A stretch of 64,000 nucleotides of DNA, taken from contig NZ_CP019070.1 of NCBI RefSeq assembly GCF_001956695.1, positions 868,001-932,000 of the forward strand, read 5' to 3'. This DNA comes from Poseidonibacter parvus (GTDB taxonomy: Bacteria > Campylobacterota > Campylobacteria > Campylobacterales > Arcobacteraceae). The notes under the pieces are model-generated. The model made no database searches. It saw only the letters and a list, made by a program, of their open reading frames with translations, and was not told the origin of the DNA. The translations under genes and the position numbers were made by a program. Below are positions 1 to 64,000 of the stretch, piece by piece; positions within the stretch are counted from its first letter, which is position 1; each line of letters starts with the position of its first letter.

Positions 1-582
<582 letters not shown>

Positions 583-616
583 TTATCTTAATTTTGTTTA
601 ATTTCTAATTAATAAA

Positions 617-1684
617 CTAGCTAAGTGCCCATTCGTAAAATGGAATCACATTGATTTTAAAAGTATCATGAGAAATTTTTTCATCATTTGATACCGTAAT
701 AATATTTAGTTCTTTAATCTCATATTCATCCATTATTTTATAGATTTTTCTTAGTGTTGATTTGACTAAAAAGCTATTAAAAAAGGGAATTCCTACAATT
801 GCTAATTTTTTGGATTTTATATAAAAATCGATATTATCAAGATAATAAATATTTTTATATTTATCAATTAGTTCTAAAAAAATCATATTTGTAAACTCAT
901 TTTTGAACTTTTTATGATGTGAAATAGAGTTTAAAAAAGAGTGATTATATGAATATATTTTTTTATTTGCCTTTTCTTGATTATATTTTTCAACAAAATA
1001 TATTGTTTTATTGATTTCTAAAGTTTTGCATGTTTCATAAAACTTATCTTTTGATATTTTTATTTTATTTTTTAAGTTAGTAAAGAGTTGATATAAAGAT
1101 TTCTTTTCATCAATGTTTTCAAAAAGTAGTTTTAATATTTCAAATTGAGTGTCATTTTGAGCTTGTAACTTTATTATTTCTTGTAGTCTTTGAACTTTTT
1201 TATGTTCTTCATTATTTATTATTTCCGGTAGGTTTCCATATTTGAAAAAGTTATTAAAACTTTGTGTAATATTTTGGTGTCTATTATCGTGAAGTAAATA
1301 TTCTTCAAAATCTAAAGCACTAACAGTAATATTTTTAAATCCTCTTATACTCTTTGGTGTATTTGTAGAAATAATTATATTATCACAATATGGTAGTTCA
1401 AACTCAAATGAAAAATTTTCAAGAACTAAAACTGTAATTTGATTTTGTCTTAAATATTTATCTAAATTATCTGTAATTTCTTCTAAATTATTTCTTGAAT
1501 CTTTTAGGTCTATATAAATATAATCTTTACTTTTGAAATTTGATAAAAAATCATAAATAAGATAACTCTTTCCAGTTTTACTAGCACCTGTTAGAATAGT
1601 TTTTGGATGAGTTATTCTTATTTTACGTTCTATGAAATTTATTTTTGAAAAGTTTAATTCATAACAGTTTTCAAGTGTTTTCAT
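617..1684 (-). CDS. P-loop ATPase, AAA_14/DUF4143-like
   Basis: A 355-residue protein with a Walker A loop GASKTGKS near residues 33-40 and a hydrophobic Walker B-like VLVLENFSF near residue 85. The layout resembles the AAA_14 plus DUF4143 ATPases, which are common in bacteria and have no settled function. The C-terminal half (about 230-355) is consistent with a restriction-like DUF4143 fold (LAIVGIPFF, LNIITVSND), but this is a weak reading. The gene starts 3 bp after the pdxA stop and is followed by pyrH, so it is co-transcribed with core metabolism genes. No partner gene explains its role. The exact function is unknown. Confidence 0.75.
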   Translation of the reverse strand: MKTLENCYELNFSKINFIERKIRITHPKTILTGASKTGKSYLIYDFLSNFKSKDYIYIDLKDSRNNLEEITDNLDKYLRQNQITVLVLENFSFEFELPYCDNIIISTNTPKSIRGFKNITVSALDFEEYLLHDNRHQNITQSFNNFFKYGNLPEIINNEEHKKVQRLQEIIKLQAQNDTQFEILKLLFENIDEKKSLYQLFTNLKNKIKISKDKFYETCKTLEINKTIYFVEKYNQEKANKKIYSYNHSFLNSISHHKKFKNEFTNMIFLELIDKYKNIYYLDNIDFYIKSKKLAIVGIPFFNSFLVKSTLRKIYKIMDEYEIKELNIITVSNDEKISHDTFKINVIPFYEWALS

Positions 1685-1687
1685 AAT

Positions 1688-2614
1688 TTATTTTTTGCTA
1701 TTTGCTAAAACTATCGCTTCTTTAATTGCATTTATATAACTTTTTAAATTTACTTTTTCATTTTTGTAAGCAATATTAAAAGCAGTTCCATGATCAACTG
1801 ATGTTCTAATAATTGGTAAGTTTAAACTTACATTTATACTTTGGTCAAAATATAAGGCTTTTAATGGTGCTAATCCTTGGTCATGATACATTGCTACAAA
1901 GTATTTGTAGTTTTTTCTTGACATTGGAGAAAATGCAGTATCTGGAACAAGAGGGCCTGTAAAAATCTTTTCATCAAGCATTTTATTTGCATTTTTTATT
2001 GCTTTAAATATTTCAACTTCTTCATTACCTAAAACACCATTATCACTTGCATGTGGATTTAATCCTAAAACACCAATCTTTTTTGATTTTACACTTTTTT
2101 GAAAATCAATTAAAAATCTTGTTAAATCTTCTACATTTATTTTTTTAGGAACTTTTTTTAAAGGAATATGTTCTGTAAAAAGGCTTACAAACATTTTTTT
2201 ACAACCTAGCATCATGATTGCATTTTTACCAAAATAATCTCTTAATACTTCTGTATGACCTTTATATGAAATATCTGCTTTACTCCAAGCTTCTTTATTT
2301 ATAGGAAGTGTACAAATTGCATCTACTTGTTTTTTATCTGCTAATTTAATTGCATCCATAAATGAATCAAAAGAATATTTTCCAGATTTTTTTGTTACAT
2401 CTCCTGGTTTTATTTCAAAATCACCTTTTGTTTCAAAAGTTTTGAAATCTTTTGGAATTTTTATATTTAATTGTTTTGAGGCAGCTTTCAATAAGTTCTT
2501 ATTTATACAATAAATAGGTTTACAAATTTTAGCTATTTTTTCATGAGAAAGTAGGGCTATTTCTATTCCTATTCCATTTATATCGCCAATACTAATAGCT
2601 ATTTTAGGTTTCAT
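1688..2614 (-). CDS. pdxA: 4-hydroxythreonine-4-phosphate dehydrogenase PdxA
   Basis: Oxidises 4-phosphohydroxy-L-threonine; the product condenses with 1-deoxyxylulose 5-phosphate on PdxJ to give pyridoxine 5'-phosphate. The 308 residues start with [11 protein letters not shown] and carry the metal and substrate motifs [19 protein letters not shown] and [13 protein letters not shown] of the PdxA family. Its start overlaps the end of pdxJ by 4 bp, so translation is coupled to its pathway partner. The pdxJ-pdxA pair is also adjacent in Helicobacter. Length is close to the family norm of about 320-330, slightly short. Confidence 0.97.
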
Positions 2615-3387
2615 ATTAATTCTTTCATATCAATAATCGCTTTTTCAAGTCCTGTAAATACAGATCTTGCAATTATAGTTTGCCCAATATTTAATTCACT
2701 AATATGTTTAATTGAAGAAATTAGTGTTACATTTTGATAGTTTAAGCCATGTCCTGCTGCAACTTGAAGTTTCTTTTTATTTGCAGTCTTAGAAGCTTTT
2801 TTAATCTCTTTTATTGATTGTTTTAGCTTCTTTTTTAACTCTTTTCTTGGAAGTTCTAATTCTTTTATTGTATGATGAGTATTTGAAAGTCCTGAGTTTA
2901 ACATTGCATATACATTTGCAAAAGTTCCTGTATGTAGTTCAATCCATTCAACATTTAATTTTGAAGAAAGTTCAATTACTTCTTCATTTGGATCAATAAA
3001 TAATGAAACTTCAATTTCATTATCATGAAGTTTTTTTATTACTTTTTCAAGTTTTTTATAGTTTCCTTTAACATCTAATCCACCTTCTGTTGTCACTTCA
3101 GCTCTATTTTCAGGAACTAAGGTAGCACGTGAGGGTTTCATCTTACAAACTATATCAATAATATCTTCATTTATTGAACATTCTAAGTTTACAGGAAGTG
3201 CAGATTGTTCACATATAACTTTTGCATCATTATCATGAATATGTCGTCTATCTTCTCTTAAGTGAATTGTGATTTGATCAGCACCTGCAAGTTTACAAAT
3301 TGATAAAGCATCAATTGGATTTGGGTCGTTTATTTTTCTAGCTTCTCTTAAAACTGCAATATGGTCTATATTTACTCCAAGTAACAT
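2611..3387 (-). CDS. pdxJ: pyridoxine 5'-phosphate synthase PdxJ
   Basis: Makes pyridoxine 5'-phosphate from 1-deoxy-D-xylulose 5-phosphate and 3-amino-2-oxopropyl phosphate. The 258 residues form a TIM barrel: N-terminal [15 protein letters not shown], the [12 protein letters not shown] strand with catalytic and phosphate-binding residues, [11 protein letters not shown], and [10 protein letters not shown] near residue 210 with [11 protein letters not shown] at the C-terminus. All are standard PdxJ signatures. It is 23 bp downstream of trpE and overlaps pdxA by 4 bp. The reverse-strand ATG is preceded by a purine-rich AAAAGGAAGT ribosome site. Confidence 0.97.
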
Positions 3388-3410
3388 GCTACTTCCTTTT
3401 AATTATTATA

Positions 3411-4820
3411 TTAAGCTAAATCTTTTAATGTAGCAATATTTGCTGCAAGCTTGTTATGTACTTCTAAATACTCATCTTCAGGTTTAGAATCAGCAACTAC
3501 TCCTGCTCCTGCTTGAAAAATTACAGTATCTTCTGTAAGCATTGTTGTTCTAATAGTAATTGCTGAGTCCATGTTTCCATCGAAACCAAAATATGCAATA
3601 CTTCCTGAATAGAAATTTCTTTTTATACCTTCAAATTGTGCTATTAATTCCATAGCTCTAATTTTTGGAGCTCCTGTCATTGTTCCTGCTGTAAATGTTG
3701 CTGCAAATAAATCAAACATGTCATACTTTTCATCTATCATTGCTTCAACATCTGAAACAATATGCATTACATGTGAGTATCTTTCAATTCTCATCAAATC
3801 AGTCACTTTTACAGTTCCTGGTTTTGCAACACGTCCAACATCATTTCTTCCTAAATCGACAAGCATTAAGTGCTCAGCTCGCTCTTTAGTATCAGAAATT
3901 AGCTCTTTTTCCATTTCTAAATCTTTATCAATTGTAGAACCTCTTTTTCTTGTACCAGCAATTGGACGAAGAAGTAAGTGTCCATCTTGAAGTTTTATCA
4001 TAACTTCAGGTGAAGAACCTGCAATAGAAAAGTCTTCATATTCTAAAAAGAAAAGATATGGACTTGGATTTTTACTTCTTAAAGCTCTATAAAAACTAAA
4101 GTGATCTACTTTTGCTTTTTGTATAAATCTATTTGACATTAAAATTTGGAAAACATCACCTGATTTGATCATCTCTTTAGATTTTGCAACCATTTCAAAG
4201 AATTTTTCTTTTGAGAAATTGAATTTACCTTCATCTAATAAAACAGCTTTTTTGGGAGCTTGATAATTATATGGAGTATATAAGTTTTTTTCAATTTTAT
4301 CTAATTCATCTTTTTTAGATTCAACAGAAGTTAACATAACAAGTTTAGAAGTTTTATGTGAAAAACCTAAAATGATATTTGGTCTTATTAAATCTAAATC
4401 AGGAATATTTAATTGATCTACTAAATTATTCATTGAATCTTTTAGTTTAGGTTCAAACTCTTTGCCAATATCGTAACCAATATTTCCAATAAAGCCATCA
4501 ACTAATCCAATACCTAATTCTTGTGCTTTTTGTTTGTAAAATTTTTTATCAAATTTCTTATAGTATTCTTGCAAAAACTTTAATGGGTTTGAAGTAACTT
4601 CAAAAATTTTCCCTTCTTCATTTTTGTGATAACAAACACCATTTTCATACCATACTCTTTCTCTTACGCCTATTACTATAAAAGAGTAATTCCCATCACT
4701 AGAATTTATTGTACTTTCGAAAAGAAATGTAATTTCTTCTTTATAAGATTCTTTAATTTTTTCATAAATTGAAACTGGAGTAAATTGGTCTAAAAAAAGT
4801 TCTTTACTATAAAAATTCAT
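3411..4820 (-). CDS. trpE: anthranilate synthase component I (TrpE)
   Basis: Chorismate-utilising enzyme that makes anthranilate with a glutaminase partner (TrpG), the first step of tryptophan synthesis. The 469 residues show the C-terminal chorismate-binding domain: LLRPIAGTRKRG, LVDLGRNDVGRVAKPGTV, HIVSDVEA, TFTAGTMTGAPKIRAMELI and the final FQAGAGVVADS. The N-terminal domain is less conserved. No trpG, trpD, trpC, trpF or trpA is next to it, and trpB is 9 kb away at 14.0 kb, so trp genes are dispersed here. A para-aminobenzoate synthase (PabB) reading is possible but the size and motifs favour TrpE. Confidence 0.9.
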   Translation of the reverse strand: MNFYSKELFLDQFTPVSIYEKIKESYKEEITFLFESTINSSDGNYSFIVIGVRERVWYENGVCYHKNEEGKIFEVTSNPLKFLQEYYKKFDKKFYKQKAQELGIGLVDGFIGNIGYDIGKEFEPKLKDSMNNLVDQLNIPDLDLIRPNIILGFSHKTSKLVMLTSVESKKDELDKIEKNLYTPYNYQAPKKAVLLDEGKFNFSKEKFFEMVAKSKEMIKSGDVFQILMSNRFIQKAKVDHFSFYRALRSKNPSPYLFFLEYEDFSIAGSSPEVMIKLQDGHLLLRPIAGTRKRGSTIDKDLEMEKELISDTKERAEHLMLVDLGRNDVGRVAKPGTVKVTDLMRIERYSHVMHIVSDVEAMIDEKYDMFDLFAATFTAGTMTGAPKIRAMELIAQFEGIKRNFYSGSIAYFGFDGNMDSAITIRTTMLTEDTVIFQAGAGVVADSKPEDEYLEVHNKLAANIATLKDLA

Positions 4821-4834
4821 ATATCCCTAACTTC

Positions 4835-5737
4835 TTAAAATTTAAGTATGTAAGCACTTGATAAGTTTAGCTTACTTTTAATATTTTCAATATTATCATT
4901 TGCACTTGCTCTTGATGAATATGGACCAATTAGAACTTTATTATAAATCTTACCTTTTACTTCAACTTGATGAACTTTATATTTTAAATTAGCATTTTTA
5001 ATTTTACTAATATATGAATTTGAAGGTTTTTTAGAAAATGCTCCTATTTGTACAAAGTAACCTTTTGGTGCACTACTTGAAATATTATTTACTAATTCTT
5101 TTACAGATTTTTTAGTTTCTTTTTTAACCACTGGTTTTTGCTTAATTACTTTTTTAACCACTGGTTTTTTTGCAATAACTTTCTTCTCTGGAGCAATTTG
5201 TGCTTCAATCTTTTTGATTGTTTCATCTAGAATTTCATCTGAAGTTTTTGTTTTAACTTCTTCAGGTATTTCTTCTTTATTTATTGCATTAATTTTTTCT
5301 TCTGAACTTATTTCTTTTTCTACATTATCTTTTTTAATTCTTTCATTCATTATCTTTTGAAAGTTTTCTTCTATGTTAGAATCTTCAGTAGTAGTTTTTG
5401 TTTCAATTGGATCAGTTTTATTTGAAGTAAAAGTATCTTCTTTTGAAGTATCAGTTAAAAGGCGTATCACTATAATAGTAAGTAAAAATAAAATTACAAG
5501 AATAAGACCTAATATTAGGTACTTTTTCTTATTAGTCTCTTCATTAGAACTTGGATTATCAAGCATTATATTACCTAGTTCATTATCTATAGGTTCTTTA
5601 ATACTTTCATTTTGAATAGTATTATTTTGACCTATTGAAGTTTGTACTTCTTCTAATTCACTTAGTTTTTGCTCTAGTTCATCTCTTTCTTGTTGAAGTT
5701 GAACTTTTTTTATAAACTCTTCGCCTTTTATTTCCAT
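4835..5737 (-). CDS. SPOR-domain membrane protein
   Basis: A 300-residue single-pass inner-membrane protein. It has a cytoplasmic coiled-coil N-terminus (residues 8-35, rich in E/Q/L), one membrane span at about 73-93 (KKYLILGLILVILFLLT), a long Lys/Glu-rich periplasmic stretch with a repeated KKPVVKK-like segment near 195-215, and a C-terminal SPOR domain (about 223-300, YFVQIGAFSKKPSN ... VLIGPYSSRASA). SPOR domains bind peptidoglycan lacking stem peptides and often mark septal proteins such as FtsN and DedD. A division or cell-wall role is therefore likely, but the exact orthologue cannot be named. It sits 41 bp after glyA and 14 bp before trpE. Confidence 0.85.
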   Translation of the reverse strand: MEIKGEEFIKKVQLQQERDELEQKLSELEEVQTSIGQNNTIQNESIKEPIDNELGNIMLDNPSSNEETNKKKYLILGLILVILFLLTIIVIRLLTDTSKEDTFTSNKTDPIETKTTTEDSNIEENFQKIMNERIKKDNVEKEISSEEKINAINKEEIPEEVKTKTSDEILDETIKKIEAQIAPEKKVIAKKPVVKKVIKQKPVVKKETKKSVKELVNNISSSAPKGYFVQIGAFSKKPSNSYISKIKNANLKYKVHQVEVKGKIYNKVLIGPYSSRASANDNIENIKSKLNLSSAYILKF

Positions 5738-5778
5738 AACTGATCCTTATTAAATAAAATTAATATTATAAATACTCA

Positions 5779-7041
5779 CTAGTAAGTAGATTGATTGTAA
5801 ATCACAAAATTAGATGCAAGTTCTTTTAACTCATTTGCAATTGTTTCTTGTAATTTAGTGTTTTCAATATCATCTAATACATCACACATTTTATTTGCAA
5901 TGATTTCAAACTCTTTTTCTTTCATTCCACGTGCTGTTAATGCAGGAGATCCTACTCTAATCCCTGATGTTACAAATGGAGATCTTGTTTCACCTGGTAC
6001 TGTATTTTTATTTACAGTAATTCCAGCATTTCCTAATGCAGCATCTGCATCTTTTCCTGAGAATTCTTTATTAAGAAATGATACTAATACTAAGTGATTA
6101 TCTGTTCCACCAGATACAATATCATATCCTCTTGAAACTAGTACTTCACCTAGAACTTTTGCATTTGCTTTTACTTGTTTTGCGTAATCTTTCCAAGCAG
6201 GACTTAGAATTTCTTTAAATGCTACTGCTTTACCAGCAATTACATGTACTAATGGTCCACCTTGTAATCCTGGGAAAATAGCAGAGTTTAATTTCTTTGC
6301 TATATCTTCATCATTACACATTATCATTCCACCTCTAGGTCCTCGAAGTGTTTTATGTGTTGTAGTTGTTACTACATCTGCATAAGGGAATGGACTCATA
6401 TGCTCACCCGCTGCAACTAATCCCGCAATATGTGCAATATCAGCAAATAAAATAGCTCCAACTGCATCAGCAATTTCTCTAAATTTAACAAAATCAATTT
6501 CTCTAGCATATGCAGAAGCACCACAAACAATAATTTTCGGTTGAACAATTTTAGCAATATCCATTACTCTTTCATAATTAATTCTTCCATCTAATTCTAC
6601 ACCATAATAAAAAGGAGTATAGTTCTTACCTGAAAATGATGGTTTTGAACCATGAGTTAAATGTCCACCATGAGATAAATCCATACCAAGAATTTTATCA
6701 CCAGCTTTTAATAGTGCTGCATATACTGCACCATTAGCTTGAGAACCTGAATGAGGTTGTACATTTGCATAATTACATCCAAAGATTTCACAAGCTCTAT
6801 TTATTGCAAGTTGCTCAACTTTATCAGCTTGCTCACAACCACCATAATATCTTTTATAAGGGTAACCTTCTGCGTATTTATTAGTAAATACAGAACCCAT
6901 TGCTTGCATTACTGCTGGAGATGTAAAGTTTTCACTTGCAATCATCTCTAAATGGTCTGTTTGTCTTTCTAATTCATTTTCACATATTTCAAATACTTCT
7001 GAATCTGCTTCTTTTAGGTTTGCGTTTGATATATAGTTCAT
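5779..7041 (-). CDS. glyA: serine hydroxymethyltransferase GlyA
   Basis: PLP enzyme that converts serine and tetrahydrofolate to glycine and methylene-THF. The 420 residues include [14 protein letters not shown], the cofactor-binding DIAHIAGL, and the PLP lysine in [14 protein letters not shown]. The reading frame is open further upstream to 7074, but that would run into lysS. The ATG at 7041 has an AAGGAA ribosome site 6 bp upstream, leaves a 10-bp gap to the lysS stop and gives the usual N-terminus ([13 protein letters not shown]), so it is chosen here. Confidence 0.97.
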
Positions 7042-7051
7042 TTTATATTCC

Positions 7052-8578
7052 TTATTTATCTTCTTCACTATCATCGTGAAGGTTTATTTCATTTTTAATT
7101 GGTTTCATTGCAGGGAAAAGTAACACATCTCTAATTGAATGCTCATTTGTAAGCATCATTACTAATCTATCAATACCAATTCCTTGACCTGCTGTTGGAG
7201 CCATACCATATGATAGGGCATTTACAAAGTCTTCATCCATTTCATGAGCTTCATCATCTCCACCAGATTCTTTTGCTTCCATTTGACCTTCAAATCTTTG
7301 AAGTTGATCAAGAGGATCATTAAGTTCTGAGAATGCATTTGCTATTTCTTTTCCACCAATGAATAATTCAAATCTATCAGTTAAATGAGGTTTCTCATCA
7401 TTTCTTCGTGCAAGTGGAGAAATTTCAACTGGGTATTCTGTAATAAAAGTAGGGTTGATTAATTTATCTTCAACATATTCATCAAATAATTCACCTTGAA
7501 GTTGTCCTAGATTCATTTTTTCATTTACATCAACATTTGCAGCTTTTAAGTGTGCAATAATTTTATCTTTATCTTCTGTAATATCAGCGGGAACTCCACC
7601 AATAGTAGTTAAAGATTCAATTAATGGAATTTCAGTAAAGTTTTTAAAATCTATTTCAAGTTCACCATAAGGTAAAACAGAAGGCAATTCTAAATGTTCA
7701 AATAAAAATTCAAAGTATTCTTTTGTAAGTTCAATTAAATCTTTATACGTTTTATATGCCCAATAAAATTCGATTGATGTAAACTCAGGATTGTGTGTTG
7801 CATCCATTCCTTCATTTCTAAAACATCTATTGATTTCAAATACAGCTTCAAAACCACCTACAATACATCTTTTTAAATATAACTCAGGTGCAATTCTTAG
7901 GAATCTATCTACACCAAGTGCATTATGATGAGTTGTAAATGGCTTAGCATTTGCTCCTCCTGCAATTGGATGCATCATTGGAGTTTCAACTTCTAAGAAA
8001 CCTTTATTTTCAAAAAATCTTCTTGTTAATGAGATAACTCTAGATCTAATATGAAAAGTTTTTCGCACTTCAGAGTTCATAATAAGGTCTAAGTATCTTT
8101 GTCTATATCTTAACTCTTTGTCTTGAATACCATGATATTTTTCAGGAAGTGGAGAAATTGATTTAGTTAGAATTTTTAAACCATCTACATGTAAAGATAA
8201 TTCACCTTTACCTGTAACAAATGGATACCCAGAAACTTCGATAATATCACCAACTTCAACAGTTTTTTTGAAAATATTATTATAAAAACCTTCGGGTAAA
8301 AAATCTCTACTTACATAAATTTGTAATAATCCAGATTCATCTTCTATTTTTAAAAAAGAGGCTTTCCCCATAAGTCTGAAGAATTTAATTCTTCCTGCAA
8401 CTGTATAGTTTCTATGTTCATCTCTTTTATCTTCTTTTTGAAATATATCGCTATTTACATTAATGAATTTTCCAATTGTAGTGTTTCTTGTACTTTCATT
8501 TGAATAAGGATTAATACCTGCTTCTCTTAATTTTTCAGCTTTTTCTATTCTTTGTTGTATATATTTATTTTCGAACAA
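7052..8578 (-). CDS. lysS: lysyl-tRNA synthetase, class II
   Basis: Charges tRNA-Lys. The 508 residues comprise an N-terminal OB-fold anticodon-binding domain (about 55-165, [21 protein letters not shown]) and a class II catalytic domain with motif 2 [18 protein letters not shown] and motif 3 near the C-terminus ([13 protein letters not shown]). Size and order match bacterial LysS. It lies 12 bp after cvpA and 10 bp before glyA, within the minus-strand operon. Confidence 0.98.
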
Positions 8579-8590
8579 TCTAATATTCCT

Positions 8591-9385
8591 TTATTTGTTT
8601 TCTTCTGTTTTATTTACTATGCTTTGTAATTTTTCTTTTACAGTATTAATTTGTTCTTCTGTTACAGTTGTAGTATTTGAAATTGTTTCTTCAACTTTTT
8701 TTACTACTTCTTCTTCTACAGATTTCTTAACATCATTAATTGTGCTTTCAACACCTTCTTTGATATCTTTTTTTGTCTCTTCTAAACTTTTTTCAATATC
8801 TTCTTTTAATTCTTTTGCTGGTGTTTCCTCAGTTTTTGTAGCATCTTTTGCAGTATCAACAACTGTATCAACTGTTTTTTCAATACTTGAAGTAATTGAA
8901 GAAGTGTCAAGTTTTATGATATATGAACCAACACTTATTAAATGTGGCATTACAACAGAACCTACTGTCTTATTATCAATAGCATTTTTGAAAGATTGAA
9001 CTTGATATAAAGCGTAAGCAATAACTGAAAAAATTAAAAATACTTTCGCAGCTCCAAATACGAATCCAAAAATTCTATCAAATAATCCTAGGCCACTTGC
9101 AGAAAATATTTTACTAACAATTACACCTAAAGCATAAACAATAATCCAAAAACCAACTAAGGCAACAATAAAACCAATTAGTTTAATAGTAGTTTGATTT
9201 TCCAATGCTAAAACAGGAGCAATTAAATTACCAATATCAGCTGATACTCTTGATGCTACAAAAATTGCACCAATAATTCCAATGATTCCAAATACTTCTT
9301 TAATTAGACCTCTAAATAGTCCCTTAAGTCCTAAAACTAACGTAATACCTAGTATTACCATATCAAAAATTGTAAACTCTTGCAT
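8591..9385 (-). CDS. CvpA family membrane protein
   Basis: A 264-residue protein with about four membrane spans in the first 130 residues (FDMVILGITLVLGLKGLFRG, IIGAIFVAS, IGFIVALVGFWIIVYALGVI, VFGAAKVFLIFSVIAYALY), the standard CvpA/colicin V production domain. The rest (about 155-264) is a low-complexity Lys/Glu/Thr/Val tail predicted to be helical and exposed. CvpA homologues affect envelope homeostasis; the molecular activity is not settled. It is the first gene of the nine-gene minus-strand operon and is divergent from ispG. Confidence 0.88.
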   Translation of the reverse strand: MQEFTIFDMVILGITLVLGLKGLFRGLIKEVFGIIGIIGAIFVASRVSADIGNLIAPVLALENQTTIKLIGFIVALVGFWIIVYALGVIVSKIFSASGLGLFDRIFGFVFGAAKVFLIFSVIAYALYQVQSFKNAIDNKTVGSVVMPHLISVGSYIIKLDTSSITSSIEKTVDTVVDTAKDATKTEETPAKELKEDIEKSLEETKKDIKEGVESTINDVKKSVEEEVVKKVEETISNTTTVTEEQINTVKEKLQSIVNKTEENK

Positions 9386-9429
9386 AGATTTCCTTTACAT
9401 AATATGCGCTATTGTATCTAAAAGTTTTA

Positions 9430-9464
9430 AAATTAAAGTTTAAAAAAACTTTTGACTTTAATTT
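9430..9464. promoter_or_regulatory. 10-bp inverted repeat overlapping the ispG -35 region
   Basis: AAATTAAAGT at 9430-9439 is the exact inverse of ACTTTAATTT at 9455-9464, with a 15-base loop. It lies between the divergent cvpA and ispG genes and covers the TTGACT -35-like box at 9452-9457. It could be an operator shared by both directions or simply a chance symmetry in A/T-rich DNA. Confidence 0.35.
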
Positions 9465-9479
9465 AAACTTTTTTAGATA
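9452..9479 (+). promoter_or_regulatory. putative ispG-dnaB promoter
   Basis: TTGACT (9452-9457) and TAGATA (9474-9479) are separated by 16 bp. The predicted transcription start would fall only a few bases before the ATG at 9490, and no Shine-Dalgarno-like sequence is seen in the AATCCAATT just before that ATG. Confidence 0.45.
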
Positions 9480-9489
9480 AAATCCAATT

Positions 9490-10551
9490 ATGATAAAAAG
9501 ATACCCAACAAAACAAATATTCGTAGGAAACGTACCAGTTGGTGGCGATGCCCCAATTCCTGTTCAATCGATGTGTTTTACTAAAACTTCTGATATTGAA
9601 GCAACTGTAGAACAAATAAGAGCTTTGCACTTTGCAGGTGCAGATATTGTAAGACTTGCTGTACCAAATAAAGAAGCAGCACTTGCTTTAAAAGAGATAA
9701 AAAAGCAAGTAGATTTACCAATAGTTGCAGATATTCATTTTCACTATAAATTAGCATTAATAGCAGCAGAATCTGTAGATTGTATTAGAATTAATCCAGG
9801 AAATATTGGCGATAGAAAAAGAGTTGCTGAAGTAGTAAAGGCTTGTAAAGAAAGAAAACTTCCAATAAGAATTGGAGTAAACTCAGGCTCACTAGAAAAG
9901 CAATTTGAAGATAAATATGGTCAAACTCCTGAAGGTATGGTTGCAAGTGCTGATTATAATATTAAGTATCTAGAAGATTTAGATTTTACTGATTTAAAAG
10001 TATCTCTAAAAGCATCAGATGTTCAAAGAACAGTGCAAGCTTACAGAACTTTAAGACCTATGAATAACTATGCTTTTCACCTTGGAGTTACTGAAGCTGG
10101 AACGCAGTTTCACTCTACAATTAAATCATCAATTGCTTTAGGTTCATTATTACTTGATGGAATTGGAGATACTTTAAGAGTTTCAATGACAGGTGAACTT
10201 GAAAAAGAGATTGAAGTAGGAAAAGCAATTTTAAAAGATGTTGGAATTGCAAAAGAGGGATTAAATATTATTTCTTGTCCAACTTGTGGACGAATTGAAG
10301 CTGATTTAGTAAAAGCAGTTGCCGAAGTTGAAAGAAGAACAAAACATATAAAAGCTCCTTTAGATGTATCTGTTATGGGATGTGTTGTAAATGCAATTGG
10401 AGAAGCTAAAAGTGCGGATGTTGCAATTGCCTTTGGAAAAGGTTCTGGTTTGGTTATGAAAAAAGGTGAAATTATTGCTAAGTTGTCTGGCGATGAATTA
10501 ATTAATAAATTTTTAGAAGAAGTAGAATTTGAAGCAGAAAAAAGAACATAA
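9490..10551 (+). CDS. ispG: (E)-4-hydroxy-3-methylbut-2-enyl-diphosphate synthase IspG
   Basis: Iron-sulfur enzyme of the MEP isoprenoid pathway that reduces MEcPP to HMBPP. The 353 residues begin with the family motif [22 protein letters not shown] (residues 3-24), include [10 protein letters not shown], and carry the [4Fe-4S] cysteines in SCPTCGR and [12 protein letters not shown]. The stop codon shares one base with the dnaB ATG. There is no visible ribosome-binding site before the ATG, although the protein N-terminus matches the family, so the start itself is well supported. Confidence 0.97.
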
Positions 10552-11996
10552 TGGATAGCGTTTATAGTATAAATATTGAAAGAGCAGTTCTTAGTTCAAT
10601 ATTATTTAATCCTGAAGAGTTAGAAGATGTTTTAGCTTCCTTAAAACCCAAAGATTTCTATCTTCCTGCACATCAAAAAATATATCAAGTGATGATTCAA
10701 CTTCATGATGATGATATGCCAATTGATGAAGAGTTTATTAGAAAAAGAATTAGTTCAAAAGACGTAGATGATTCTATATTAATTGAAATTCTTTCAGCAA
10801 ATCCTATTACAAATACAATAGCTTATGTAAGAGAAATAAAAGATGGTTCTGTAAAAAGAGAACTTGCTACATTAGCTACTACTATTAAAAAAGTAGCACT
10901 TGAAGAAGAAGTTAGTGGAAACGAAGCTCTTGATACTGTTCAAGGTGAATTATATAAAATATCTACAGATTCTGCTACTTCTGAACTTAAAGATATGCAA
11001 GAAATTACAGGTGATACTCTTTCATATATTGAAAGAATGAAAAAACTTGGAAATAAACACTTAATTGGTGAAACAACAGGTTTTGATGCACTAGATAGAA
11101 AAACAACTGGATTTAATGAAGGGGATTTAATTATTATTGCTGCACGTCCTGCAATGGGTAAAACAGCACTTGTTTTAAATATGGCTTTAAAAAATGTTGA
11201 AGCAAATAAAGGTGTGATTTTTTTCTCACTTGAAATGCCAGCTGAACAACTAATGTTAAGAATGCTTGCCGCAAAAACTTCAATACCTTTACAAAATCTT
11301 AGAAAAGGTGATATGAGTGATAATGAATGGAGTCAATTAAGTGGTGCATTTGATGATATGAATACAAAAAAACTATTTGTTGATGATGGTGGAAGTATTA
11401 ATATTAATCAACTTCGAGCACGGGTTCGAAAATTAGCTCAAAATGAAGATAATAATATTTCATTAGTAATTATTGATTACCTTCAATTAATGCAAGGAAC
11501 TGGAAATAAGGATAGACACCAAGAGGTATCAGATATATCAAGAGGTTTAAAAATGCTTGCAAGGGAGATGAAAATCCCAATTATAGCCTTGTCACAGTTA
11601 AACAGGGGACTTGAAAATAGACCAGATAAAAGACCAATGCTTTCAGATTTAAGAGAATCGGGAGCTATTGAGCAAGATGCGGATATTATTATGTTTGTAT
11701 ATAGAGATGATGTATACAAAGAAAGAGATGAAGCGCGAAAAGAAAAAGAAGCAAAAGATAAAGGTGAAGAGTATCGATCATCTTTTGTAAATAAGCCTGT
11801 TGAAGAAGCAGAAGTAATTATTGGAAAACAAAGAAATGGACCAATTGGAACTGTTAAACTTGATTTCCAAAAAGCACTTACACGATTTGTAGATAAAGAG
11901 AATGATATGAGTTCGACTGCACCAATTGAAGTTGTATTTGAAAATGTTGCAGATGTAGAGAGAGAAACTAATATGGATATGCCTGATATCTTGTAA
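10551..11996 (+). CDS. dnaB: replicative DNA helicase DnaB
   Basis: Hexameric 5'-3' helicase at the replication fork. The 481 residues have the N-terminal DnaB domain (about 1-110, ERAVLSSILFNPEELEDVL) and a RecA-like core with Walker A ARPAMGKTAL, FFSLEMPAEQL, Walker B LVIIDYLQLM, and the arginine-finger region KQRNGPIGTVKLDF. No intein is present. It starts on the last base of the ispG stop (TAATG), so translation is probably coupled. Confidence 0.98.
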   Translation: MDSVYSINIERAVLSSILFNPEELEDVLASLKPKDFYLPAHQKIYQVMIQLHDDDMPIDEEFIRKRISSKDVDDSILIEILSANPITNTIAYVREIKDGSVKRELATLATTIKKVALEEEVSGNEALDTVQGELYKISTDSATSELKDMQEITGDTLSYIERMKKLGNKHLIGETTGFDALDRKTTGFNEGDLIIIAARPAMGKTALVLNMALKNVEANKGVIFFSLEMPAEQLMLRMLAAKTSIPLQNLRKGDMSDNEWSQLSGAFDDMNTKKLFVDDGGSININQLRARVRKLAQNEDNNISLVIIDYLQLMQGTGNKDRHQEVSDISRGLKMLAREMKIPIIALSQLNRGLENRPDKRPMLSDLRESGAIEQDADIIMFVYRDDVYKERDEARKEKEAKDKGEEYRSSFVNKPVEEAEVIIGKQRNGPIGTVKLDFQKALTRFVDKENDMSSTAPIEVVFENVADVERETNMDMPDIL

Positions 11997-12001
11997 GCTT
12001 A

Positions 12002-12042
12002 AATAAAATAATTAATTTAATATTTTAATTAATTATTTTATT
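12002..12042 (+). terminator. A/T-only hairpin downstream of dnaB
   Basis: A perfect 16-bp inverted repeat (12002-12017 with 12027-12042, 9-base loop) made only of A and T starts 6 bp after the dnaB stop. It is followed by a T-rich run. It is the likely transcription end of ispG-dnaB and separates it from the pseudopilin gene. Confidence 0.55.
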
Positions 12043-12087
12043 ATTTATAGATAATCTTAAATATTATTTTAATATAAAGGATTATTT

Positions 12088-12489
12088 ATGAAAAAAGGTT
12101 TTTCTCTTTTAGAGTTAATATTCGCTATTGTTGTTATTGGTATTATTGCATCTTTTGCAATTCCAAAATATTTAGATACACGTGATTCTGCTTTAGTTTC
12201 AACTCTTAAGAGAGATATTGGAACAGCTACTACATCTATTCAAAGTTATCATTTAGTTGAAGGAAATATTACTAAAATTTCTGAGGCAGTGACTTTAAAT
12301 CCAACTAATTGGACTGTTGAAGATTTAAAAATCACTTACAAAGAGGGTGATACAGATTGTGCAGTATTAGAAGTGACAAAAGATGATACAGCTAATTCTT
12401 TAAATCTTACTGTAACACCAGGTGCAGGTGATGTTTGTAAAAAGTTAGATGAATCAGGAATAAAAACTACAACTTATGACTTATACTAA
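12088..12489 (+). CDS. type IV pilin-like / type II pseudopilin protein
   Basis: A 133-residue protein with a canonical class III signal: MKKG followed by FSLLELIFAIVVIGIIASFA, with cleavage expected between G4 and F5 and glutamate at mature position 5. The hydrophobic helix anchors it in the membrane and the filament core. The C-terminal region has two cysteines (in DTDCAVLEV and GDVCKKL) that could form a disulfide loop as in minor pilins. AAAGGATT precedes the ATG. It stands alone, so it may serve a type II secretion or DNA-uptake pseudopilus encoded elsewhere. It runs convergently into the ligase gene with almost no spacer. Confidence 0.88.
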   Translation: MKKGFSLLELIFAIVVIGIIASFAIPKYLDTRDSALVSTLKRDIGTATTSIQSYHLVEGNITKISEAVTLNPTNWTVEDLKITYKEGDTDCAVLEVTKDDTANSLNLTVTPGAGDVCKKLDESGIKTTTYDLY

Positions 12490-12490
12490 G

Positions 12491-13315
12491 TTATTCATTT
12501 TTTCTAATTCTTAAAAAAGATGCAAATTTAGGTTTTCCAAATTTTGTTAGATTATAATATTTAAAAGTAACTATATCTGCAATTTTTGGATGATTTATTC
12601 TTTCTTGTTTTGAAAAACCATTCCCTAGATTAAAAATTACTCCGTTTTTTAGTTTTAACTTTAGGCTTTTAAATTTACTTTTTTCTGGAGTATTTTCATT
12701 ATAATTTATTCCAATTACTTCACCTTCCATATCATTGAATTTTTTAACTTTTAAGACATTAGAACTTCTACCTGTAAAATAATCTAAGTTTGGATTTTTT
12801 AGTATTATTCCTTCTACTTGTTTTTTTATCAATTCATTTAGATATTGATCTAAATGCGCTTTATTTTTACATCTTATTTGCTTAATGATTTTTATGTATT
12901 CATTCTTATTCTTTTTCTGCCAGTTTTTTATTTTTTCTAATCTTGTTAAAAAATCACCTTTTGCATTTGGTACTTCAAATATATTGTATGTTATTTGCTT
13001 CCAATGTTTTGAAGGTGTTTTATCTAAGACTATACTTTGTATATTTTCAAAGTCATTTCTTTTTGTCCATAACTCGCCATCAAGTTCAAAGTTTGGAAAG
13101 TCTTTTATAAAGTATTTTGGTGCAAAAATTATATTACCATTTTTACTTATTAGATTTTTGCCATTCCAATATGCTCTAATACCATCTAGTTTTTCACTCA
13201 TCATCCAGTTTTTTATTTTCTGTGATTTATCATAAGTTTTTGCTTTTTGTAAATCTAATGCAAAACTAATTTTTTGTAAAAATAGTAAGATAAAAATTGC
13301 TATTAATAACTTCAT
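12491..13315 (-). CDS. periplasmic ATP-dependent DNA ligase (Lig E type)
   Basis: A 274-residue minimal ATP-dependent DNA ligase. A signal peptide (residues 1-19, LLIAIFILLFLQKISFA) precedes the nucleotidyltransferase domain: motif I EKLDGIRAYW with the adenylated lysine at K42, motif III FELDGELW, motif IV VEGIILKNP and motif V LKVKKF. A short OB-fold domain closes the protein. The small size and export signal fit the Lig E family, known from Campylobacter, Haemophilus and Neisseria. Its place outside the cytoplasm suggests work on incoming or extracellular DNA, which is inference. It is convergent with a pseudopilin gene. Confidence 0.88.
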   Translation of the reverse strand: MKLLIAIFILLFLQKISFALDLQKAKTYDKSQKIKNWMMSEKLDGIRAYWNGKNLISKNGNIIFAPKYFIKDFPNFELDGELWTKRNDFENIQSIVLDKTPSKHWKQITYNIFEVPNAKGDFLTRLEKIKNWQKKNKNEYIKIIKQIRCKNKAHLDQYLNELIKKQVEGIILKNPNLDYFTGRSSNVLKVKKFNDMEGEVIGINYNENTPEKSKFKSLKLKLKNGVIFNLGNGFSKQERINHPKIADIVTFKYYNLTKFGKPKFASFLRIRKNE

Positions 13316-13451
13316 ATACTCTCTTTTAAATAATTTAATTAATTATATTTAAAATCAGATTAAATATTTGAAATAAATCATAAAGTCATAATGATTATTT
13401 AGATAAAATAATTTACTTTTCACTACATTTATAAAAAAATTAAGGATTGTT

Positions 13452-14006
13452 TTGAGTAAAAAGATATTAACACAAGATGAAAAAAATAGATTATTAAGCT
13501 CAATTAGAAGTATTGAGAACTTCCCAAAAGAGGGAATTATATTTAAAGATATTACAACATTATTAAACGACAAAGATGCTTATGCATTAACAATGCAACA
13601 TTTTGAAGATAGATATAAAGATTATAACTTAGATTATATAGCAGGAATTGATTCAAGAGGTTTTATTTTTGGAGCGGCACTTGCTGATAGATTAGGTATT
13701 GGGTTTGTTCCTGTTAGAAAAAAAGGAAAACTTCCAAGTACAACTGCATGTGAAAAATATGAATTAGAATATGGTTTTGACGAAGTAGAAATACATTTAG
13801 ATGCTTTTAGAGGCCAAAAAAATGCAAGAGTACTTTTAATCGATGATATTATTGTAAGTGGTGGAACAGCTTATGCAGCTGCTAATTTGATAAACAAATT
13901 AGATGTAAATTTAGTAGAAATGTGTTTTTTAATGGATATAAAAATTTTAGGTGGTGCGCAAAAATTACAAAAAGTTGCACCTGTTTATTCAGTATTAGAA
14001 ATATAA
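13452..14006 (+). CDS. apt: adenine phosphoribosyltransferase
   Basis: Salvages adenine to AMP with PRPP. The 184 residues contain [42 protein letters not shown] and the PRPP loop [14 protein letters not shown], all typical of Apt. The start is a TTG (13452) with an AAGGA ribosome site at 13442-13446, giving the expected N-terminus. It opens the plus-strand group apt-trpB-dedA-pepA; Helicobacter and Campylobacter have apt-dedA-pepA in this order. Confidence 0.96.
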
Positions 14007-14018
14007 GAAAGAGATATT

Positions 14019-15227
14019 ATGAGTGATTATATACCAAAAGCAAGCCCTTTTGACCCAGATTCAAAAGGACAATTCGGAATTTTTGGAGGACAATATGTTC
14101 CTGAAACTTTGATGCCAGTTTTAAAAGAATTAGAAATAGAATATAAAAAGTATAGATTTGATAAAGAGTTCTGGGCTGAAGTAAATGATTTATTAAGAGA
14201 TTATGTAGGAAGAGAGAACCCACTTTATTTAGCAAAAAATGTTTCAGAAGAAATTGGTGCAAAAGTATATTTAAAAAGAGAAGATTTAAACCATACTGGT
14301 GCACATAAAGTAAATAATGTTATTGCGCAAGGCTTACTTGCTAAAAAACTTGGAAAAACAAAAGTAATTGCTGAAACTGGTGCAGGGCAACATGGAGTTG
14401 CAAGTGCTACAATTGCTGCACTTATGGGTTTAGAGTGTACTGTTTTTATGGGTGCAAAAGATGTTGAAAGACAAGAATTAAATGTATTTAGAATGAAACT
14501 TTTAGGTGCAAAAGTTGTTGCAGTTGAAAGTGGAAGTAAAACACTTAAAGATGCTATGAATGACGCAATTAGATACTGGGTTACAAATGCACGTGACACT
14601 TTTTATATAATAGGAACTGTTGCAGGTCCTCATCCTTATCCTATGATGGTTAGAGATTTCCAATCAATTATTGGATACGAAGCTAGAAAGCAAATTTTAG
14701 AAAAAGAAAATAGACTTCCTGATTATGTTGTAGCTTGTATTGGTGGTGGTTCAAACGCTATTGGTATGTTCTCTCATTTTTTAGAAGATAAAGAAGTTAC
14801 ATGTGTAGGAATTGAAGCTGGTGGTTTAGGGCTTGATACAGATAAACATGGATGTTCGCTAGAAAAAGGAAGCCCAGGTGTTTTACATGGACAATGTTCT
14901 TACCTTTTACAAGATGAAGATGGACAAGTTTTAGAAGCACACTCTATTTCAGCAGGTCTTGATTATCCAGGAATTGGACCTGAACATTCATTTCATAAAG
15001 ATAATAAAAGCGTACAGTATGATTCAATAACTGATAAAGAAGCATTAGATGCTTTTGTATGGTTAAGTAGAGCTGAGGGAATTATTCCAGCTTTTGAAAC
15101 TGCACATGCAATTGCTTACTTAAAAAAAGCAAAAGATAAATTAAAAGGTAAAACTGTAATTATAAACTTATCAGGTCGTGGGGATAAAGATATGATTCAA
15201 GCAAAAAGTTTATTAAACTTTGACTAA
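14019..15227 (+). CDS. trpB: tryptophan synthase beta chain
   Basis: Joins indole and serine to tryptophan. The 402 residues show [14 protein letters not shown], the PLP lysine in [19 protein letters not shown], the phosphate loop [10 protein letters not shown] and LSGRGDKD at the C-terminus, as in canonical TrpB1. No trpA follows. It sits 12 bp after apt and 10 bp before the dedA gene, so it is part of a mixed operon rather than a trp operon. Confidence 0.97.
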
Positions 15228-15237
15228 AAGGTAAAAA

Positions 15238-15948
15238 ATGAAAGAAATCTTCAAGAAATTACAACCACATGCAGGAAAAATACTAGCATTTATAGTAATT
15301 ATATTTTTTTCTTTTTTAGCTTACAATCTATTCCAAGCTCCTGTTGAAGGTTTTGAAAATAGTTTTGTTTATTTACTAAAAGAGTATGGATATATAATTC
15401 TTTTTGCATGGGGAATGCTTGAAGGTGAAGCCGGTCTTATTATGGCTGGTCTTTTATCACATACAGGTGATATGAATTTATATATCGCAATTTTTGTAGC
15501 AGGACTTGGTGGTTTTGCTGGAGATCAAGTTTATTTTTATATTGGAAGATTTAATAAATCTTATGTTCACAGTAAGTTCAAAGGTCAAAGAAGAAAGTTT
15601 GCCCTTGCTCATTTATTATTACAAAAGTATGGTTGGCCAATTATTTTTGCACAAAGATATATGTATGGAATGAGAACTATTATTCCAATATCAATAGGTC
15701 TTACAAGATATGATGCTAAAACATTTGCTTTTATAAATCTTATATCTGCTTGGTGTTGGGCTGCTATTACAATAGTACCTGTTTGGTATTTTGGTGAAGA
15801 GATTTTAAAAGTTTTACATTGGGCTAAAGAGCACTGGTATTTTGCCTTGCCTATTGCTTTAGGATTTGGTGGAAGTATTATTTATTATTTTAATAAAGCT
15901 TCAAAGAAAAATACAAAAAAAGAAAAAGAGATATCAAATGAAAATTAA
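15238..15948 (+). CDS. DedA family membrane protein
   Basis: A 236-residue DedA/SNARE-associated-type integral membrane protein with spans near 13-33, 45-65, 75-100, 145-170 and 190-210. The family motif is visible as GDQVYFYIGR and in the FAQRYMYGMRTIIPISIGL segment, with the conserved arginines. Members act as lipid carriers or flippases (for example undecaprenyl phosphate recycling by some); the substrate here cannot be told. Its 3' end overlaps the start of pepA by 11 bp. Confidence 0.9.
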   Translation: MKEIFKKLQPHAGKILAFIVIIFFSFLAYNLFQAPVEGFENSFVYLLKEYGYIILFAWGMLEGEAGLIMAGLLSHTGDMNLYIAIFVAGLGGFAGDQVYFYIGRFNKSYVHSKFKGQRRKFALAHLLLQKYGWPIIFAQRYMYGMRTIIPISIGLTRYDAKTFAFINLISAWCWAAITIVPVWYFGEEILKVLHWAKEHWYFALPIALGFGGSIIYYFNKASKKNTKKEKEISNEN

Positions 15949-17371
15949 TTTAACAAATTCAAAAATTGAAGAGATACAATCAGATTTACAAATTGTATTA
16001 ACAAATAATATTGAAAATTTAGAAGATAAAGAGTTATTAAAGAGTTTAGATTTTAAAGCTAAAGATGAAGAGTTAGTTTTTTTAGCAGAATCAAAAAAGA
16101 TCTTTGTTGGTTACGAAGAAGAAACTTACGATTCTTTAGCAATAGCAATAGCTACTGCAATTAAGAAATTTCAAACTACATTATTTAAAACTGCAAAAGT
16201 TGATTTAACTTCTTTTGACTCACTTGTATTAAAATCAATTGTAGAAGGTACATTGTTAGGTTCTTATACGTTTAATGATTATAAATCTAAAAAAGAAAAA
16301 AAGAAAAAACAAGAATTAATAATTTGTATTCAAGAAGATTCTCCAAGTTTAGATAATATTGAGTTAAACTCAATTTTGGAAGAATCGAAAATTATTTCTA
16401 AAGCAGTTAATAAAGCAAGAGACATGGTAAATACAACTCCAGGAGATTTTTATCCTGAAGTAATGGCAAGTTTAGCTAAAAAACTTGCAAAAGATGCAAA
16501 AATTGATTGTAAAATAAAAGGTGAAAAATACCTAGCAAAAAATGATATGAATGCAATGCTTAGCGTTGGACGTGCTTCAATTCATGAATCAAAATTAATT
16601 CATTTATCATATAAACCAAAAGATGCAAAGAAAAAGATTGTACTTGTTGGAAAAGGTCTTACTTATGATTCAGGAGGATTATCTTTAAAACCTGCTGATT
16701 ATATGGTAACAATGAAATCTGATAAAGGTGGAGGTTGTGCAGTATTAGCTACTATTTGGGCAATTGCAAAACTTGAATTACCTTATGAAGTTCATGGAAT
16801 TATAGGTGCAGTTGAGAATATGATTGGTGGAGATGCATATAAACCTGATGATGTATTAGTTGCAAAAAATGGTAAAACAATAGAAGTTCGAAACACAGAT
16901 GCAGAAGGAAGACTAGTACTTGCTGATTGTTTATGTTATGCACAAGATGAAATCAAAGATATTGATTATATCTTTGATTATGCTACATTAACGGGTGCTT
17001 GTGTTGTAGGAGTTGGGCAGTATACAAGTGGAATTATGGGAAATAATGAGAAGTTAAAAGCTAGTGTTGTTAAGAGCTCTTTAAAAGCAGGAGAGTATGC
17101 TACAACTTTAGATTTTAATAGATATTTACGAAAAACAATCAAATCTGAAATCGCAGATATTTCTAATATTGCAAGTACAAGATATGGTGGAGCAATTACA
17201 GCTGGACTGTTTTTAGATAATTTTATAGAAGAAAAAAATAAAGAAAAATGGGTTCATTTTGATATAGCTGGACCTGCATTTGTAGAAAGTGCATGGGGAT
17301 ATAATCCTCATGGTGCAAGTGGTGCTGGAGTTAGAATGACAATAGAGTTTTTAAAAGATTTAAAAAAATAA
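15938..17371 (+). CDS. pepA: leucyl aminopeptidase PepA
   Basis: Two-metal M17 cytosolic aminopeptidase. The 477 residues include the catalytic region VGKGLTYDSGGLSLKP, MKSDKGGGCAVL and the signature NTDAEGRLVLAD. The open frame extends upstream to 15866 inside dedA, but the ATG at 15938, just behind AAAAAGAGAT, gives a normal N-terminus (MKINLTNSKIEE) and only an 11-bp overlap. In Helicobacter pylori and Campylobacter jejuni pepA is followed by ychF; here a 26-kb block intervenes. Confidence 0.96.
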   Translation: MKINLTNSKIEEIQSDLQIVLTNNIENLEDKELLKSLDFKAKDEELVFLAESKKIFVGYEEETYDSLAIAIATAIKKFQTTLFKTAKVDLTSFDSLVLKSIVEGTLLGSYTFNDYKSKKEKKKKQELIICIQEDSPSLDNIELNSILEESKIISKAVNKARDMVNTTPGDFYPEVMASLAKKLAKDAKIDCKIKGEKYLAKNDMNAMLSVGRASIHESKLIHLSYKPKDAKKKIVLVGKGLTYDSGGLSLKPADYMVTMKSDKGGGCAVLATIWAIAKLELPYEVHGIIGAVENMIGGDAYKPDDVLVAKNGKTIEVRNTDAEGRLVLADCLCYAQDEIKDIDYIFDYATLTGACVVGVGQYTSGIMGNNEKLKASVVKSSLKAGEYATTLDFNRYLRKTIKSEIADISNIASTRYGGAITAGLFLDNFIEEKNKEKWVHFDIAGPAFVESAWGYNPHGASGAGVRMTIEFLKDLKK

Positions 17372-17373
17372 AA

Positions 17374-17406
17374 TGATACTTTTCTAATACTCTTTTCTAA
17401 TATACT
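17374..17406 (+). promoter_or_regulatory. family-1 repeat promoter of the PhnD-like/kinase operon
   Basis: TGATAC at 17374 and TAATAC at 17385 are 11 bp apart and each is followed by a T-rich tail. The -10-like TATACT lies at 17401-17406, 27 bp after the first repeat. There is no good -35 box, so the repeats would place an activator there. The same layout recurs at 20090 (+) and 27743 (-). It begins 3 bp after the pepA stop. Confidence 0.7.
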
Positions 17407-17435
17407 AAAAAATAAAAATATTTAAAGGAGTACTT

Positions 17436-18218
17436 ATGAAAAAAATTATATTTTTTACACTTATTGTTACATACTCAATGGCTACGGAAATTACACTAGG
17501 TATTGTTCCTCAACAAAGTCCGCTTAAGCTTGCAAAAAAATGGATTAAAGTCACTGATTATTTATTTAAAGAGACAGGTATAAAAGTTAATTTTAGAACT
17601 GAAAAATCAATACCTCAATTTGAAAAAGAATTAAAAATGGGAACTTATTGTATTGCATATATGAATCCTTATCATTTTACAGTAGCAAATAAATCTCAAA
17701 AATATGAAGCTTTTTTAAGAGCAAAAAAGAATATTGTAGGTATTTTCCTTTCAAAAGACAAAGAAGTTGATTTTAGTAAAGAAAATTTAAAAGGAAAAAC
17801 TTTTTTATTTCCAGCTCCAAATGCTTTTGCTGCAACTCTTTTAACTAAATTTGAATTTAAAGAAAAATTTGGATTTGATATAGATAAAGAAGCTAAAGTA
17901 CTATACGTTAATTCCCATGATTCTGTTTACAAGGGAATTTCTAGAGGTATTGGATACCTTGGTGGTGGAATTATAAGAACTTATAATAATTTTAAAAGTA
18001 AAAATGATAAAGATAATATAAATATTGTTTATAAAACTAATCCTTATCCTAGTCATCCTTTTGCATATCATCCAAGAGTTAGTAAAGAAGTAGTCTTAAA
18101 AATACAAAATGCTTTTTTAAATATGCCTGATGATATAAAAGAAATATTAAGTATAAAAGATTTTAAAATTACAAATACCCAAGAATTTGATATAATTAAA
18201 AATATTGGTGTAAAGTAG
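17436..18218 (+). CDS. PhnD-like periplasmic substrate-binding protein
   Basis: A 260-residue secreted protein. A signal peptide (1-16, cleavage likely after YSMA) is followed by ITLGIVPQQSPLKLAKKWIKVTDYL, the start seen in phosphate/phosphonate-type binding proteins (PhnD family), with YMNPYHF near residue 75 and NSHDSVYKGISRGIGYLGG near 165-185. There are no ABC permease or ATPase genes beside it; instead a membrane histidine kinase follows 6 bp later. This suggests a sensory co-receptor, like AioX for AioS in arsenite sensing, rather than a transporter part. The mature protein has one cysteine (C72). The ligand is unknown. AAAGGAG precedes the ATG. Confidence 0.82.
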   Translation: MKKIIFFTLIVTYSMATEITLGIVPQQSPLKLAKKWIKVTDYLFKETGIKVNFRTEKSIPQFEKELKMGTYCIAYMNPYHFTVANKSQKYEAFLRAKKNIVGIFLSKDKEVDFSKENLKGKTFLFPAPNAFAATLLTKFEFKEKFGFDIDKEAKVLYVNSHDSVYKGISRGIGYLGGGIIRTYNNFKSKNDKDNINIVYKTNPYPSHPFAYHPRVSKEVVLKIQNAFLNMPDDIKEILSIKDFKITNTQEFDIIKNIGVK

Positions 18219-18224
18219 GTTTTT

Positions 18225-20087
18225 ATGTCTTTTAAATTTAGATTTATACTTTCCTTTGTTTTATTAGAAATATTTTTTATTGTTTTAATTGTAAGTGTTA
18301 ATTTCTTTACAATTAAAAACTCATCTGATAAATTAATTTCAGAAAAGATTGAATCAAACGTTACTTTTATCGAAGAGCTTATAAAAGTGCCTATGAGTAT
18401 ATTTGATTTAGCTACTTTAGATAACCTTGTTGAGAATTCTGTTAAATATTTAAATTCTATTGTTATTCTAGATACTCAAAATAGAATTTTAGCTAGTTCT
18501 TATTCATATAAATATTTACCTATTGAAGACCTTATTAAATTAAAAAGAAATAAAGACGTCTTTATTAATAATAATAGTTATAAAATCATATTTAATGAAA
18601 TATATGAAGAGAATGTATTATTAGGATCAGTGTATGTTATTTTTGATACCACTAGTAATTCTCAATTTATTGAAAAAAGTAAAAATACTACTTTCTTAAT
18701 TATTTTATTAGAAATCTTGATTTCTATAATACTTTCTTATTTAATTGGAAATAGAGTAACTAAAAAACTAGATGATTTATCCTCTATTGCTAAAAGAATT
18801 GGTAAAGAAGAGAATACCTCTATTCCTTATTTAGATTCAAGTGATGAAATTGGTATCTTGGCTAATTCAATGGATAGAATGCAAACAAATTTACAAAATA
18901 GAAATAATACAATAATACAATCAAATAAGCTTCTTGTAAAACAAAAGGAAGAATTAGAAGTTGCAAATAAAGTAAAAGATGATTTTTTAGCAAATATGAG
19001 TCATGAATTGAAAACACCTCTAAATTCAATTAATGTTCTTTCTTCAATAATGAAAAAAAATAGTAAAAATACTTTTAGTGAAAAAGAAGTAAAAAATTTA
19101 GAAATTATAAATAGTTGTGGTAAAGATTTATTATTTTTAATTAATGATGTTCTCGATATATCAAAACTAGAAGCAGGGAAAGTTTCTATAAATAATAGTG
19201 ATGTTGATATTTATAATCTTACAACTATTATCAAAGATATGTTTTTCACTCAATTTAAAGATAAAAATGTAGATTTTTATTTTGAATGTGATAAAAATAT
19301 TAATTCAATTTATAGTGATGAACGAAAAATTAGTCAAATAGTAAAAAACTTTTTATCAAATGCTTTAAAATTTACAAGTGAAGGAAAAGTTTCTTTAATT
19401 GTAAAAGAAAAAGATGAAAATATTCTAATTGAAGTAAAAGATAGTGGTATTGGTATTAATAAAGAGCAAATAGATGATCTATTCGATCGTTTTAAACAAG
19501 TTGATGCAAGTATCTCTAGAAAACACTTAGGAACAGGTTTAGGATTAGCTATCTCAAAAAATCTTGCTGAATTGTTAAAAGGAAATATTACAGTTGAAAG
19601 TGAATTTGGTCATGGCTCAAAATTTACACTATCTATTCCTAAAAATATAAATGAAATAGAAATTAAAAATAATACTATTGTAAGTAAAGATATTATTCCT
19701 TCTCATACTAATAATTTATATGAAACAATGCCTGAAAAAAAACCAGTAATAGTTGAAGATATTAAAAGAAAAAAGATTTTAATTTATAATAATGATCATC
19801 TTTTGTTTTTTAATATAATAATAAAACTAAAGAAAAATAATGAAATTCTACAAATAAATACAGAAAATGAATTTTTAGATGAACTTAATAATAAAACTAT
19901 TGATGCTATTATAATTGATATAGATAAATTATCAGAAGATTTTATAAATAAGATTTTGTTAAATAAACATAAGAAGTTAATAATTATTACAAGTAATGAA
20001 GTAAATGAAGAAATAAAGATAAAAGCTAAAAGCATAATTTTAAAACCCGTTGACTTAAATAAAATTATATTTTCTTTAGATGATTAA
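18225..20087 (+). CDS. membrane histidine kinase with C-terminal pseudo-receiver
   Basis: A 620-residue sensor kinase. Two membrane spans (about 7-30 and 154-175) flank a periplasmic sensor of about 120 residues. A HAMP linker (about 176-228), a coiled coil, a HisKA domain with H260 in NMSHELKTPLNS, and a HATPase domain (VKNFLSNALKF, VKDSGIGI, GTGLGLAIS) follow. Residues about 510-620 look like a receiver in which the acidic pair is replaced by asparagines (ILIYNND), while an aspartate (IIIDID) and the KP pair (LKPVDL) remain. The preceding binding protein is the probable ligand-sensing partner. The core is closely similar to the kinase at 25111-26640, so the two are paralogues. Confidence 0.92.
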   Translation: MSFKFRFILSFVLLEIFFIVLIVSVNFFTIKNSSDKLISEKIESNVTFIEELIKVPMSIFDLATLDNLVENSVKYLNSIVILDTQNRILASSYSYKYLPIEDLIKLKRNKDVFINNNSYKIIFNEIYEENVLLGSVYVIFDTTSNSQFIEKSKNTTFLIILLEILISIILSYLIGNRVTKKLDDLSSIAKRIGKEENTSIPYLDSSDEIGILANSMDRMQTNLQNRNNTIIQSNKLLVKQKEELEVANKVKDDFLANMSHELKTPLNSINVLSSIMKKNSKNTFSEKEVKNLEIINSCGKDLLFLINDVLDISKLEAGKVSINNSDVDIYNLTTIIKDMFFTQFKDKNVDFYFECDKNINSIYSDERKISQIVKNFLSNALKFTSEGKVSLIVKEKDENILIEVKDSGIGINKEQIDDLFDRFKQVDASISRKHLGTGLGLAISKNLAELLKGNITVESEFGHGSKFTLSIPKNINEIEIKNNTIVSKDIIPSHTNNLYETMPEKKPVIVEDIKRKKILIYNNDHLLFFNIIIKLKKNNEILQINTENEFLDELNNKTIDAIIIDIDKLSEDFINKILLNKHKKLIIITSNEVNEEIKIKAKSIILKPVDLNKIIFSLDD

Positions 20088-20089
20088 AA

Positions 20090-20122
20090 TGATATTATTT
20101 TGATACTTTTACTTAGTATAAT
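20090..20122 (+). promoter_or_regulatory. family-1 repeat promoter of the OmpR-type regulator operon
   Basis: TGATAT at 20090 and TGATAC at 20101 are exactly 11 bp apart, and TATAAT lies at 20117-20122, again 27 bp after the first repeat. This is the same architecture as at 17374 and on the minus strand at 27743. The site precedes the gene of an OmpR-type response regulator, which suggests autoregulation. Confidence 0.7.
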
Positions 20123-20151
20123 AAATAACGTTTTGGAATAGGTATTAATAA

Positions 20152-20850
20152 ATGAATATTAAAAAACATTTGAGCATTCTTTATATTGAAGATGACGAAA
20201 TAATGGCTTTAAAATTAAAAAGCATATTAGAAAAAATATTTTATGAAGTAATTATCGCAAAAAATGGTCAAGAAGCCTATGCAATCTTTAAAGGTACTCA
20301 TAAAATTGATCTAATTATTAGTGATATAAATATGCCCAAAATGGATGGTTTAGAATTCCTTGAAAAGGTAAGAGAAATAGATGAGAATATTCCTTTTATT
20401 TTTTTAACAGGAAGAAATGAATCAAAAAAAATGTTAAGAGCAATAGAGCTTAGCATTACAAATTATTTATTAAAACCCATTGATTTAGACAAATTACTTC
20501 TAGCAATAAATAAAATTCTAGAAAAAAAAATCAAAGATCAAGATTTGTTAGAAAATGATTTAATTATTAATAAAGATTATTCTTGGAATAAAAGTAAAAA
20601 TATATTATATAAAAATAATATTATTATAAAACTTACTAAAAAAGAGTTACAATTTATTGGTTTTTTATTGTCTTCTCCAAATAGGATCTATTCTGAAAGT
20701 GATATTATCGATTATATCTGGAAAGATGAATTTAGTTCTTTAAACTATAGTTCAAATTTAAAGAACTTAATAGTAAGACTAAAAAAGAAAATACCAGATT
20801 TAAAGATTATAAATCATTATGGCCTTGGCTATAAAATAGAAATTAACTAA
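20152..20850 (+). CDS. OmpR-type response regulator (first circuit)
   Basis: A 232-residue DNA-binding response regulator. The receiver (1-125) has the acidic pair EDD (13-15), phosphoacceptor D58 in IISDINMPKMDG, the switch threonine in FLTGR and the lysine in LLKPID. The C-terminal winged helix (about 135-232) shows LTKKELQFIGFLLSSPNRIYS and the recognition-helix region NLKNLIVRLKKK, ending GLGYKIEIN, as in the Trans_reg_C family. Regulators of this type bind direct repeats spaced 11 bp, the pattern seen in its own promoter. The kinase at 18225 is its most likely partner. A REC-PAS gene follows after 13 bp. Confidence 0.93.
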   Translation: MNIKKHLSILYIEDDEIMALKLKSILEKIFYEVIIAKNGQEAYAIFKGTHKIDLIISDINMPKMDGLEFLEKVREIDENIPFIFLTGRNESKKMLRAIELSITNYLLKPIDLDKLLLAINKILEKKIKDQDLLENDLIINKDYSWNKSKNILYKNNIIIKLTKKELQFIGFLLSSPNRIYSESDIIDYIWKDEFSSLNYSSNLKNLIVRLKKKIPDLKIINHYGLGYKIEIN

Positions 20851-20863
20851 AGAGATTAATATT

Positions 20864-22129
20864 ATGAATGAATTACAAACATATATGAAAAAATTAAATG
20901 TTTTATATGTTGAAGATGAAAAACCTGCAAGAGAAATATTTTCAAGAATACTAAATCGACAATTTACAAATGTAACTATTTGTGAGAATGGTTTAGATGG
21001 TTATTTAGCATATAAAGAAAGTTTTGATAAAGAAATCAAGTTTGATTTAATTATTAGTGATATTAATATGCCAAAAATGAGTGGTATTGAATTAGTTGAA
21101 AAGATCAGAGAAGATGATAATGAAACATTAGTTATATTAGTAACTGCAAGAAGTGAAGCTAATGTAATAATGAAGGCATTAGAATTACAAGTTACAAATT
21201 ATATAACTAAACCAATTGATATTAATAAAACTAATGAAGTAATAGTTAGTACATGTGAAAAAATATATTTAAAATCTCGTTTACTTGATAAGCAAAAAGA
21301 ATTGGAAACCTACACTAAAACAATTGAAGATGTTGCTTTAGTAGTAAAAATAGATGTGAATAATAATGTAACATATGTAAATGATGTTTTTTGCTCTAAT
21401 ACAGGCTATTCAAAAGATGAAATTATTAACAAAAGTTCTAATTTTTTATTTAATCAAAGAAATGAAAAACAAATAAATGATATGTGGAATATTATTAAAG
21501 AAGGTAATACTTTTAACGATACAATAAAAAGTATTACTAAAAATAATGAAATTTATTACAATAAAGTTACTATTGTTCCAGTAATTGATAATAATAATTC
21601 TATGATTGTAGAATATGTATTTATAGGTTTTATAACAACTGATGAAGAAAAGAAAAAACAAGAATTAAATAAAAAGTTATTGCATAGTATTGCAGATAGT
21701 AAAAAAGAAAAATTTAATATATTAAAAGAAAAAGAATCATATGAAGAAAATATAAGTTTGTTAAATAGAACTATATTAAATGCAGAAGAAAGATATGCTT
21801 CTTTATTAAAAACAAATCAAAGTCTTTTAGTTCAATTAGAAGCATATGAAACAAATAGTTTAGGTACTTCAGATAATCATATAAAAACACTTAAAAGTAA
21901 AAATGATGAAATTGCAAAACTACAGAAAAATTTAATTATTATGAAAAACGATAAGTTATCAATGTCTAATAGATTAACTGCATTAGAAGAAACTTTAGCT
22001 TCTAAAAATCATAGTATAGAATTTTTAGAACAGAGTCATCAAATAGATAAAAAAAAGATTGAAAGTTTAGAACGTATAATCTTAGATTCGGAAAAAAATC
22101 CAGATAAAAAAACAAAGAATTTCTTCTAA
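20864..22129 (+). CDS. REC-PAS-coiled-coil protein
   Basis: A 421-residue soluble protein. The receiver (about 10-130) is complete, with D66 in IISDINMPKMSG, LVTARSE and the TKPIDI lysine. A PAS domain follows (about 150-265, TYVNDVFCSNTGYSKDEII), then a long coiled coil (about 270-415). There is no kinase, GGDEF, EAL, HD-GYP or DNA-binding output, so it probably acts by binding a partner. The protein at 42330 has the same layout. It is co-transcribed with the OmpR-type regulator and meets the HD-GYP gene tail to tail. Confidence 0.87.
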   Translation: MNELQTYMKKLNVLYVEDEKPAREIFSRILNRQFTNVTICENGLDGYLAYKESFDKEIKFDLIISDINMPKMSGIELVEKIREDDNETLVILVTARSEANVIMKALELQVTNYITKPIDINKTNEVIVSTCEKIYLKSRLLDKQKELETYTKTIEDVALVVKIDVNNNVTYVNDVFCSNTGYSKDEIINKSSNFLFNQRNEKQINDMWNIIKEGNTFNDTIKSITKNNEIYYNKVTIVPVIDNNNSMIVEYVFIGFITTDEEKKKQELNKKLLHSIADSKKEKFNILKEKESYEENISLLNRTILNAEERYASLLKTNQSLLVQLEAYETNSLGTSDNHIKTLKSKNDEIAKLQKNLIIMKNDKLSMSNRLTALEETLASKNHSIEFLEQSHQIDKKKIESLERIILDSEKNPDKKTKNFF

Positions 22130-22134
22130 ATCAG

Positions 22135-22158
22135 ATTTTAGTTGTTAAATTCTAAAAT
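22135..22158. terminator. weak hairpin between convergent genes
   Basis: ATTTTAG (22135-22141) pairs with CTAAAAT (22152-22158) across a 10-base loop in the short gap between the convergent REC-PAS and HD-GYP genes. It could end transcription in both directions, but the stem is short and A/T-rich. Confidence 0.35.
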
Positions 22159-23951
22159 TTATCAATATAGCTGTCTCGTACAAGTAAGAAATCATCTAAA
22201 TTATCTAGCATTAAATCTACAAGTTTTGGATCAAAATGTTTCCCTGATTCATTTTTTATTAAATCTAAAACTTTTTTTAATGGCCACGCTTCTTTATAAC
22301 ATCTAGCACTTCCAAGTGCATCAAATACATCAGCAATTGCAGTAATCCGTCCATAAATATGAATATTATCACCTTTTAATCTTCTTGGATATCCTGACCC
22401 ATCCCATTTCTCATGATGTTCATAAGAAACTTTTGCTGCAGCTTTTAATATTTCTCTATTAGAGTTTTTCAACATTTCATAACCAATTTCTGCATGACTT
22501 TTCATAATATGAAATTCATCTTGCGTTAATTTCCCTGGCTTGTTTAAAATGCTGTCAGGAATTCCAACTTTCCCAATATCATGCATTGGTGAGGCTATTT
22601 TTAATAATTGTGCTTCTTTTTCTTCTAAACCATATTTTTTAGCAAGGATATATGAATATTCTGCAACTCTTTTTACATGATTTGCAGTTTCATTTGATCT
22701 ACTTTCAGCAATTGATCCTAAAGTAAAAATTACATCTTTTTGAGTATCTTCAATTTCTTGATGTAAATTGATTGTTTCCGTAATATCATTACCTAAGGCT
22801 ACATATTCTAGAGTATTACCAAATTGATCTTTTATAATAGTAAAGTTAAAATTAATATAACTAATTGCTTCTTCATTTTTAAATGTAACAATTTTTTGAA
22901 TATTCTTATTTGCTATTAATGATTCTAAAATTAAAGAAATATCTTCTTTTTCTAAGTTGCTTAAAATAAATGAAATATCTTTTTGTATTAAATCTGATGT
23001 ATCATAATTTGTTACTTCTAAGAATTTTTTGTTTACATAAGTTATTTTAAGATTTGTATCAATTTTAACTAATAAGTTTGAATGATTAACCATATTTTGG
23101 TATTCATTAAGAAGATGTCTTTTACTTGTTACATCTCCTTTATAAGTATCTATTTCACTTATTAAAGAATTATTTAAAACTTCACTATCTGTAATATCTT
23201 TTGATAATGATATATATTCTATTATATTATTATTAAAATCTAATATAGGAGAAAAAGATGCAGAAACTATATACTCTTGATTGTATTTAGTTCTTTTTTT
23301 TAATTTTCCTTCCCAAGTTTTTTTATTTTTTAGAGCTTCCCAAATTTCATAAGTTTTTTCTATGGAAGTATCTTTAATCACATCAAAATCAAATTTACTA
23401 CCTAATAATTCATCTTTTGTATAATTAGATAATATTTCATATTGTTTATTTATATAGGTATTTTTTCCTTCAAGATCAAACTTTTTTACAATTAGATTTT
23501 TATCAACAACGTTTTTGTATTGCTTTAATAAGTTTTTAGTTTCTTCTGCTTGTATCTTTTCACATACTTTATATAATTTATTGACTAATTGATTAAGAAT
23601 AATTGGTTTTATAAGATAATGATTTATATTAAGTTCTATAGCTTCAAGTAAGGTATCTGTTTCATTTCTTGCTGTTGTAAGAATTATGGGAATATCTTTA
23701 TTCTCTTCTCTAATATGTTTACACATTATTAAACCATCCATAATAGGCATATTAATATCACTTACAATAATATCAATAGGATTGTCTTTATAAAGCTGCA
23801 AACCTATTTTACCATTTGAAGCAGTATAAACATTTGCGAACATTCTTTTTAGTATTTTAGTAAACATTTCAGCTGTTTTTAGACTATCTTCTACGTACAA
23901 AATGTTTAATTTCTTTAAAAACTTTTTATTATCCAATATAATGCCTTTCAT
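22152..23951 (-). CDS. REC-PAS-PAS-HD-GYP c-di-GMP phosphodiesterase
   Basis: A 599-residue regulator. The receiver (about 12-135) has D65 in IVSDINMPIMDG and LIKPIIL. Two PAS domains (about 145-265 and 285-400) read ENTYINKQYEILSNYTKDELLG-like and KITYVNKKFLEVTNYDTSDL-like repeats. The HD-GYP domain (about 405-595) contains SPMHDIGKVGIPDSIL, HHEKWDGSGYPRRLKG and ADVFDALGS, so the metal ligands and GYP motif are intact and c-di-GMP hydrolysis is expected. It is the last gene of the FIST operon, 39 bp after the REC-kinase gene, and links that sensor to c-di-GMP and hence probably to attachment. Confidence 0.93.
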   Translation of the reverse strand: MKGIILDNKKFLKKLNILYVEDSLKTAEMFTKILKRMFANVYTASNGKIGLQLYKDNPIDIIVSDINMPIMDGLIMCKHIREENKDIPIILTTARNETDTLLEAIELNINHYLIKPIILNQLVNKLYKVCEKIQAEETKNLLKQYKNVVDKNLIVKKFDLEGKNTYINKQYEILSNYTKDELLGSKFDFDVIKDTSIEKTYEIWEALKNKKTWEGKLKKRTKYNQEYIVSASFSPILDFNNNIIEYISLSKDITDSEVLNNSLISEIDTYKGDVTSKRHLLNEYQNMVNHSNLLVKIDTNLKITYVNKKFLEVTNYDTSDLIQKDISFILSNLEKEDISLILESLIANKNIQKIVTFKNEEAISYINFNFTIIKDQFGNTLEYVALGNDITETINLHQEIEDTQKDVIFTLGSIAESRSNETANHVKRVAEYSYILAKKYGLEEKEAQLLKIASPMHDIGKVGIPDSILNKPGKLTQDEFHIMKSHAEIGYEMLKNSNREILKAAAKVSYEHHEKWDGSGYPRRLKGDNIHIYGRITAIADVFDALGSARCYKEAWPLKKVLDLIKNESGKHFDPKLVDLMLDNLDDFLLVRDSYIDKF

Positions 23952-23990
23952 CTTTTACAGATTAATTTTATAATTATTACCTTAAATATT

Positions 23991-25121
23991 TTAAGATAGG
24001 AATATCTCAAATTTCAATCCTATATTAGAATTGGATATTTTTAGGTCACCATGCATATAGTTTTTTACTATTAAGTTAACCATATATAAACCAACGCCTG
24101 TTCCATTTTCTTTTGTTGTGTAATATGGGTCTAATATTTCTTCAATATTATTATTAGATATCCCACCAGCATTATCTTCTAATGTAATTAGAATTATATC
24201 AGATTCTTTTTTAACTGAAATATTTATTATTTTATTGACATCTTCATTATTAGGATATTTTTCTATGAAAGCATCAATTGAATTATTAACAATATTAACT
24301 ACAACTTGTGTAAATTCCATTTCTGTGCCTAATATTTCTATTGTTTCATCAATATCTATATTCAATTTAATATCATTAATATGTATTTTACTTTTTAATA
24401 ATTCTAAAGCTTTATTTATTGCTTCTGAAATATAATAATTGCTTTTTATTTTATTAGGATTAAAGAAATCTAAGAAGCTATCAATCGTTTCATTCATATA
24501 TGTTATTTGATTTTTAGTATTTTCTGAATGTTCTTTAATATATTCATCATTTATTTCACCATATTCATGAGAGAGTTTTACATCTGCACAATATAAAGAT
24601 AAGGTATTTAAAGGTTGTTTTAATTGATGAGATATTAATCCTATTATTTCTCCCATACTTGCCATTTTACTGTTATGTACAAGTAGACTTTCTGTTTTTT
24701 CTAGTTTTTCATCTTTTTGTTTTTTTTGATTGTAAATATCAATATATACATTTAATTTTGAATAGAATAATTCATCATTAATAGGTTTTGTAATATAGTC
24801 AACAGCTCCTAAGTCATAACCTTTGCTCTTATATTCATCTTTATTATAGATTCCTGTTATAAATACAATTGGTATATCTTTTGTATTTTCAATTTCTTTC
24901 AAGTATTGTGCGAATTCAAAACCATCAATATCAGGCATTTGGACATCACATAAAATTAAATCTATTTTATTTTCTATTATGACATTCATTGCATCTTCAG
25001 CACTTAGTGATTTGAAAATATTTAATTCAAAGTTTTCTTTTATTAATAGTTCTAATGAGTATAAATTATCTTCAATATCATCAACTAATAAAATATTAAA
25101 ATCTTTAATATTAGTTTTCAT
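23991..25121 (-). CDS. REC-histidine kinase (HisKA with HQxxQP box)
   Basis: A 376-residue soluble kinase with an N-terminal receiver (about 8-130; VDD pair, D59 in ILCDVQMPDIDG, ITKPIND) and a kinase core with the phospho-histidine in GLISHQLKQPLNT, N-box NIVNNSIDAF, LEDNAGGI and GTGVGLYM. There is no transmembrane segment. Such proteins usually relay from a receiver to a kinase. The same layout occurs at 41118-42233, but there the phosphoacceptor aspartate is a glutamate. The gene start overlaps the end of the preceding kinase gene by 11 bp, implying coupled translation. Confidence 0.92.
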   Translation of the reverse strand: MKTNIKDFNILLVDDIEDNLYSLELLIKENFELNIFKSLSAEDAMNVIIENKIDLILCDVQMPDIDGFEFAQYLKEIENTKDIPIVFITGIYNKDEYKSKGYDLGAVDYITKPINDELFYSKLNVYIDIYNQKKQKDEKLEKTESLLVHNSKMASMGEIIGLISHQLKQPLNTLSLYCADVKLSHEYGEINDEYIKEHSENTKNQITYMNETIDSFLDFFNPNKIKSNYYISEAINKALELLKSKIHINDIKLNIDIDETIEILGTEMEFTQVVVNIVNNSIDAFIEKYPNNEDVNKIINISVKKESDIILITLEDNAGGISNNNIEEILDPYYTTKENGTGVGLYMVNLIVKNYMHGDLKISNSNIGLKFEIFLS

Positions 25122-26640
25122 TGTTGTACCTTTGTTTAATTATATTATTTATTATTGATTCAATTTTTGTATTTTCTTCTAATTTTATCGAATCATACTT
25201 ATTTTTTAATATCGATGACTCTAAATTTTCAAGGTTTTCTATATTTTCATCGAATATTATAAGTGCATTATTTTCTTCTTGATCATTTAAATATTTATCT
25301 AATTTGATTGTTGAATCAAAAGGGGTAACTAAAAAATGTTTTTTTAATGCAATTGTAAATGAAAAGAGTTTTAAAGAATTTGAATGTAATAACAATATAT
25401 TCATCTCTTCTTTTTTATTGTTAATTATATTTTCTTCTAGTTTTTCTTCTTGCTCTTCTTGTTCTTTATTTTCTATTTCATCTAGTATCATATAAAAAGA
25501 TTCTTTCTTAGGAACCTTAAGAGTAAAAATACTACCTTTATCAAGTTCACTTTCTACACTTAAAGAACAATTAAGCAAAGTAGCTAATTCCTTAGATATA
25601 GCAAGCCCAAGACCTGTACCTTTAAATTCTCTATTACATGAAGTTTCTATTTGTTTGAATCTGTCAAAAACATTTTTTAGATTATTCTTATGTATTCCAA
25701 TTCCAGTATCTTTTACAGTAATATTAAAATAATTTTTGTTATCTCGAAGAGAAATTTTTATTTCCCCTTTCTTTGTAAATTTAATAGCATTACTTAATAG
25801 GTTTTTTAATATTTGCTTTAAACGAAGCTTATCTGAGTATACATTGAAATTTACATCTTCAAATTCATATGTAAAGTTAACAAGATCTTTTTTTACTAAG
25901 GGTTTTAATATTTCATATTCATCTAAAATAAATTCTTTTATATCAAATGTATCTTTTAAAATATTTATTCTTCCTGCTTCTATTTTTGACATATCTAAGA
26001 CATCACTTATTAAATCTAAAAGATCATGTGCACTATTGTTTATTATCGATATATTTTTTATTTCTTTAGGAAGAAGAGTATTCTCTTTATTTTTTTTCAT
26101 TATTGAAGATAAGATGATTATAGAATTTAATGGAGTTTTTAATTCGTGACTCATATTTGCTAAGAAATCATCTTTTATATTATTAGCTTTTATTAACTCT
26201 TCTTTTTGTTTCTCAAGTAATTTATTAGACATAAGAAGTTTTTCAACATTTAAACATGCATTAACACTAAGATTCAATTTAGGTAATAAGCTTTCAAACA
26301 TTGATCTGAAAAATAAACAATCTGCACTTAAGTTTTTAGAAATTAAAAAAATTATTCCATTATCTAATTTTATTGATAGTATTTTTTTATCTTTGTCTTC
26401 TATTAAATTTATTGAGTCTGTATACATTAAATGTTTTTTATAATCAAATTCAATAAATCTTCCAAAAGAATCAAATTTTTTACAAGGATTATTTTCATCA
26501 CATAAGTAAAACTCACCATAAACTGCATAAGTTTCATTTATAAAAGTTCTTAATACTTCATGTATCATTTCTTTTAAGTCATTACTGTTTCCAATAGCAC
26601 TATGACATTTAAATGCTACTGATAGCTGTTCAACTAACAT
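25111..26640 (-). CDS. soluble histidine kinase with C-terminal pseudo-receiver
   Basis: A 509-residue kinase lacking membrane spans. The N-terminus (about 1-135) resembles a GAF-like sensor (not firmly assigned). A short coil leads to HisKA with H165 in NMSHELKTPLNS and a HATPase domain (LKNLLSNAIKF, VKDTGIGI, GTGLGLAIS). The last ~100 residues form a degraded receiver: the acidic pair is lost (LLLHSNS) and the KP motif is now KL. The frame is open to 26658, but the first ATG is at 26640. It overlaps the FIST stop by 7 bp, so the FIST protein is the obvious sensory partner. The core matches the kinase at 18225. Confidence 0.9.
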   Translation of the reverse strand: MLVEQLSVAFKCHSAIGNSNDLKEMIHEVLRTFINETYAVYGEFYLCDENNPCKKFDSFGRFIEFDYKKHLMYTDSINLIEDKDKKILSIKLDNGIIFLISKNLSADCLFFRSMFESLLPKLNLSVNACLNVEKLLMSNKLLEKQKEELIKANNIKDDFLANMSHELKTPLNSIIILSSIMKKNKENTLLPKEIKNISIINNSAHDLLDLISDVLDMSKIEAGRINILKDTFDIKEFILDEYEILKPLVKKDLVNFTYEFEDVNFNVYSDKLRLKQILKNLLSNAIKFTKKGEIKISLRDNKNYFNITVKDTGIGIHKNNLKNVFDRFKQIETSCNREFKGTGLGLAISKELATLLNCSLSVESELDKGSIFTLKVPKKESFYMILDEIENKEQEEQEEKLEENIINNKKEEMNILLLHSNSLKLFSFTIALKKHFLVTPFDSTIKLDKYLNDQEENNALIIFDENIENLENLESSILKNKYDSIKLEENTKIESIINNIIKQRYNNEN

Positions 26641-27677
26641 AACATACCCAACACACAAGTTCTATTATAAAAGCTTAAATACTCATCACTTGTGTTTGCA
26701 ATTTCACCTACTGAAAGTACACCAAATAATATCGATCCTTGTTTTAATTCTTTTGTAATTTCTTTTAGTTCTTCATCTATAAAAAATGACCTTGAAATAC
26801 AATCAAATATTAATATATTCTTATGGCTATCTAAATCTTTATTTAATTTTAAAATAGCTTTATTCCCTGAATCAATTAAGTTTTGTTTATTCCCTTTTAA
26901 AATATTGATTGTAGAATTTTGTGGAATATCTCCTACTATAACTATGTTATTATCCTTATCTATTGCAATAGGATCTCTTACAATTACTTCTTTATCAAAT
27001 TTTATTATTCCTAATGGATAAGATTTTGATATAGTAAAAAAGTTGTCTTTAGTAATTTTTTTGCCAGAATCTTTTTCTACAAAATCTTTATATACTTCAA
27101 ATGAACTAGAAAAATTTAAAGTTTTTAATACATTCTTTTCACTACTAGTAACTACAAAAGGACCTTGAAGTTTTTCCCAAGCATTTTCTATTCCTATATG
27201 TAACTTAGCATTAGTAGATAGAACAATTGCAGCATTTTGATGTAAAGTTCCATCATGGAAAATCACAGGGTCTTGTTTAAGCGTCATTTTCCCCGAACCT
27301 CCACCAATAATCTTTGTTTGCTCAGAAACACTTTCAAATAAGTTATCTAAAAATAATGATATATCAGAACTTAATGCATCAAATAAAACGATTAAACTTT
27401 CTTTGTCTTGAAAGGTTTTCTCATTTGATTCAAAGGTTTTCATATCTTTTATTAGGTCTACATTAAAATTATCATCAATAACTGAAGCTAATAAACCTTC
27501 TTTATAATGAGAATTATTTAAAATGATTTCAGGAAAAATTGCTCCTGATATTTTAAAATCTTCTAATTTATCTATATCAAGATTTGTATTTTCAGTAATA
27601 AGAATTAAATATCTTGAATCTTTGTTATTTTCAACTATAAAGTCTTCAATATTCTTATAATACTTTGGACTAATCAT
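26634..27677 (-). CDS. FIST-domain sensor protein
   Basis: A 347-residue soluble protein with FIST N (about 20-190; IVLFDALSSDISLFLDNLF, IIGGGSGKMT, NAAIVLST) and FIST C (about 200-347; ending FGVLSVGEIANTSDEYLSFYNRTCVLGML, quoted here only as a short region). FIST domains are predicted small-ligand sensors found with kinases and c-di-GMP enzymes. The gene leads a four-gene operon with a soluble kinase, a REC-kinase and an HD-GYP protein. A strong purine-rich ribosome site (AGGGAGAGGAAAG) precedes the ATG. The ligand is unknown. Confidence 0.88.
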   Translation of the reverse strand: MISPKYYKNIEDFIVENNKDSRYLILITENTNLDIDKLEDFKISGAIFPEIILNNSHYKEGLLASVIDDNFNVDLIKDMKTFESNEKTFQDKESLIVLFDALSSDISLFLDNLFESVSEQTKIIGGGSGKMTLKQDPVIFHDGTLHQNAAIVLSTNAKLHIGIENAWEKLQGPFVVTSSEKNVLKTLNFSSSFEVYKDFVEKDSGKKITKDNFFTISKSYPLGIIKFDKEVIVRDPIAIDKDNNIVIVGDIPQNSTINILKGNKQNLIDSGNKAILKLNKDLDSHKNILIFDCISRSFFIDEELKEITKELKQGSILFGVLSVGEIANTSDEYLSFYNRTCVLGMLC

Positions 27678-27710
27678 ATCTTTCCTCTCCCTTTAATTTA
27701 TTATTTAATT

Positions 27711-27743
27711 ATTGTATTTGAAAAAAGTATTATAAAAGTATCA
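27711..27743 (-). promoter_or_regulatory. family-1 repeat promoter of the FIST operon
   Basis: On the minus strand TGATAC starts at 27743 and TAATAC at 27732, 11 bp apart, and a -10-like TACAAT covers 27716-27711, 27 bp after the first repeat. The first repeat unit TGATACTTTT is identical to that at 17374. The match in spacing and in the -10 position to the other two sites is the main argument for common control. Confidence 0.7.
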
Positions 27744-27820
27744 TTTGAGATATATTTATATAGATAAGTTAATTTTAGTAAAAAGAAGAACAAATTGATG
27801 AGGTTGATATTAGTAAATAT

Positions 27821-29689
27821 TTATACATCTTTTAAAACTATTGTAAAGCAAGCACCTTCTTTCAAGTTCTGAACACTTATATCACCATATAATTTCATAG
27901 TTAAAATATTTTTTGCTAAAAATAATCCAAGGCCAGTTGAATTGGAATTTGTTAAATCTTTTTTAAAAATAGAATCTATTGGATATTCTTTTACTCCTCC
28001 AGCATTATCAGCTATTTTTATTGTAACTATTTTTTCTGAGTTTGTTATATTAATACCAATTCTAGGTTTTTTTATATTTCTATTTCTAAAAGTTTTTATA
28101 CTATTTTCTAAAACTATCATTAATACATTAGAAACAAGATATTTGTCTGCTAATATAAAATTATTATAATTTGAATTAATTTCAATTTTCACATTCATTT
28201 GTGATATATCTTTTTTCAAAATATCAATAATTAACTCTATAGACTTTGTAATTTCAATATTTTTTATAATCGTTTTGTCTTGATATATAGATAAGAAATC
28301 TTTTGCAGTATTTGTCATATATTTAGCTGTATCTTTAATTTGATCTATAGAACTATCAATTATATTTTCTAAATTTGGGTCTTTAAACTCTTTTGCTGCA
28401 ATTATATTATTAACTGCATAATATATGTGATTAATCGGTTCTTTCCATTGGTGAGAAATATTAACCATCGATTGTCCTATATTTGACAGTTTTGAGTATT
28501 CATTTATTAATACTAATGCATCATCTTTTTCTTTTTTAATACGAAGTAATCTTCGAACAATCAACATACCTATAAATAATATATTAAAAATAGAACCAAT
28601 ACCTAAAGAAAAATAAAATAAACTATCAGCTTTTACAAGACCTAAAATTCCAAGTGAAAAATATATTGCAGCAATAGTAAAAGATGTATTTGCAAATAAA
28701 TAGAAAATAGCTCCATCTATTTTTTTTAAATATAAGTTAATAGAAACATAACCTAATATAAAACTTACAAGAAGAAATATAGAGTTTGCAATTGTTGATA
28801 AATAAAGTAAATCATAGTTCAATGGATAAAAAAGAAATAAGATTGCAAAAAATAAAAGAATAAAACTTAAAATATATAATAATAAAGTAGTTTTAGGCAT
28901 AAGTTTTTTTAAATCAAAAAAATAAATAGGGAAAAAACCAATACATGCAGCTGCAAAATTACCAAAGCTCCAAGATAAAATAGTATTAAGATATATCGGT
29001 ACTCCTATTTGATACAAAATTCCAGTGATTGAAAACTGCATAGATAAAGAGCCAATCATTACTACAAAATATAATTTATGAGACATTGAGGGAAGAAGTC
29101 TATCTATAAATATTATATAACTTGAAATCAAAACCACAAAACCTGCAATAAAACCAAAGATTAGTGATTCCTTTGAGATGTAGGAAACATAGCTGTTTTT
29201 ATTATAGATTTCCCAGTTTAAATCAATAGGACCATAAGATTTATATCTTATAAATATCTCGTACTCTTTATTTGGTAATAACTCTAAAGCAAAATCAGAT
29301 TTTCTATAAATAAACCTTGTTTCATTTTGACTTACCATATCTCCAAGAGTTATTTCATCTAATACTTTATTGTTATGAGTAATATAAACATTTATAAAAT
29401 CAATCCCCGATCTTGGGTTTGAAAAAATGAGATTTTCTATTTTGTTTGTTGTGTTTTTTATCTTGTTATATGTCCAAATAGGGTGTTTTTTAATTCCTAT
29501 ATTATTTTTTTTTACTTCTTTGAAAATACTTTTATCTTCTAATATGGATTCTATTTTTGTAAGATTATTTTTATCTTCATAGATTAAAAAATCTTTCATT
29601 AAATGTAAATCTTGATTTTTATTTATAATCAAACTATTTGCAAAAGAAAATATTGTAAAAAAGAAAAAAAGAAAATACTTAAAAATCAT
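27821..29689 (-). CDS. 7TM-DISM histidine kinase
   Basis: A 622-residue membrane kinase. A signal peptide (1-18) is followed by a 7TMR-DISM extracellular domain (about 25-170, with YTYNK-like and FSNPRSGIDFINVYI segments), seven membrane helices (about 178-385), and a kinase core whose phospho-histidine is in VNISHQWKEPINH. The ATP domain shows VVLENSIKTF, IADNAGGV and STGLGLFLAK. DISM domains are thought to bind carbohydrates or similar envelope ligands. It follows the second OmpR-type regulator with a 1-bp overlap, so the two form a two-component pair. Confidence 0.92.
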   Translation of the reverse strand: MIFKYFLFFFFTIFSFANSLIINKNQDLHLMKDFLIYEDKNNLTKIESILEDKSIFKEVKKNNIGIKKHPIWTYNKIKNTTNKIENLIFSNPRSGIDFINVYITHNNKVLDEITLGDMVSQNETRFIYRKSDFALELLPNKEYEIFIRYKSYGPIDLNWEIYNKNSYVSYISKESLIFGFIAGFVVLISSYIIFIDRLLPSMSHKLYFVVMIGSLSMQFSITGILYQIGVPIYLNTILSWSFGNFAAACIGFFPIYFFDLKKLMPKTTLLLYILSFILLFFAILFLFYPLNYDLLYLSTIANSIFLLVSFILGYVSINLYLKKIDGAIFYLFANTSFTIAAIYFSLGILGLVKADSLFYFSLGIGSIFNILFIGMLIVRRLLRIKKEKDDALVLINEYSKLSNIGQSMVNISHQWKEPINHIYYAVNNIIAAKEFKDPNLENIIDSSIDQIKDTAKYMTNTAKDFLSIYQDKTIIKNIEITKSIELIIDILKKDISQMNVKIEINSNYNNFILADKYLVSNVLMIVLENSIKTFRNRNIKKPRIGINITNSEKIVTIKIADNAGGVKEYPIDSIFKKDLTNSNSTGLGLFLAKNILTMKLYGDISVQNLKEGACFTIVLKDV

Positions 29690-30372
29690 TATTTTATACC
29701 AACTATTGTATATCCTACATCTTTAATATTTTTAATTATAGGACTTGATAGTTTTTTATTTATCTTATAAACTAGGCTTGTCAAAGATTTTTTATTTGTA
29801 TCATTACTATCTAAAGCATAAAATATTTCTTCAAAAGTTACTACTCTATTTTTATTTGTTAAAAGATACTCAAATATCCTATATTCATAAGAAGTTAGTG
29901 CAATAATATCATCATCTATTGTTCTTATTGTTTTTGTAGAATAGTCATACAAACAATTTTCTGAAATATTAACTTTTAATAATCCATGTTTATTCATCCA
30001 GAAAGCACACTCTTCAAGAACATCTTTTAACTCACTAAACTCTAAAGGTTTTACTAAATAAGCTACAAGGTTTAACTTTATAGCTTTTAATAATTTTTCT
30101 TTATCATTATAAGAACTAATTATTACTGCTGGAATAGAATTGTTTATTCTTCTTATTTCTTGTAAAAAAGACAAACCATTCATAATAGGCATATCATAAT
30201 CAACTAATAAAAGATGTACAGATTCTTTTTGATATGTTTTTAAAGCATTTAATCCATTATATTCAATAAATACTTCTTTAAAAAAATAAGATAAGGTTGC
30301 TTGCATATGTTTACAAGCTATTTTATCATCATCTATATATAATACATTTAATTCTTTTAGGTTAGTTATCAA
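29689..30372 (-). CDS. OmpR-type response regulator (second circuit)
   Basis: A 227-residue regulator. The receiver (1-125) has the IDDD acidic cluster, D58 in LLVDYDMPIMNG and LVKPLEF. The winged helix (about 135-227) shows LTSYEYRIFEYLLTNKNRVV, SLTSLVYKINKKL and the wing NIKDVGYTIVG. The start codon is a TTG (30372-30370) with only a weak AAAAAGTAG upstream, and no in-frame ATG near it gives a complete receiver. It is paired with the 7TM-DISM kinase. The promoter carries TTGAT-type repeats also found before two neighbouring plus-strand operons. Confidence 0.92.
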   Translation of the reverse strand: MITNLKELNVLYIDDDKIACKHMQATLSYFFKEVFIEYNGLNALKTYQKESVHLLLVDYDMPIMNGLSFLQEIRRINNSIPAVIISSYNDKEKLLKAIKLNLVAYLVKPLEFSELKDVLEECAFWMNKHGLLKVNISENCLYDYSTKTIRTIDDDIIALTSYEYRIFEYLLTNKNRVVTFEEIFYALDSNDTNKKSLTSLVYKINKKLSSPIIKNIKDVGYTIVGIK

Positions 30373-30403
30373 TAGTTACTACTTTTTAATTATTTTATCA
30401 AAA

Positions 30404-30435
30404 ATTATATCATATCAAAATGAATGGAAAATCAA
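30404..30435 (-). promoter_or_regulatory. family-2 repeat promoter of the second regulator operon
   Basis: On the minus strand TTGAT starts at 30435, TTCAT at 30424 and ATGAT at 30413, each 11 bp apart. The last overlaps an extended -10 box TGATATAAT (TATAAT at 30409-30404). The -10 starts 26 bp after the first repeat, as at 30518 and 33355. One base differs from the consensus in each of repeats two and three. Confidence 0.6.
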
Positions 30436-30517
30436 TGAATATGTGAAATGACTTTATATTTTAGATTGTATATTTTTTACATAAACTAAAACTTTTACTG
30501 TTGTAAATATTGTTTTA

Positions 30518-30549
30518 TTGATTTTGTGTTGATGTTAGTTTGATATATT
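30518..30549 (+). promoter_or_regulatory. family-2 repeat promoter of the TIGR03032/APS-kinase operon
   Basis: TTGAT occurs at 30518, 30529 and 30540 with exact 11-bp spacing. The third runs into TATATT at 30544-30549, forming an extended -10 (TGATATATT). The neighbouring 33355 site matches closely, including ATATTAAT after the third repeat. The predicted transcript starts near 30556 and has a leader of about 110 bases before the ATG at 30669. Confidence 0.72.
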
Positions 30550-30668
30550 AATAAAATATGTTTAGTTTTTAAAAGATGAATAGGAAGTCCCAAGTAATCT
30601 GATATAAATTCTAAAATTATATTTTACAAAAGCTTTAGCTTTTAAATTTAATGATTTTAAGGAATCTA

Positions 30669-32120
30669 ATGCAAAATTATAATTTTAATCCTGAAAAGAA
30701 TAAAGAAGAAAAAATTAATCTTGCTTATTCAAAAAATATTATTGAGTTTTTCAAACAAACAAAAATAAGTATACTTATCACTACTTATCAAACAAATAAA
30801 ATCATTATTTTAGGTCAAGATAATGGGAAGATTGATCTAAGATATAAAGATTATCCAAGACCAATGGGTATGTGTAAAAAAGATGGAAGATTATATGCGG
30901 GACTAGGTCATAGTATCTACCAATTTTCTAATTTTTTAGGAGTAACACAAAATCTTGAAGGTGGAAATTTTGATGCATGTTATATTCCCCAAAATATTCA
31001 CTTTACAGGAGATATAGATATTCATGAAATGGAATATTTAAGAGATGAATTATATTTTATAAATACCAAATTTTCATGTTTATGTATAAAAGAACCTAAT
31101 AGTAGTTTTAAACCTATTTGGAAACCGCCTTTTATATCATTGCTTCAACCCCTTGATAAATGCCATTTAAATGGGTTTTGTTCAAAAGATGGAGAACCAA
31201 GATATGCAACAGCATTAGGAACAAATAATGAACCTTTAGGATGGAGAGAAACAAAAGCAAATGGTGGAGTTCTTATGGATGTTACAACAAATGAAATATT
31301 AGCTTCAAATCTTTCAATGCCACATTCTCCTAGGTGGCATCAGGAAAAATTATATTTATTAGAATCAGGAAAAGGAACAATTTCAAGATATGATTTTGAT
31401 ACCAAAGAAGTGGTAGATATTGCAAGAGTTCCAGGATTTACAAGAGGTCTTGATATAGTTGGGGACTTTGCTTTTATTGGAGTATCCAAGGTACGAGAAA
31501 GTGCTACATTTAGTGGACTTGAAATCACTAAACTTCCTAAAAGAGTTAGTGGAGTTTGGATTGTAAATATTAAAACAGGTGATATTGTTTCCTTTGTAGA
31601 GTTTAAAAGTGGAGTAGATGAAGTATTTGCAATAACTGTGCTCCCTTATCAAAAATTAGAGATTTTAAATCAAGAGAGTAAAGAATCAAAGATAAACTAC
31701 ATGATTGACAATGAAGACATAGAAGAAGTTAAAATGCCAGTATCAATTATTGAACAGGCATCAACATATTTTGAAAAAGGAAACGATTCTATTAATGGAA
31801 ATAGGAAAGAAGAAGCTATTATTCATTTTAAAAAAGCATTAGAAATTCAAAAAGACCACCTTCCTTCTAAATTTAATTTAGCGATTTGTTTAGGAGATTT
31901 AAAAAGATATAACGAAGCAGAAAAGATTCTTTTTGAAGTAATTTCGAGTGATGCTTCTATTTTAGAAAGTTATGATTCACTAGGTTTTATATATTATAAA
32001 AAAGGTGATTTTAAAAAAGCAGAAGAAAATTTTAAAAAGATACTTGAATATGACCCAGGAAATGTAAAAGCAAAGAATTCATTAGAAATCCTAAAGAGAG
32101 AACAAAATGATAGATCTTAA
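30669..32120 (+). CDS. TIGR03032-type protein with C-terminal TPR repeats
   Basis: A 483-residue protein with no signal peptide. Residues about 25-320 match the TIGR03032 family by eye (ILITTYQTNKIIILG, MPHSPRWHQEKLYLLESG, VPGFTRGLDIVGDFAFIGVS), a beta-propeller-like family of unknown function. Residues about 370-480 hold TPR repeats (EAIIHFKKALEIQKDH, YNEAEKILFEVI, YYKKGDFKKAEENFKKIL). The frame opens at 30651, but the ATG at 30669 has AAGGAA 4-5 bases upstream and is preferred. It overlaps the next gene by 14 bp and leads a three-gene operon under a family-2 promoter. Confidence 0.82.
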   Translation: MQNYNFNPEKNKEEKINLAYSKNIIEFFKQTKISILITTYQTNKIIILGQDNGKIDLRYKDYPRPMGMCKKDGRLYAGLGHSIYQFSNFLGVTQNLEGGNFDACYIPQNIHFTGDIDIHEMEYLRDELYFINTKFSCLCIKEPNSSFKPIWKPPFISLLQPLDKCHLNGFCSKDGEPRYATALGTNNEPLGWRETKANGGVLMDVTTNEILASNLSMPHSPRWHQEKLYLLESGKGTISRYDFDTKEVVDIARVPGFTRGLDIVGDFAFIGVSKVRESATFSGLEITKLPKRVSGVWIVNIKTGDIVSFVEFKSGVDEVFAITVLPYQKLEILNQESKESKINYMIDNEDIEEVKMPVSIIEQASTYFEKGNDSINGNRKEEAIIHFKKALEIQKDHLPSKFNLAICLGDLKRYNEAEKILFEVISSDASILESYDSLGFIYYKKGDFKKAEENFKKILEYDPGNVKAKNSLEILKREQNDRS

Positions 32121-32595
32121 TCTTAAATTTGTTTATCAAAGTTTAACAAAAGAGGAAAAACAAGATATTTTATCATTGTGGATTTCTTCTGGAGTATTAT
32201 CAAAAGAACAAGCTTATAAAAGGATAGAAGAAGTCTCAACACTTATTTTAAATAATAATAAAATAGTAGGAGTGAGTACGGTTTATCCTCAATACTTTAT
32301 TAGATCAGATAGTATATTTTTCTTTTTTAGGATGTTTATACAACAAGAATTTCGAGGGAGTAATTCTATTAGAAAAAAGCTAATGCAGCTAAATTATAGT
32401 GAATTAAAAAAAAGATTTGAAAATAAAGCTTATGGTCTGGTTGTAGAGTTAGAGAATAAAAAATTAGATAATTTAGGTAAGAATACAAACTACATGACAA
32501 AAAGGGGATATACCTATTATGGAAAAAGTCCAAGAGGATTACAACTGTGGTATGTAATGTTTGATGAACCTAAAGGTATTTTTAATATAAAATAA
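32107..32595 (+). CDS. GNAT-like acyltransferase, function unknown
   Basis: A 162-residue protein whose middle (about 48-105) fits a GNAT acyltransferase: LILNNNKIVGVSTVYPQYF strand pair, FRMFIQQEFRGSNSIRKKLM resembling the acyl-CoA-binding R/Q-x-x-G loop, then VVELENKK. The assignment rests on pattern only. It overlaps the TIGR03032 gene by 14 bp and is followed 21 bp later by the APS kinase gene. The substrate is unknown. Confidence 0.6.
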   Translation: MIDLNLKFVYQSLTKEEKQDILSLWISSGVLSKEQAYKRIEEVSTLILNNNKIVGVSTVYPQYFIRSDSIFFFFRMFIQQEFRGSNSIRKKLMQLNYSELKKRFENKAYGLVVELENKKLDNLGKNTNYMTKRGYTYYGKSPRGLQLWYVMFDEPKGIFNIK

Positions 32596-32616
32596 ATTTT
32601 AACAAAAGAGAATAAA

Positions 32617-33228
32617 ATGATAAAAACAAGAGATACAAATCAAAATATCAAATGGCATAATCAAATTATAACTAAAAAAAGAAGAGAAGTATCTCTAAAT
32701 CAAAGGCCTTGTATCTTATGGTTTACAGGATTAAGTGGTTCAGGAAAATCAACCATTGCAAATGCAGTTGAGAACAAATTATTTAAAAGAGGAATAAAAA
32801 CTTATCTTTTAGATGGAGATAATATAAGACATGGACTAAATAAAGATTTAGGATTTAATAAAACTGACAGAATTGAAAATATAAGAAGAATAGGAGAAGT
32901 ATCAAAACTATTTGTAGATGCAGGTCTTATTGTTCTTACTGCTTTTATTTCTCCTTTTAAATTAGATAGACAAATAGCAAAATCATTAGTAAACTGTGAT
33001 GAGTTTATTGAAATTTTTGTAAATACACCATTGGAAGTTTGTGAAAATAGAGATTCAAAAGGTTTGTATGAAAAAGCAAGAAATGGTGATATTAAAAACT
33101 TTACAGGAATAGATTCACCTTATGAATCTCCAAATGAACCTCAAATAGAGATAAGAACAGATAAGTTTGATATTCAAAATTGTAGTGATCAAATAATAGA
33201 TTATCTTGAGAAATATAGTTATATTTAA
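32617..33228 (+). CDS. cysC: adenylylsulfate (APS) kinase
   Basis: Phosphorylates APS to PAPS, the activated sulfate donor. The 203 residues have the P-loop FTGLSGSGKSTIA near 39-51, DGDNIRHGLNKDLGF, RIENIRRIGEVSKLF, the SPF loop and KGLYEKARNGDIKNFTGIDSPYE (split here over the region 150-170), all classic CysC. No sulfurylase (cysD/cysN) or PAPS reductase gene is adjacent. It is co-transcribed with a TIGR03032 protein and shares promoter architecture with the adhesin operon, which fits a dedicated PAPS supply for sulfating something at the surface; that use is inference. Confidence 0.93.
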   Translation: MIKTRDTNQNIKWHNQIITKKRREVSLNQRPCILWFTGLSGSGKSTIANAVENKLFKRGIKTYLLDGDNIRHGLNKDLGFNKTDRIENIRRIGEVSKLFVDAGLIVLTAFISPFKLDRQIAKSLVNCDEFIEIFVNTPLEVCENRDSKGLYEKARNGDIKNFTGIDSPYESPNEPQIEIRTDKFDIQNCSDQIIDYLEKYSYI

Positions 33229-33354
33229 ATTTATTTATTTAATGCTTATCTATTTAAAAAATAATTATTTTTCTTGTTTTTATATAAAATTACAGTAGGT
33301 GAAATTAGCAATAAATTAATAAAATTGAAAATTCCTTAAAAATAATTACTCTTG

Positions 33355-33386
33355 TTGATTTTAGATTGATATGGGTTTGATATATT
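33355..33386 (+). promoter_or_regulatory. family-2 repeat promoter of tpsA-tpsB
   Basis: TTGAT at 33355, 33366 and 33377, exactly 11 bp apart, followed by TATATT at 33381-33386 (extended -10 TGATATATT). The stretch from the third repeat through ATATTAAT is identical to the site at 30518-30552. Transcription should start near 33393, about 24 bases before the tpsA ATG. Confidence 0.72.
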
Positions 33387-33416
33387 AATTAAATAATTTT
33401 AATGTTAGGAAATAGA

Positions 33417-36400
33417 ATGTTGAAAAATAAGTTTAATTACAAGTCACAATTTAGAATTCTAAAAGGTGGAAAGATATCATTGGTAGTATCAGCAATTTTA
33501 GGATCAGTTGTAATTGCAAGTGCAGCACCAAGTGGTGGAACAGTAACAAGTGGAACTGCAAGTATTTCACAAAATGGGACTGTTACAAATATCAATCAAG
33601 ATTCTTCCAAAGCTAGTATAAATTGGGATGACTTTTCTATTAAAGCAACTGAGACTGTAAACTTTAATCAACCTAATTCATCTTCTATTACTTTAAATAG
33701 AGTAATAGGAAATGAAAAATCTGTTATTAGTGGAGCACTTAATGCAAATGGTCAAGTTTGGATTCTAAACTCAAATGGAGTTTTATTTAATTCTAGCGCA
33801 AGTATTAATACAGCAGGTATTTTAGGAACTACTGCAGAATTATCTGATAGTGATTTTCAAGCTGGAAATTATGACTTCAAAAACACAAGTGACAACTCGG
33901 TAATAAACCTAGGAACAATAAATGTTTCAAATGGAGGTTCAGTAGTATTAGCTTCAAATGAAGTAAAAAATTCTGGAACTATAAAAGCTGTAAAAGGAAA
34001 AGTACACCTAGTAGGTGCAGATTCTTACTCTTTAAACCTAAATGGAAATTCTTTAGTAAACCTAACAGTAAATAAAGGTGTACTAGATTCTATGGTTGAA
34101 AACTCTGGAAGTATTATAGCTGATGGTGGAGAAGTTTACTTAACTACAAATGCAGTTAATGAACTTTTAAAAGGTGTAGTTAATAATACTGGTATTATTG
34201 AAGCTAACTCTTTAGATGGTTTAATGGGGAAGGTTGAAGTATTCGCTCATGGTGGCGAAGCTAAAGTTGATGGAACTATTGAAGTTAAAGATGGTTTTGT
34301 TGAGACTTCGGGGAAAGAAGTAACAATAAATAATACAACAAAAGTACAAGCTGAAAATTGGTTGATTGATCCTACTGATATTTCAATAGATGATTCAAGT
34401 GCTTATGAAACATCCTTAAATGCGGGAACAAATGTGACAATAGAAACACAAGCAGCTGGTAGCGAAGATGGAGATATCAATGTAAATGATGAAATTGAAT
34501 GGAACACAGCTAATACACTTACTTTAAAAGCTCATAATAATATCAATATAAATAAAGATATCACAGCTACAAATGATAATGGAAAACTAGCACTACATTA
34601 TGGTCAAGCAAATGTAAATGCAGGTAATGATTCAACATATAATGTAAATGCAGTAGTAAATCTGAAAGCTGGAGATAACTTCGAAACAAAACAAGGAAGT
34701 GATGGTGTAGTTACATCATGGAAAGTAATAACAGAACTAGGAAGTGAAGGCTCAACTACTGGAACTGATTTACAAGGTATAAATGGCAATCTAGATGGAA
34801 GTTTTGTGTTAGGAGCTGATATTGATGCAACTTCCACTTCTACTTGGAATGATGGAGAAGGTTGGGATGCAATAGGAGAAGATTCTGAAGGTGGAGGATT
34901 TAATGGGAATTTCAATGGTCTTGGTCATGTAATAGATAATCTTTTTATAAGTAGAAAAGAAGAAGATTTTCAAGGACTTTTTAGTTCAATAAATTCTTCA
35001 ACTATTCAAAATATCAGTTTAACAAATATTGATATTGAAGGAGGATATCTTGTTGGTGGACTTGTTGGTATAATGATTAACAGTACAATAACGAACTCAC
35101 ATGCAATAGGAAATGTCTATGGTGATGAATATGCTGGTGGACTTGTTGGATATTCTGAAGATTCTACAATAACGAACTCACATGCGATAGGAAATGTCTA
35201 TGGTAATTATGTTGTTGGTGGACTTGTTGGTGGACTTGTAAATTCTACTATTACAAACTCATATGCAACAGGAAGTGTCGATGGAGATAAATATGTTGGT
35301 GGACTTGTTGGATATTCTGGAGATTCTACAATAACGAACTCACATGCGATAGGAAATGTAACAGCAAAATATACTGATGGTGGGGGACTTATTGGCTATT
35401 CCGAAGATTCTACAATAACGGATTCACATGCAACAGGAAGTGTCGATGGCGATGATTATATTGGTGGACTTGTTGGCTATTCTCAAAATTCTACAATAAT
35501 GAACTCATATGCAACAGGAAGTGTCGATGGCGATGATAATGTTGGTGGACTTGTTGGAAAAAATGATAATTCTAATATTACAAGTTCATATGCAACAGGA
35601 AACGTTTTTGGTGATGATGATATTGGTGGACTTGTTGGAGACAATGAAACTAATTATGATGCTGAAATTGTTATGGGTACGATCACTGACTCATATGCAG
35701 AAGGTAATGTAATAGGAAGTTCTGACACTGGTGGACTTGTTGGAGATTTACAATCTGGGACAATCACAAATTCATATGCAACAGGAAGTGTTGATGGCAA
35801 TTATCTTGTTGGTGGACTTGTTGGACATTTAGAATCTGGGACAATCACAAATTCATATGCAACAGGAAGTGTCGATGGCAGTGATAAATATGCTGGTGGA
35901 CTTGTTGGATATTCTAAAGATTCTACAATAACGAACTCATATGCAACAGGAAGTGTTGATGGCAATTATAATGTTGGTGGACTTATAGGGGATGATGATG
36001 AGAGTGATGTTTCTAATAGTTTCTACGATAAAACAATAAATGAAAATATGCCAGATGAATCATCATATGGAAAAACAACAAAAGAGATGCAGACAATAGA
36101 TACCTTCAGTAATGTATCATGGGACATAGAAATAAATGAAGCACAAAAAAAAATCTATCCATATTTAACGTTTGATACTAATGGTGGTGCAATTTGGAAA
36201 ATAGGAAAGTACCCAACTGCAATAAACTATATACTAAGTACTGCTAATACAATTTATAATGGAACTTCTCAATCCCTTGATAATTTTTGGACAAACTCTG
36301 TTTTTGGAGAAGATGGTAGTTCTTTAGTATATGGAGATGATTATAAATTTATTTATGATGCTTCTATTGTAAACGGTTTAACAAATACAGGTACATATAG

Positions 36401-38384
36401 TGATATTTCTATAAAGTTATTAAATGATGATTATGAATTTGATGAAACAGGAACAAATACTTTAGGAAGTTTAACAATTACTCCAAAAGCAATAACAGTA
36501 AGCGCGGATGATTTAAATAAAGTATATGGATCTACAGATGAAGCTTTAACATATACTGCAAGTGGATTAGTAGGAACTGATACATTAGCTGGAAGCTTAA
36601 AAAGAGAAGTAGGTGAAGATGTAGCAGATTATGCAATTTCACAAGGAACATTAACAAACTCAAACTATAAAGTTACATTCACAGATGGAAAATATACAAT
36701 TACTCCAAAAGCAATAACAGTAAGTGCAGATAATTTAACAAAAGTATATGGACAAGAAGATGAAACTCTAACATATACAGCAACAGGATTATTAGGTGAA
36801 GATACATTAGTTGGAAGTTTAAAAAGAGCAGCTGGTGAAAATGCGGGGGATTATACAATCTCTGAAAATACAGCTTTAACAAACTCAAACTATACAGTTA
36901 CATTCACAGATGGAAAATATACAATTACTCCAAAAGCAATAACAGTAAGCGCAGATGATTTAACAAAAGTATATGGTCAAGAAGATGCAACTTTAACATA
37001 TAAAGCAACAGGATTATTAGGGGAAGATACTTTAGCTGGAAGCTTAAAAAGAGAAGTAGGTGAAGATGTAGCAGATTATGCAATTTCACAAGGAACATTA
37101 GCAAACTCAAACTATACAGTTACATTTACAAATGGAAAATATACAATTACTCCAAAAGCAATAACAGTAAGTGCAGATAATTTAAGTAAAGTATATGGAC
37201 AAGAAGATGCAGCTTTAACTTACACAGCAAATGGATTAGAAACAGGTGATACATTAGTTGGAAGCTTAAAAAGAGCAGAAGGTGAAGATGCTGGTGAATA
37301 TACAATTTCACAAGATACAGCTTTAACAAACTCAAACTATACAGTTACATTCACAGATGGGAAATATACAATTACTCCAAAAGCAATTGAAGTTCGTGCA
37401 GATGATTTAACAAAAGTATATGGAGATGAAGATGAAGTATTAACATATACTGCAAATGGATTAGTAGGTGAAGATACATTAGTTGGATCTTTAAAAAGAG
37501 CAGCTGGTGAAAATGCTGGTGATTATACAATCTCTGAAAATGTAGCTTTAACAAACTCAAACTATACAGTTACATTTGAAAATGGAAAATATACAATCAC
37601 TCCAAAAGCAATAACAGTAAGTGCAGATGATTTAACAAAAGTGTATGGACAAGAAGATGCAGCTTTAACTTACACAGCAAATGGATTAGAAACAGGTGAT
37701 ACATTAGTTGGAAGCTTAAAAAGAGCAGAAGGTGAAGATGCTGGTGAATATACAATTTCACAAGATACAGCTTTAACAAACTCAAACTATACAGTTACAT
37801 TCACAGATGGGAAATATACAATTACTCCAAAAGCAATTGAAGTTCGTGCAGATGATTTAACAAAAGTATATGGAGATGAAGATGAAGTATTAACATATAC
37901 TGCAAATGGATTAGTTGGACAAGATACTTTAGCTGGAATTTTACAAAGAGTAGAAGGTGAAGATGCTGGTGATTATGAAATTTCACAAGGTAATTTGGCA
38001 AATTCAAACTATGTAATTTCATTTGAAAATGGAATATATACAATCACTCCTGCTACAAATAGTAATATAGATAATATTATAGCTACTATAATAAAAACAA
38101 ATGTAAAAGTACCAACTGCACCAGTAAAAGTAGTTGTAAACAACAATCCAAATATTGTTTCACAACCAGAAGCAGAAGAAGTAGCTACACAAATAGTAAC
38201 ATTAAGTGAAATAAAAACAAATCAAGAGAATAGTCAAACAAATGAAGGTTCACAAACACAACAAGATGTAAGAGTTCCAATTTCAAAAAATTCTGTAATA
38301 GAATTAGTAAATGGTGGAGTTAACCTTCCAGAAGGTGTTGATCAACAATTTTTTGTAGCAAATACAGATAGTCAAGAAAACTAA
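33417..38384 (+). CDS. two-partner secretion exoprotein/adhesin TpsA
   Basis: A 1655-residue secreted protein. The N-terminus has an extended signal peptide (about 1-38, ending VVIASAA) and a TPS/haemagglutination domain (about 40-190: NINQDSSKASINWDDFSI, FNQPNSSSITLNRVIG, QVWILNSNGVLFN). A beta-helical stretch follows, then 12 GLUG-type repeats (about 540-870), an MBG-like region and seven MBG/YDG-type repeats of about 75 residues. The frame opens at 33402, but the ATG at 33417 has TAGGA before it and gives the normal signal. tpsB follows 18 bp downstream. The protein is expected at the cell surface or in the medium; adhesion or biofilm is the likely role. Confidence 0.93.
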   Translation: MLKNKFNYKSQFRILKGGKISLVVSAILGSVVIASAAPSGGTVTSGTASISQNGTVTNINQDSSKASINWDDFSIKATETVNFNQPNSSSITLNRVIGNEKSVISGALNANGQVWILNSNGVLFNSSASINTAGILGTTAELSDSDFQAGNYDFKNTSDNSVINLGTINVSNGGSVVLASNEVKNSGTIKAVKGKVHLVGADSYSLNLNGNSLVNLTVNKGVLDSMVENSGSIIADGGEVYLTTNAVNELLKGVVNNTGIIEANSLDGLMGKVEVFAHGGEAKVDGTIEVKDGFVETSGKEVTINNTTKVQAENWLIDPTDISIDDSSAYETSLNAGTNVTIETQAAGSEDGDINVNDEIEWNTANTLTLKAHNNININKDITATNDNGKLALHYGQANVNAGNDSTYNVNAVVNLKAGDNFETKQGSDGVVTSWKVITELGSEGSTTGTDLQGINGNLDGSFVLGADIDATSTSTWNDGEGWDAIGEDSEGGGFNGNFNGLGHVIDNLFISRKEEDFQGLFSSINSSTIQNISLTNIDIEGGYLVGGLVGIMINSTITNSHAIGNVYGDEYAGGLVGYSEDSTITNSHAIGNVYGNYVVGGLVGGLVNSTITNSYATGSVDGDKYVGGLVGYSGDSTITNSHAIGNVTAKYTDGGGLIGYSEDSTITDSHATGSVDGDDYIGGLVGYSQNSTIMNSYATGSVDGDDNVGGLVGKNDNSNITSSYATGNVFGDDDIGGLVGDNETNYDAEIVMGTITDSYAEGNVIGSSDTGGLVGDLQSGTITNSYATGSVDGNYLVGGLVGHLESGTITNSYATGSVDGSDKYAGGLVGYSKDSTITNSYATGSVDGNYNVGGLIGDDDESDVSNSFYDKTINENMPDESSYGKTTKEMQTIDTFSNVSWDIEINEAQKKIYPYLTFDTNGGAIWKIGKYPTAINYILSTANTIYNGTSQSLDNFWTNSVFGEDGSSLVYGDDYKFIYDASIVNGLTNTGTYSDISIKLLNDDYEFDETGTNTLGSLTITPKAITVSADDLNKVYGSTDEALTYTASGLVGTDTLAGSLKREVGEDVADYAISQGTLTNSNYKVTFTDGKYTITPKAITVSADNLTKVYGQEDETLTYTATGLLGEDTLVGSLKRAAGENAGDYTISENTALTNSNYTVTFTDGKYTITPKAITVSADDLTKVYGQEDATLTYKATGLLGEDTLAGSLKREVGEDVADYAISQGTLANSNYTVTFTNGKYTITPKAITVSADNLSKVYGQEDAALTYTANGLETGDTLVGSLKRAEGEDAGEYTISQDTALTNSNYTVTFTDGKYTITPKAIEVRADDLTKVYGDEDEVLTYTANGLVGEDTLVGSLKRAAGENAGDYTISENVALTNSNYTVTFENGKYTITPKAITVSADDLTKVYGQEDAALTYTANGLETGDTLVGSLKRAEGEDAGEYTISQDTALTNSNYTVTFTDGKYTITPKAIEVRADDLTKVYGDEDEVLTYTANGLVGQDTLAGILQRVEGEDAGDYEISQGNLANSNYVISFENGIYTITPATNSNIDNIIATIIKTNVKVPTAPVKVVVNNNPNIVSQPEAEEVATQIVTLSEIKTNQENSQTNEGSQTQQDVRVPISKNSVIELVNGGVNLPEGVDQQFFVANTDSQEN
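35040..36030 (+). repeat. array of 12 GLUG-type repeats in tpsA
   Basis: Twelve units of about 25-35 residues carrying a GGLVG start and a T-x-x-S-[YH]-A-x-G core, each about 75-105 bp. Units differ in acidic spacer residues, as expected for a beta-helical adhesin stalk. One unit (near 35620-35710) has an insert of about ten residues. Confidence 0.85.
36478..38050 (+). repeat. seven ~225-bp MBG/YDG repeats in tpsA
   Basis: Seven tandem units of about 75 residues, each starting ITPKAI and containing KVYG, LTYTA, GDTL or EDTL, and a closing NSNYTVTF. Bases 37194-37465 are identical to 37644-37915, an offset of 450 bp, so two-unit blocks were recently duplicated. Such arrays vary in copy number between strains. 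Confidence 0.9.
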
Positions 38385-38402
38385 AAGAATAAGGAAATAA
38401 AA

Positions 38403-40100
38403 ATGAAACAAATGAATAAAATAATAACAATATCAGTACTAAGTTCTTCTATTCTTTTAGGAGCAACTGTACCAAATATAAGTGAAATACAAAAACAAGT
38501 AGTACCACCAAAAGATTTAATCAAACAAAAAGAGACTCCACTAGTAGAACTAGGTGGAGTTAAAAAATATGCTCCACCAATGAAAGATGATAAAAGTGGA
38601 AGAACAATCTTTGTAAAAAGCTTTAAAATAGATGGTGCTATTCATGTAAATGAAGATAAGTTGCAAAAACTCATCTCTTCTTATACAAATAAAGATTTAA
38701 CTTTTAACCAATTACAAGAAGTAACAAGTGTAATTACAAAAGAGTATAGAAATCAAGGCTACTTTGTAGCAAGGGCTTATTTACCTGTTCAAAATATCAA
38801 TAAGAATAATGGTGTAATTACAATTGCAATTATTGAAGGAAACTATGGAGAGTTTAAACTTGAAAATAATTCAAGAGTAAAAGATTCTGTAGTTCAAGGA
38901 ATGATTGATAATGCAAAACAAAGAGATAATGTAATCTCAACAAATACACTTGAACGAGCTATGCTTATTATAAATGATACGCCAGGTGTAGTTGTAACTG
39001 CTGCTGATGTAATGCCAGGAAAACAAGTAGGAACATCAGACTTTGCAATTACAACACAAGAAAGTAATCTAATTGATGGATATATTGTAGCTGATAATAC
39101 AGGAAGTAAATATACAGGAAAAAATAGAGTAATGGCTGGAGTTAATGTAAACTCACCATTTAAACTAGGAGATAAACTTTCTATTTCAGGACTTGTTTCA
39201 AATGGAGCAGATTTAAAAAATGGAAGAATAGCATATAGTTTACCTTTGGCTTCAAATGGTTTAAGAGGTGAAATGTCTTATTCTCAAACGAACTATTCAC
39301 TTACAAAAGATTATGAATCATTAGATGCTGTAGGTACCTCAAAAACTTTAGATGCAACTATAACTTATCCAATAAAAAGAACAAGATTAGAGAATCTAAA
39401 CCTATCTTTAAATATTGCTAATAAAGATTTAAAAGATGAAGTAAGAAGTACATCTTCTATCACAAAAAAAGACACAAAATCTTTAAACCTAGGATTAGCA
39501 TATGATAAAAACTATCTAGCCTATGGAAAAAATACACAATCTCAAATAAATTTAAATCTTACATATGGAAAGTTAAACTTTGATGATATTGCAGATAAAA
39601 TACTAGATGAAGCAGGAGCCAATACAAATGGTACTTATTCAAAAGTAAATCTAAAACTATCAAATACAATTGCTTTGACAAATAAATTTACATTTGATTC
39701 GTCTTTAAAAATGCAATATGCTCTAGGAAATAAAAACCTAGATGGAAGTGAAGATTTTTCTGTAGGAGGAGCTAGTGGAGTTAAACTATATCCATCAGGT
39801 GAATTAAGTGCTGAAAATGGATATTTATTAAATCTTGAAGCAAAATATAGATTGCCAAACCTAAATAAACTATCAAATACTGTAGGAGTATTTTATGATA
39901 GAGGAAGAGTTTTTATGTCTGATAATAGTCAAGTAACATTTGAAGCTAAGTCATTACAAGATGTAGGAGTAGGGTATTATGCATCTTATGATAATTTCTT
40001 TGGAAAACTACAAGTAGCATGGAATGCAAATAGTAAAGATGTTACAAGTGAAGAAAATAGAAACTCTAGGGTTTTATTTCAAGGTGGTTTGAGTTTCTAG
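38403..40100 (+). CDS. two-partner secretion transporter TpsB (ShlB/FhaC type)
   Basis: A 565-residue outer-membrane transporter. Signal peptide (1-22), a proline-rich linker (about 25-70), a POTRA_2-type domain (about 70-150: FVKSFKIDGAIHVNEDKLQKLI, YRNQGYFVARAYLP), a second POTRA-like region, and a 16-strand-type barrel to the C-terminus, which ends in an aromatic residue (LFQGGLSF) as outer-membrane barrels do. It exports the TpsA protein encoded just upstream. AAGGAA precedes the ATG. A bidirectional terminator follows. Confidence 0.93.
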   Translation: MKQMNKIITISVLSSSILLGATVPNISEIQKQVVPPKDLIKQKETPLVELGGVKKYAPPMKDDKSGRTIFVKSFKIDGAIHVNEDKLQKLISSYTNKDLTFNQLQEVTSVITKEYRNQGYFVARAYLPVQNINKNNGVITIAIIEGNYGEFKLENNSRVKDSVVQGMIDNAKQRDNVISTNTLERAMLIINDTPGVVVTAADVMPGKQVGTSDFAITTQESNLIDGYIVADNTGSKYTGKNRVMAGVNVNSPFKLGDKLSISGLVSNGADLKNGRIAYSLPLASNGLRGEMSYSQTNYSLTKDYESLDAVGTSKTLDATITYPIKRTRLENLNLSLNIANKDLKDEVRSTSSITKKDTKSLNLGLAYDKNYLAYGKNTQSQINLNLTYGKLNFDDIADKILDEAGANTNGTYSKVNLKLSNTIALTNKFTFDSSLKMQYALGNKNLDGSEDFSVGGASGVKLYPSGELSAENGYLLNLEAKYRLPNLNKLSNTVGVFYDRGRVFMSDNSQVTFEAKSLQDVGVGYYASYDNFFGKLQVAWNANSKDVTSEENRNSRVLFQGGLSF

Positions 40101-40117
40101 GAACTTAAATCTCATAG

Positions 40118-40157
40118 TTGCGGTCAAAATGCTAGTAACATAAAGGGCTGACCGCAA
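40118..40157. other. 9-bp G/C-containing inverted repeat after tpsB
   Basis: TTGCGGTCA (40118-40126) is the exact inverse of TGACCGCAA (40149-40157) with a 22-base loop. It stands out as G/C-rich in an A/T-rich spacer, just upstream of a clear terminator. It may add to transcript end stability. Confidence 0.4.
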
Positions 40158-40178
40158 GTATCAAATTTATATAAAAAG

Positions 40179-40204
40179 AAGGGTTAGTACTATGACTAAC
40201 CCTT
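40179..40204. terminator. bidirectional terminator between tpsB and peroxiredoxin
   Basis: AAGGGTTAGT (40179-40188) pairs with ACTAACCCTT (40195-40204) across a 6-base loop, with A-runs on the left and a T-rich tract on the right. It lies between the convergent tpsB and peroxiredoxin genes and can end both transcripts. Confidence 0.8.
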
Positions 40205-40219
40205 TATTAGTTTAAACTA

Positions 40220-40927
40220 TTAAGAAAGAATTTCTTCAATAGTAATATAATCACCAACTCTACCAGTCATTTGCTCTACGTCAGTATTTACTGGAAGTGT
40301 TTTTTTACCTGGTCTCCAACCTGCTGGACAAACTTCACCTGTAGCAGTTGCATGTTGCCAAGCTCTAACTTGTCTTAAGAATTCATTTACGTTTCTTCCA
40401 ACCATTGGTGCTTGAACTTCCTGTGCTACACAAATTCCTTCTGGATTGAATAAGAATCTACCTCTTAAAGCCATTCCTTCTTCTTCAATTAATACTCCAA
40501 ATTTTTCACTAACTTCAGTAGTTGAATCAGCACCAATAGTAAGTTTTAATCCTTCTAAAATTGGTTCAGTTTCTACAAATCTTTTATGTGAAAATTTAGT
40601 ATCTGTTGATACTGCTAAAATTTCTACACCTAATTCTTGAAATTCATCATAGTGTGCATTCATAGCTGCAATCTCTGTTGGACAAACAAATGTAAAGTCT
40701 GCTGGGTAGAAACAAACTACTGCCCATTTACCCATATAATCTTTATCTGAAACTGTTGTGTAGTGACCTGTTTTTGCATCATATGCATCCATTTTAAACT
40801 GTGGCATTAATTTTTGAACCATACTTGAACTCATTTTTTTATCCTTTTTTATTTCTGTATTATTTTCTATATGATTATTATTTAAATTATTTTCTTTTCT
40901 AGCTTTTACACTTGTATCACAAGCCAT
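40220..40927 (-). CDS. typical 2-Cys peroxiredoxin (AhpC/Prx)
   Basis: A 235-residue thiol peroxidase. The peroxidatic cysteine is in FYPADFTFVCPTEIAAMN and the resolving cysteine in GEVCPAGW near residue 205. It reduces H2O2 and organic peroxides. The first 31 residues (MACDTSVKARKE, Asn-rich) are an unusual extension; the ATG at 40927 has AAAGGATT, but a second in-frame ATG at 40834 (MSSSMVQ) has its own AAAGGATAAAAA site, so two products are possible. The leader has a 7-bp hairpin (40944-40966). Confidence 0.95.
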   Translation of the reverse strand: MACDTSVKARKENNLNNNHIENNTEIKKDKKMSSSMVQKLMPQFKMDAYDAKTGHYTTVSDKDYMGKWAVVCFYPADFTFVCPTEIAAMNAHYDEFQELGVEILAVSTDTKFSHKRFVETEPILEGLKLTIGADSTTEVSEKFGVLIEEEGMALRGRFLFNPEGICVAQEVQAPMVGRNVNEFLRQVRAWQHATATGEVCPAGWRPGKKTLPVNTDVEQMTGRVGDYITIEEILS

Positions 40928-41012
40928 ATTAAATCCTTTCTCTCAAAGGATAATATTTTTCCTTTGATAAAAGTATTCTAATATAATAAAAATAAAATTT
41001 TGCTTAATTTTA

Positions 41013-41050
41013 ATAAGAATAACTTATTTTATTAAATAAGTTATTCTTAT
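41013..41050. terminator. 16-bp A/T-rich perfect hairpin
   Basis: A perfect 16-bp inverted repeat (41013-41028 with 41035-41050, loop TTATTA) sits between the end of the REC-kinase gene and the peroxiredoxin promoter on the minus strand. It is best read as the terminator of the kinase gene. A role as a Fur/PerR-like operator cannot be excluded because of its position upstream of a peroxidase. Confidence 0.5.
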
Positions 41051-41117
41051 AATATTTTTAAAAAAATGATTTTGATTATTAAGTAATACTATTCTAGATA
41101 GATTATGTAAGTAGATT

Positions 41118-42233
41118 TTATAAAATTTCTATTTCAATATTAAATTTAGCACCCATGTATTTAATATCTTCATATATTAACTCTTCGTTTACTGCAGTTA
41201 TTGTTCCTTTTAAGTGTTTTTCTACAATCTGTTTTGACATATGTAATCCAATACCGTTCCCTTCCTCTTTTTTTGTAGTAAAGTATAGTTGAAAAATATT
41301 ATTCATATGTTTTTTTTGAATTCCACCTGCATTATCTTGTATTGATATTAGTAGTTTATTATCTATTTTTTTAGTAGTGATTTTTATTACTTTTGCATGA
41401 TCAACTTTTGATAATTCATCTATTGCATTTTTTTTTATATTTATTAAAACTTGTATTAGCTCATTTTCATAATTGTAAACTTGAGTATCTTCTATATCTT
41501 TTATAATAGTTATATCAAAAGTCTTTAATTGTGAGATAATTAATTTATCAATTTTTTCTAAAGTGTTTTTAATATAGAAAGTAGATTCATATTTATTAGG
41601 TTTTAAATAAGATTGAAAATCATTAAGTGTTGTATTCATATAATTGAAAGCATCATTCATATTAGAAATCATATTATCTAAACTATCATTTTTATCAATT
41701 AGATTACCAAATTCTTTTTCTAATTTGATTCCAGAAGAGCATATAGATATTGTATTTAAAGGCTGTCTCCATTGATGTGCAATATTTGGTAGCATTTCTC
41801 CCATTGCAGCCATTTTTAATTGACTAAATATTGCGCTTTCTATTTTCAAACTTTCTTCTTTTTCTAAAAGTTTAGTTTGAAATTTCTCTAATTCTCTAAT
41901 TATAATATTAAAATCTATTGGTTTTGCTATAAACTTATACACATCAAGTTTAATTGCTTCAATAAAATAATCAGTTTTTTCAAAGGTAGATATAAAAATA
42001 ATAGGAATATTTAAGTTGTTTTTTAATAACTCATTATATAAATAAACACCACTTAAATTAGGCATATTTAGTTCAGAAATAATAATATCTGGTTTTATGT
42101 TATTTATATTATTTAATGCTTCGATTCCATCTGAAAATGGATATAGAGACTGTACTTTAGGAGCTATTATATCGATGAATTGTTTTATTATTGTCTCATC
42201 ATTTTCAATTATTATTATATTTAAGTTTTGCAT
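41118..42233 (-). CDS. REC-histidine kinase with Glu at the phospho-site
   Basis: A 371-residue soluble kinase with the layout of the protein at 23991. The receiver (about 3-125) has E54 where the phosphoacceptor Asp belongs (IIISELNMPN) and an altered acidic pair (ENDE), so it should not be phosphorylated in the usual way. The kinase core is intact: phospho-histidine in PNIAHQWRQPLNT, NIKKNAIDEL, IQDNAGGI and GNGIGLHM. The gene is transcribed alone, divergent from the REC-PAS gene at 42330. Confidence 0.9.
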   Translation of the reverse strand: MQNLNIIIIENDETIIKQFIDIIAPKVQSLYPFSDGIEALNNINNIKPDIIISELNMPNLSGVYLYNELLKNNLNIPIIFISTFEKTDYFIEAIKLDVYKFIAKPIDFNIIIRELEKFQTKLLEKEESLKIESAIFSQLKMAAMGEMLPNIAHQWRQPLNTISICSSGIKLEKEFGNLIDKNDSLDNMISNMNDAFNYMNTTLNDFQSYLKPNKYESTFYIKNTLEKIDKLIISQLKTFDITIIKDIEDTQVYNYENELIQVLINIKKNAIDELSKVDHAKVIKITTKKIDNKLLISIQDNAGGIQKKHMNNIFQLYFTTKKEEGNGIGLHMSKQIVEKHLKGTITAVNEELIYEDIKYMGAKFNIEIEIL

Positions 42234-42329
42234 TATTTATCTACCTTTTCTGATCTATAATAATCTTATCATATTTTTAAGTGAAATAAGTTAAAATGAC
42301 AAAAACTACAATAATAGGTATTTAAGATA

Positions 42330-43526
42330 ATGGAATCGAATTTTTTAAAGAGTATTAGTATATTAATCGTAGATGATAATGAATCAGATTTAGAAATAAT
42401 CGATAAATCAATAAGTCGATACTTTAAAGAAGTACATACTGCTTCAAATGGTGTAGATGCTTTTGAAATTTACAAGAATAACAAAAATATTGATATTATA
42501 ATATCAGACATTAATATGCCTAAAATCAATGGATTAGAATTACTTGAACTTATAAGACGTTCAGATATGTATCTACCATTTTTAATTGTCTCTGCTACAT
42601 TTGATCAAGAAATGCTTATTAATGCAATTAATTTAAATGTTAGTTCTTTTCTTCCTAAACCTATTAATTTACAATCATTAATTGAAAAAATTGATATGCT
42701 TTGTGAAAGAAAATATTTTAAATATAAAGAAGAGTTAAGAAAAAATGAAATAACGAATTATTTAGATTCAGTAAACAGCGTAGCTTATATCTATAAAATG
42801 GATTCTGATGGTAAAATATCATATATGAATAATTTGATGTTTGAAATCACAGGATATAAAGAAAAAGACATAAAAAGTTTATCTTTCACAGATATTATTC
42901 ATCCTCATATACCTAAAAGTACTATTGTTGATACTTTTAAGACTTTAAAAGAGGGAAAACTTTGGAAAGGTAATACGAAATTTATAAGTAAAACAAAAGA
43001 AGAATTTTATTTAAATAATACAATTTTTAAACTAGTTAGTGAAGAAGATAGTTATATTACTATATCTTTTTTAACTACAAAAGAAAATCTTGAAAAAAGA
43101 GATTTTCATAAAAAAGTTATACAAAATATGAATGAGTTACACTCTCGTGAGTTTTATTATAAAAAAAAGTTAGAAAAACTTTCTTCTGAAAAAATGGATT
43201 TAATAGTAAAGGTTAATGCTACATCTAATTTAGAAGATAAAATACTTTCTTTAAATTCACAAATTGACAAATATGAAAAAGAGTTGACATCAAAAGATGA
43301 AAAATATGACTTAATGTTAAAATCGAAAAAAGAAGAAATTGAGAAGTTTATTGAAAAAGCACAAAAAGAAATGATAAAAAATAGTGATTCTCAAAATTTT
43401 AAAGATTCAAATAACAGTAAAGTAAAAGCACTGATAATAGAAAATGAAAAATATAAAAAACTTAATAATAAACTAATTAAACGTGTTAAAGACCTAGAAG
43501 AAGTTTTTAAAATAGAAAAGAGATAG
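42330..43526 (+). CDS. REC-PAS-coiled-coil protein (second copy)
   Basis: A 398-residue soluble protein. The receiver (about 8-130) has VDD, D60 in IISDINMPKING and LPKPINL. A PAS domain (about 142-250, ISYMNNLMFEITGYKEKDI) and a Lys/Glu-rich coiled coil (about 255-398) follow. There is no enzymatic or DNA-binding output. It repeats the layout of the protein at 20864 and is divergent from a REC-kinase, which is a probable phosphodonor. Confidence 0.87.
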   Translation: MESNFLKSISILIVDDNESDLEIIDKSISRYFKEVHTASNGVDAFEIYKNNKNIDIIISDINMPKINGLELLELIRRSDMYLPFLIVSATFDQEMLINAINLNVSSFLPKPINLQSLIEKIDMLCERKYFKYKEELRKNEITNYLDSVNSVAYIYKMDSDGKISYMNNLMFEITGYKEKDIKSLSFTDIIHPHIPKSTIVDTFKTLKEGKLWKGNTKFISKTKEEFYLNNTIFKLVSEEDSYITISFLTTKENLEKRDFHKKVIQNMNELHSREFYYKKKLEKLSSEKMDLIVKVNATSNLEDKILSLNSQIDKYEKELTSKDEKYDLMLKSKKEEIEKFIEKAQKEMIKNSDSQNFKDSNNSKVKALIIENEKYKKLNNKLIKRVKDLEEVFKIEKR

Positions 43527-43835
43527 TTTATTAGATAAGGATGATGAGAAATTATATTTTTTCTTTTTATCAATATTATTTTATTAAGTACACTTTATCT
43601 ATTTCTTTGGGATTTTTGTTTATAATCTGTTTATAAAAAATACCTTCCTATATTGTAGGAATTCTTTTGATAGTGTTTTTAAATTTGTCATTTTTAGTCC
43701 TTATAAAATCCTTGTGATTTGATAAATATTGATATTTGATTTTACTACTATGTATAATAAGAGCTCTCAAAAAAGTACTATATAATGGATGTTGTAGATT
43801 AATTATAGAAAATAAATAATGATAAAAGGAAATAA
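43527..43835. other. 309-bp spacer before ychF
   Basis: No supported gene. It contains a small hairpin TTCCTA/TAGGAA at 43645-43661 followed by TTCTTTT, a possible terminator for the REC-PAS gene, and the ychF promoter candidate at 43729-43758. It marks the right edge of the accessory block. Confidence 0.55.
43729..43758 (+). promoter_or_regulatory. putative ychF promoter
   Basis: TTGATA (43729-43734) and TATAAT (43753-43758) are 18 bp apart, with TG directly before the -10 box. A second TATAAT at 43781 could serve as an alternative -10. Confidence 0.5.
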
Positions 43836-44939
43836 ATGGGATTAGGTGTAGGAATCGTAGGATTACCAAATATAGGAAAGTCAACAACGTTTAATGCGTT
43901 AACTAAAGCACAGAATGCTGAAGCACAGAATTATCCATTTTGTACTATTGAGCCAAATAAGGCAGTTGTTCCAGTACCTGATAAAAGATTAGATGCATTA
44001 GCTAAAATTGTTGATCCAGAGAAAATTCAGCACTCAACAATTGATTTTGTTGATATTGCAGGTTTAGTAAAAGGTGCATCAAAAGGTGAGGGCTTAGGAA
44101 ATCAATTCTTATCTAATATTAGAGAGGTTGAAGTTATCTTACATATGGTTAGATGTTTTGAAGATGAAAATGTTGTTCATGTTGAAGGTGGAATAGATCC
44201 TTTAAGAGATATTGAAATCATTGAAACAGAACTTATTTATGCAGATATCACACAAGTTGAAAAAAAATGTGATAAGCTAAAAAAAGAATCAAAATTTGAT
44301 AAAATTGCAGCAGCTAAATTACCAATTGCACAAGCTTTATTAGCTCATTTAGAAGATTTAAAATCTGCATCTTCATTTGAAGATAGAGATGATGAAAACT
44401 TTATTGATTTAGATAGAGAGTTAAGATTATTATCAAATAAAAGCATAATTTATGGAACAAATGTTGATGAAGATTCGTTAGCAGATGGTGGAAATAAATA
44501 TGTTGATTTAGTAAAAGAACATGCAAATAGTGTTAATGCTGATGTAATTGTATTATGTGCAAAAATTGAAGAAGAACTTGTTGGACTAGAAGATGATGAA
44601 GCACAAGAATTTTTAACAGATTTAGGTGTAGAAGAATCTGGTTTAGAGCAAATTATTCATAAAGCATTTGATAAATTAGGTCTTCAATCATATTTTACAG
44701 CTGGTAAAATGGAAGTTAGAGCATGGACTATAAAAAAAGAAACTAAAGCACCTCAAGCTGCTGCCGTAATTCATAATGACTTTGAAAAAGGTTTTATTAA
44801 AGCAGAAGTTATAGCTTTTGAAGATTTTGTATCATTAGGTGGAGAAGCAAAAGCAAAAGAAGCTGGAAAGTTAAGACTTGAAGGTAAGGATTATGTTGTT
44901 AAAGATGGTGATGTGATGCACTTTAGGTTTAATAACTAA
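43836..44939 (+). CDS. ychF: YchF family ATPase
   Basis: Obg-related P-loop NTPase that prefers ATP, binds ribosomes and modulates stress responses. The 367 residues have the G1 loop GIVGLPNIGKSTTFNALT, G3 DIAGLVKGASKGEGLGNQF, a coiled-coil insert (about 130-200) and a C-terminal TGS domain (IIHKAFDKLGLQSYFTAG ... KDGDVMHFRFN). AAAAGGAAATAA precedes the ATG. In Helicobacter and Campylobacter it adjoins pepA. Confidence 0.97.
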   Translation: MGLGVGIVGLPNIGKSTTFNALTKAQNAEAQNYPFCTIEPNKAVVPVPDKRLDALAKIVDPEKIQHSTIDFVDIAGLVKGASKGEGLGNQFLSNIREVEVILHMVRCFEDENVVHVEGGIDPLRDIEIIETELIYADITQVEKKCDKLKKESKFDKIAAAKLPIAQALLAHLEDLKSASSFEDRDDENFIDLDRELRLLSNKSIIYGTNVDEDSLADGGNKYVDLVKEHANSVNADVIVLCAKIEEELVGLEDDEAQEFLTDLGVEESGLEQIIHKAFDKLGLQSYFTAGKMEVRAWTIKKETKAPQAAAVIHNDFEKGFIKAEVIAFEDFVSLGGEAKAKEAGKLRLEGKDYVVKDGDVMHFRFNN

Positions 44940-45024
44940 TCTAAAGTTAGAAATTTAAATAATTCATTAACAATTGATAATTAATTAGATATAATTAAAA
45001 AATAATAAAAACTTAGGAGTTGTT

Positions 45025-45843
45025 TTGTCTGTTAATATAGTAGAAAAAATTGAGTCTTTACCTCCATTACCAAAGACAATTATAGAAATTGAAGAGTTTA
45101 GAAAAAAGTATGAAAAAGAAGCTCCTGAATTATTAGAAATAATAGAAAAAGATGCTTTAATAATCTCGACTTTATTAAAAATTTCTAACTCTGCAATGTT
45201 TGGGTTTAGATCAAAAGTCGAGACACCAGGTAGAGCAATTAATTTACTTGGAATTAATTTTACAATTTCTATTGCTATTGGTGGAACAGTACAAAACTTA
45301 CTTAATACAAATTTAGAACCTTATGGAATTTCAAGTGATGATTTTATGAAAGCTTCAAATCTTTCTTCAACACTTACAAGTTTATGGTTATCAAAAGTTG
45401 ATTTTGAGTTGAAAGATGAATTATTACTTCCTACTTTATTACAAGAAGCAGGGAAGTTTATATTAGCAGATATAATTACATCTGAAAAAAAGACTGAAGA
45501 GTTCAAAGCAATAATTGTTTCAGGTGCACCTTTATCAGAAGCAGAAAGAAAAACCGTTGGACTTACTACATCTGAAATTACAGCTAAAATATTTAGACAT
45601 TGGAAGTTAAGTGAAAATTTAATTGATTTAATTGAGTTTGTTGATGATATTCCAAAATGTAATGATGCCGTTAAAGAAAAAGCACAAATCCTTGATGTAA
45701 TCAAAACAGTTTGTGATATTTCTAATCCACTAAGTGATGAAAATGTTGCAAAAGGGATTGAAAAAGCTTCTAGATATGGCTTGAATGTTAAAGCATTAGA
45801 ACAATCAATAGAAAAACTACAAGATAGATTATTAGACGAATAA
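45025..45843 (+). CDS. HDOD-domain protein
   Basis: A 272-residue protein that is almost entirely an HDOD domain: VEKIESLPPLPKTIIEIEEF, IIEKDALIISTLLKISNSAMFGF and the AINLLG motif (GRAINLLGINFTISIAIG). HDOD proteins lack catalytic HD residues and act as signalling scaffolds, often in motility or stress control. The start is a TTG at 45025 with TAGGAG upstream. It is 85 bp after ychF and convergent with recO. Confidence 0.9.
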   Translation: MSVNIVEKIESLPPLPKTIIEIEEFRKKYEKEAPELLEIIEKDALIISTLLKISNSAMFGFRSKVETPGRAINLLGINFTISIAIGGTVQNLLNTNLEPYGISSDDFMKASNLSSTLTSLWLSKVDFELKDELLLPTLLQEAGKFILADIITSEKKTEEFKAIIVSGAPLSEAERKTVGLTTSEITAKIFRHWKLSENLIDLIEFVDDIPKCNDAVKEKAQILDVIKTVCDISNPLSDENVAKGIEKASRYGLNVKALEQSIEKLQDRLLDE

Positions 45844-45865
45844 AGTCTAATAATTCTACTTTAAA

Positions 45866-46480
45866 TTATAAACCTTGTAAAATTATATTCCATAAATACT
45901 CAACTTCTTCATCATTTAAATTAATCAACTTCTTTTCTTCAAATAATTCTTTTATTTTTTTTATTTCGAATATTCTTGAATAAGTACATTTTGCATGTAC
46001 AGGTAAAAAACCTCTAACTAGTGAAATGTTTTCTGTAATTTTATTTTCACATATTAAACATTCATAATCAGTGTGAAGTCGTCCTTCATATTCTAAAATA
46101 GAAAGATATGATTCACAAATTGCTCTAAGTGCATTTTGTTTAATCATTATATGTACTAAATTATCTAAATTATAAAAATAAAATGCATCAATTTCTTCTA
46201 AATCTTTTAAATGCGGTTTAAAATTTTTTATAAATCTTTGCCAACAATACATTTTTTCATAATCTAAAATCCAAGGGAATCCAAGCTGAATTACGTCTTT
46301 TAATCTTGGTATTGTTGAGCGAGTTTCTTCTAGTTCAAAGTCTATTTTATAGCCTATATTTATATTAGAGTGTCTAGCTCCATAAAATCTATAAGTAGTT
46401 AAAATAGATGTTTCTGTTAATATTGTTACTATTAAGTCATCATCTTTTACAGGTTTAATATCTATAATATAACCTTGCAT
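45866..46480 (-). CDS. recO: recombination mediator RecO (epsilon type)
   Basis: A 204-residue protein with an N-terminal OB fold (MQGYIIDIKPVKDDDLIVTILTE region, TTYRFYGARHSNI) and a helical domain with a Zn-site-like pair CLICEN followed by HAKCTY. Size and pattern fit the short RecO of Campylobacterota, which loads RecA with RecR. The assignment is based on family resemblance. It is 8 bp downstream of a small acidic protein gene. Confidence 0.78.
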   Translation of the reverse strand: MQGYIIDIKPVKDDDLIVTILTETSILTTYRFYGARHSNINIGYKIDFELEETRSTIPRLKDVIQLGFPWILDYEKMYCWQRFIKNFKPHLKDLEEIDAFYFYNLDNLVHIMIKQNALRAICESYLSILEYEGRLHTDYECLICENKITENISLVRGFLPVHAKCTYSRIFEIKKIKELFEEKKLINLNDEEVEYLWNIILQGL

Positions 46481-46488
46481 AAAAAGTT

Positions 46489-46743
46489 TTAGTCCTCTTT
46501 TCTCATTTCATTTATTTCTTCCATGATTTCTTTTGCTTCTTCATCATCAATTTCATTTTCTTCTAAATCTTTTAACATTTCATTAAAGTCATCTCTCATT
46601 TCTTGCATTGAAGCTAATTCTTCTTTTGTTCTTTCATCTTCTTTTTTTGCTGCAATTATTTCAAATAATTCATCTATATAATCTTCTATTTCAATTAGTA
46701 CATCATTTTTTATTAAAGAGGCTAATTCTTCTTGAATTGTCAT
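46489..46743 (-). CDS. small acidic coiled-coil protein, unknown function
   Basis: An 84-residue protein very rich in Glu and Asp with regular heptads (KEELASMQEMRDDFNEMLKD), no cysteines and no membrane span. AAGGATAA precedes the ATG. It is co-transcribed with recO. I do not recognise it; the composition suggests a soluble helical hairpin, perhaps a partner protein. Confidence 0.7.
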   Translation of the reverse strand: MTIQEELASLIKNDVLIEIEDYIDELFEIIAAKKEDERTKEELASMQEMRDDFNEMLKDLEENEIDDEEAKEIMEEINEMRKED

Positions 46744-46859
46744 TATTTATCCTTGTTAATTTATTTTTGATTATATCAAAAAAGAACTAGCCTTTTGCTT
46801 CAATAAAAGCAAATAAAAAATCTGATATAATCTTGTAAATAATTATGTAAGGAAATTAA

Positions 46860-47180
46860 ATGGCAGAATTTAATAATGTTTCTATAGCAAAAGCTGCAAG
46901 TGTTCTTTTTGAAGGTAATATCACTAGTAGAAGTATTGAATTTGAAGACGGTTCAAGAAAAACTTTAGGAATTATGTTACCTGGTGAATATGAATTAAAT
47001 ACGGTTCATACACAAATAATGGATATTCAAAGAGGTAATTTAGAAGTTTTATTACCTGCAAAAGAATGGGTTACATATGAAGGGCCGACAACATTCGAGG
47101 TTCCAGCAAATTCAAAATTTAAATTAAGAGTACATTCACTAGTTGATTATTGTTGTCATTTTGTAAAAAATGGAATATAA
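46860..47180 (+). CDS. ppnP: pyrimidine/purine nucleoside phosphorylase PpnP
   Basis: A 106-residue cupin-like protein matching the YaiE/DUF1255 family: FNNVSIAKAASVLFEGNITSR, LGIMLPGEYEL, the WVTYEGPTTFEVPANSKF core and VDYCCHF. Members phosphorolyse a broad range of nucleosides. The full family length is present. AAGGAAAT precedes the ATG. A bidirectional terminator follows. Confidence 0.93.
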   Translation: MAEFNNVSIAKAASVLFEGNITSRSIEFEDGSRKTLGIMLPGEYELNTVHTQIMDIQRGNLEVLLPAKEWVTYEGPTTFEVPANSKFKLRVHSLVDYCCHFVKNGI

Positions 47181-47196
47181 ATAGTACTTATTAAAA

Positions 47197-47218
47197 CAAT
47201 GCGGACTTAACCGCATTG
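47197..47218. terminator. bidirectional terminator after ppnP
   Basis: CAATGCGG (47197-47204) pairs with CCGCATTG (47211-47218) across the loop ACTTAA, with TTAAAA on the left and CTTTTATT on the right. It lies between convergent ppnP and the NosL-like gene. Confidence 0.8.
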
Positions 47219-47226
47219 CACTTTTA

Positions 47227-48330
47227 TTAATATAAAAGTTCTTCTTTAATCTCTTCAAATTTTAATATCTTTTTCCCAAAATGACTTTTTGAAAAACTAT
47301 TAGCTTCTTTTTTATTTTTAAAAGGAATTAACTCTTCTCCCATTGGTCCATATATATTAGATCCTATTACATAAAAAGCATTCTTAGCATCAATTGCATT
47401 TAAAGTATAATAATCTGTTACTAGCATTTTTGATATATCATTTTTTGAATGATTATGTTCAAATTTCTCAGGATTAAAATAAAACTTCATCATATCTTTT
47501 ACACCATCAAAATAATGAGTATGTTTTTCTTTAACATCTATTTGAGCAACCCATTTTGGATATTTTGAAACAAACATTCCACATACCGGACATTTTGCAT
47601 CATTAGGTACTTTTATCATCTTATCTTTATTTGCAGCTAATACAGGATCATATAAAAAAATAGCTACAGCTTGTTGCATTTTAGGTTTTAAAGGTTTACA
47701 TAGATTATTATCTATAATATATTTTTTACTTTCACCAACTGAATTAAATTCAGGATATACATCTTGCTTACACATAGCTGCATATATCTTTTTGCCTTTT
47801 TTTGCCATTTTAATTCTATTTTTATCAACTTTTGTATTATCTTTTTTCATAGAGTTTTTCGCAATTTCTAAAGCTTCATCAAATGTATGAATTTTTCCAC
47901 CGAACTTTTTTTGAAATGTCTTTGCTTCATTTTCATTTAAAAAAGCATATTTACTAATAGCACTCATTGTTCCTTTTTTAGAACTTCCTACTACATAATA
48001 AGCATCTTTAGCATTAATAAGTTTTAAAGAGTTTGTATCTACAACCTCTATACTTTTTATTTTATCTTTGTGATGATTATGTATCTTTGCTTGACAATGA
48101 ATTGAACAATATTGTTCTTTGTTTCCATTTTTAAATGTACTAACATGAGAAGTTTTATAAAACTTTGTAAGATGCATTCCACATACATTACAAAATTCCT
48201 TACTTGAATCAGTTTTAACTAAAGTTGCATCTTTAGGATTTACTGTTTGAAACATTTTATTTTCAGCTGCACTTGCCGTTGTAAAAAGTAATCCAATAAT
48301 AGCAAGTGAAATTAACAATTTTTTTAACAT
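47227..48330 (-). CDS. tandem NosL-like protein with a cytochrome-c-like middle
   Basis: A 367-residue exported protein (signal peptide 1-21). Two NosL-like halves each carry a CxxCGM metal site: C47/C50 (CNVCGMHL) and C247/C250 (CPVCGMFV), each followed by a Y/F-C or H-rich stretch and a YYVVGS or FYVIGS motif. NosL is a copper chaperone of nitrous oxide reductase, so copper delivery in the periplasm is likely. Between them (about 172-228) is KKGKKIYAAMCKQD ... LKPKMQQAVAIFLYDP, which looks like a class I cytochrome c without the CxxCH. No nosZ is nearby. Confidence 0.85.
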   Translation of the reverse strand: MLKKLLISLAIIGLLFTTASAAENKMFQTVNPKDATLVKTDSSKEFCNVCGMHLTKFYKTSHVSTFKNGNKEQYCSIHCQAKIHNHHKDKIKSIEVVDTNSLKLINAKDAYYVVGSSKKGTMSAISKYAFLNENEAKTFQKKFGGKIHTFDEALEIAKNSMKKDNTKVDKNRIKMAKKGKKIYAAMCKQDVYPEFNSVGESKKYIIDNNLCKPLKPKMQQAVAIFLYDPVLAANKDKMIKVPNDAKCPVCGMFVSKYPKWVAQIDVKEKHTHYFDGVKDMMKFYFNPEKFEHNHSKNDISKMLVTDYYTLNAIDAKNAFYVIGSNIYGPMGEELIPFKNKKEANSFSKSHFGKKILKFEEIKEELLY

Positions 48331-48422
48331 ATTTGTCCTTTGTGTATTTGTAAAAGTATATAATGAATAAGTTAAATTAATGTTAATATTTAGTAAGATA
48401 AGTTTTTTTAAGGAGAATTATA

Positions 48423-48548
48423 ATGAGAAATTTTTTTATCATAGGAATTGTTGTTATTGCAATGGCTTATATGTTTTCAATTTTAGCTACAAAATATGAA
48501 ACAATTAAGACTACAAATGAAACAATAAATAAAGTGAATAATAAATAA
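48423..48548 (+). CDS. 41-residue single-span membrane protein
   Basis: A short frame, ATG at 48423 with AAGGAG 9 bases upstream, TAA at 48546-48548. The product starts MRNFFIIGIVVIAMAYMFS, a single hydrophobic helix (residues 4-22), followed by a polar Thr/Asn/Lys tail. It is followed by a strong terminator. The gene is divergent from the NosL-like gene, so the spacer 48331-48422 probably has promoters both ways. Family unknown. Confidence 0.68.
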   Translation: MRNFFIIGIVVIAMAYMFSILATKYETIKTTNETINKVNNK

Positions 48549-48566
48549 GCTATTTATAAAACATAA

Positions 48567-48599
48567 AAAAAGGTAGAAGCTAAAAGCTCCTACCTTTTT
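48567..48599. terminator. strong bidirectional terminator
   Basis: AAAAAGGTAG (48567-48576) pairs with CTACCTTTTT (48590-48599), and an inner AGCT/AGCT extends the stem with one mismatch and a 3-base loop. It separates the 41-residue gene from the convergent superoxide reductase gene. Confidence 0.85.
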
Positions 48600-48617
48600 A
48601 ATTTATATTAATTAAAA

Positions 48618-49001
48618 TTACGAAACAGTAACAGTAACTGGAGTTGATTCCCAGATACCATGTTTAGTACAGTAACCATGAGCTACTAAGTTTAATTTTT
48701 TTCCAGTTGGAATAATTGTGAAAGTAGTAGTATTATGTGCTTTAACATTTCCTAATGTTCCTGGAACGTAAGTAGCTACTGCTAATTTAGTTTCACCATT
48801 AAATAATGTAACTGATTCAATATAGTGATCAAAATCATCTGGATGAGTATATTCGTTACCCATTTTAACTGTTACTTCAAAAGGCTCACCTGCAACTGCA
48901 GTTTCAGCACAGTGAATAAATGGACTGTGTCTATCAATTAAATCTTTTTTTGCTTCTCTTTCTACTGTATCAATATCAACGTATTTGTTAATTTTTGGCA
49001 T
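48618..49001 (-). CDS. superoxide reductase (neelaredoxin type)
   Basis: Reduces superoxide to H2O2 without making O2. The 127 residues carry the Fe(His)4Cys site: H25 (RHSPFI), H53 and H59 (THPDDFDHYI), and C111 and H114 (HGYCTKHGIWES). There is no N-terminal desulforedoxin domain, so it is the single-iron class. The frame is open to 49139, but the ATG at 49001 has AGGAG upstream and gives the normal start. Confidence 0.94.
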   Translation of the reverse strand: MPKINKYVDIDTVEREAKKDLIDRHSPFIHCAETAVAGEPFEVTVKMGNEYTHPDDFDHYIESVTLFNGETKLAVATYVPGTLGNVKAHNTTTFTIIPTGKKLNLVAHGYCTKHGIWESTPVTVTVS

Positions 49002-49141
49002 ATTATCTCCTGTATTTTTTAAATTAGATTTATTATACAATAATTTTATTAAAATAAATAGGATATTTTTTATCCTATATGAATAATTATCCAAAATATG
49101 ATTATACGTGTATATTTTGCTCATATTTGGTATAATCACGA

Positions 49142-49963
49142 ATGAATAAAGAAGACTATTTTATAAAACAATTTTCAAGTAATAAAATTATTGGTGATGA
49201 TGGGGCAGTTATTAAAAATACTGTTTACTCAATGGATGCATTTTTCCAAAATGTTCATTTCAAAAAAGAGTGGATGAGTTTAAAACAAATTGCTTATAAG
49301 TCTATGATAGTGAATATCTCAGATGCAATTGCTATGAATGCAAAACCAAAGTATGCACTTTTAAGTGTAGCAATTCCAAGTACCTATAAAAAACAAGATT
49401 TAAAAGATTTAGCAAAAGGTTTTAAAAAAGCTGCTAAAGAGTTTGGAATACAAATTATTGGTGGCGATACAATATCAAATGAAAAACTTGATATTTCTGT
49501 GACAATTGTTTCAAAAACAAAAAATCCAATCTATAGATCTGGTGTTAAAAAAGAGGACTTACTTTGTTATACAGGTGAGTTAGGATCTTGTAAAAAAGAT
49601 TTAGAAAAACTTTTTTCAAACAAAAAAGTTTCAAAAAAATCAAAATTTATAAAACCAAAATTAAACCCTGAGTTTTTTTATGAAATATCAAAATATGTAA
49701 ATGCATCTTTAGATATCTCTGATGGTTTATTTTTTGAACTTGAAAGATTATCAAAAGCTTCAAAAGTAGGTTTTGAGTTTTTTAAGAAAATACATGAAGA
49801 TATTGGAACATCAGGAGAAGAGTATGAAATGCTTTTTTCTTTCTCAAAAAAAGATTTAAAAAGAATTGAAAAAATAGCAAAAAAATATAAAGTGAAATTA
49901 AATATATTTGCTAAAGCAGTTGAAGGTAAATATGAAACTAAAAGTAAAAACCACCACTTTTAA
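49142..49963 (+). CDS. thiL: thiamine-monophosphate kinase ThiL
   Basis: Phosphorylates TMP to the cofactor TPP. The 273 residues show the ATP/Mg motifs GDDGAVI, YSMDAFFQNVHF, ISDAIAMNAKP, IIGGDTIS and SLDISDGLF. It is shorter than the ~325-residue E. coli protein at the C-terminus, as in other Campylobacterota. No clear ribosome site is seen before the ATG. truD follows 41 bp later. Confidence 0.93.
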   Translation: MNKEDYFIKQFSSNKIIGDDGAVIKNTVYSMDAFFQNVHFKKEWMSLKQIAYKSMIVNISDAIAMNAKPKYALLSVAIPSTYKKQDLKDLAKGFKKAAKEFGIQIIGGDTISNEKLDISVTIVSKTKNPIYRSGVKKEDLLCYTGELGSCKKDLEKLFSNKKVSKKSKFIKPKLNPEFFYEISKYVNASLDISDGLFFELERLSKASKVGFEFFKKIHEDIGTSGEEYEMLFSFSKKDLKRIEKIAKKYKVKLNIFAKAVEGKYETKSKNHHF

Positions 49964-50004
49964 AAATAAATAATATAAAAAATAAAAATATACAAGGAAA
50001 TATA

Positions 50005-51069
50005 TTGAGCCAATTACAAAGATACTTAAACCATTCAAACATTGATGTTTTATTTAAACAAAACAAAGATGATTTTGTTGTTACAGAAATACCGTTATAT
50101 GAATTTTCAGGTGAAGGCGAGCATTTAGTTTTAAAAATTAGGAAAAAAGATTTAGCAACTTGGGATGCTTTAGAAATAATTGCAAAATTTGTTGGTTGTA
50201 GAAGCAGAGATATTGGTTATGCAGGACTTAAAGATAAAAATGCAATGACAGTTCAAAGTATTTCTATTCATAAGCAATACGAAGAAAAGTTAAAAACATT
50301 TAATCATCCAAATATCAAGATTTTAGATACGACTTATCATAATAATAAAATCAAAGTAGGGCATTTAAAAGGTAATAGTTTTTTTATTAGACTTAAAAGA
50401 GTAAATGTAATTGATTCAAGAAAAATTGAAAGTGCTTTAGGAAGTATTGTATCTTTAGGTATGCCAAATTACTTTGGATTTCAGCGATTTGGAATTGATG
50501 GTGATAATTACAAAAAAGGCAAGGCAATTATTGAAGGAACTTTAAAAGAAAAAAGAAGAAACTTAAAGCAAATGTATATAAATGCTTATCAATCTCATTT
50601 ATTTAATTCTTGGCTTTCTAAAAGAATTGAAATCTCAAAACTTGTAGATGCTTTTGAACCAAAAGAGATTTATCAAAAATTAAACCTACCTCTAGATGTT
50701 GTAAAAAGAATGAAAAAACAAAAACATCCATTAAAAATTATGACAGGAGATTTATTATCTCATTATCCGTTTGGAAAGATTTTTACAATTGAAGATTTAG
50801 AAACTGAATCTGATAAATTCTTTGAAAGAGATAGAGTTCCAACTGGCTTATTATCAGGGAAAAGAGTTAAAAATTCAGTAGATTTAGCTTATGAAATAGA
50901 AAAAGAATTCGAAGCACCAACAGGTGAAGATGGAGCAAGAAGATTTGCTTGGGTTTTTCCTTCTGATGTTGAAAGTAACTATAAAGAGGATAAAAACTGG
51001 ATGGAATTAAAGTTTACATTACCAAAAGGTTGTTATGCAACTGAATTAATTGCTGAAATAATTCACTAA
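50005..51069 (+). CDS. truD: tRNA pseudouridine(13) synthase TruD
   Basis: Makes pseudouridine 13 in tRNA-Glu. The 354 residues have the catalytic aspartate in AGLKDKNAMTVQ, the GNSFFIRLKR strand, NYFGFQRFG and the TruD insertion domain. The start is a TTG at 50005 with AAGGAAA upstream. It is the second gene of thiL-truD. Confidence 0.96.
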   Translation: MSQLQRYLNHSNIDVLFKQNKDDFVVTEIPLYEFSGEGEHLVLKIRKKDLATWDALEIIAKFVGCRSRDIGYAGLKDKNAMTVQSISIHKQYEEKLKTFNHPNIKILDTTYHNNKIKVGHLKGNSFFIRLKRVNVIDSRKIESALGSIVSLGMPNYFGFQRFGIDGDNYKKGKAIIEGTLKEKRRNLKQMYINAYQSHLFNSWLSKRIEISKLVDAFEPKEIYQKLNLPLDVVKRMKKQKHPLKIMTGDLLSHYPFGKIFTIEDLETESDKFFERDRVPTGLLSGKRVKNSVDLAYEIEKEFEAPTGEDGARRFAWVFPSDVESNYKEDKNWMELKFTLPKGCYATELIAEIIH

Positions 51070-51156
51070 TAATTTAATAATAACTTTTAAATAAGTGTCT
51101 TTTACTTAAGTTTAAATTGGTTAAAATTGATAACTTAATGGTTTTAAAGGACATTT

Positions 51157-51513
51157 ATGAAATATGAAGAATTAATAAGTGAATTATGTGATGTAATAAA
51201 AGAATCAGAAAATAATGCAGCTTTAATATATGAAGACTTAGAATGGATAAATCAAACTGTTGATAGTTTCTCTCTTTTATCACATGAAAAAGAAAAAGTT
51301 CAAAAAAAAGTTTCAAATGCTTTAGGTTTATTACAACACCAAGATTTACATAGACAAAAAATAGAAAGAGTTGTAAATTTTGTATGTGAACACAATAATA
51401 TAGACAAAACTAAATATGGTTTAGCTCCAAGTGCCAAAAACATTGATTCTTCAGATGAGATTATCAATGAAGATGAATTAGAAGCACTTATTAAACAAAT
51501 GCAAGCTCAATAA
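51157..51513 (+). CDS. CheZ-like small protein
   Basis: A 118-residue helical protein. The segment LLQHQDLHRQKIERV keeps D63 and Q67 in the D-x-x-x-Q arrangement of the CheZ active site (DLTGQ in E. coli), and the C-terminal tail (EDELEALIKQMQAQ) resembles the CheY-binding peptide of CheZ. It is only half the length of E. coli CheZ, and the assignment is by motif. It is convergent with a chemoreceptor gene, which supports a chemotaxis role. AAAGGACATTT precedes the ATG. Confidence 0.6.
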   Translation: MKYEELISELCDVIKESENNAALIYEDLEWINQTVDSFSLLSHEKEKVQKKVSNALGLLQHQDLHRQKIERVVNFVCEHNNIDKTKYGLAPSAKNIDSSDEIINEDELEALIKQMQAQ

Positions 51514-51532
51514 AAGAAGATTAACTTCTTTT
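51512..51532. terminator. terminator between CheZ-like and chemoreceptor genes
   Basis: AAAAGAAG (51512-51519) pairs with CTTCTTTT (51525-51532) across ATTAA, followed by T-rich sequence. It lies between convergent genes and can act both ways. Confidence 0.7.
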
Positions 51533-51549
51533 ATTCTTTAGATAAAATA

Positions 51550-53736
51550 TTACTTTTTACAAGCAATTCTTTTTACATTATTTAAGTTTCCAAATATTCT
51601 AAGAGAATTTAACTCTACTTCTTTTGCTTTTTGATTTAAAATTTCATTATTTTCTTTGTTTGCATTTGCATCTACTAGTGATTGTAAATCATTATGAAAT
51701 TGTTTGTTTAGTTCAGTTATTTTATTCATAGTTTCTATATCTATTTTTTTACCTGAATTTAGATGATTATTTGACCATTGCTCTAAACTTGTATTTTCTT
51801 TTACTTTCCATGAGTTAAAAGTGCCTAATTTTGCATAAACTTCATCTTTTGTATTTAATATATCAACTTTTATTTGTGCCGTATCATAAACTAAATCCAC
51901 ATCACAAACTTTATCCATAGTTTCTTCTATAAATGAAGCTCTAGAAGCTGCTGTAACAAGTGCATTTGACATATCAGAAATATTTTTTGCCATATCAGAG
52001 ATTTCATCTGCCACTTGTGCATTTTTTTGTGTTGCTTGATCTAATGTATTAACAGCATCATTAATTTGTATAATACCTCTTTCTTGCTCTTTAGATGCAT
52101 TGGCAACTTCTTCGATAATTGTGATTGTGTTAGATATATTTTGATTTAATTCACTGTATCCTTCTATCATATTATCTGAAATTGTTTTTCCATGTTGAGC
52201 TTTTGATGTTGCTGCTTCTACAATATTTTTAATCTCTTTAGCAGCTTCTGCACTTCTACTTGCAAGATTTCTTACTTCTTGTGCAACAACAGCAAAACCT
52301 TTTCCAGCTTCTCCTGCAGTTGCTGCTTCAACAGCTGCATTTAAAGATAAAATATTTGTTTGGAATGCAATTTGATCAATAACTTCAATTGCATCATTAA
52401 TAGATGATACTTGTACATTTATTTCATCCATAGATTCTGCTGTTCTATTTGCAAGTTCTTGACCTGTTTTTGCTGAACCTGTAACATTCTGAGCTAACTT
52501 TGACATTTTAACAGTCGATTGTGTATTAGCACTTATTATCGCTGTGATTTCTTCTAATGCCGCAGCTGTTTCCTCTAAAGAAGCTGCTTGTTGATTTGAA
52601 GAAAGTGATAAATTATTTGAGGCACTTGATAAAACAGCAGTATTTTGATTCAAGGAATCACCTGTATTCATAATCATTGCTAAAATTTCTGATGTATTAT
52701 TTCCTACTAGTTTAATTCCAGCTGTTAAAGAACCTAAATCTCCATATATTCCTTCATCATCAATCTTATGATCAAATTTTGATTCAGAATATTTTCTAAG
52801 AGTATCATTGATTTTATCTAGCGTATCTTTTGTGTTTTTGATCATTTCATTTAATTTATTTTTTAAATCTTCAACATGAGGGTTTGATGCAGTTTCTCCT
52901 ACTTGATAAACAAAAAAACCATTACTAGCTTTCTCTAAAATATCACTTGCTTCTTCAATTACAATTTCATCTTTCTTAAGACCGGCTCTTACTTTATCCA
53001 TATAAGAATTAAATAGCTGCGATACTTCACCTATTTCATCTTTTGATTCTACATTTAATGAAATTGATGGATCATTTGATTCAAGTAAGTTTTCAAAACC
53101 TTTTTTAAGTTTTTCAATTGGATTTGTAGCTTTTTTAACAATAAGTAATATTAGTATAATTGTTAACAATCCTAAAACAGCCGATATAAATGAAATATAT
53201 AATACTAATTCTGAGATTTCACTATCTGCTTTGTCAAGGGAAAATGTTAAGTCCATTACACCAATTACATCACCTTCTTTTTGATTTGCATGACACATTA
53301 GACATTCTTGTGTTGCAATCATAGGCTTAATCATTCTAATATTATGACCTTGATTATTGTTTGTTTCTAAAAGGGCAGATTTTTTACTTTTAAATGCTTT
53401 TATAGTTTCTATATCTTTAGTGAAAATAGATTCAGAAGGATATAATTCCATTAATTCTTTGCTTTTTGCAACTGTGAGATTTTTTACACCCTCAATTTTT
53501 CTAGCATCATCTTCTGCTTTTGCAATTTGAGCAGGATCTCCAGTGTTCATTGCATTTTTTAAACTTTGGAACATTGCTGCATTTAGCATCGCAAGATTTT
53601 CTTTTTTATTAGTAATCAAGTCTTCTGATACTTTTGAAGTACTTAAAATAACAATTGCAATACTTGAAATTGTCATTAAAATAAAGAGTGCAAAAATAAT
53701 CTTATTACTAATTTTTTTTGTTATTAAATCAATCAT
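51550..53736 (-). CDS. chemoreceptor with haem-binding sensor domain
   Basis: A 728-residue methyl-accepting chemotaxis protein. Spans at about 13-33 and 178-200 flank a periplasmic domain with a CxxCH haem c site (C145, C148, H149 in ECLMCHANQ), as in the Tll0287-like/DUF3365 sensors. A HAMP domain and the cytoplasmic signalling hairpin with the conserved tip AFQTNILSLNAAVEAATAGE (about 460-480) follow. The last ~115 residues (from about 610) resemble a CZB zinc domain by position, with W-rich LGTFNSWKV, but its usual His and Cys ligands are not evident. It probably senses redox state or a haem ligand such as a gas. Confidence 0.93.
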   Translation of the reverse strand: MIDLITKKISNKIIFALFILMTISSIAIVILSTSKVSEDLITNKKENLAMLNAAMFQSLKNAMNTGDPAQIAKAEDDARKIEGVKNLTVAKSKELMELYPSESIFTKDIETIKAFKSKKSALLETNNNQGHNIRMIKPMIATQECLMCHANQKEGDVIGVMDLTFSLDKADSEISELVLYISFISAVLGLLTIILILLIVKKATNPIEKLKKGFENLLESNDPSISLNVESKDEIGEVSQLFNSYMDKVRAGLKKDEIVIEEASDILEKASNGFFVYQVGETASNPHVEDLKNKLNEMIKNTKDTLDKINDTLRKYSESKFDHKIDDEGIYGDLGSLTAGIKLVGNNTSEILAMIMNTGDSLNQNTAVLSSASNNLSLSSNQQAASLEETAAALEEITAIISANTQSTVKMSKLAQNVTGSAKTGQELANRTAESMDEINVQVSSINDAIEVIDQIAFQTNILSLNAAVEAATAGEAGKGFAVVAQEVRNLASRSAEAAKEIKNIVEAATSKAQHGKTISDNMIEGYSELNQNISNTITIIEEVANASKEQERGIIQINDAVNTLDQATQKNAQVADEISDMAKNISDMSNALVTAASRASFIEETMDKVCDVDLVYDTAQIKVDILNTKDEVYAKLGTFNSWKVKENTSLEQWSNNHLNSGKKIDIETMNKITELNKQFHNDLQSLVDANANKENNEILNQKAKEVELNSLRIFGNLNNVKRIACKK

Positions 53737-53831
53737 GATACTAACCTTTTAGTTTAAGTACAAATATTATATAATTATATTAATTTATAGAATATTAAAT
53801 TAGACGATTAGTTGTACAAAGAGAAGAATTA

Positions 53832-54395
53832 ATGATAGTAGGCCTTATAGGTAAAATAATTAAAAAAGAACCAACATTATTAAATGTTAATGTTAATGGG
53901 ATAATTTATGAAATATTTGTTTCACTAAATTGTAGTTCAAAAATTATTAGTGATGATGTGACATTAGATATTACACACATAATTAGAGAAGATTCTCAAA
54001 CTTTATATGGTTTTTTAGACTCAAGTGAAAAAAAGCTTTTTGATACAGTTATCAAAATAAATGGTGTTGGACCAAAAGTTGCACTTGCAATTTGTTCAAC
54101 ATTTACTCCTTCATCTTTTGCGCAAATAGTAAATGAAAACGATGTTTCAATGCTAAAAAGAGTACCTGGTATTGGTCCTAAAGGTGCTAGTCGTATTTTA
54201 GTAGAACTTTCAGGAATAGTTATTGACTTAAATGCAGAAGATGATAGTAGCAGTAATTCTGCTTCTTTAGAAGCATCATTAGCTTTAGAATCATTAGGAT
54301 TTAAAAAAGATGTTTTAGCAAAAGTTTTAAAAACTTGTACTTCTACAAATACAAGCGATTTAGTAAAAGAAGCATTAAAAAAATTACAAAAATAG
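53832..54395 (+). CDS. ruvA: Holliday junction helicase subunit RuvA
   Basis: Binds Holliday junctions and recruits RuvB. The 187 residues have the N-terminal OB fold ([17 protein letters not shown]), two helix-hairpin-helix motifs ([13 protein letters not shown] and [16 protein letters not shown]) and the C-terminal RuvB-contact domain ([16 protein letters not shown]). It opens the group ruvA-ddl-hydrolase-murF, an order I also know from Campylobacter jejuni. A GAGAAG site precedes the ATG. Confidence 0.97.
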
Positions 54396-54411
54396 AAATC
54401 AAGGGAATTTA

Positions 54412-55452
54412 ATGAAAATAGCAGTAGTTTTTGGTGGGGTTAGTTTTGAACATGAAATTTCAATTGTAAGTTCAATTGCAATGAAAGATGTGTTAAGTGA
54501 TGAATTAGTTTATATATTTTTAGATGAAAATAGAGACTTTTATCATATTCCAACTAACACTATTAAATCAAAATTATTTAGCTCAGGTGAGTATAAAAAA
54601 TGTGATAAAGTTACTATTTCAAAAAATGGTTTCTTTAAAAAAGCAGGACTTTTAGGAAAAGATAAACCTATAGATTTTGATGTTGTTTTAAACCTTTCTC
54701 ATGGTGGAGATGGTGAAGATGGTATTTTATCTTCAGTATTAGAATTTTTTAATATCCCTTTTATTGCACCAAGAACAGAAGCATGTGTTGTTAGTTCAAA
54801 TAAATTTTTAACAAAAGGTTATGCTTCTTCTGTTGATGTTAAAACTATTGATTATAAATATTACACAAAAGGTGATAGTGTTACAGTTGATACTTTTCCT
54901 GTAATTGTAAAGCCAGTTAGACTTGGTTCTTCAATTGGTGTAGCAATTGTTAAAACACAAGAAGAATTAGATTATTCTTTAGATGTTGCATATGAGTTTG
55001 ATAATGCAATAATTATTGAACCTTTTATTTCAGGTGTTAAAGAATACAACTTAGCAGGTACTAAAGTAAATGGTGAATTTAAATTCTCAATTATAGAAGA
55101 GCCTCAAAAAACAGAATTTTTAGATTTTGATAAAAAATATTTAGATTTTTCAAGAACTTCAAAAGCTGTAGAAGTTGATTTAGGTGAAGAATTAAATGCA
55201 AAAGTAAAAGATGCTTTTGAAAAGATTTACAATAATTTATTTGAAGGTTCAATAATTAGATGTGATTTCTTTATAGTTGATAATGAAGTTTATTTAAATG
55301 AAATAAATTCAATCCCAGGTTCTATGGCAAACTATTTATTCTCTAATTTTGATACTTTATTTAAAAGTGTTGCAACTTCATTACCAAGAAAAAAACATAT
55401 TCCAGTTACTTATGAATATGTAAATAAAATTCATGCAAGCAAAGGCAAATAA
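54412..55452 (+). CDS. ddl: D-alanine--D-alanine ligase
   Basis: Makes D-Ala-D-Ala for peptidoglycan. The 346 residues are an ATP-grasp enzyme with VVFGGVSFEHEISIVSS, LSHGGDGEDGILSSVLEF, the PVRLGSSIGVAIV loop and EINSIPGSMANYLF near the C-terminus. It lies 16 bp after ruvA and is followed by a hydrolase gene (2-bp gap) and murF, so its product feeds directly into the MurF step. Confidence 0.97.
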   Translation: MKIAVVFGGVSFEHEISIVSSIAMKDVLSDELVYIFLDENRDFYHIPTNTIKSKLFSSGEYKKCDKVTISKNGFFKKAGLLGKDKPIDFDVVLNLSHGGDGEDGILSSVLEFFNIPFIAPRTEACVVSSNKFLTKGYASSVDVKTIDYKYYTKGDSVTVDTFPVIVKPVRLGSSIGVAIVKTQEELDYSLDVAYEFDNAIIIEPFISGVKEYNLAGTKVNGEFKFSIIEEPQKTEFLDFDKKYLDFSRTSKAVEVDLGEELNAKVKDAFEKIYNNLFEGSIIRCDFFIVDNEVYLNEINSIPGSMANYLFSNFDTLFKSVATSLPRKKHIPVTYEYVNKIHASKGK

Positions 55453-55454
55453 CT

Positions 55455-56174
55455 TTGGCATTAAAAAGTGTAAGTATTGATAATAAAACTTATGATATTT
55501 CTTATGAAATTGTAAATCCTTCTTGTAAAAAAGATATAGTTTTTTTACATGGTTGGGGCTCAAATAAAGATATTATGAAAAATGTATTCTCACCTTATTT
55601 AAATGATTTTAGACATATTTATATTGATATGCCAGGTTTTGGGAAAAGCTCAAATGAATACGAACTAAAAACTCAAGATTACACTAAAATTATAGATGAA
55701 TTTTTAAAACTTTTAAACTCTACAAAAGATGTAATTACAGGTCACTCTTATGGTGGAAAAGTTGCTACTTCTTTAAATCCTAAAAATCTAGTTCTTTTAA
55801 GTACAGCAGGTATTTTAGAAGAAAAATCTTTTGAAGTAAAAGCTAAAATTGCAATTGCAAAATTCTTTAATGCACTTGGTTTAAAAAATATTACAAAAGT
55901 GTTCAGAAGTTCAGATGTTAATACTATGAATGAAGGAATGTATTCAACATTTAAAAATGTTGTAAATGAAGATTTCTCACAAAACTTTAAAGATTATAAA
56001 AATAATGCCTTAATTTTTTGGGGAGAAAAAGATACAGCTACATCTTTAGAATCTGGTAAAAAAATTGCATCTTTAATTGATTCATCAACTTTTATATCTT
56101 ATGATGGAGATCATTACTTCTTTGTAAAAAATGCAAAAGATATAAGCGAGAGAATAGAAAATGGAATACTTTAA
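55455..56174 (+). CDS. alpha/beta hydrolase
   Basis: A 239-residue alpha/beta hydrolase fold enzyme: oxyanion motif HGWGSNKDIM, nucleophile serine in TGHSYGGKVA, acid in FWGEKDTAT and the histidine in YDGDHYFF. The start is a TTG at 55455 with AAAGG in the end of ddl. It overlaps murF by 14 bp. A hydrolase gene sits at this place in Campylobacter too, but its substrate is not known. Confidence 0.85.
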   Translation: MALKSVSIDNKTYDISYEIVNPSCKKDIVFLHGWGSNKDIMKNVFSPYLNDFRHIYIDMPGFGKSSNEYELKTQDYTKIIDEFLKLLNSTKDVITGHSYGGKVATSLNPKNLVLLSTAGILEEKSFEVKAKIAIAKFFNALGLKNITKVFRSSDVNTMNEGMYSTFKNVVNEDFSQNFKDYKNNALIFWGEKDTATSLESGKKIASLIDSSTFISYDGDHYFFVKNAKDISERIENGIL

Positions 56175-57597
56175 TTTATTTACACAAATTTTATTAATTA
56201 TGTGTTTAGGTTATTACCTAATCACAAACTTACAGTGGTACAACTATAAACTAGAACGAGTTGTTTTAAAACATCATAAATGGCAATGGCATATAACTTA
56301 CTTTTTTACTCCTATTGTACTTTTTTATTTAATACCAACTATTTACTATTCAATATATTTTTATGTATTGTATTTAACAAGTTTTATTATATGGAATAGA
56401 AAACTTGACCGTCCTGTTGTTTTAACATCTAGAGTGAAAAGATTTCTAGCAATACTTTTATTCGCAACATTTGCAATTTCTGGTTTATGTTTAGCAAGTC
56501 CTGAATGTAATAATACCTTTGTATTTATTCCTTTAATAATCGCTTATGTAGTATCACTAGTATTAGAAAAAATATTCTTTATATCTTTTAAACATAAAGG
56601 AAAGCAAAGAGTTCATAGTATTACTGGTTTAAAAATTATTGCAATTACTGCATCTTACGGAAAAACATCAATTAAAAACTACTTACATCATGTTTTAAAG
56701 AAAAAATATAAAACATACAAAACTCCAAGATCTGTAAATACAATTGGTGGAATTGTATTAGATGTAAATAGAGATATTCCTCTTGATACACAAATATACA
56801 TTGCAGAAGCAGGTGCTAGAGAAAAAGGTGACATTGAAGAAATATCAATGTTTCTTGAACCTCAAATTTGTGTGATTGGTAGTGTTGGAGAGCAACACAT
56901 TGAATATTTTAAGACCTTAGATAATATTATTCATACAAAAATGGAACTTTTAAAATCTCCTCGAATGCAAAAAGGTTTTGTTCACGAAAGTGTACCTATT
57001 AAAGATTATGAAACTATTACAAAATTTCCAAATAACTTACATATTACAAAAAGCTCACTAGATGGCATTTGGTTTGATGTGGAAGTAAATGGTAATTTAG
57101 AACATTTCCATGCACCAATTCTTGGAAGTTTTAATGCAATTAATTTAACAGCAGTAATATTAGTTGCTCATGAATTAGGTATGAGTATTGATGAGATTAA
57201 ACTTGCACTAAAATCTTTACCTCAAGTTGAACATAGATTACAACTTATAAAAGCAGGTGGAAAAGTAATTGTTGATGATTCTTTTAATGGAAATTTAGAA
57301 GGAATGCTTGAAGCTGTAAATATCTGTTCTACTTATGAAGGTAGAAAGGTAATTATAACGCCAGGTTTAGTTGAATCAACAGATGAAGCAAATATCTTAC
57401 TTGCAAAAGAAATAAACGAAAAATTTGATTATGTAATTTTAACAGGAAGTTTAAATACTCAATTATTAAGTGCACACATAGATTCACAAAAAATATTTAT
57501 TTTAAAAGATAAAGCTTTAATGGAAAATACCTTGGCTGAGCAAACACGAGTAGGGGATCTAATACTTTTTGCAAATGATGCACCAAACTTTATATAG
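56161..57597 (+). CDS. murF: MurF ligase with N-terminal membrane segments
   Basis: Adds D-Ala-D-Ala to UDP-MurNAc-tripeptide. The 478 residues start with hydrophobic spans (about 5-25, 45-80, 95-140), then the Mur ligase core: ATP loop ITASYGKTSIKN, TPRSVNTIGG, AEAGAREKGDI, GSVGEQHIEYF, and the C-terminal VDDSFNGNLEGM and TPGLVESTDEAN. A membrane-attached MurF is a trait of Campylobacterota. It directly follows ddl and the hydrolase gene, matching pathway order. Confidence 0.94.
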   Translation: MEYFNLFTQILLIMCLGYYLITNLQWYNYKLERVVLKHHKWQWHITYFFTPIVLFYLIPTIYYSIYFYVLYLTSFIIWNRKLDRPVVLTSRVKRFLAILLFATFAISGLCLASPECNNTFVFIPLIIAYVVSLVLEKIFFISFKHKGKQRVHSITGLKIIAITASYGKTSIKNYLHHVLKKKYKTYKTPRSVNTIGGIVLDVNRDIPLDTQIYIAEAGAREKGDIEEISMFLEPQICVIGSVGEQHIEYFKTLDNIIHTKMELLKSPRMQKGFVHESVPIKDYETITKFPNNLHITKSSLDGIWFDVEVNGNLEHFHAPILGSFNAINLTAVILVAHELGMSIDEIKLALKSLPQVEHRLQLIKAGGKVIVDDSFNGNLEGMLEAVNICSTYEGRKVIITPGLVESTDEANILLAKEINEKFDYVILTGSLNTQLLSAHIDSQKIFILKDKALMENTLAEQTRVGDLILFANDAPNFI

Positions 57598-57605
57598 GAT
57601 ATAAA

Positions 57606-58094
57606 ATGGAACACTTATATGCACCATGGCGATATGAATATGTTAGTGAAGAAAAAATTGAAGGATGTATTTTTTGTCATATATCTAAAAATATAGATGA
57701 TGAAAAACTTCAAGTTCTTTTTAGTGATGAATTTTGTTATGTTGTTATGAATAAGTTTCCATACTCACCAGGTCATATGATGGTTATTCCACACTTTCAC
57801 ACAGATAAAATTGAAGAACTAGATGATAATACTTGGAACGCTATGAGTGTAAGAGTAAGACAAGGGGTAAAGCTTTTAAAAGATGTTATGTCTTGTGAAG
57901 GTGTAAATATTGGTATGAATCTTGGAAAAGCAGCAGGAGCTGGAATTGAACAGCATGTTCACTATCATATGCTTCCTAGATGGCTTGGCGATACAAATTT
58001 TATTACTTCAATTGCAACAGCTAGAGTTTATCCTGCAAATTTTGACGAAATTTATACAAAGTTAAAATCTAAATCAAATAAATATTTTATTTAA
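57606..58094 (+). CDS. HIT family hydrolase/transferase
   Basis: A 162-residue histidine-triad protein with CIFCHISKN near the N-terminus (possible Zn site), VVMNKFPYSPGHMMVIPHFH, and the triad GIEQHVHYHMLPRW. Such proteins cleave or transfer nucleotidyl groups (Ap4A phosphorylase-like or Hint-like). The gene starts 8 bp after murF. The precise substrate is open. Confidence 0.92.
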   Translation: MEHLYAPWRYEYVSEEKIEGCIFCHISKNIDDEKLQVLFSDEFCYVVMNKFPYSPGHMMVIPHFHTDKIEELDDNTWNAMSVRVRQGVKLLKDVMSCEGVNIGMNLGKAAGAGIEQHVHYHMLPRWLGDTNFITSIATARVYPANFDEIYTKLKSKSNKYFI

Positions 58095-58141
58095 TCAATT
58101 ATGTAGTAAAATTCTAAATTATTAATTTAGGATTTATATCT

Positions 58142-59356
58142 ATGAAAAACTCACTTAAAAACTTTTATAAGAACAACTTTACTTATTCAGGAAAAGAAAA
58201 ACTATCAAAACTAACAATATTATTTATAATACTTCTTAATATATTTGTTTTTATAACAATTGGATTAGGAATTGATTTTCAAATAAAAGTTTTAAATAAT
58301 CCAAATACATCTTTTTCTTCACAGTGTAGAAATATTCTAAACTCTAAAAGTCTAAACGATTACAATAATTATATTTTTATGTCAGGAACATACAATAGTA
58401 AATATCAAAGTATTAAAAATTTAGAAATTGATGAGAGGTGTACTACTATTATTGATACTAAATTAGATGCAGTTAAAAAAGAGCATAATATTAAAGTATT
58501 AAGACAAAATGAAAGAATACTAAATAACAAGCAAAATAAGATAAATAATGAATTATCGTATTTAAGAGAAAATTATAATACAGTATTATTTGAAAAAATG
58601 TCGGCACAAAAATCTGATAAATCAATTATAAAAGATGATATCTCATCTGAGAATATAAAAGAAAAATACAACTCGTACTTAGAAGAAAATGAAAAGTTAA
58701 AAAAAGAAAAGCAAAATATCAGAAAGGAATTTACTGATTCTAAAAGTGTAAAAGAATTAAATGCCTTTGTTAACATTAATAAAAAACAAATATTAGATGA
58801 TTATAAAACTCAAAGTAAATCTTACGCACTTAAAAAAGAGTTAATTACATTAATATTTTTATTACCACTTTTTTTATTGTCATTTTATATAATGAAAAGG
58901 TATTTAAAGAATGAAAAATACACATTATATGTAATGTTCAAAAACATTGTAGTAGTTATATTAATTCCAATAGTTATTTCTGTATTAACTCTAATTTATA
59001 TGTTACTACCAAAAGTCTTTCTTGAAAAAGTATTAAAATTCTTTTATGAAATAGAAGTACCTTTTGTAGTGTATTATTTTGCAATTGCTTTTTTTGTATT
59101 TGTTTTTGGATATTTAATAGTAAAAATTCAAAAAAGATTTAGAGAAAATCAGAAAAAACTAGAAGAAAATTCTATTTCAAATACTGAAAGTTATAACAAA
59201 AGTATTTGTTTTAAATGTTCTAATAAAGTAGACTACTTAAATATGAGCTTTTGTCCATGTTGTAAAAATGAATTAAAAGTTAAATGTCCTAATTGTAATA
59301 AGGAAACGATAAAGAATTTGAAGCATTGTTATAATTGCGGTAATGATCTAAAATAA
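58142..59356 (+). CDS. membrane protein with coiled coil and double zinc ribbon
   Basis: A 404-residue protein of unknown function. One span at about 25-47, a Lys/Glu-rich coiled coil (about 110-215), three spans in 230-345, and a C-terminal double zinc ribbon (about 352-404) with pairs CFKC, CPCC, CPNC and CYNC. The ribbon should be cytoplasmic if the even number of spans holds. It stands between the HIT gene and the S10 operon. Confidence 0.72.
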   Translation: MKNSLKNFYKNNFTYSGKEKLSKLTILFIILLNIFVFITIGLGIDFQIKVLNNPNTSFSSQCRNILNSKSLNDYNNYIFMSGTYNSKYQSIKNLEIDERCTTIIDTKLDAVKKEHNIKVLRQNERILNNKQNKINNELSYLRENYNTVLFEKMSAQKSDKSIIKDDISSENIKEKYNSYLEENEKLKKEKQNIRKEFTDSKSVKELNAFVNINKKQILDDYKTQSKSYALKKELITLIFLLPLFLLSFYIMKRYLKNEKYTLYVMFKNIVVVILIPIVISVLTLIYMLLPKVFLEKVLKFFYEIEVPFVVYYFAIAFFVFVFGYLIVKIQKRFRENQKKLEENSISNTESYNKSICFKCSNKVDYLNMSFCPCCKNELKVKCPNCNKETIKNLKHCYNCGNDLK

Positions 59357-59473
59357 ATAGTTGAACTTAAGTTTTAAACTTATTACTAACTTAAAAACAT
59401 ATTCAAAATACAATAGTTATCCTTTTTAAAAGGAAATAAATTAGTGCTTTTTCAATACAAAACCCCATTATAC

Positions 59474-59502
59474 TTGACATTTAATCCCATTTAAGTTATA
59501 AT
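59474..59502 (+). promoter_or_regulatory. consensus promoter of the S10 ribosomal operon
   Basis: A perfect TTGACA (59474-59479) and a perfect TATAAT (59497-59502) are separated by 17 bp, the ideal sigma-70 arrangement. It is 67 bp upstream of the rpsJ ATG. This strength fits a ribosomal protein operon. Confidence 0.93.
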
Positions 59503-59519
59503 CCGCGTCCATAAAAAGG

Positions 59520-59548
59520 GTTAGAGTGCGATTTATCGTGTATCTAAC
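59520..59548 (+). promoter_or_regulatory. hairpin in the S10 operon leader
   Basis: GTTAGA (59520-59525) can pair with TCTAAC (59543-59548), enclosing an inner CGAT/ATCG stem (59529-59538). It lies in the short untranslated leader between the promoter and the rpsJ ribosome site (AAAGGA, 59558-59563). It may be a target for ribosomal-protein feedback, which is inference. Confidence 0.45.
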
Positions 59549-59568
59549 GAGTTCTTTAAAGGAAAAAA

Positions 59569-59883
59569 ATGGAAAAAATTAGATTAAAGTTAAAAGCTTA
59601 CGATCACAGAGTTTTAGACAGAAGTGTTGCTTCAATAGTTGAAGCTGTTAAGAGAACTGGTGCTGAGTTGAGAGGTCCTATACCTTTACCAACAAAGATT
59701 AGAAGATATACAGTTCTAAAAGGTCCTCACGTTAATAAGGATTCTAGAGAGCAATTTGAAATCAGAGTTCATTCAAGAATGATTGATATTATAGCTGCAA
59801 CTCCAGATACAGTAGATTCATTAATGAAACTTGACTTAGCTCCAGAAGTTGATGTTGAAGTTAGATCTATGGGTCAAGAATAA
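59569..59883 (+). CDS. rpsJ: 30S ribosomal protein S10
   Basis: Small-subunit protein, also the NusE antitermination factor. The 104 residues read [34 protein letters not shown] and [11 protein letters not shown], the standard S10 sequence. It is the first gene of the S10 operon, behind a consensus promoter and AAAGGA site. Confidence 0.99.
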
Positions 59884-59896
59884 GAAAGGGTAATAA

Positions 59897-60472
59897 ATGG
59901 AATTTATCGTAGAAAAAATTGGTATGAGTAGAACTGTTTCAGTTCCTGCTGTTCCTGTTACACTTTTAAGAGTTCTTGATACTAAGGTATGTGAAGTGAC
60001 TGACGGTGTAGCATTTGTTTCTTATGCATCTGGTAAAAAGATGAATAAAACAATTGAAGGGCAACAAAAGAAATTCGACTTATCTAAAGAGTTTAACAGA
60101 TTTGCAACTTTAGAAGTAGCAAACACTGAAGCTGGTGATTTAGATGTAAGTGGTTTATCAGAAGCAAAAGTATTAAAAACAACTTTTAACACTAAAGGTA
60201 GAGGTTTCTCTGGTGTAGTTAAAAGATGGAACTTTGCAGGTGGTAGAGCATCTCACGGTCATAGAATGGGTAAAAGAACTGGTTCAATTGGTAATGCTGA
60301 ATGGCCAGGTAGAGTTCAACCAGGTAAGAAAATGCCAGGACAATACGGAAATACAACTGTTAGCGTTAAAAATGATGTAGTATCATTTGATGCAGAAACT
60401 GGAATTTTAGTAGTAAAAGGTTCAGTATCTGGTGCAAACGGTAGATTAGGAAAAGTAAAGGTTGCTAAATGA
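59897..60472 (+). CDS. rplC: 50S ribosomal protein L3
   Basis: The 191 residues start with [13 protein letters not shown] and include the conserved internal loop [20 protein letters not shown] and [15 protein letters not shown], near the peptidyl transferase centre. It lies 13 bp after rpsJ and overlaps rplD by 4 bp. Confidence 0.98.
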
Positions 60473-61080
60473 GTAATGCAATAGTATTAAATGACAAATT
60501 TGAAGCTAATGGTGATGTAGCATTACCAGCTAAGTTTGCTGAGATTAACTCTCACAACTTATATTTATATGCTAAATCATACTTAGCAGCTCAAAGAGCA
60601 AATACTGCTAGAGTTAAAAATAGATCAGAAGTTAGAGGTGGTGGTAAAAAACCTAAAGCTCAAAAAGGTTCTGGTGGTGCTAGATGGGGTTCTAAAAGAT
60701 CTCCTTTATTCGTTGGTGGGGGTCAAGTTTTTGGTCCTACTAAGAGAAACTATGTACAAAAAGTAAATAAAAAACAAAAAGCTTTAGCATTAAGTTTTGC
60801 CTTAAATGCACAAGCTGAAAATGGTTCTTTATTTATAACTGATTCAATTACAGTTGAATCTGGTAAAACAAAAGACGCACTAGCGATTTTAAACAAATTA
60901 AACCAAAGAGATACTCTAGTTGTAGTTGATACAATTGATGAGAAAACATACTTAGCGTTTAGAAATGTTAAAAATTGTTACATGATTGAAAAGCAAGAAG
61001 TTAACGCTTATTTAATTGCAGCATACCATTCAGTACTAATTGAAAAATCAGTATTTGAATCATTAACAAAAGAGGCTTAA
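60469..61080 (+). CDS. rplD: 50S ribosomal protein L4
   Basis: The 203 residues include [20 protein letters not shown] and [21 protein letters not shown], the tunnel-lining loop of L4. In enteric bacteria L4 represses its own operon; whether it does so here is unknown, although the leader has a hairpin. Confidence 0.98.
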
Positions 61081-61081
61081 G

Positions 61082-61363
61082 ATGGCAGATATAACAGATA
61101 TTAAAGCAATATTATATACAGAAAAAACGATTGAGCTTCAAGAAAATGGTGTAATCGTTGTTCAAACTAGTCCAAGAATGACTAAGAATGGACTAAAAGA
61201 AGTATTTAAAGAATATTTTGGTGTTACTCCATCAAAAGTTAATTCTTTAAGACAAAATGGAAAAGTTAAAAGATTTAAAGGGAAATTAGGTGCTAGACCA
61301 GATTTCAAAAAATTCTATGTAACATTACCAGAGGGCGCTGAAATAGCGAACCTTTCAGCTTAA
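61082..61363 (+). CDS. rplW: 50S ribosomal protein L23
   Basis: The 93 residues read [41 protein letters not shown] and [13 protein letters not shown], typical L23 at the tunnel exit. It starts 1 bp after rplD. Confidence 0.98.
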
Positions 61364-61373
61364 GGAGATATGA

Positions 61374-62201
61374 ATGGCAATTAAAAAATTTAGACCAATA
61401 ACTCCTGCAAGAAGATTTATGTCTGTAATGGATACTTCTGATATTACTTCTAAACCAACAGTTAGATCTTTACTTGTAAGAGTAAAAGCTGCAGCTGGTA
61501 GAAATAATAACGGTAGAATCACTTCTAGACACAAAGAAGCAGGTGCTAAGAAATTATATAGAATTATTGATTTCAAAAGAAATAAATTCGGTGTAGAGGG
61601 TACTGTTTCAACTATTGAGTACGACCCATACAGAAACTGTAGAATTTGTTTAGTAACTTATGCTGATGGTGATAAAAGATATATCTTACAACCTTCTGGT
61701 TTAAAAGTTGGTGCTAAAATTCAAGCTGCTGAGTCAGGACTTGATATTTTACCAGGTAACGCAATGAGATTAATCAATATTCCAGTTGGTACTATGGTTC
61801 ATAACATTGAAATGAAACCAGGTAAAGGTGGACAAATCGCTAGATCTGCTGGTGGATATGCTCAAATCATGGGTAGAGAAGATAAGTATGTTATTCTTAG
61901 ACTTCCTTCAGGTGAAATGAGAAAAATTCTTTCTGTTTGTATTGCAACAATTGGTATTGTTGGAAATGAAGACTTCTCTAATATGGTTATCGGTAAAGCT
62001 GGTAGACAAAGACATTTAGGTAAGAGACCACAAACAAGAGGTTCTGCAATGAACCCAATTGATCACCCGCATGGTGGTGGTGAAGGTAAAACTAACTCTG
62101 GAAGACATCCTGTTACTCCATGGGGTATGCCAACTAAAGGTTATAAAACTAGAAAGAAAAAAGCTAGTGATAAACTAATCATTTCAAGAAAAAAGAAGTA
62201 A
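61374..62201 (+). CDS. rplB: 50S ribosomal protein L2
   Basis: The 275 residues include [39 protein letters not shown] and the C-terminal [16 protein letters not shown] with the conserved histidine near the peptidyl transferase centre. AGGAGAT precedes the ATG. Confidence 0.99.
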
Positions 62202-62210
62202 GGGTTTAAG

Positions 62211-62486
62211 ATGTCAAGATCAATAAAAAAAGGTCCATTTATAGACGCACACTTATTAAAGAAAGTTCAAAAAGCTGTTGAAGCTAATGATAAAAAACCA
62301 ATCAAAACTTGGTCAAGAAGATCTATGATCTTACCAGATATGATTGGACTTACTTTTAATGTGCACAATGGAAGAAACTTCGTTCCTGTAAATGTTACAG
62401 AGAACCATGTTGGATATAAATTAGGTGAATTTGCACCTACTAGAACGTTTAAGGGCCATAAAGGTTCTGTTCAAAGAAAGGCGTAA
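62211..62486 (+). CDS. rpsS: 30S ribosomal protein S19
   Basis: The 91 residues read [36 protein letters not shown] and [14 protein letters not shown], the canonical S19 of the small-subunit head. Preceded by AGGGTTTAAG. Confidence 0.99.
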
Positions 62487-62489
62487 TTG

Positions 62490-62822
62490 ATGGCAAGAGC
62501 AATATTAAAATTTATTAGACTTTCTCCTACAAAAGCAAGATTAATTGCTAGAGAAGTTCAAGGTATGAATGCTGAATATGCAATCGCATCATTAGAATTT
62601 ACTCCTAACAAGGCTGCTGGAATTATTTCTAAAGTAATTGCATCTGCTGTAGCAAATGCAGGTTTAGAACCAGAAAATGCTGTTATTACTTCTGCAAGAG
62701 TTGATAACGGTCCAGTTCTTAAGAGATTTACTCCAAGAGCAAGAGGAAGTGCTTCTCCAAAGCATAAACCAACTGCACATATTATGATTGAAGTAGCTGC
62801 TGCTGAAAAAGGAGACAAGTAA
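62490..62822 (+). CDS. rplV: 50S ribosomal protein L22
   Basis: The 110 residues include [16 protein letters not shown] and the tunnel hairpin [23 protein letters not shown] one codon earlier (62487) is open, but the ATG at 62490 gives the standard MARAILKFI start and AAAGAAAGG lies upstream. Its stop shares a base with the rpsC ATG. Confidence 0.98.
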
Positions 62823-63520
62823 TGGGTCAAAAAGTTAATCCAATAGGTTTAAGATTAGGTATCAATAGAAACTGGGAATCAAGATGGTTTCCAAAATTTT
62901 CTACAATGCCAGCAAACGTTTCTGAAGACGATAAAATTAGAAAATTCATTAAAAAAGAATTATACTATGCAGGTGTTGCATCTACTATCGTTGAAAGAAC
63001 TGCTAAAAAAATTAGAGTAACAATCGTTGCTGCTAGACCTGGTATCGTTATCGGTAAAAAAGGTGCAGACGTTGAGAAATTAAAAGCTAATCTTTCTAAA
63101 TTAGTTGGAAAAGAAATTGCTGTTAATATTAAAGAAGAGAGAAAACCACAATTATCTGGTCAACTTTCAGCTGAAAATGTTGCACAACAATTAGAAAGAA
63201 GAGTTGCATTCAGAAGAGCTATGAAAAGAGTTATGCAAAATGCACTTAAAGGCGGAGCTAAAGGTATTAAAGTTTCTGTTTCTGGTAGACTTGGTGGAGC
63301 TGAAATGGCTAGAACTGAGTGGTATTTAGAAGGTAGAGTTCCTTTACATACATTAAGAGCTAGAATTGATTACGGTTTTGCTGAAGCTCATACAACTTAC
63401 GGTTGTATTGGTATTAAAGTTTGGATCTTCAAAGGTGAAGTACTTGCTAAAGGTATTCCAGCTGAAAAAACTGAAGAAGAAAAACCAAAAAGAAGACCAC
63501 AAAAGAGAAGAGGTAAATAA
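62822..63520 (+). CDS. rpsC: 30S ribosomal protein S3
   Basis: The 232 residues have [19 protein letters not shown], the KH motif [13 protein letters not shown] and [16 protein letters not shown], with a basic C-terminal tail ([12 protein letters not shown]). S3 forms part of the mRNA entry helicase. Confidence 0.99.
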
Positions 63521-63522
63521 TT

Positions 63523-63948
63523 ATGTTAATGCCTAAAAGAACTAAATATAGAAAAATGATGAAGGGTCGAAATAGAGGTAAAGCTTCTAGAGGAACTTCA
63601 TTAGCATACGGTGATATCGGTCTTAAAGCTGTTGAGCACGGAAGAATTGATTCTAGACAAATCGAAGCTTCAAGAGTTGCAATGACAAGAAAAGTTAAAA
63701 GACAAGCTAAAGTTTGGATTATGGTATTCCCTGACAAGCCTCTTACTGCTAAACCATTAGAAACAAGAATGGGTAAAGGTAAAGGTGCAGTTGATAAATG
63801 GGTAATGAATATCAAGCCAGGTAGAATTTGTTTTGAAATGGCTGGTGTTAGTGATGAGTTAGCAAGAGAAGCTTTAACTTTAGCAATGCACAAATTACCA
63901 TTTAAAACAAAAATTGTAACAAAAGATAGCGAAAATGAACTATACTGA
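63523..63948 (+). CDS. rplP: 50S ribosomal protein L16
   Basis: The 141 residues begin [20 protein letters not shown] and include [21 protein letters not shown] split over the 80-100 region, as in bacterial L16. It overlaps rpmC by 14 bp. Confidence 0.98.
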
Positions 63949-64000
63949 TTTAAAAGACAAAAGCTTACAAGAGCTTACGGAATTATTAAAAGAAAAAAAG
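63935..64000 (+). CDS. rpmC: 50S ribosomal protein L29 (3' part missing)
   Basis: Only the first 22 codons are in the window. They read [18 protein letters not shown] followed by KEKK, the N-terminal helix of L29. The ATG lies inside the end of rplP, 14 bp before its stop, as expected for coupled translation in the S10 operon. Confidence 0.93.

Follow-up and report, generated by a model that had tools for sequence, protein, structure and literature searches.

A promoter element shared by three neighbouring sensor operons

The window, by which we mean the whole 64-kb stretch of DNA analysed from Poseidonibacter parvus, a marine Arcobacter-type bacterium, carries three neighbouring operons for sensory and regulatory proteins. 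The first lies on the plus strand and encodes a PhnD-like periplasmic binding protein (PF12974; 17436..18218), followed by the membrane histidine kinase HK1 (18225..20087), in which domain calls identify HAMP, HisKA and HATPase and whose C-terminal region, read by eye, looks like a degenerate receiver. The second, on the same strand, begins with RR1 (20152..20850), a response regulator that joins a receiver with a phosphorylatable Asp to a Trans_reg_C winged helix, the composition of the OmpR/PhoB type. After a gap of 13 bp comes the gene for a REC-PAS protein (20864..22129), which neighbours RR1 in many relatives and is probably co-transcribed with it. The third operon, on the minus strand, encodes a NosP-like FIST-domain sensor protein (PF08495 and PF10442; 26634..27677), the soluble histidine kinase HK2 (25111..26658), a REC-histidine kinase (23991..25121; both kinases assigned from domain calls) and a REC-PAS-PAS-HD-GYP protein (22152..23951). 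Since HDIGK and HHEKWDGSGYP are both kept in the last of these, HD-GYP phosphodiesterase activity is likely, and the protein is probably an active c-di-GMP phosphodiesterase; the original prediction had counted such a gene among those linked by the repeats, and the intact HD and GYP motifs bear this out.

Each operon is preceded by a box of two direct half-sites, situated between the preceding gene and the operon's first codon. Box 1 (TGATACT-TTTC-TAATACT; 17374..17391, plus strand) comprises TGATAC at 17374 and TAATAC at 17385 and is followed by the -10-like hexamer TATACT (17401..17406). Box 2 (TGATATT-ATTT-TGATACT; 20090..20107, plus strand), 3 bp past the HK1 stop, comprises TGATAT at 20090 and TGATAC at 20101, with TATAAT at 20117..20122. 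Box 3 (TGATACT-TTTA-TAATACT; 27726..27743, minus strand) comprises TGATAC at 27743 and TAATAC at 27732, with TACAAT at 27711..27716. The repeat period of 11 bp and the distance of 27 bp from the first base of the box to the hexamer are identical at all three sites, and the positions, spacing and hexamers agree in full with the original prediction. The repeats had been described as TGATAC or TAATAC, which holds for boxes 1 and 3, but the first half-site of box 2 ends in T rather than C, so that the search pattern proposed with them, TRATAC-N5-TRATAC, misses this box and had to be corrected to TRATAY/TRATAC or to a repeated TRATACTWTTW.

The hexamers end about 29–33 bp upstream of the start codons of the PhnD gene (17436), RR1 (20152) and the FIST gene (27677, minus strand), which places all three boxes at operon heads, as had been claimed. 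The pattern TRATAY-N5-TRATAC-N10-TANNNT matches these three sites and nothing else in the 64-kb window; dinucleotide shuffles of the window give a mean of 0.01 matches, and none reaches three. Two direct half-sites in an 11-bp register are the mark of an OmpR/PhoB-type operator, and the fixed distance from box to -10, together with the overlap with the -35 position, corresponds at the level of sequence to an OmpR/PhoB activator promoter.

Distribution in the genome and across the Arcobacteraceae

Pattern searches of the 2.87-Mb genome with TRATACT-N4-TRATACT-N9-TATAAT, allowing at most one mismatch, returned five places, all shortly before signalling genes; the next-best match lies inside a gene. 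The two copies outside the window stand 63 bp before a BLUF gene and 68 bp before the gene for an 835-aa dCache histidine kinase, and the regulon probably takes in both. At up to three mismatches, the number of matches (27) is close to that of the reversed control (23), and weaker sites were therefore left uninterpreted and only the five were used. TRATAC-N5-TRATAC without a -10 matches ten places in the genome, several of them within genes, which means that a -10 at the fixed offset is required for specificity. The stricter family-wide pattern matches four places in the P. parvus genome, where its control matches none; among 104 Arcobacteraceae genomes, strict matches numbered 71, against 14 for the reversed pattern.

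We examined 30 of the family-wide loci, with domain calls made partly by eye, and almost all of them lie between genes. About 19 stand before signalling genes, namely those for response regulators, kinases, REC-HD-GYP, GGDEF-EAL or PAS proteins, or chemoreceptors, and six precede a gene for a TolC-type outer-membrane protein. A few resemble chance matches (cytochrome c, DsbD-like and two within frames).

Conservation before orthologous genes

Conservation in relatives had been named beforehand as a test of the element. Orthologs of RR1 occur in 15 relatives at about 40–55% identity. Upstream DNA was scanned with offsets of 26–28 bp and any start within about 250 bp, and sites were scored out of 12 with a threshold of 10/12. 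Boxes are kept before the orthologs of all three leading genes: with the window's own three sites included in the counts, a box of at least 10/12 precedes 11 of 16 RR1 orthologs, 14 of 28 FIST genes and 8 of 23 PhnD genes, and at 9/12 or above all 16 RR1 orthologs have one at about the same place. Upstream of 26 genes for paralogous regulators, the same scan found no box of at least 10/12; after shuffling of the upstream DNA, 0.6–2% of sequences reached a score of 10 and 11% a score of 9. Every ortholog site of at least 10/12 has an offset of exactly 27, with TA...T at that offset. Among the 14 FIST sites, the one at L151 is weak and could have arisen by chance. No box is expected where the FIST or PhnD gene is not the first of its operon, as for the PhnD gene that lies behind REC-PAS in G006.

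In an alignment of the RR1 upstream DNA from nine genomes, the invariant columns are concentrated in the box and the -10, which form the main conserved block. Such conservation of the box at RR1 itself, from ortholog to ortholog, is what autoregulation would predict. The consensus of 27 ortholog sites is TRATACTWTTW TRATACTWTTW n-n-W-R-R TATAAT, in which bases fixed by the search are conserved partly by construction; T9, T10, T20 and T21 were not selected for and are strongly conserved. A third half-site overlapping the -10 was considered and rejected, as consensus columns 23–27 carry little information. We conclude that the box is a real, conserved and non-random regulatory element.

RR1 as the candidate binder

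Residues D58, T86, K108 and N202-L203-K204-N205 of RR1 are invariant among ten orthologs. The recognition helix of RR1 (SNLKNLIVRLKKKIP), mostly SNLKN(I/L)ISR(L/I)R.K.P in the orthologs, is unlike that of RR2 (KSLTSLVYKINKKLS), the regulator considered below for a second repeat family, and also unlike those of 13 other OmpR-type regulators of the same genome, the nearest being L232 with a fairly similar helix (ALKNLLNKLRKKIG). A codon pattern for this LKN helix has 66 matches in 49 of the 104 genomes and none in the control, and its only match in the P. parvus genome is RR1. Helix and box occur together in 32 genomes, with 17 holding only the helix, 7 only the box and 48 neither (Fisher P = 2.5e-8; within-genus permutation P = 5e-5), and the excess persists in strata of genus and genome size with the P. 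parvus genome dropped (P = 0.002), although these P values serve as guides because the genomes are related. In two of the seven box-only genomes (G006 and G093), an RR1 ortholog is present but goes unmatched by the strict codon pattern; 16 of the 71 strict boxes lie within 1.5 kb of an LKN-type helix.

FIST and PhnD boxes persist in genomes that have no close RR1 ortholog (genus g16, G015, G065 and G071–G073), where the role must fall to another regulator. These genomes do have LKN-type relatives, without a box of their own, and for this reason the box probably belongs to the LKN regulator clade, with RR1 as its representative here. Near-identical boxes also seem to adjoin other LKN-type regulators in relatives; at the TolC loci of G063 and G067 (Pfam domains for G067 only), the gene order is kinase, LKN-type regulator, box, TolC-OmpA and ABC transporter. 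Specificity thus looks clade-level. The original prediction of one regulator for the sensor genes, with the product of 20152–20850 as the candidate, keeps its candidate on the strength of box conservation and LKN co-occurrence, but the regulon appears wider than envisaged and its recognition less exclusive.

The same data bear on whether the box, as a genuine regulator site, might be bound mainly by another OmpR-type regulator, or by several that share it, rather than by RR1 alone. The 67 genome matches to the RR1 query, the boxes beside other LKN-type regulators in relatives (before TolC genes, for example), the FIST boxes where RR1 is absent and the related helix of L232 would all fit such sharing. 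Against it stand the box-like sequences before the gene itself in 16 of 16 RR1 orthologs, compared with 0 of 26 paralogs at a score of 10, and the position of RR1 as the sole strict LKN match in its genome, and we consider it improbable that the main binder is another regulator or several sharing the site.

The genome has exactly two occurrences of the second repeat family, TTGAT-N6-TTGAT-N6-TTGATAT, at window positions 30518 and 33355, before a DUF4915/CysC operon and a two-partner-secretion protein. The TRATAC repeat had been called clearly different from it. The two do differ in flanking bases (TTGAT-N6 against TRATAC-N5), in copy number and in position relative to the -10, the TTGAT element having three copies and extending into the -10, but they share a TGAT core and the 11-bp period, so the distinction is partial. 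Since the helices of RR1 and RR2 differ, two regulators working side by side are plausible; RR2 is proposed to bind TTGAT on the ground of adjacency. Before RR2 orthologs the triple is exact in the P. parvus genome only; G003, with an RR2 of 86% identity, has two exact copies, and conservation of the TTGAT element is accordingly less well supported here.

Discussion

Our analysis points to co-control of three neighbouring sensor operons by RR1, the regulator encoded in the middle one. We think it likely that the box is an OmpR/PhoB-type operator lying over the -35 position, which phosphorylated RR1 binds to activate its own operon and the two sensor operons. On direct repeats, proteins of the OmpR/PhoB family sit in pairs, head to tail. 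The three sites would be copies of one operator-promoter module in which, with the -10 at -12 to -7, two head-to-tail half-sites would cover about -39 to -22 in place of a -35, followed at a fixed distance by a sigma-70 -10. Phosphorylated RR1 would bind both half-sites as a tandem dimer and recruit RNA polymerase to a promoter lacking a -35 of its own (class II activation). It would thereby activate RR1 and REC-PAS (positive autoregulation), the operon of PhnD and its kinase, and the operon of FIST, kinase, REC-kinase and HD-GYP, and would act also on the BLUF photosensor gene and the dCache kinase elsewhere in the genome. This would create a self-amplifying loop, in which switching the pathway on leads to more sensors and more c-di-GMP phosphodiesterase. 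We infer the binding by RR1, its dependence on phosphorylation and activation over repression, as well as the links between the kinases and RR1 and the kinds of signal involved.

Known systems of this type offer close parallels. KdpE recognises two 6-bp repeats with AT-rich 5 bp between them (PMC3264566), and a structural model shows PhoB, which binds over the -35, in contact with sigma (PMC3348028). Like the pho box and KdpE sites, the box consists of two half-sites of about 6 bp, head to tail in an 11-bp register; the pho box overlaps the -35 too, and RR1 combines REC and winged-helix domains as members of the OmpR/PhoB family do. The half-site here is TRATAC, the targets are others and the binder is predicted from sequence. 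Within the same phylum, an OmpR-type regulator of Sulfurospirillum (the RR2 of its PCE-respiration regulon) binds CTATA repeats with an 11-bp period over the -35 and also targets the promoter region of the system to which it belongs (PMC7755780); its half-site is CTATW, with outer copies 17 bp apart, and its targets are respiration genes, not sensors.

These parallels also bear on the possibility that RR1 binds the box as a repressor, of itself and of the sensor operons. A protein bound over the -35 position could indeed block polymerase, but a fixed 27-bp register to a good -10 without a recognisable -35 is a requirement of activation that repressor sites do not have, and PhoB, whose repeats lie over the -35, activates, the Sulfurospirillum PCE regulator having its repeats at the same position. 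Repression therefore seems to us an unlikely reading. That the repeats are merely an A/T-rich periodic signal standing in for the -35 in Campylobacterota sigma-70 promoters, with the motif due to chance, would suit the conserved T9-T10 and T20-T21 and the periodic A/T-rich pattern without clear -35 of C. jejuni sigma-70 promoters (PMC3656092), but is highly improbable given that the conserved R, A and C positions of TRATAC are not T-runs, that the genome holds only five copies at up to one mismatch and the 26 paralog promoters none, and that the box is associated with a protein recognition helix. Such periodicity may explain part of the 11-bp T-run pattern, but not TRATAC.

The products of the putative targets have parallels as well. 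The NosP-NosK-NosR system has a kinase under the control of a FIST protein; phosphorylation of a REC-HD-GYP protein by this kinase is part of the system, which has an effect on biofilm formation (PMC12570481). Operon 3 likewise places the gene of a soluble kinase next to that of a FIST protein and includes one for a REC-HD-GYP protein. This is the gene content of a NosP-type operon, where a histidine kinase and a regulator that metabolises c-di-GMP accompany the FIST protein. Operon 3, comparable to that system at the level of genes, differs in its extra REC-kinase and PAS domains and has an intact HD-GYP motif where that of the B. pseudomallei protein is degenerate (PMC12570481). The binding protein of operon 1 is a PhnD-family periplasmic protein whose nearest solved relatives are PhnD, PtxB and ArrX, so an oxyanion-like ligand is possible and may serve as a lead; similarity to the solved proteins is weak, and the gene here lies beside a histidine kinase with no transporter genes alongside.

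Taken more broadly, a duplicated clade of OmpR-type regulators across the Arcobacteraceae may have retained one LKN helix and one box, so that paralogs with different inputs converge on shared promoters of sensor, c-di-GMP-turnover, chemotaxis and adhesin-export (TolC/type I secretion) genes, amounting to a lineage-wide super-regulon for a surface lifestyle with built-in cross-regulation between paralogs. We put this forward as a tentative proposal, which as a whole is rather doubtful.

The box-linked genes apparently form a previously undescribed regulon of ordinary bacterial wiring, and we found no description of the box or of Arcobacter FIST operons in open-access papers. One promoter code would tie a blue-light sensor and a PhnD-type sensor to a NosP-like FIST operon for c-di-GMP. 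Boxes of this kind stand, in relatives, before exporter genes of the adhesin-export type. For a family with dozens of unassigned two-component systems per genome, the work supplies a testable regulator-box pair, and hence a regulon. The wider interest lies in a box common to paralogous regulators: if paralogs do share both helix and box, they would offer a natural case for studying the retention or loss of separate specificities after regulator duplication.

Sensor kinases and the neighbouring repeat family

The kinases HK1 (18225-20087, after the PhnD-like gene) and HK2 (25111-26658, after the FIST gene) are related to each other, and the C-terminal ~100 residues of both have the look of a degenerate receiver that Pfam does not recognise. 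Adjoining this sensor circuit, a two-partner-secretion protein and its ShlB/FhaC-type transporter occupy 33402-40100; the former is large (1660 aa) and combines a TPS domain, GLUG and seven MBG_2 repeats. The exact TTGAT-N6-TTGAT-N6-TTGATAT triple repeat occurs twice in the whole genome, both times within the window, before the DUF4915/CysC operon (30518-30546) and before the two-partner-secretion gene (33355-33383). Two exact TTGAT copies lie close to the gene for the second regulator, RR2, in the related genome G003, whose RR2 is 86% identical.

Further settings of the TRATAC-type box

The predicted operator box also stands upstream of a gene that encodes a blue-light sensor of the BLUF type and lies at L047:10276-10743, or roughly 632.2-632.7 kb in the genome; this gene is preceded by one for a 192-aa protein without a Pfam match. 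OmpR-type proteins with a degenerate receiver as N-terminal half (L178:11211-11894, L180:8770-9462 and L102) are encoded immediately downstream of a box; in the L178 protein, Trans_reg_C was the sole domain found by Pfam. In G015, such a gene follows FIST-HK2. In G082, a putative adhesin of 2905 aa (L186:11034-19751) is encoded close to two boxes, one upstream of an OmpR-type regulator gene and the other upstream of a TolC-resembling gene. Many Arcobacteraceae conserve a cassette in the order kinase, regulator with the LKN-type recognition helix, box and TolC-OmpA (L195:3713-12203, L191:3678-12125, L183 and L184), in which the box subtype is TGATACTTYTKTGATACTTCT; in L195, an ABC transporter identified by Pfam comes next after TolC-OmpA.
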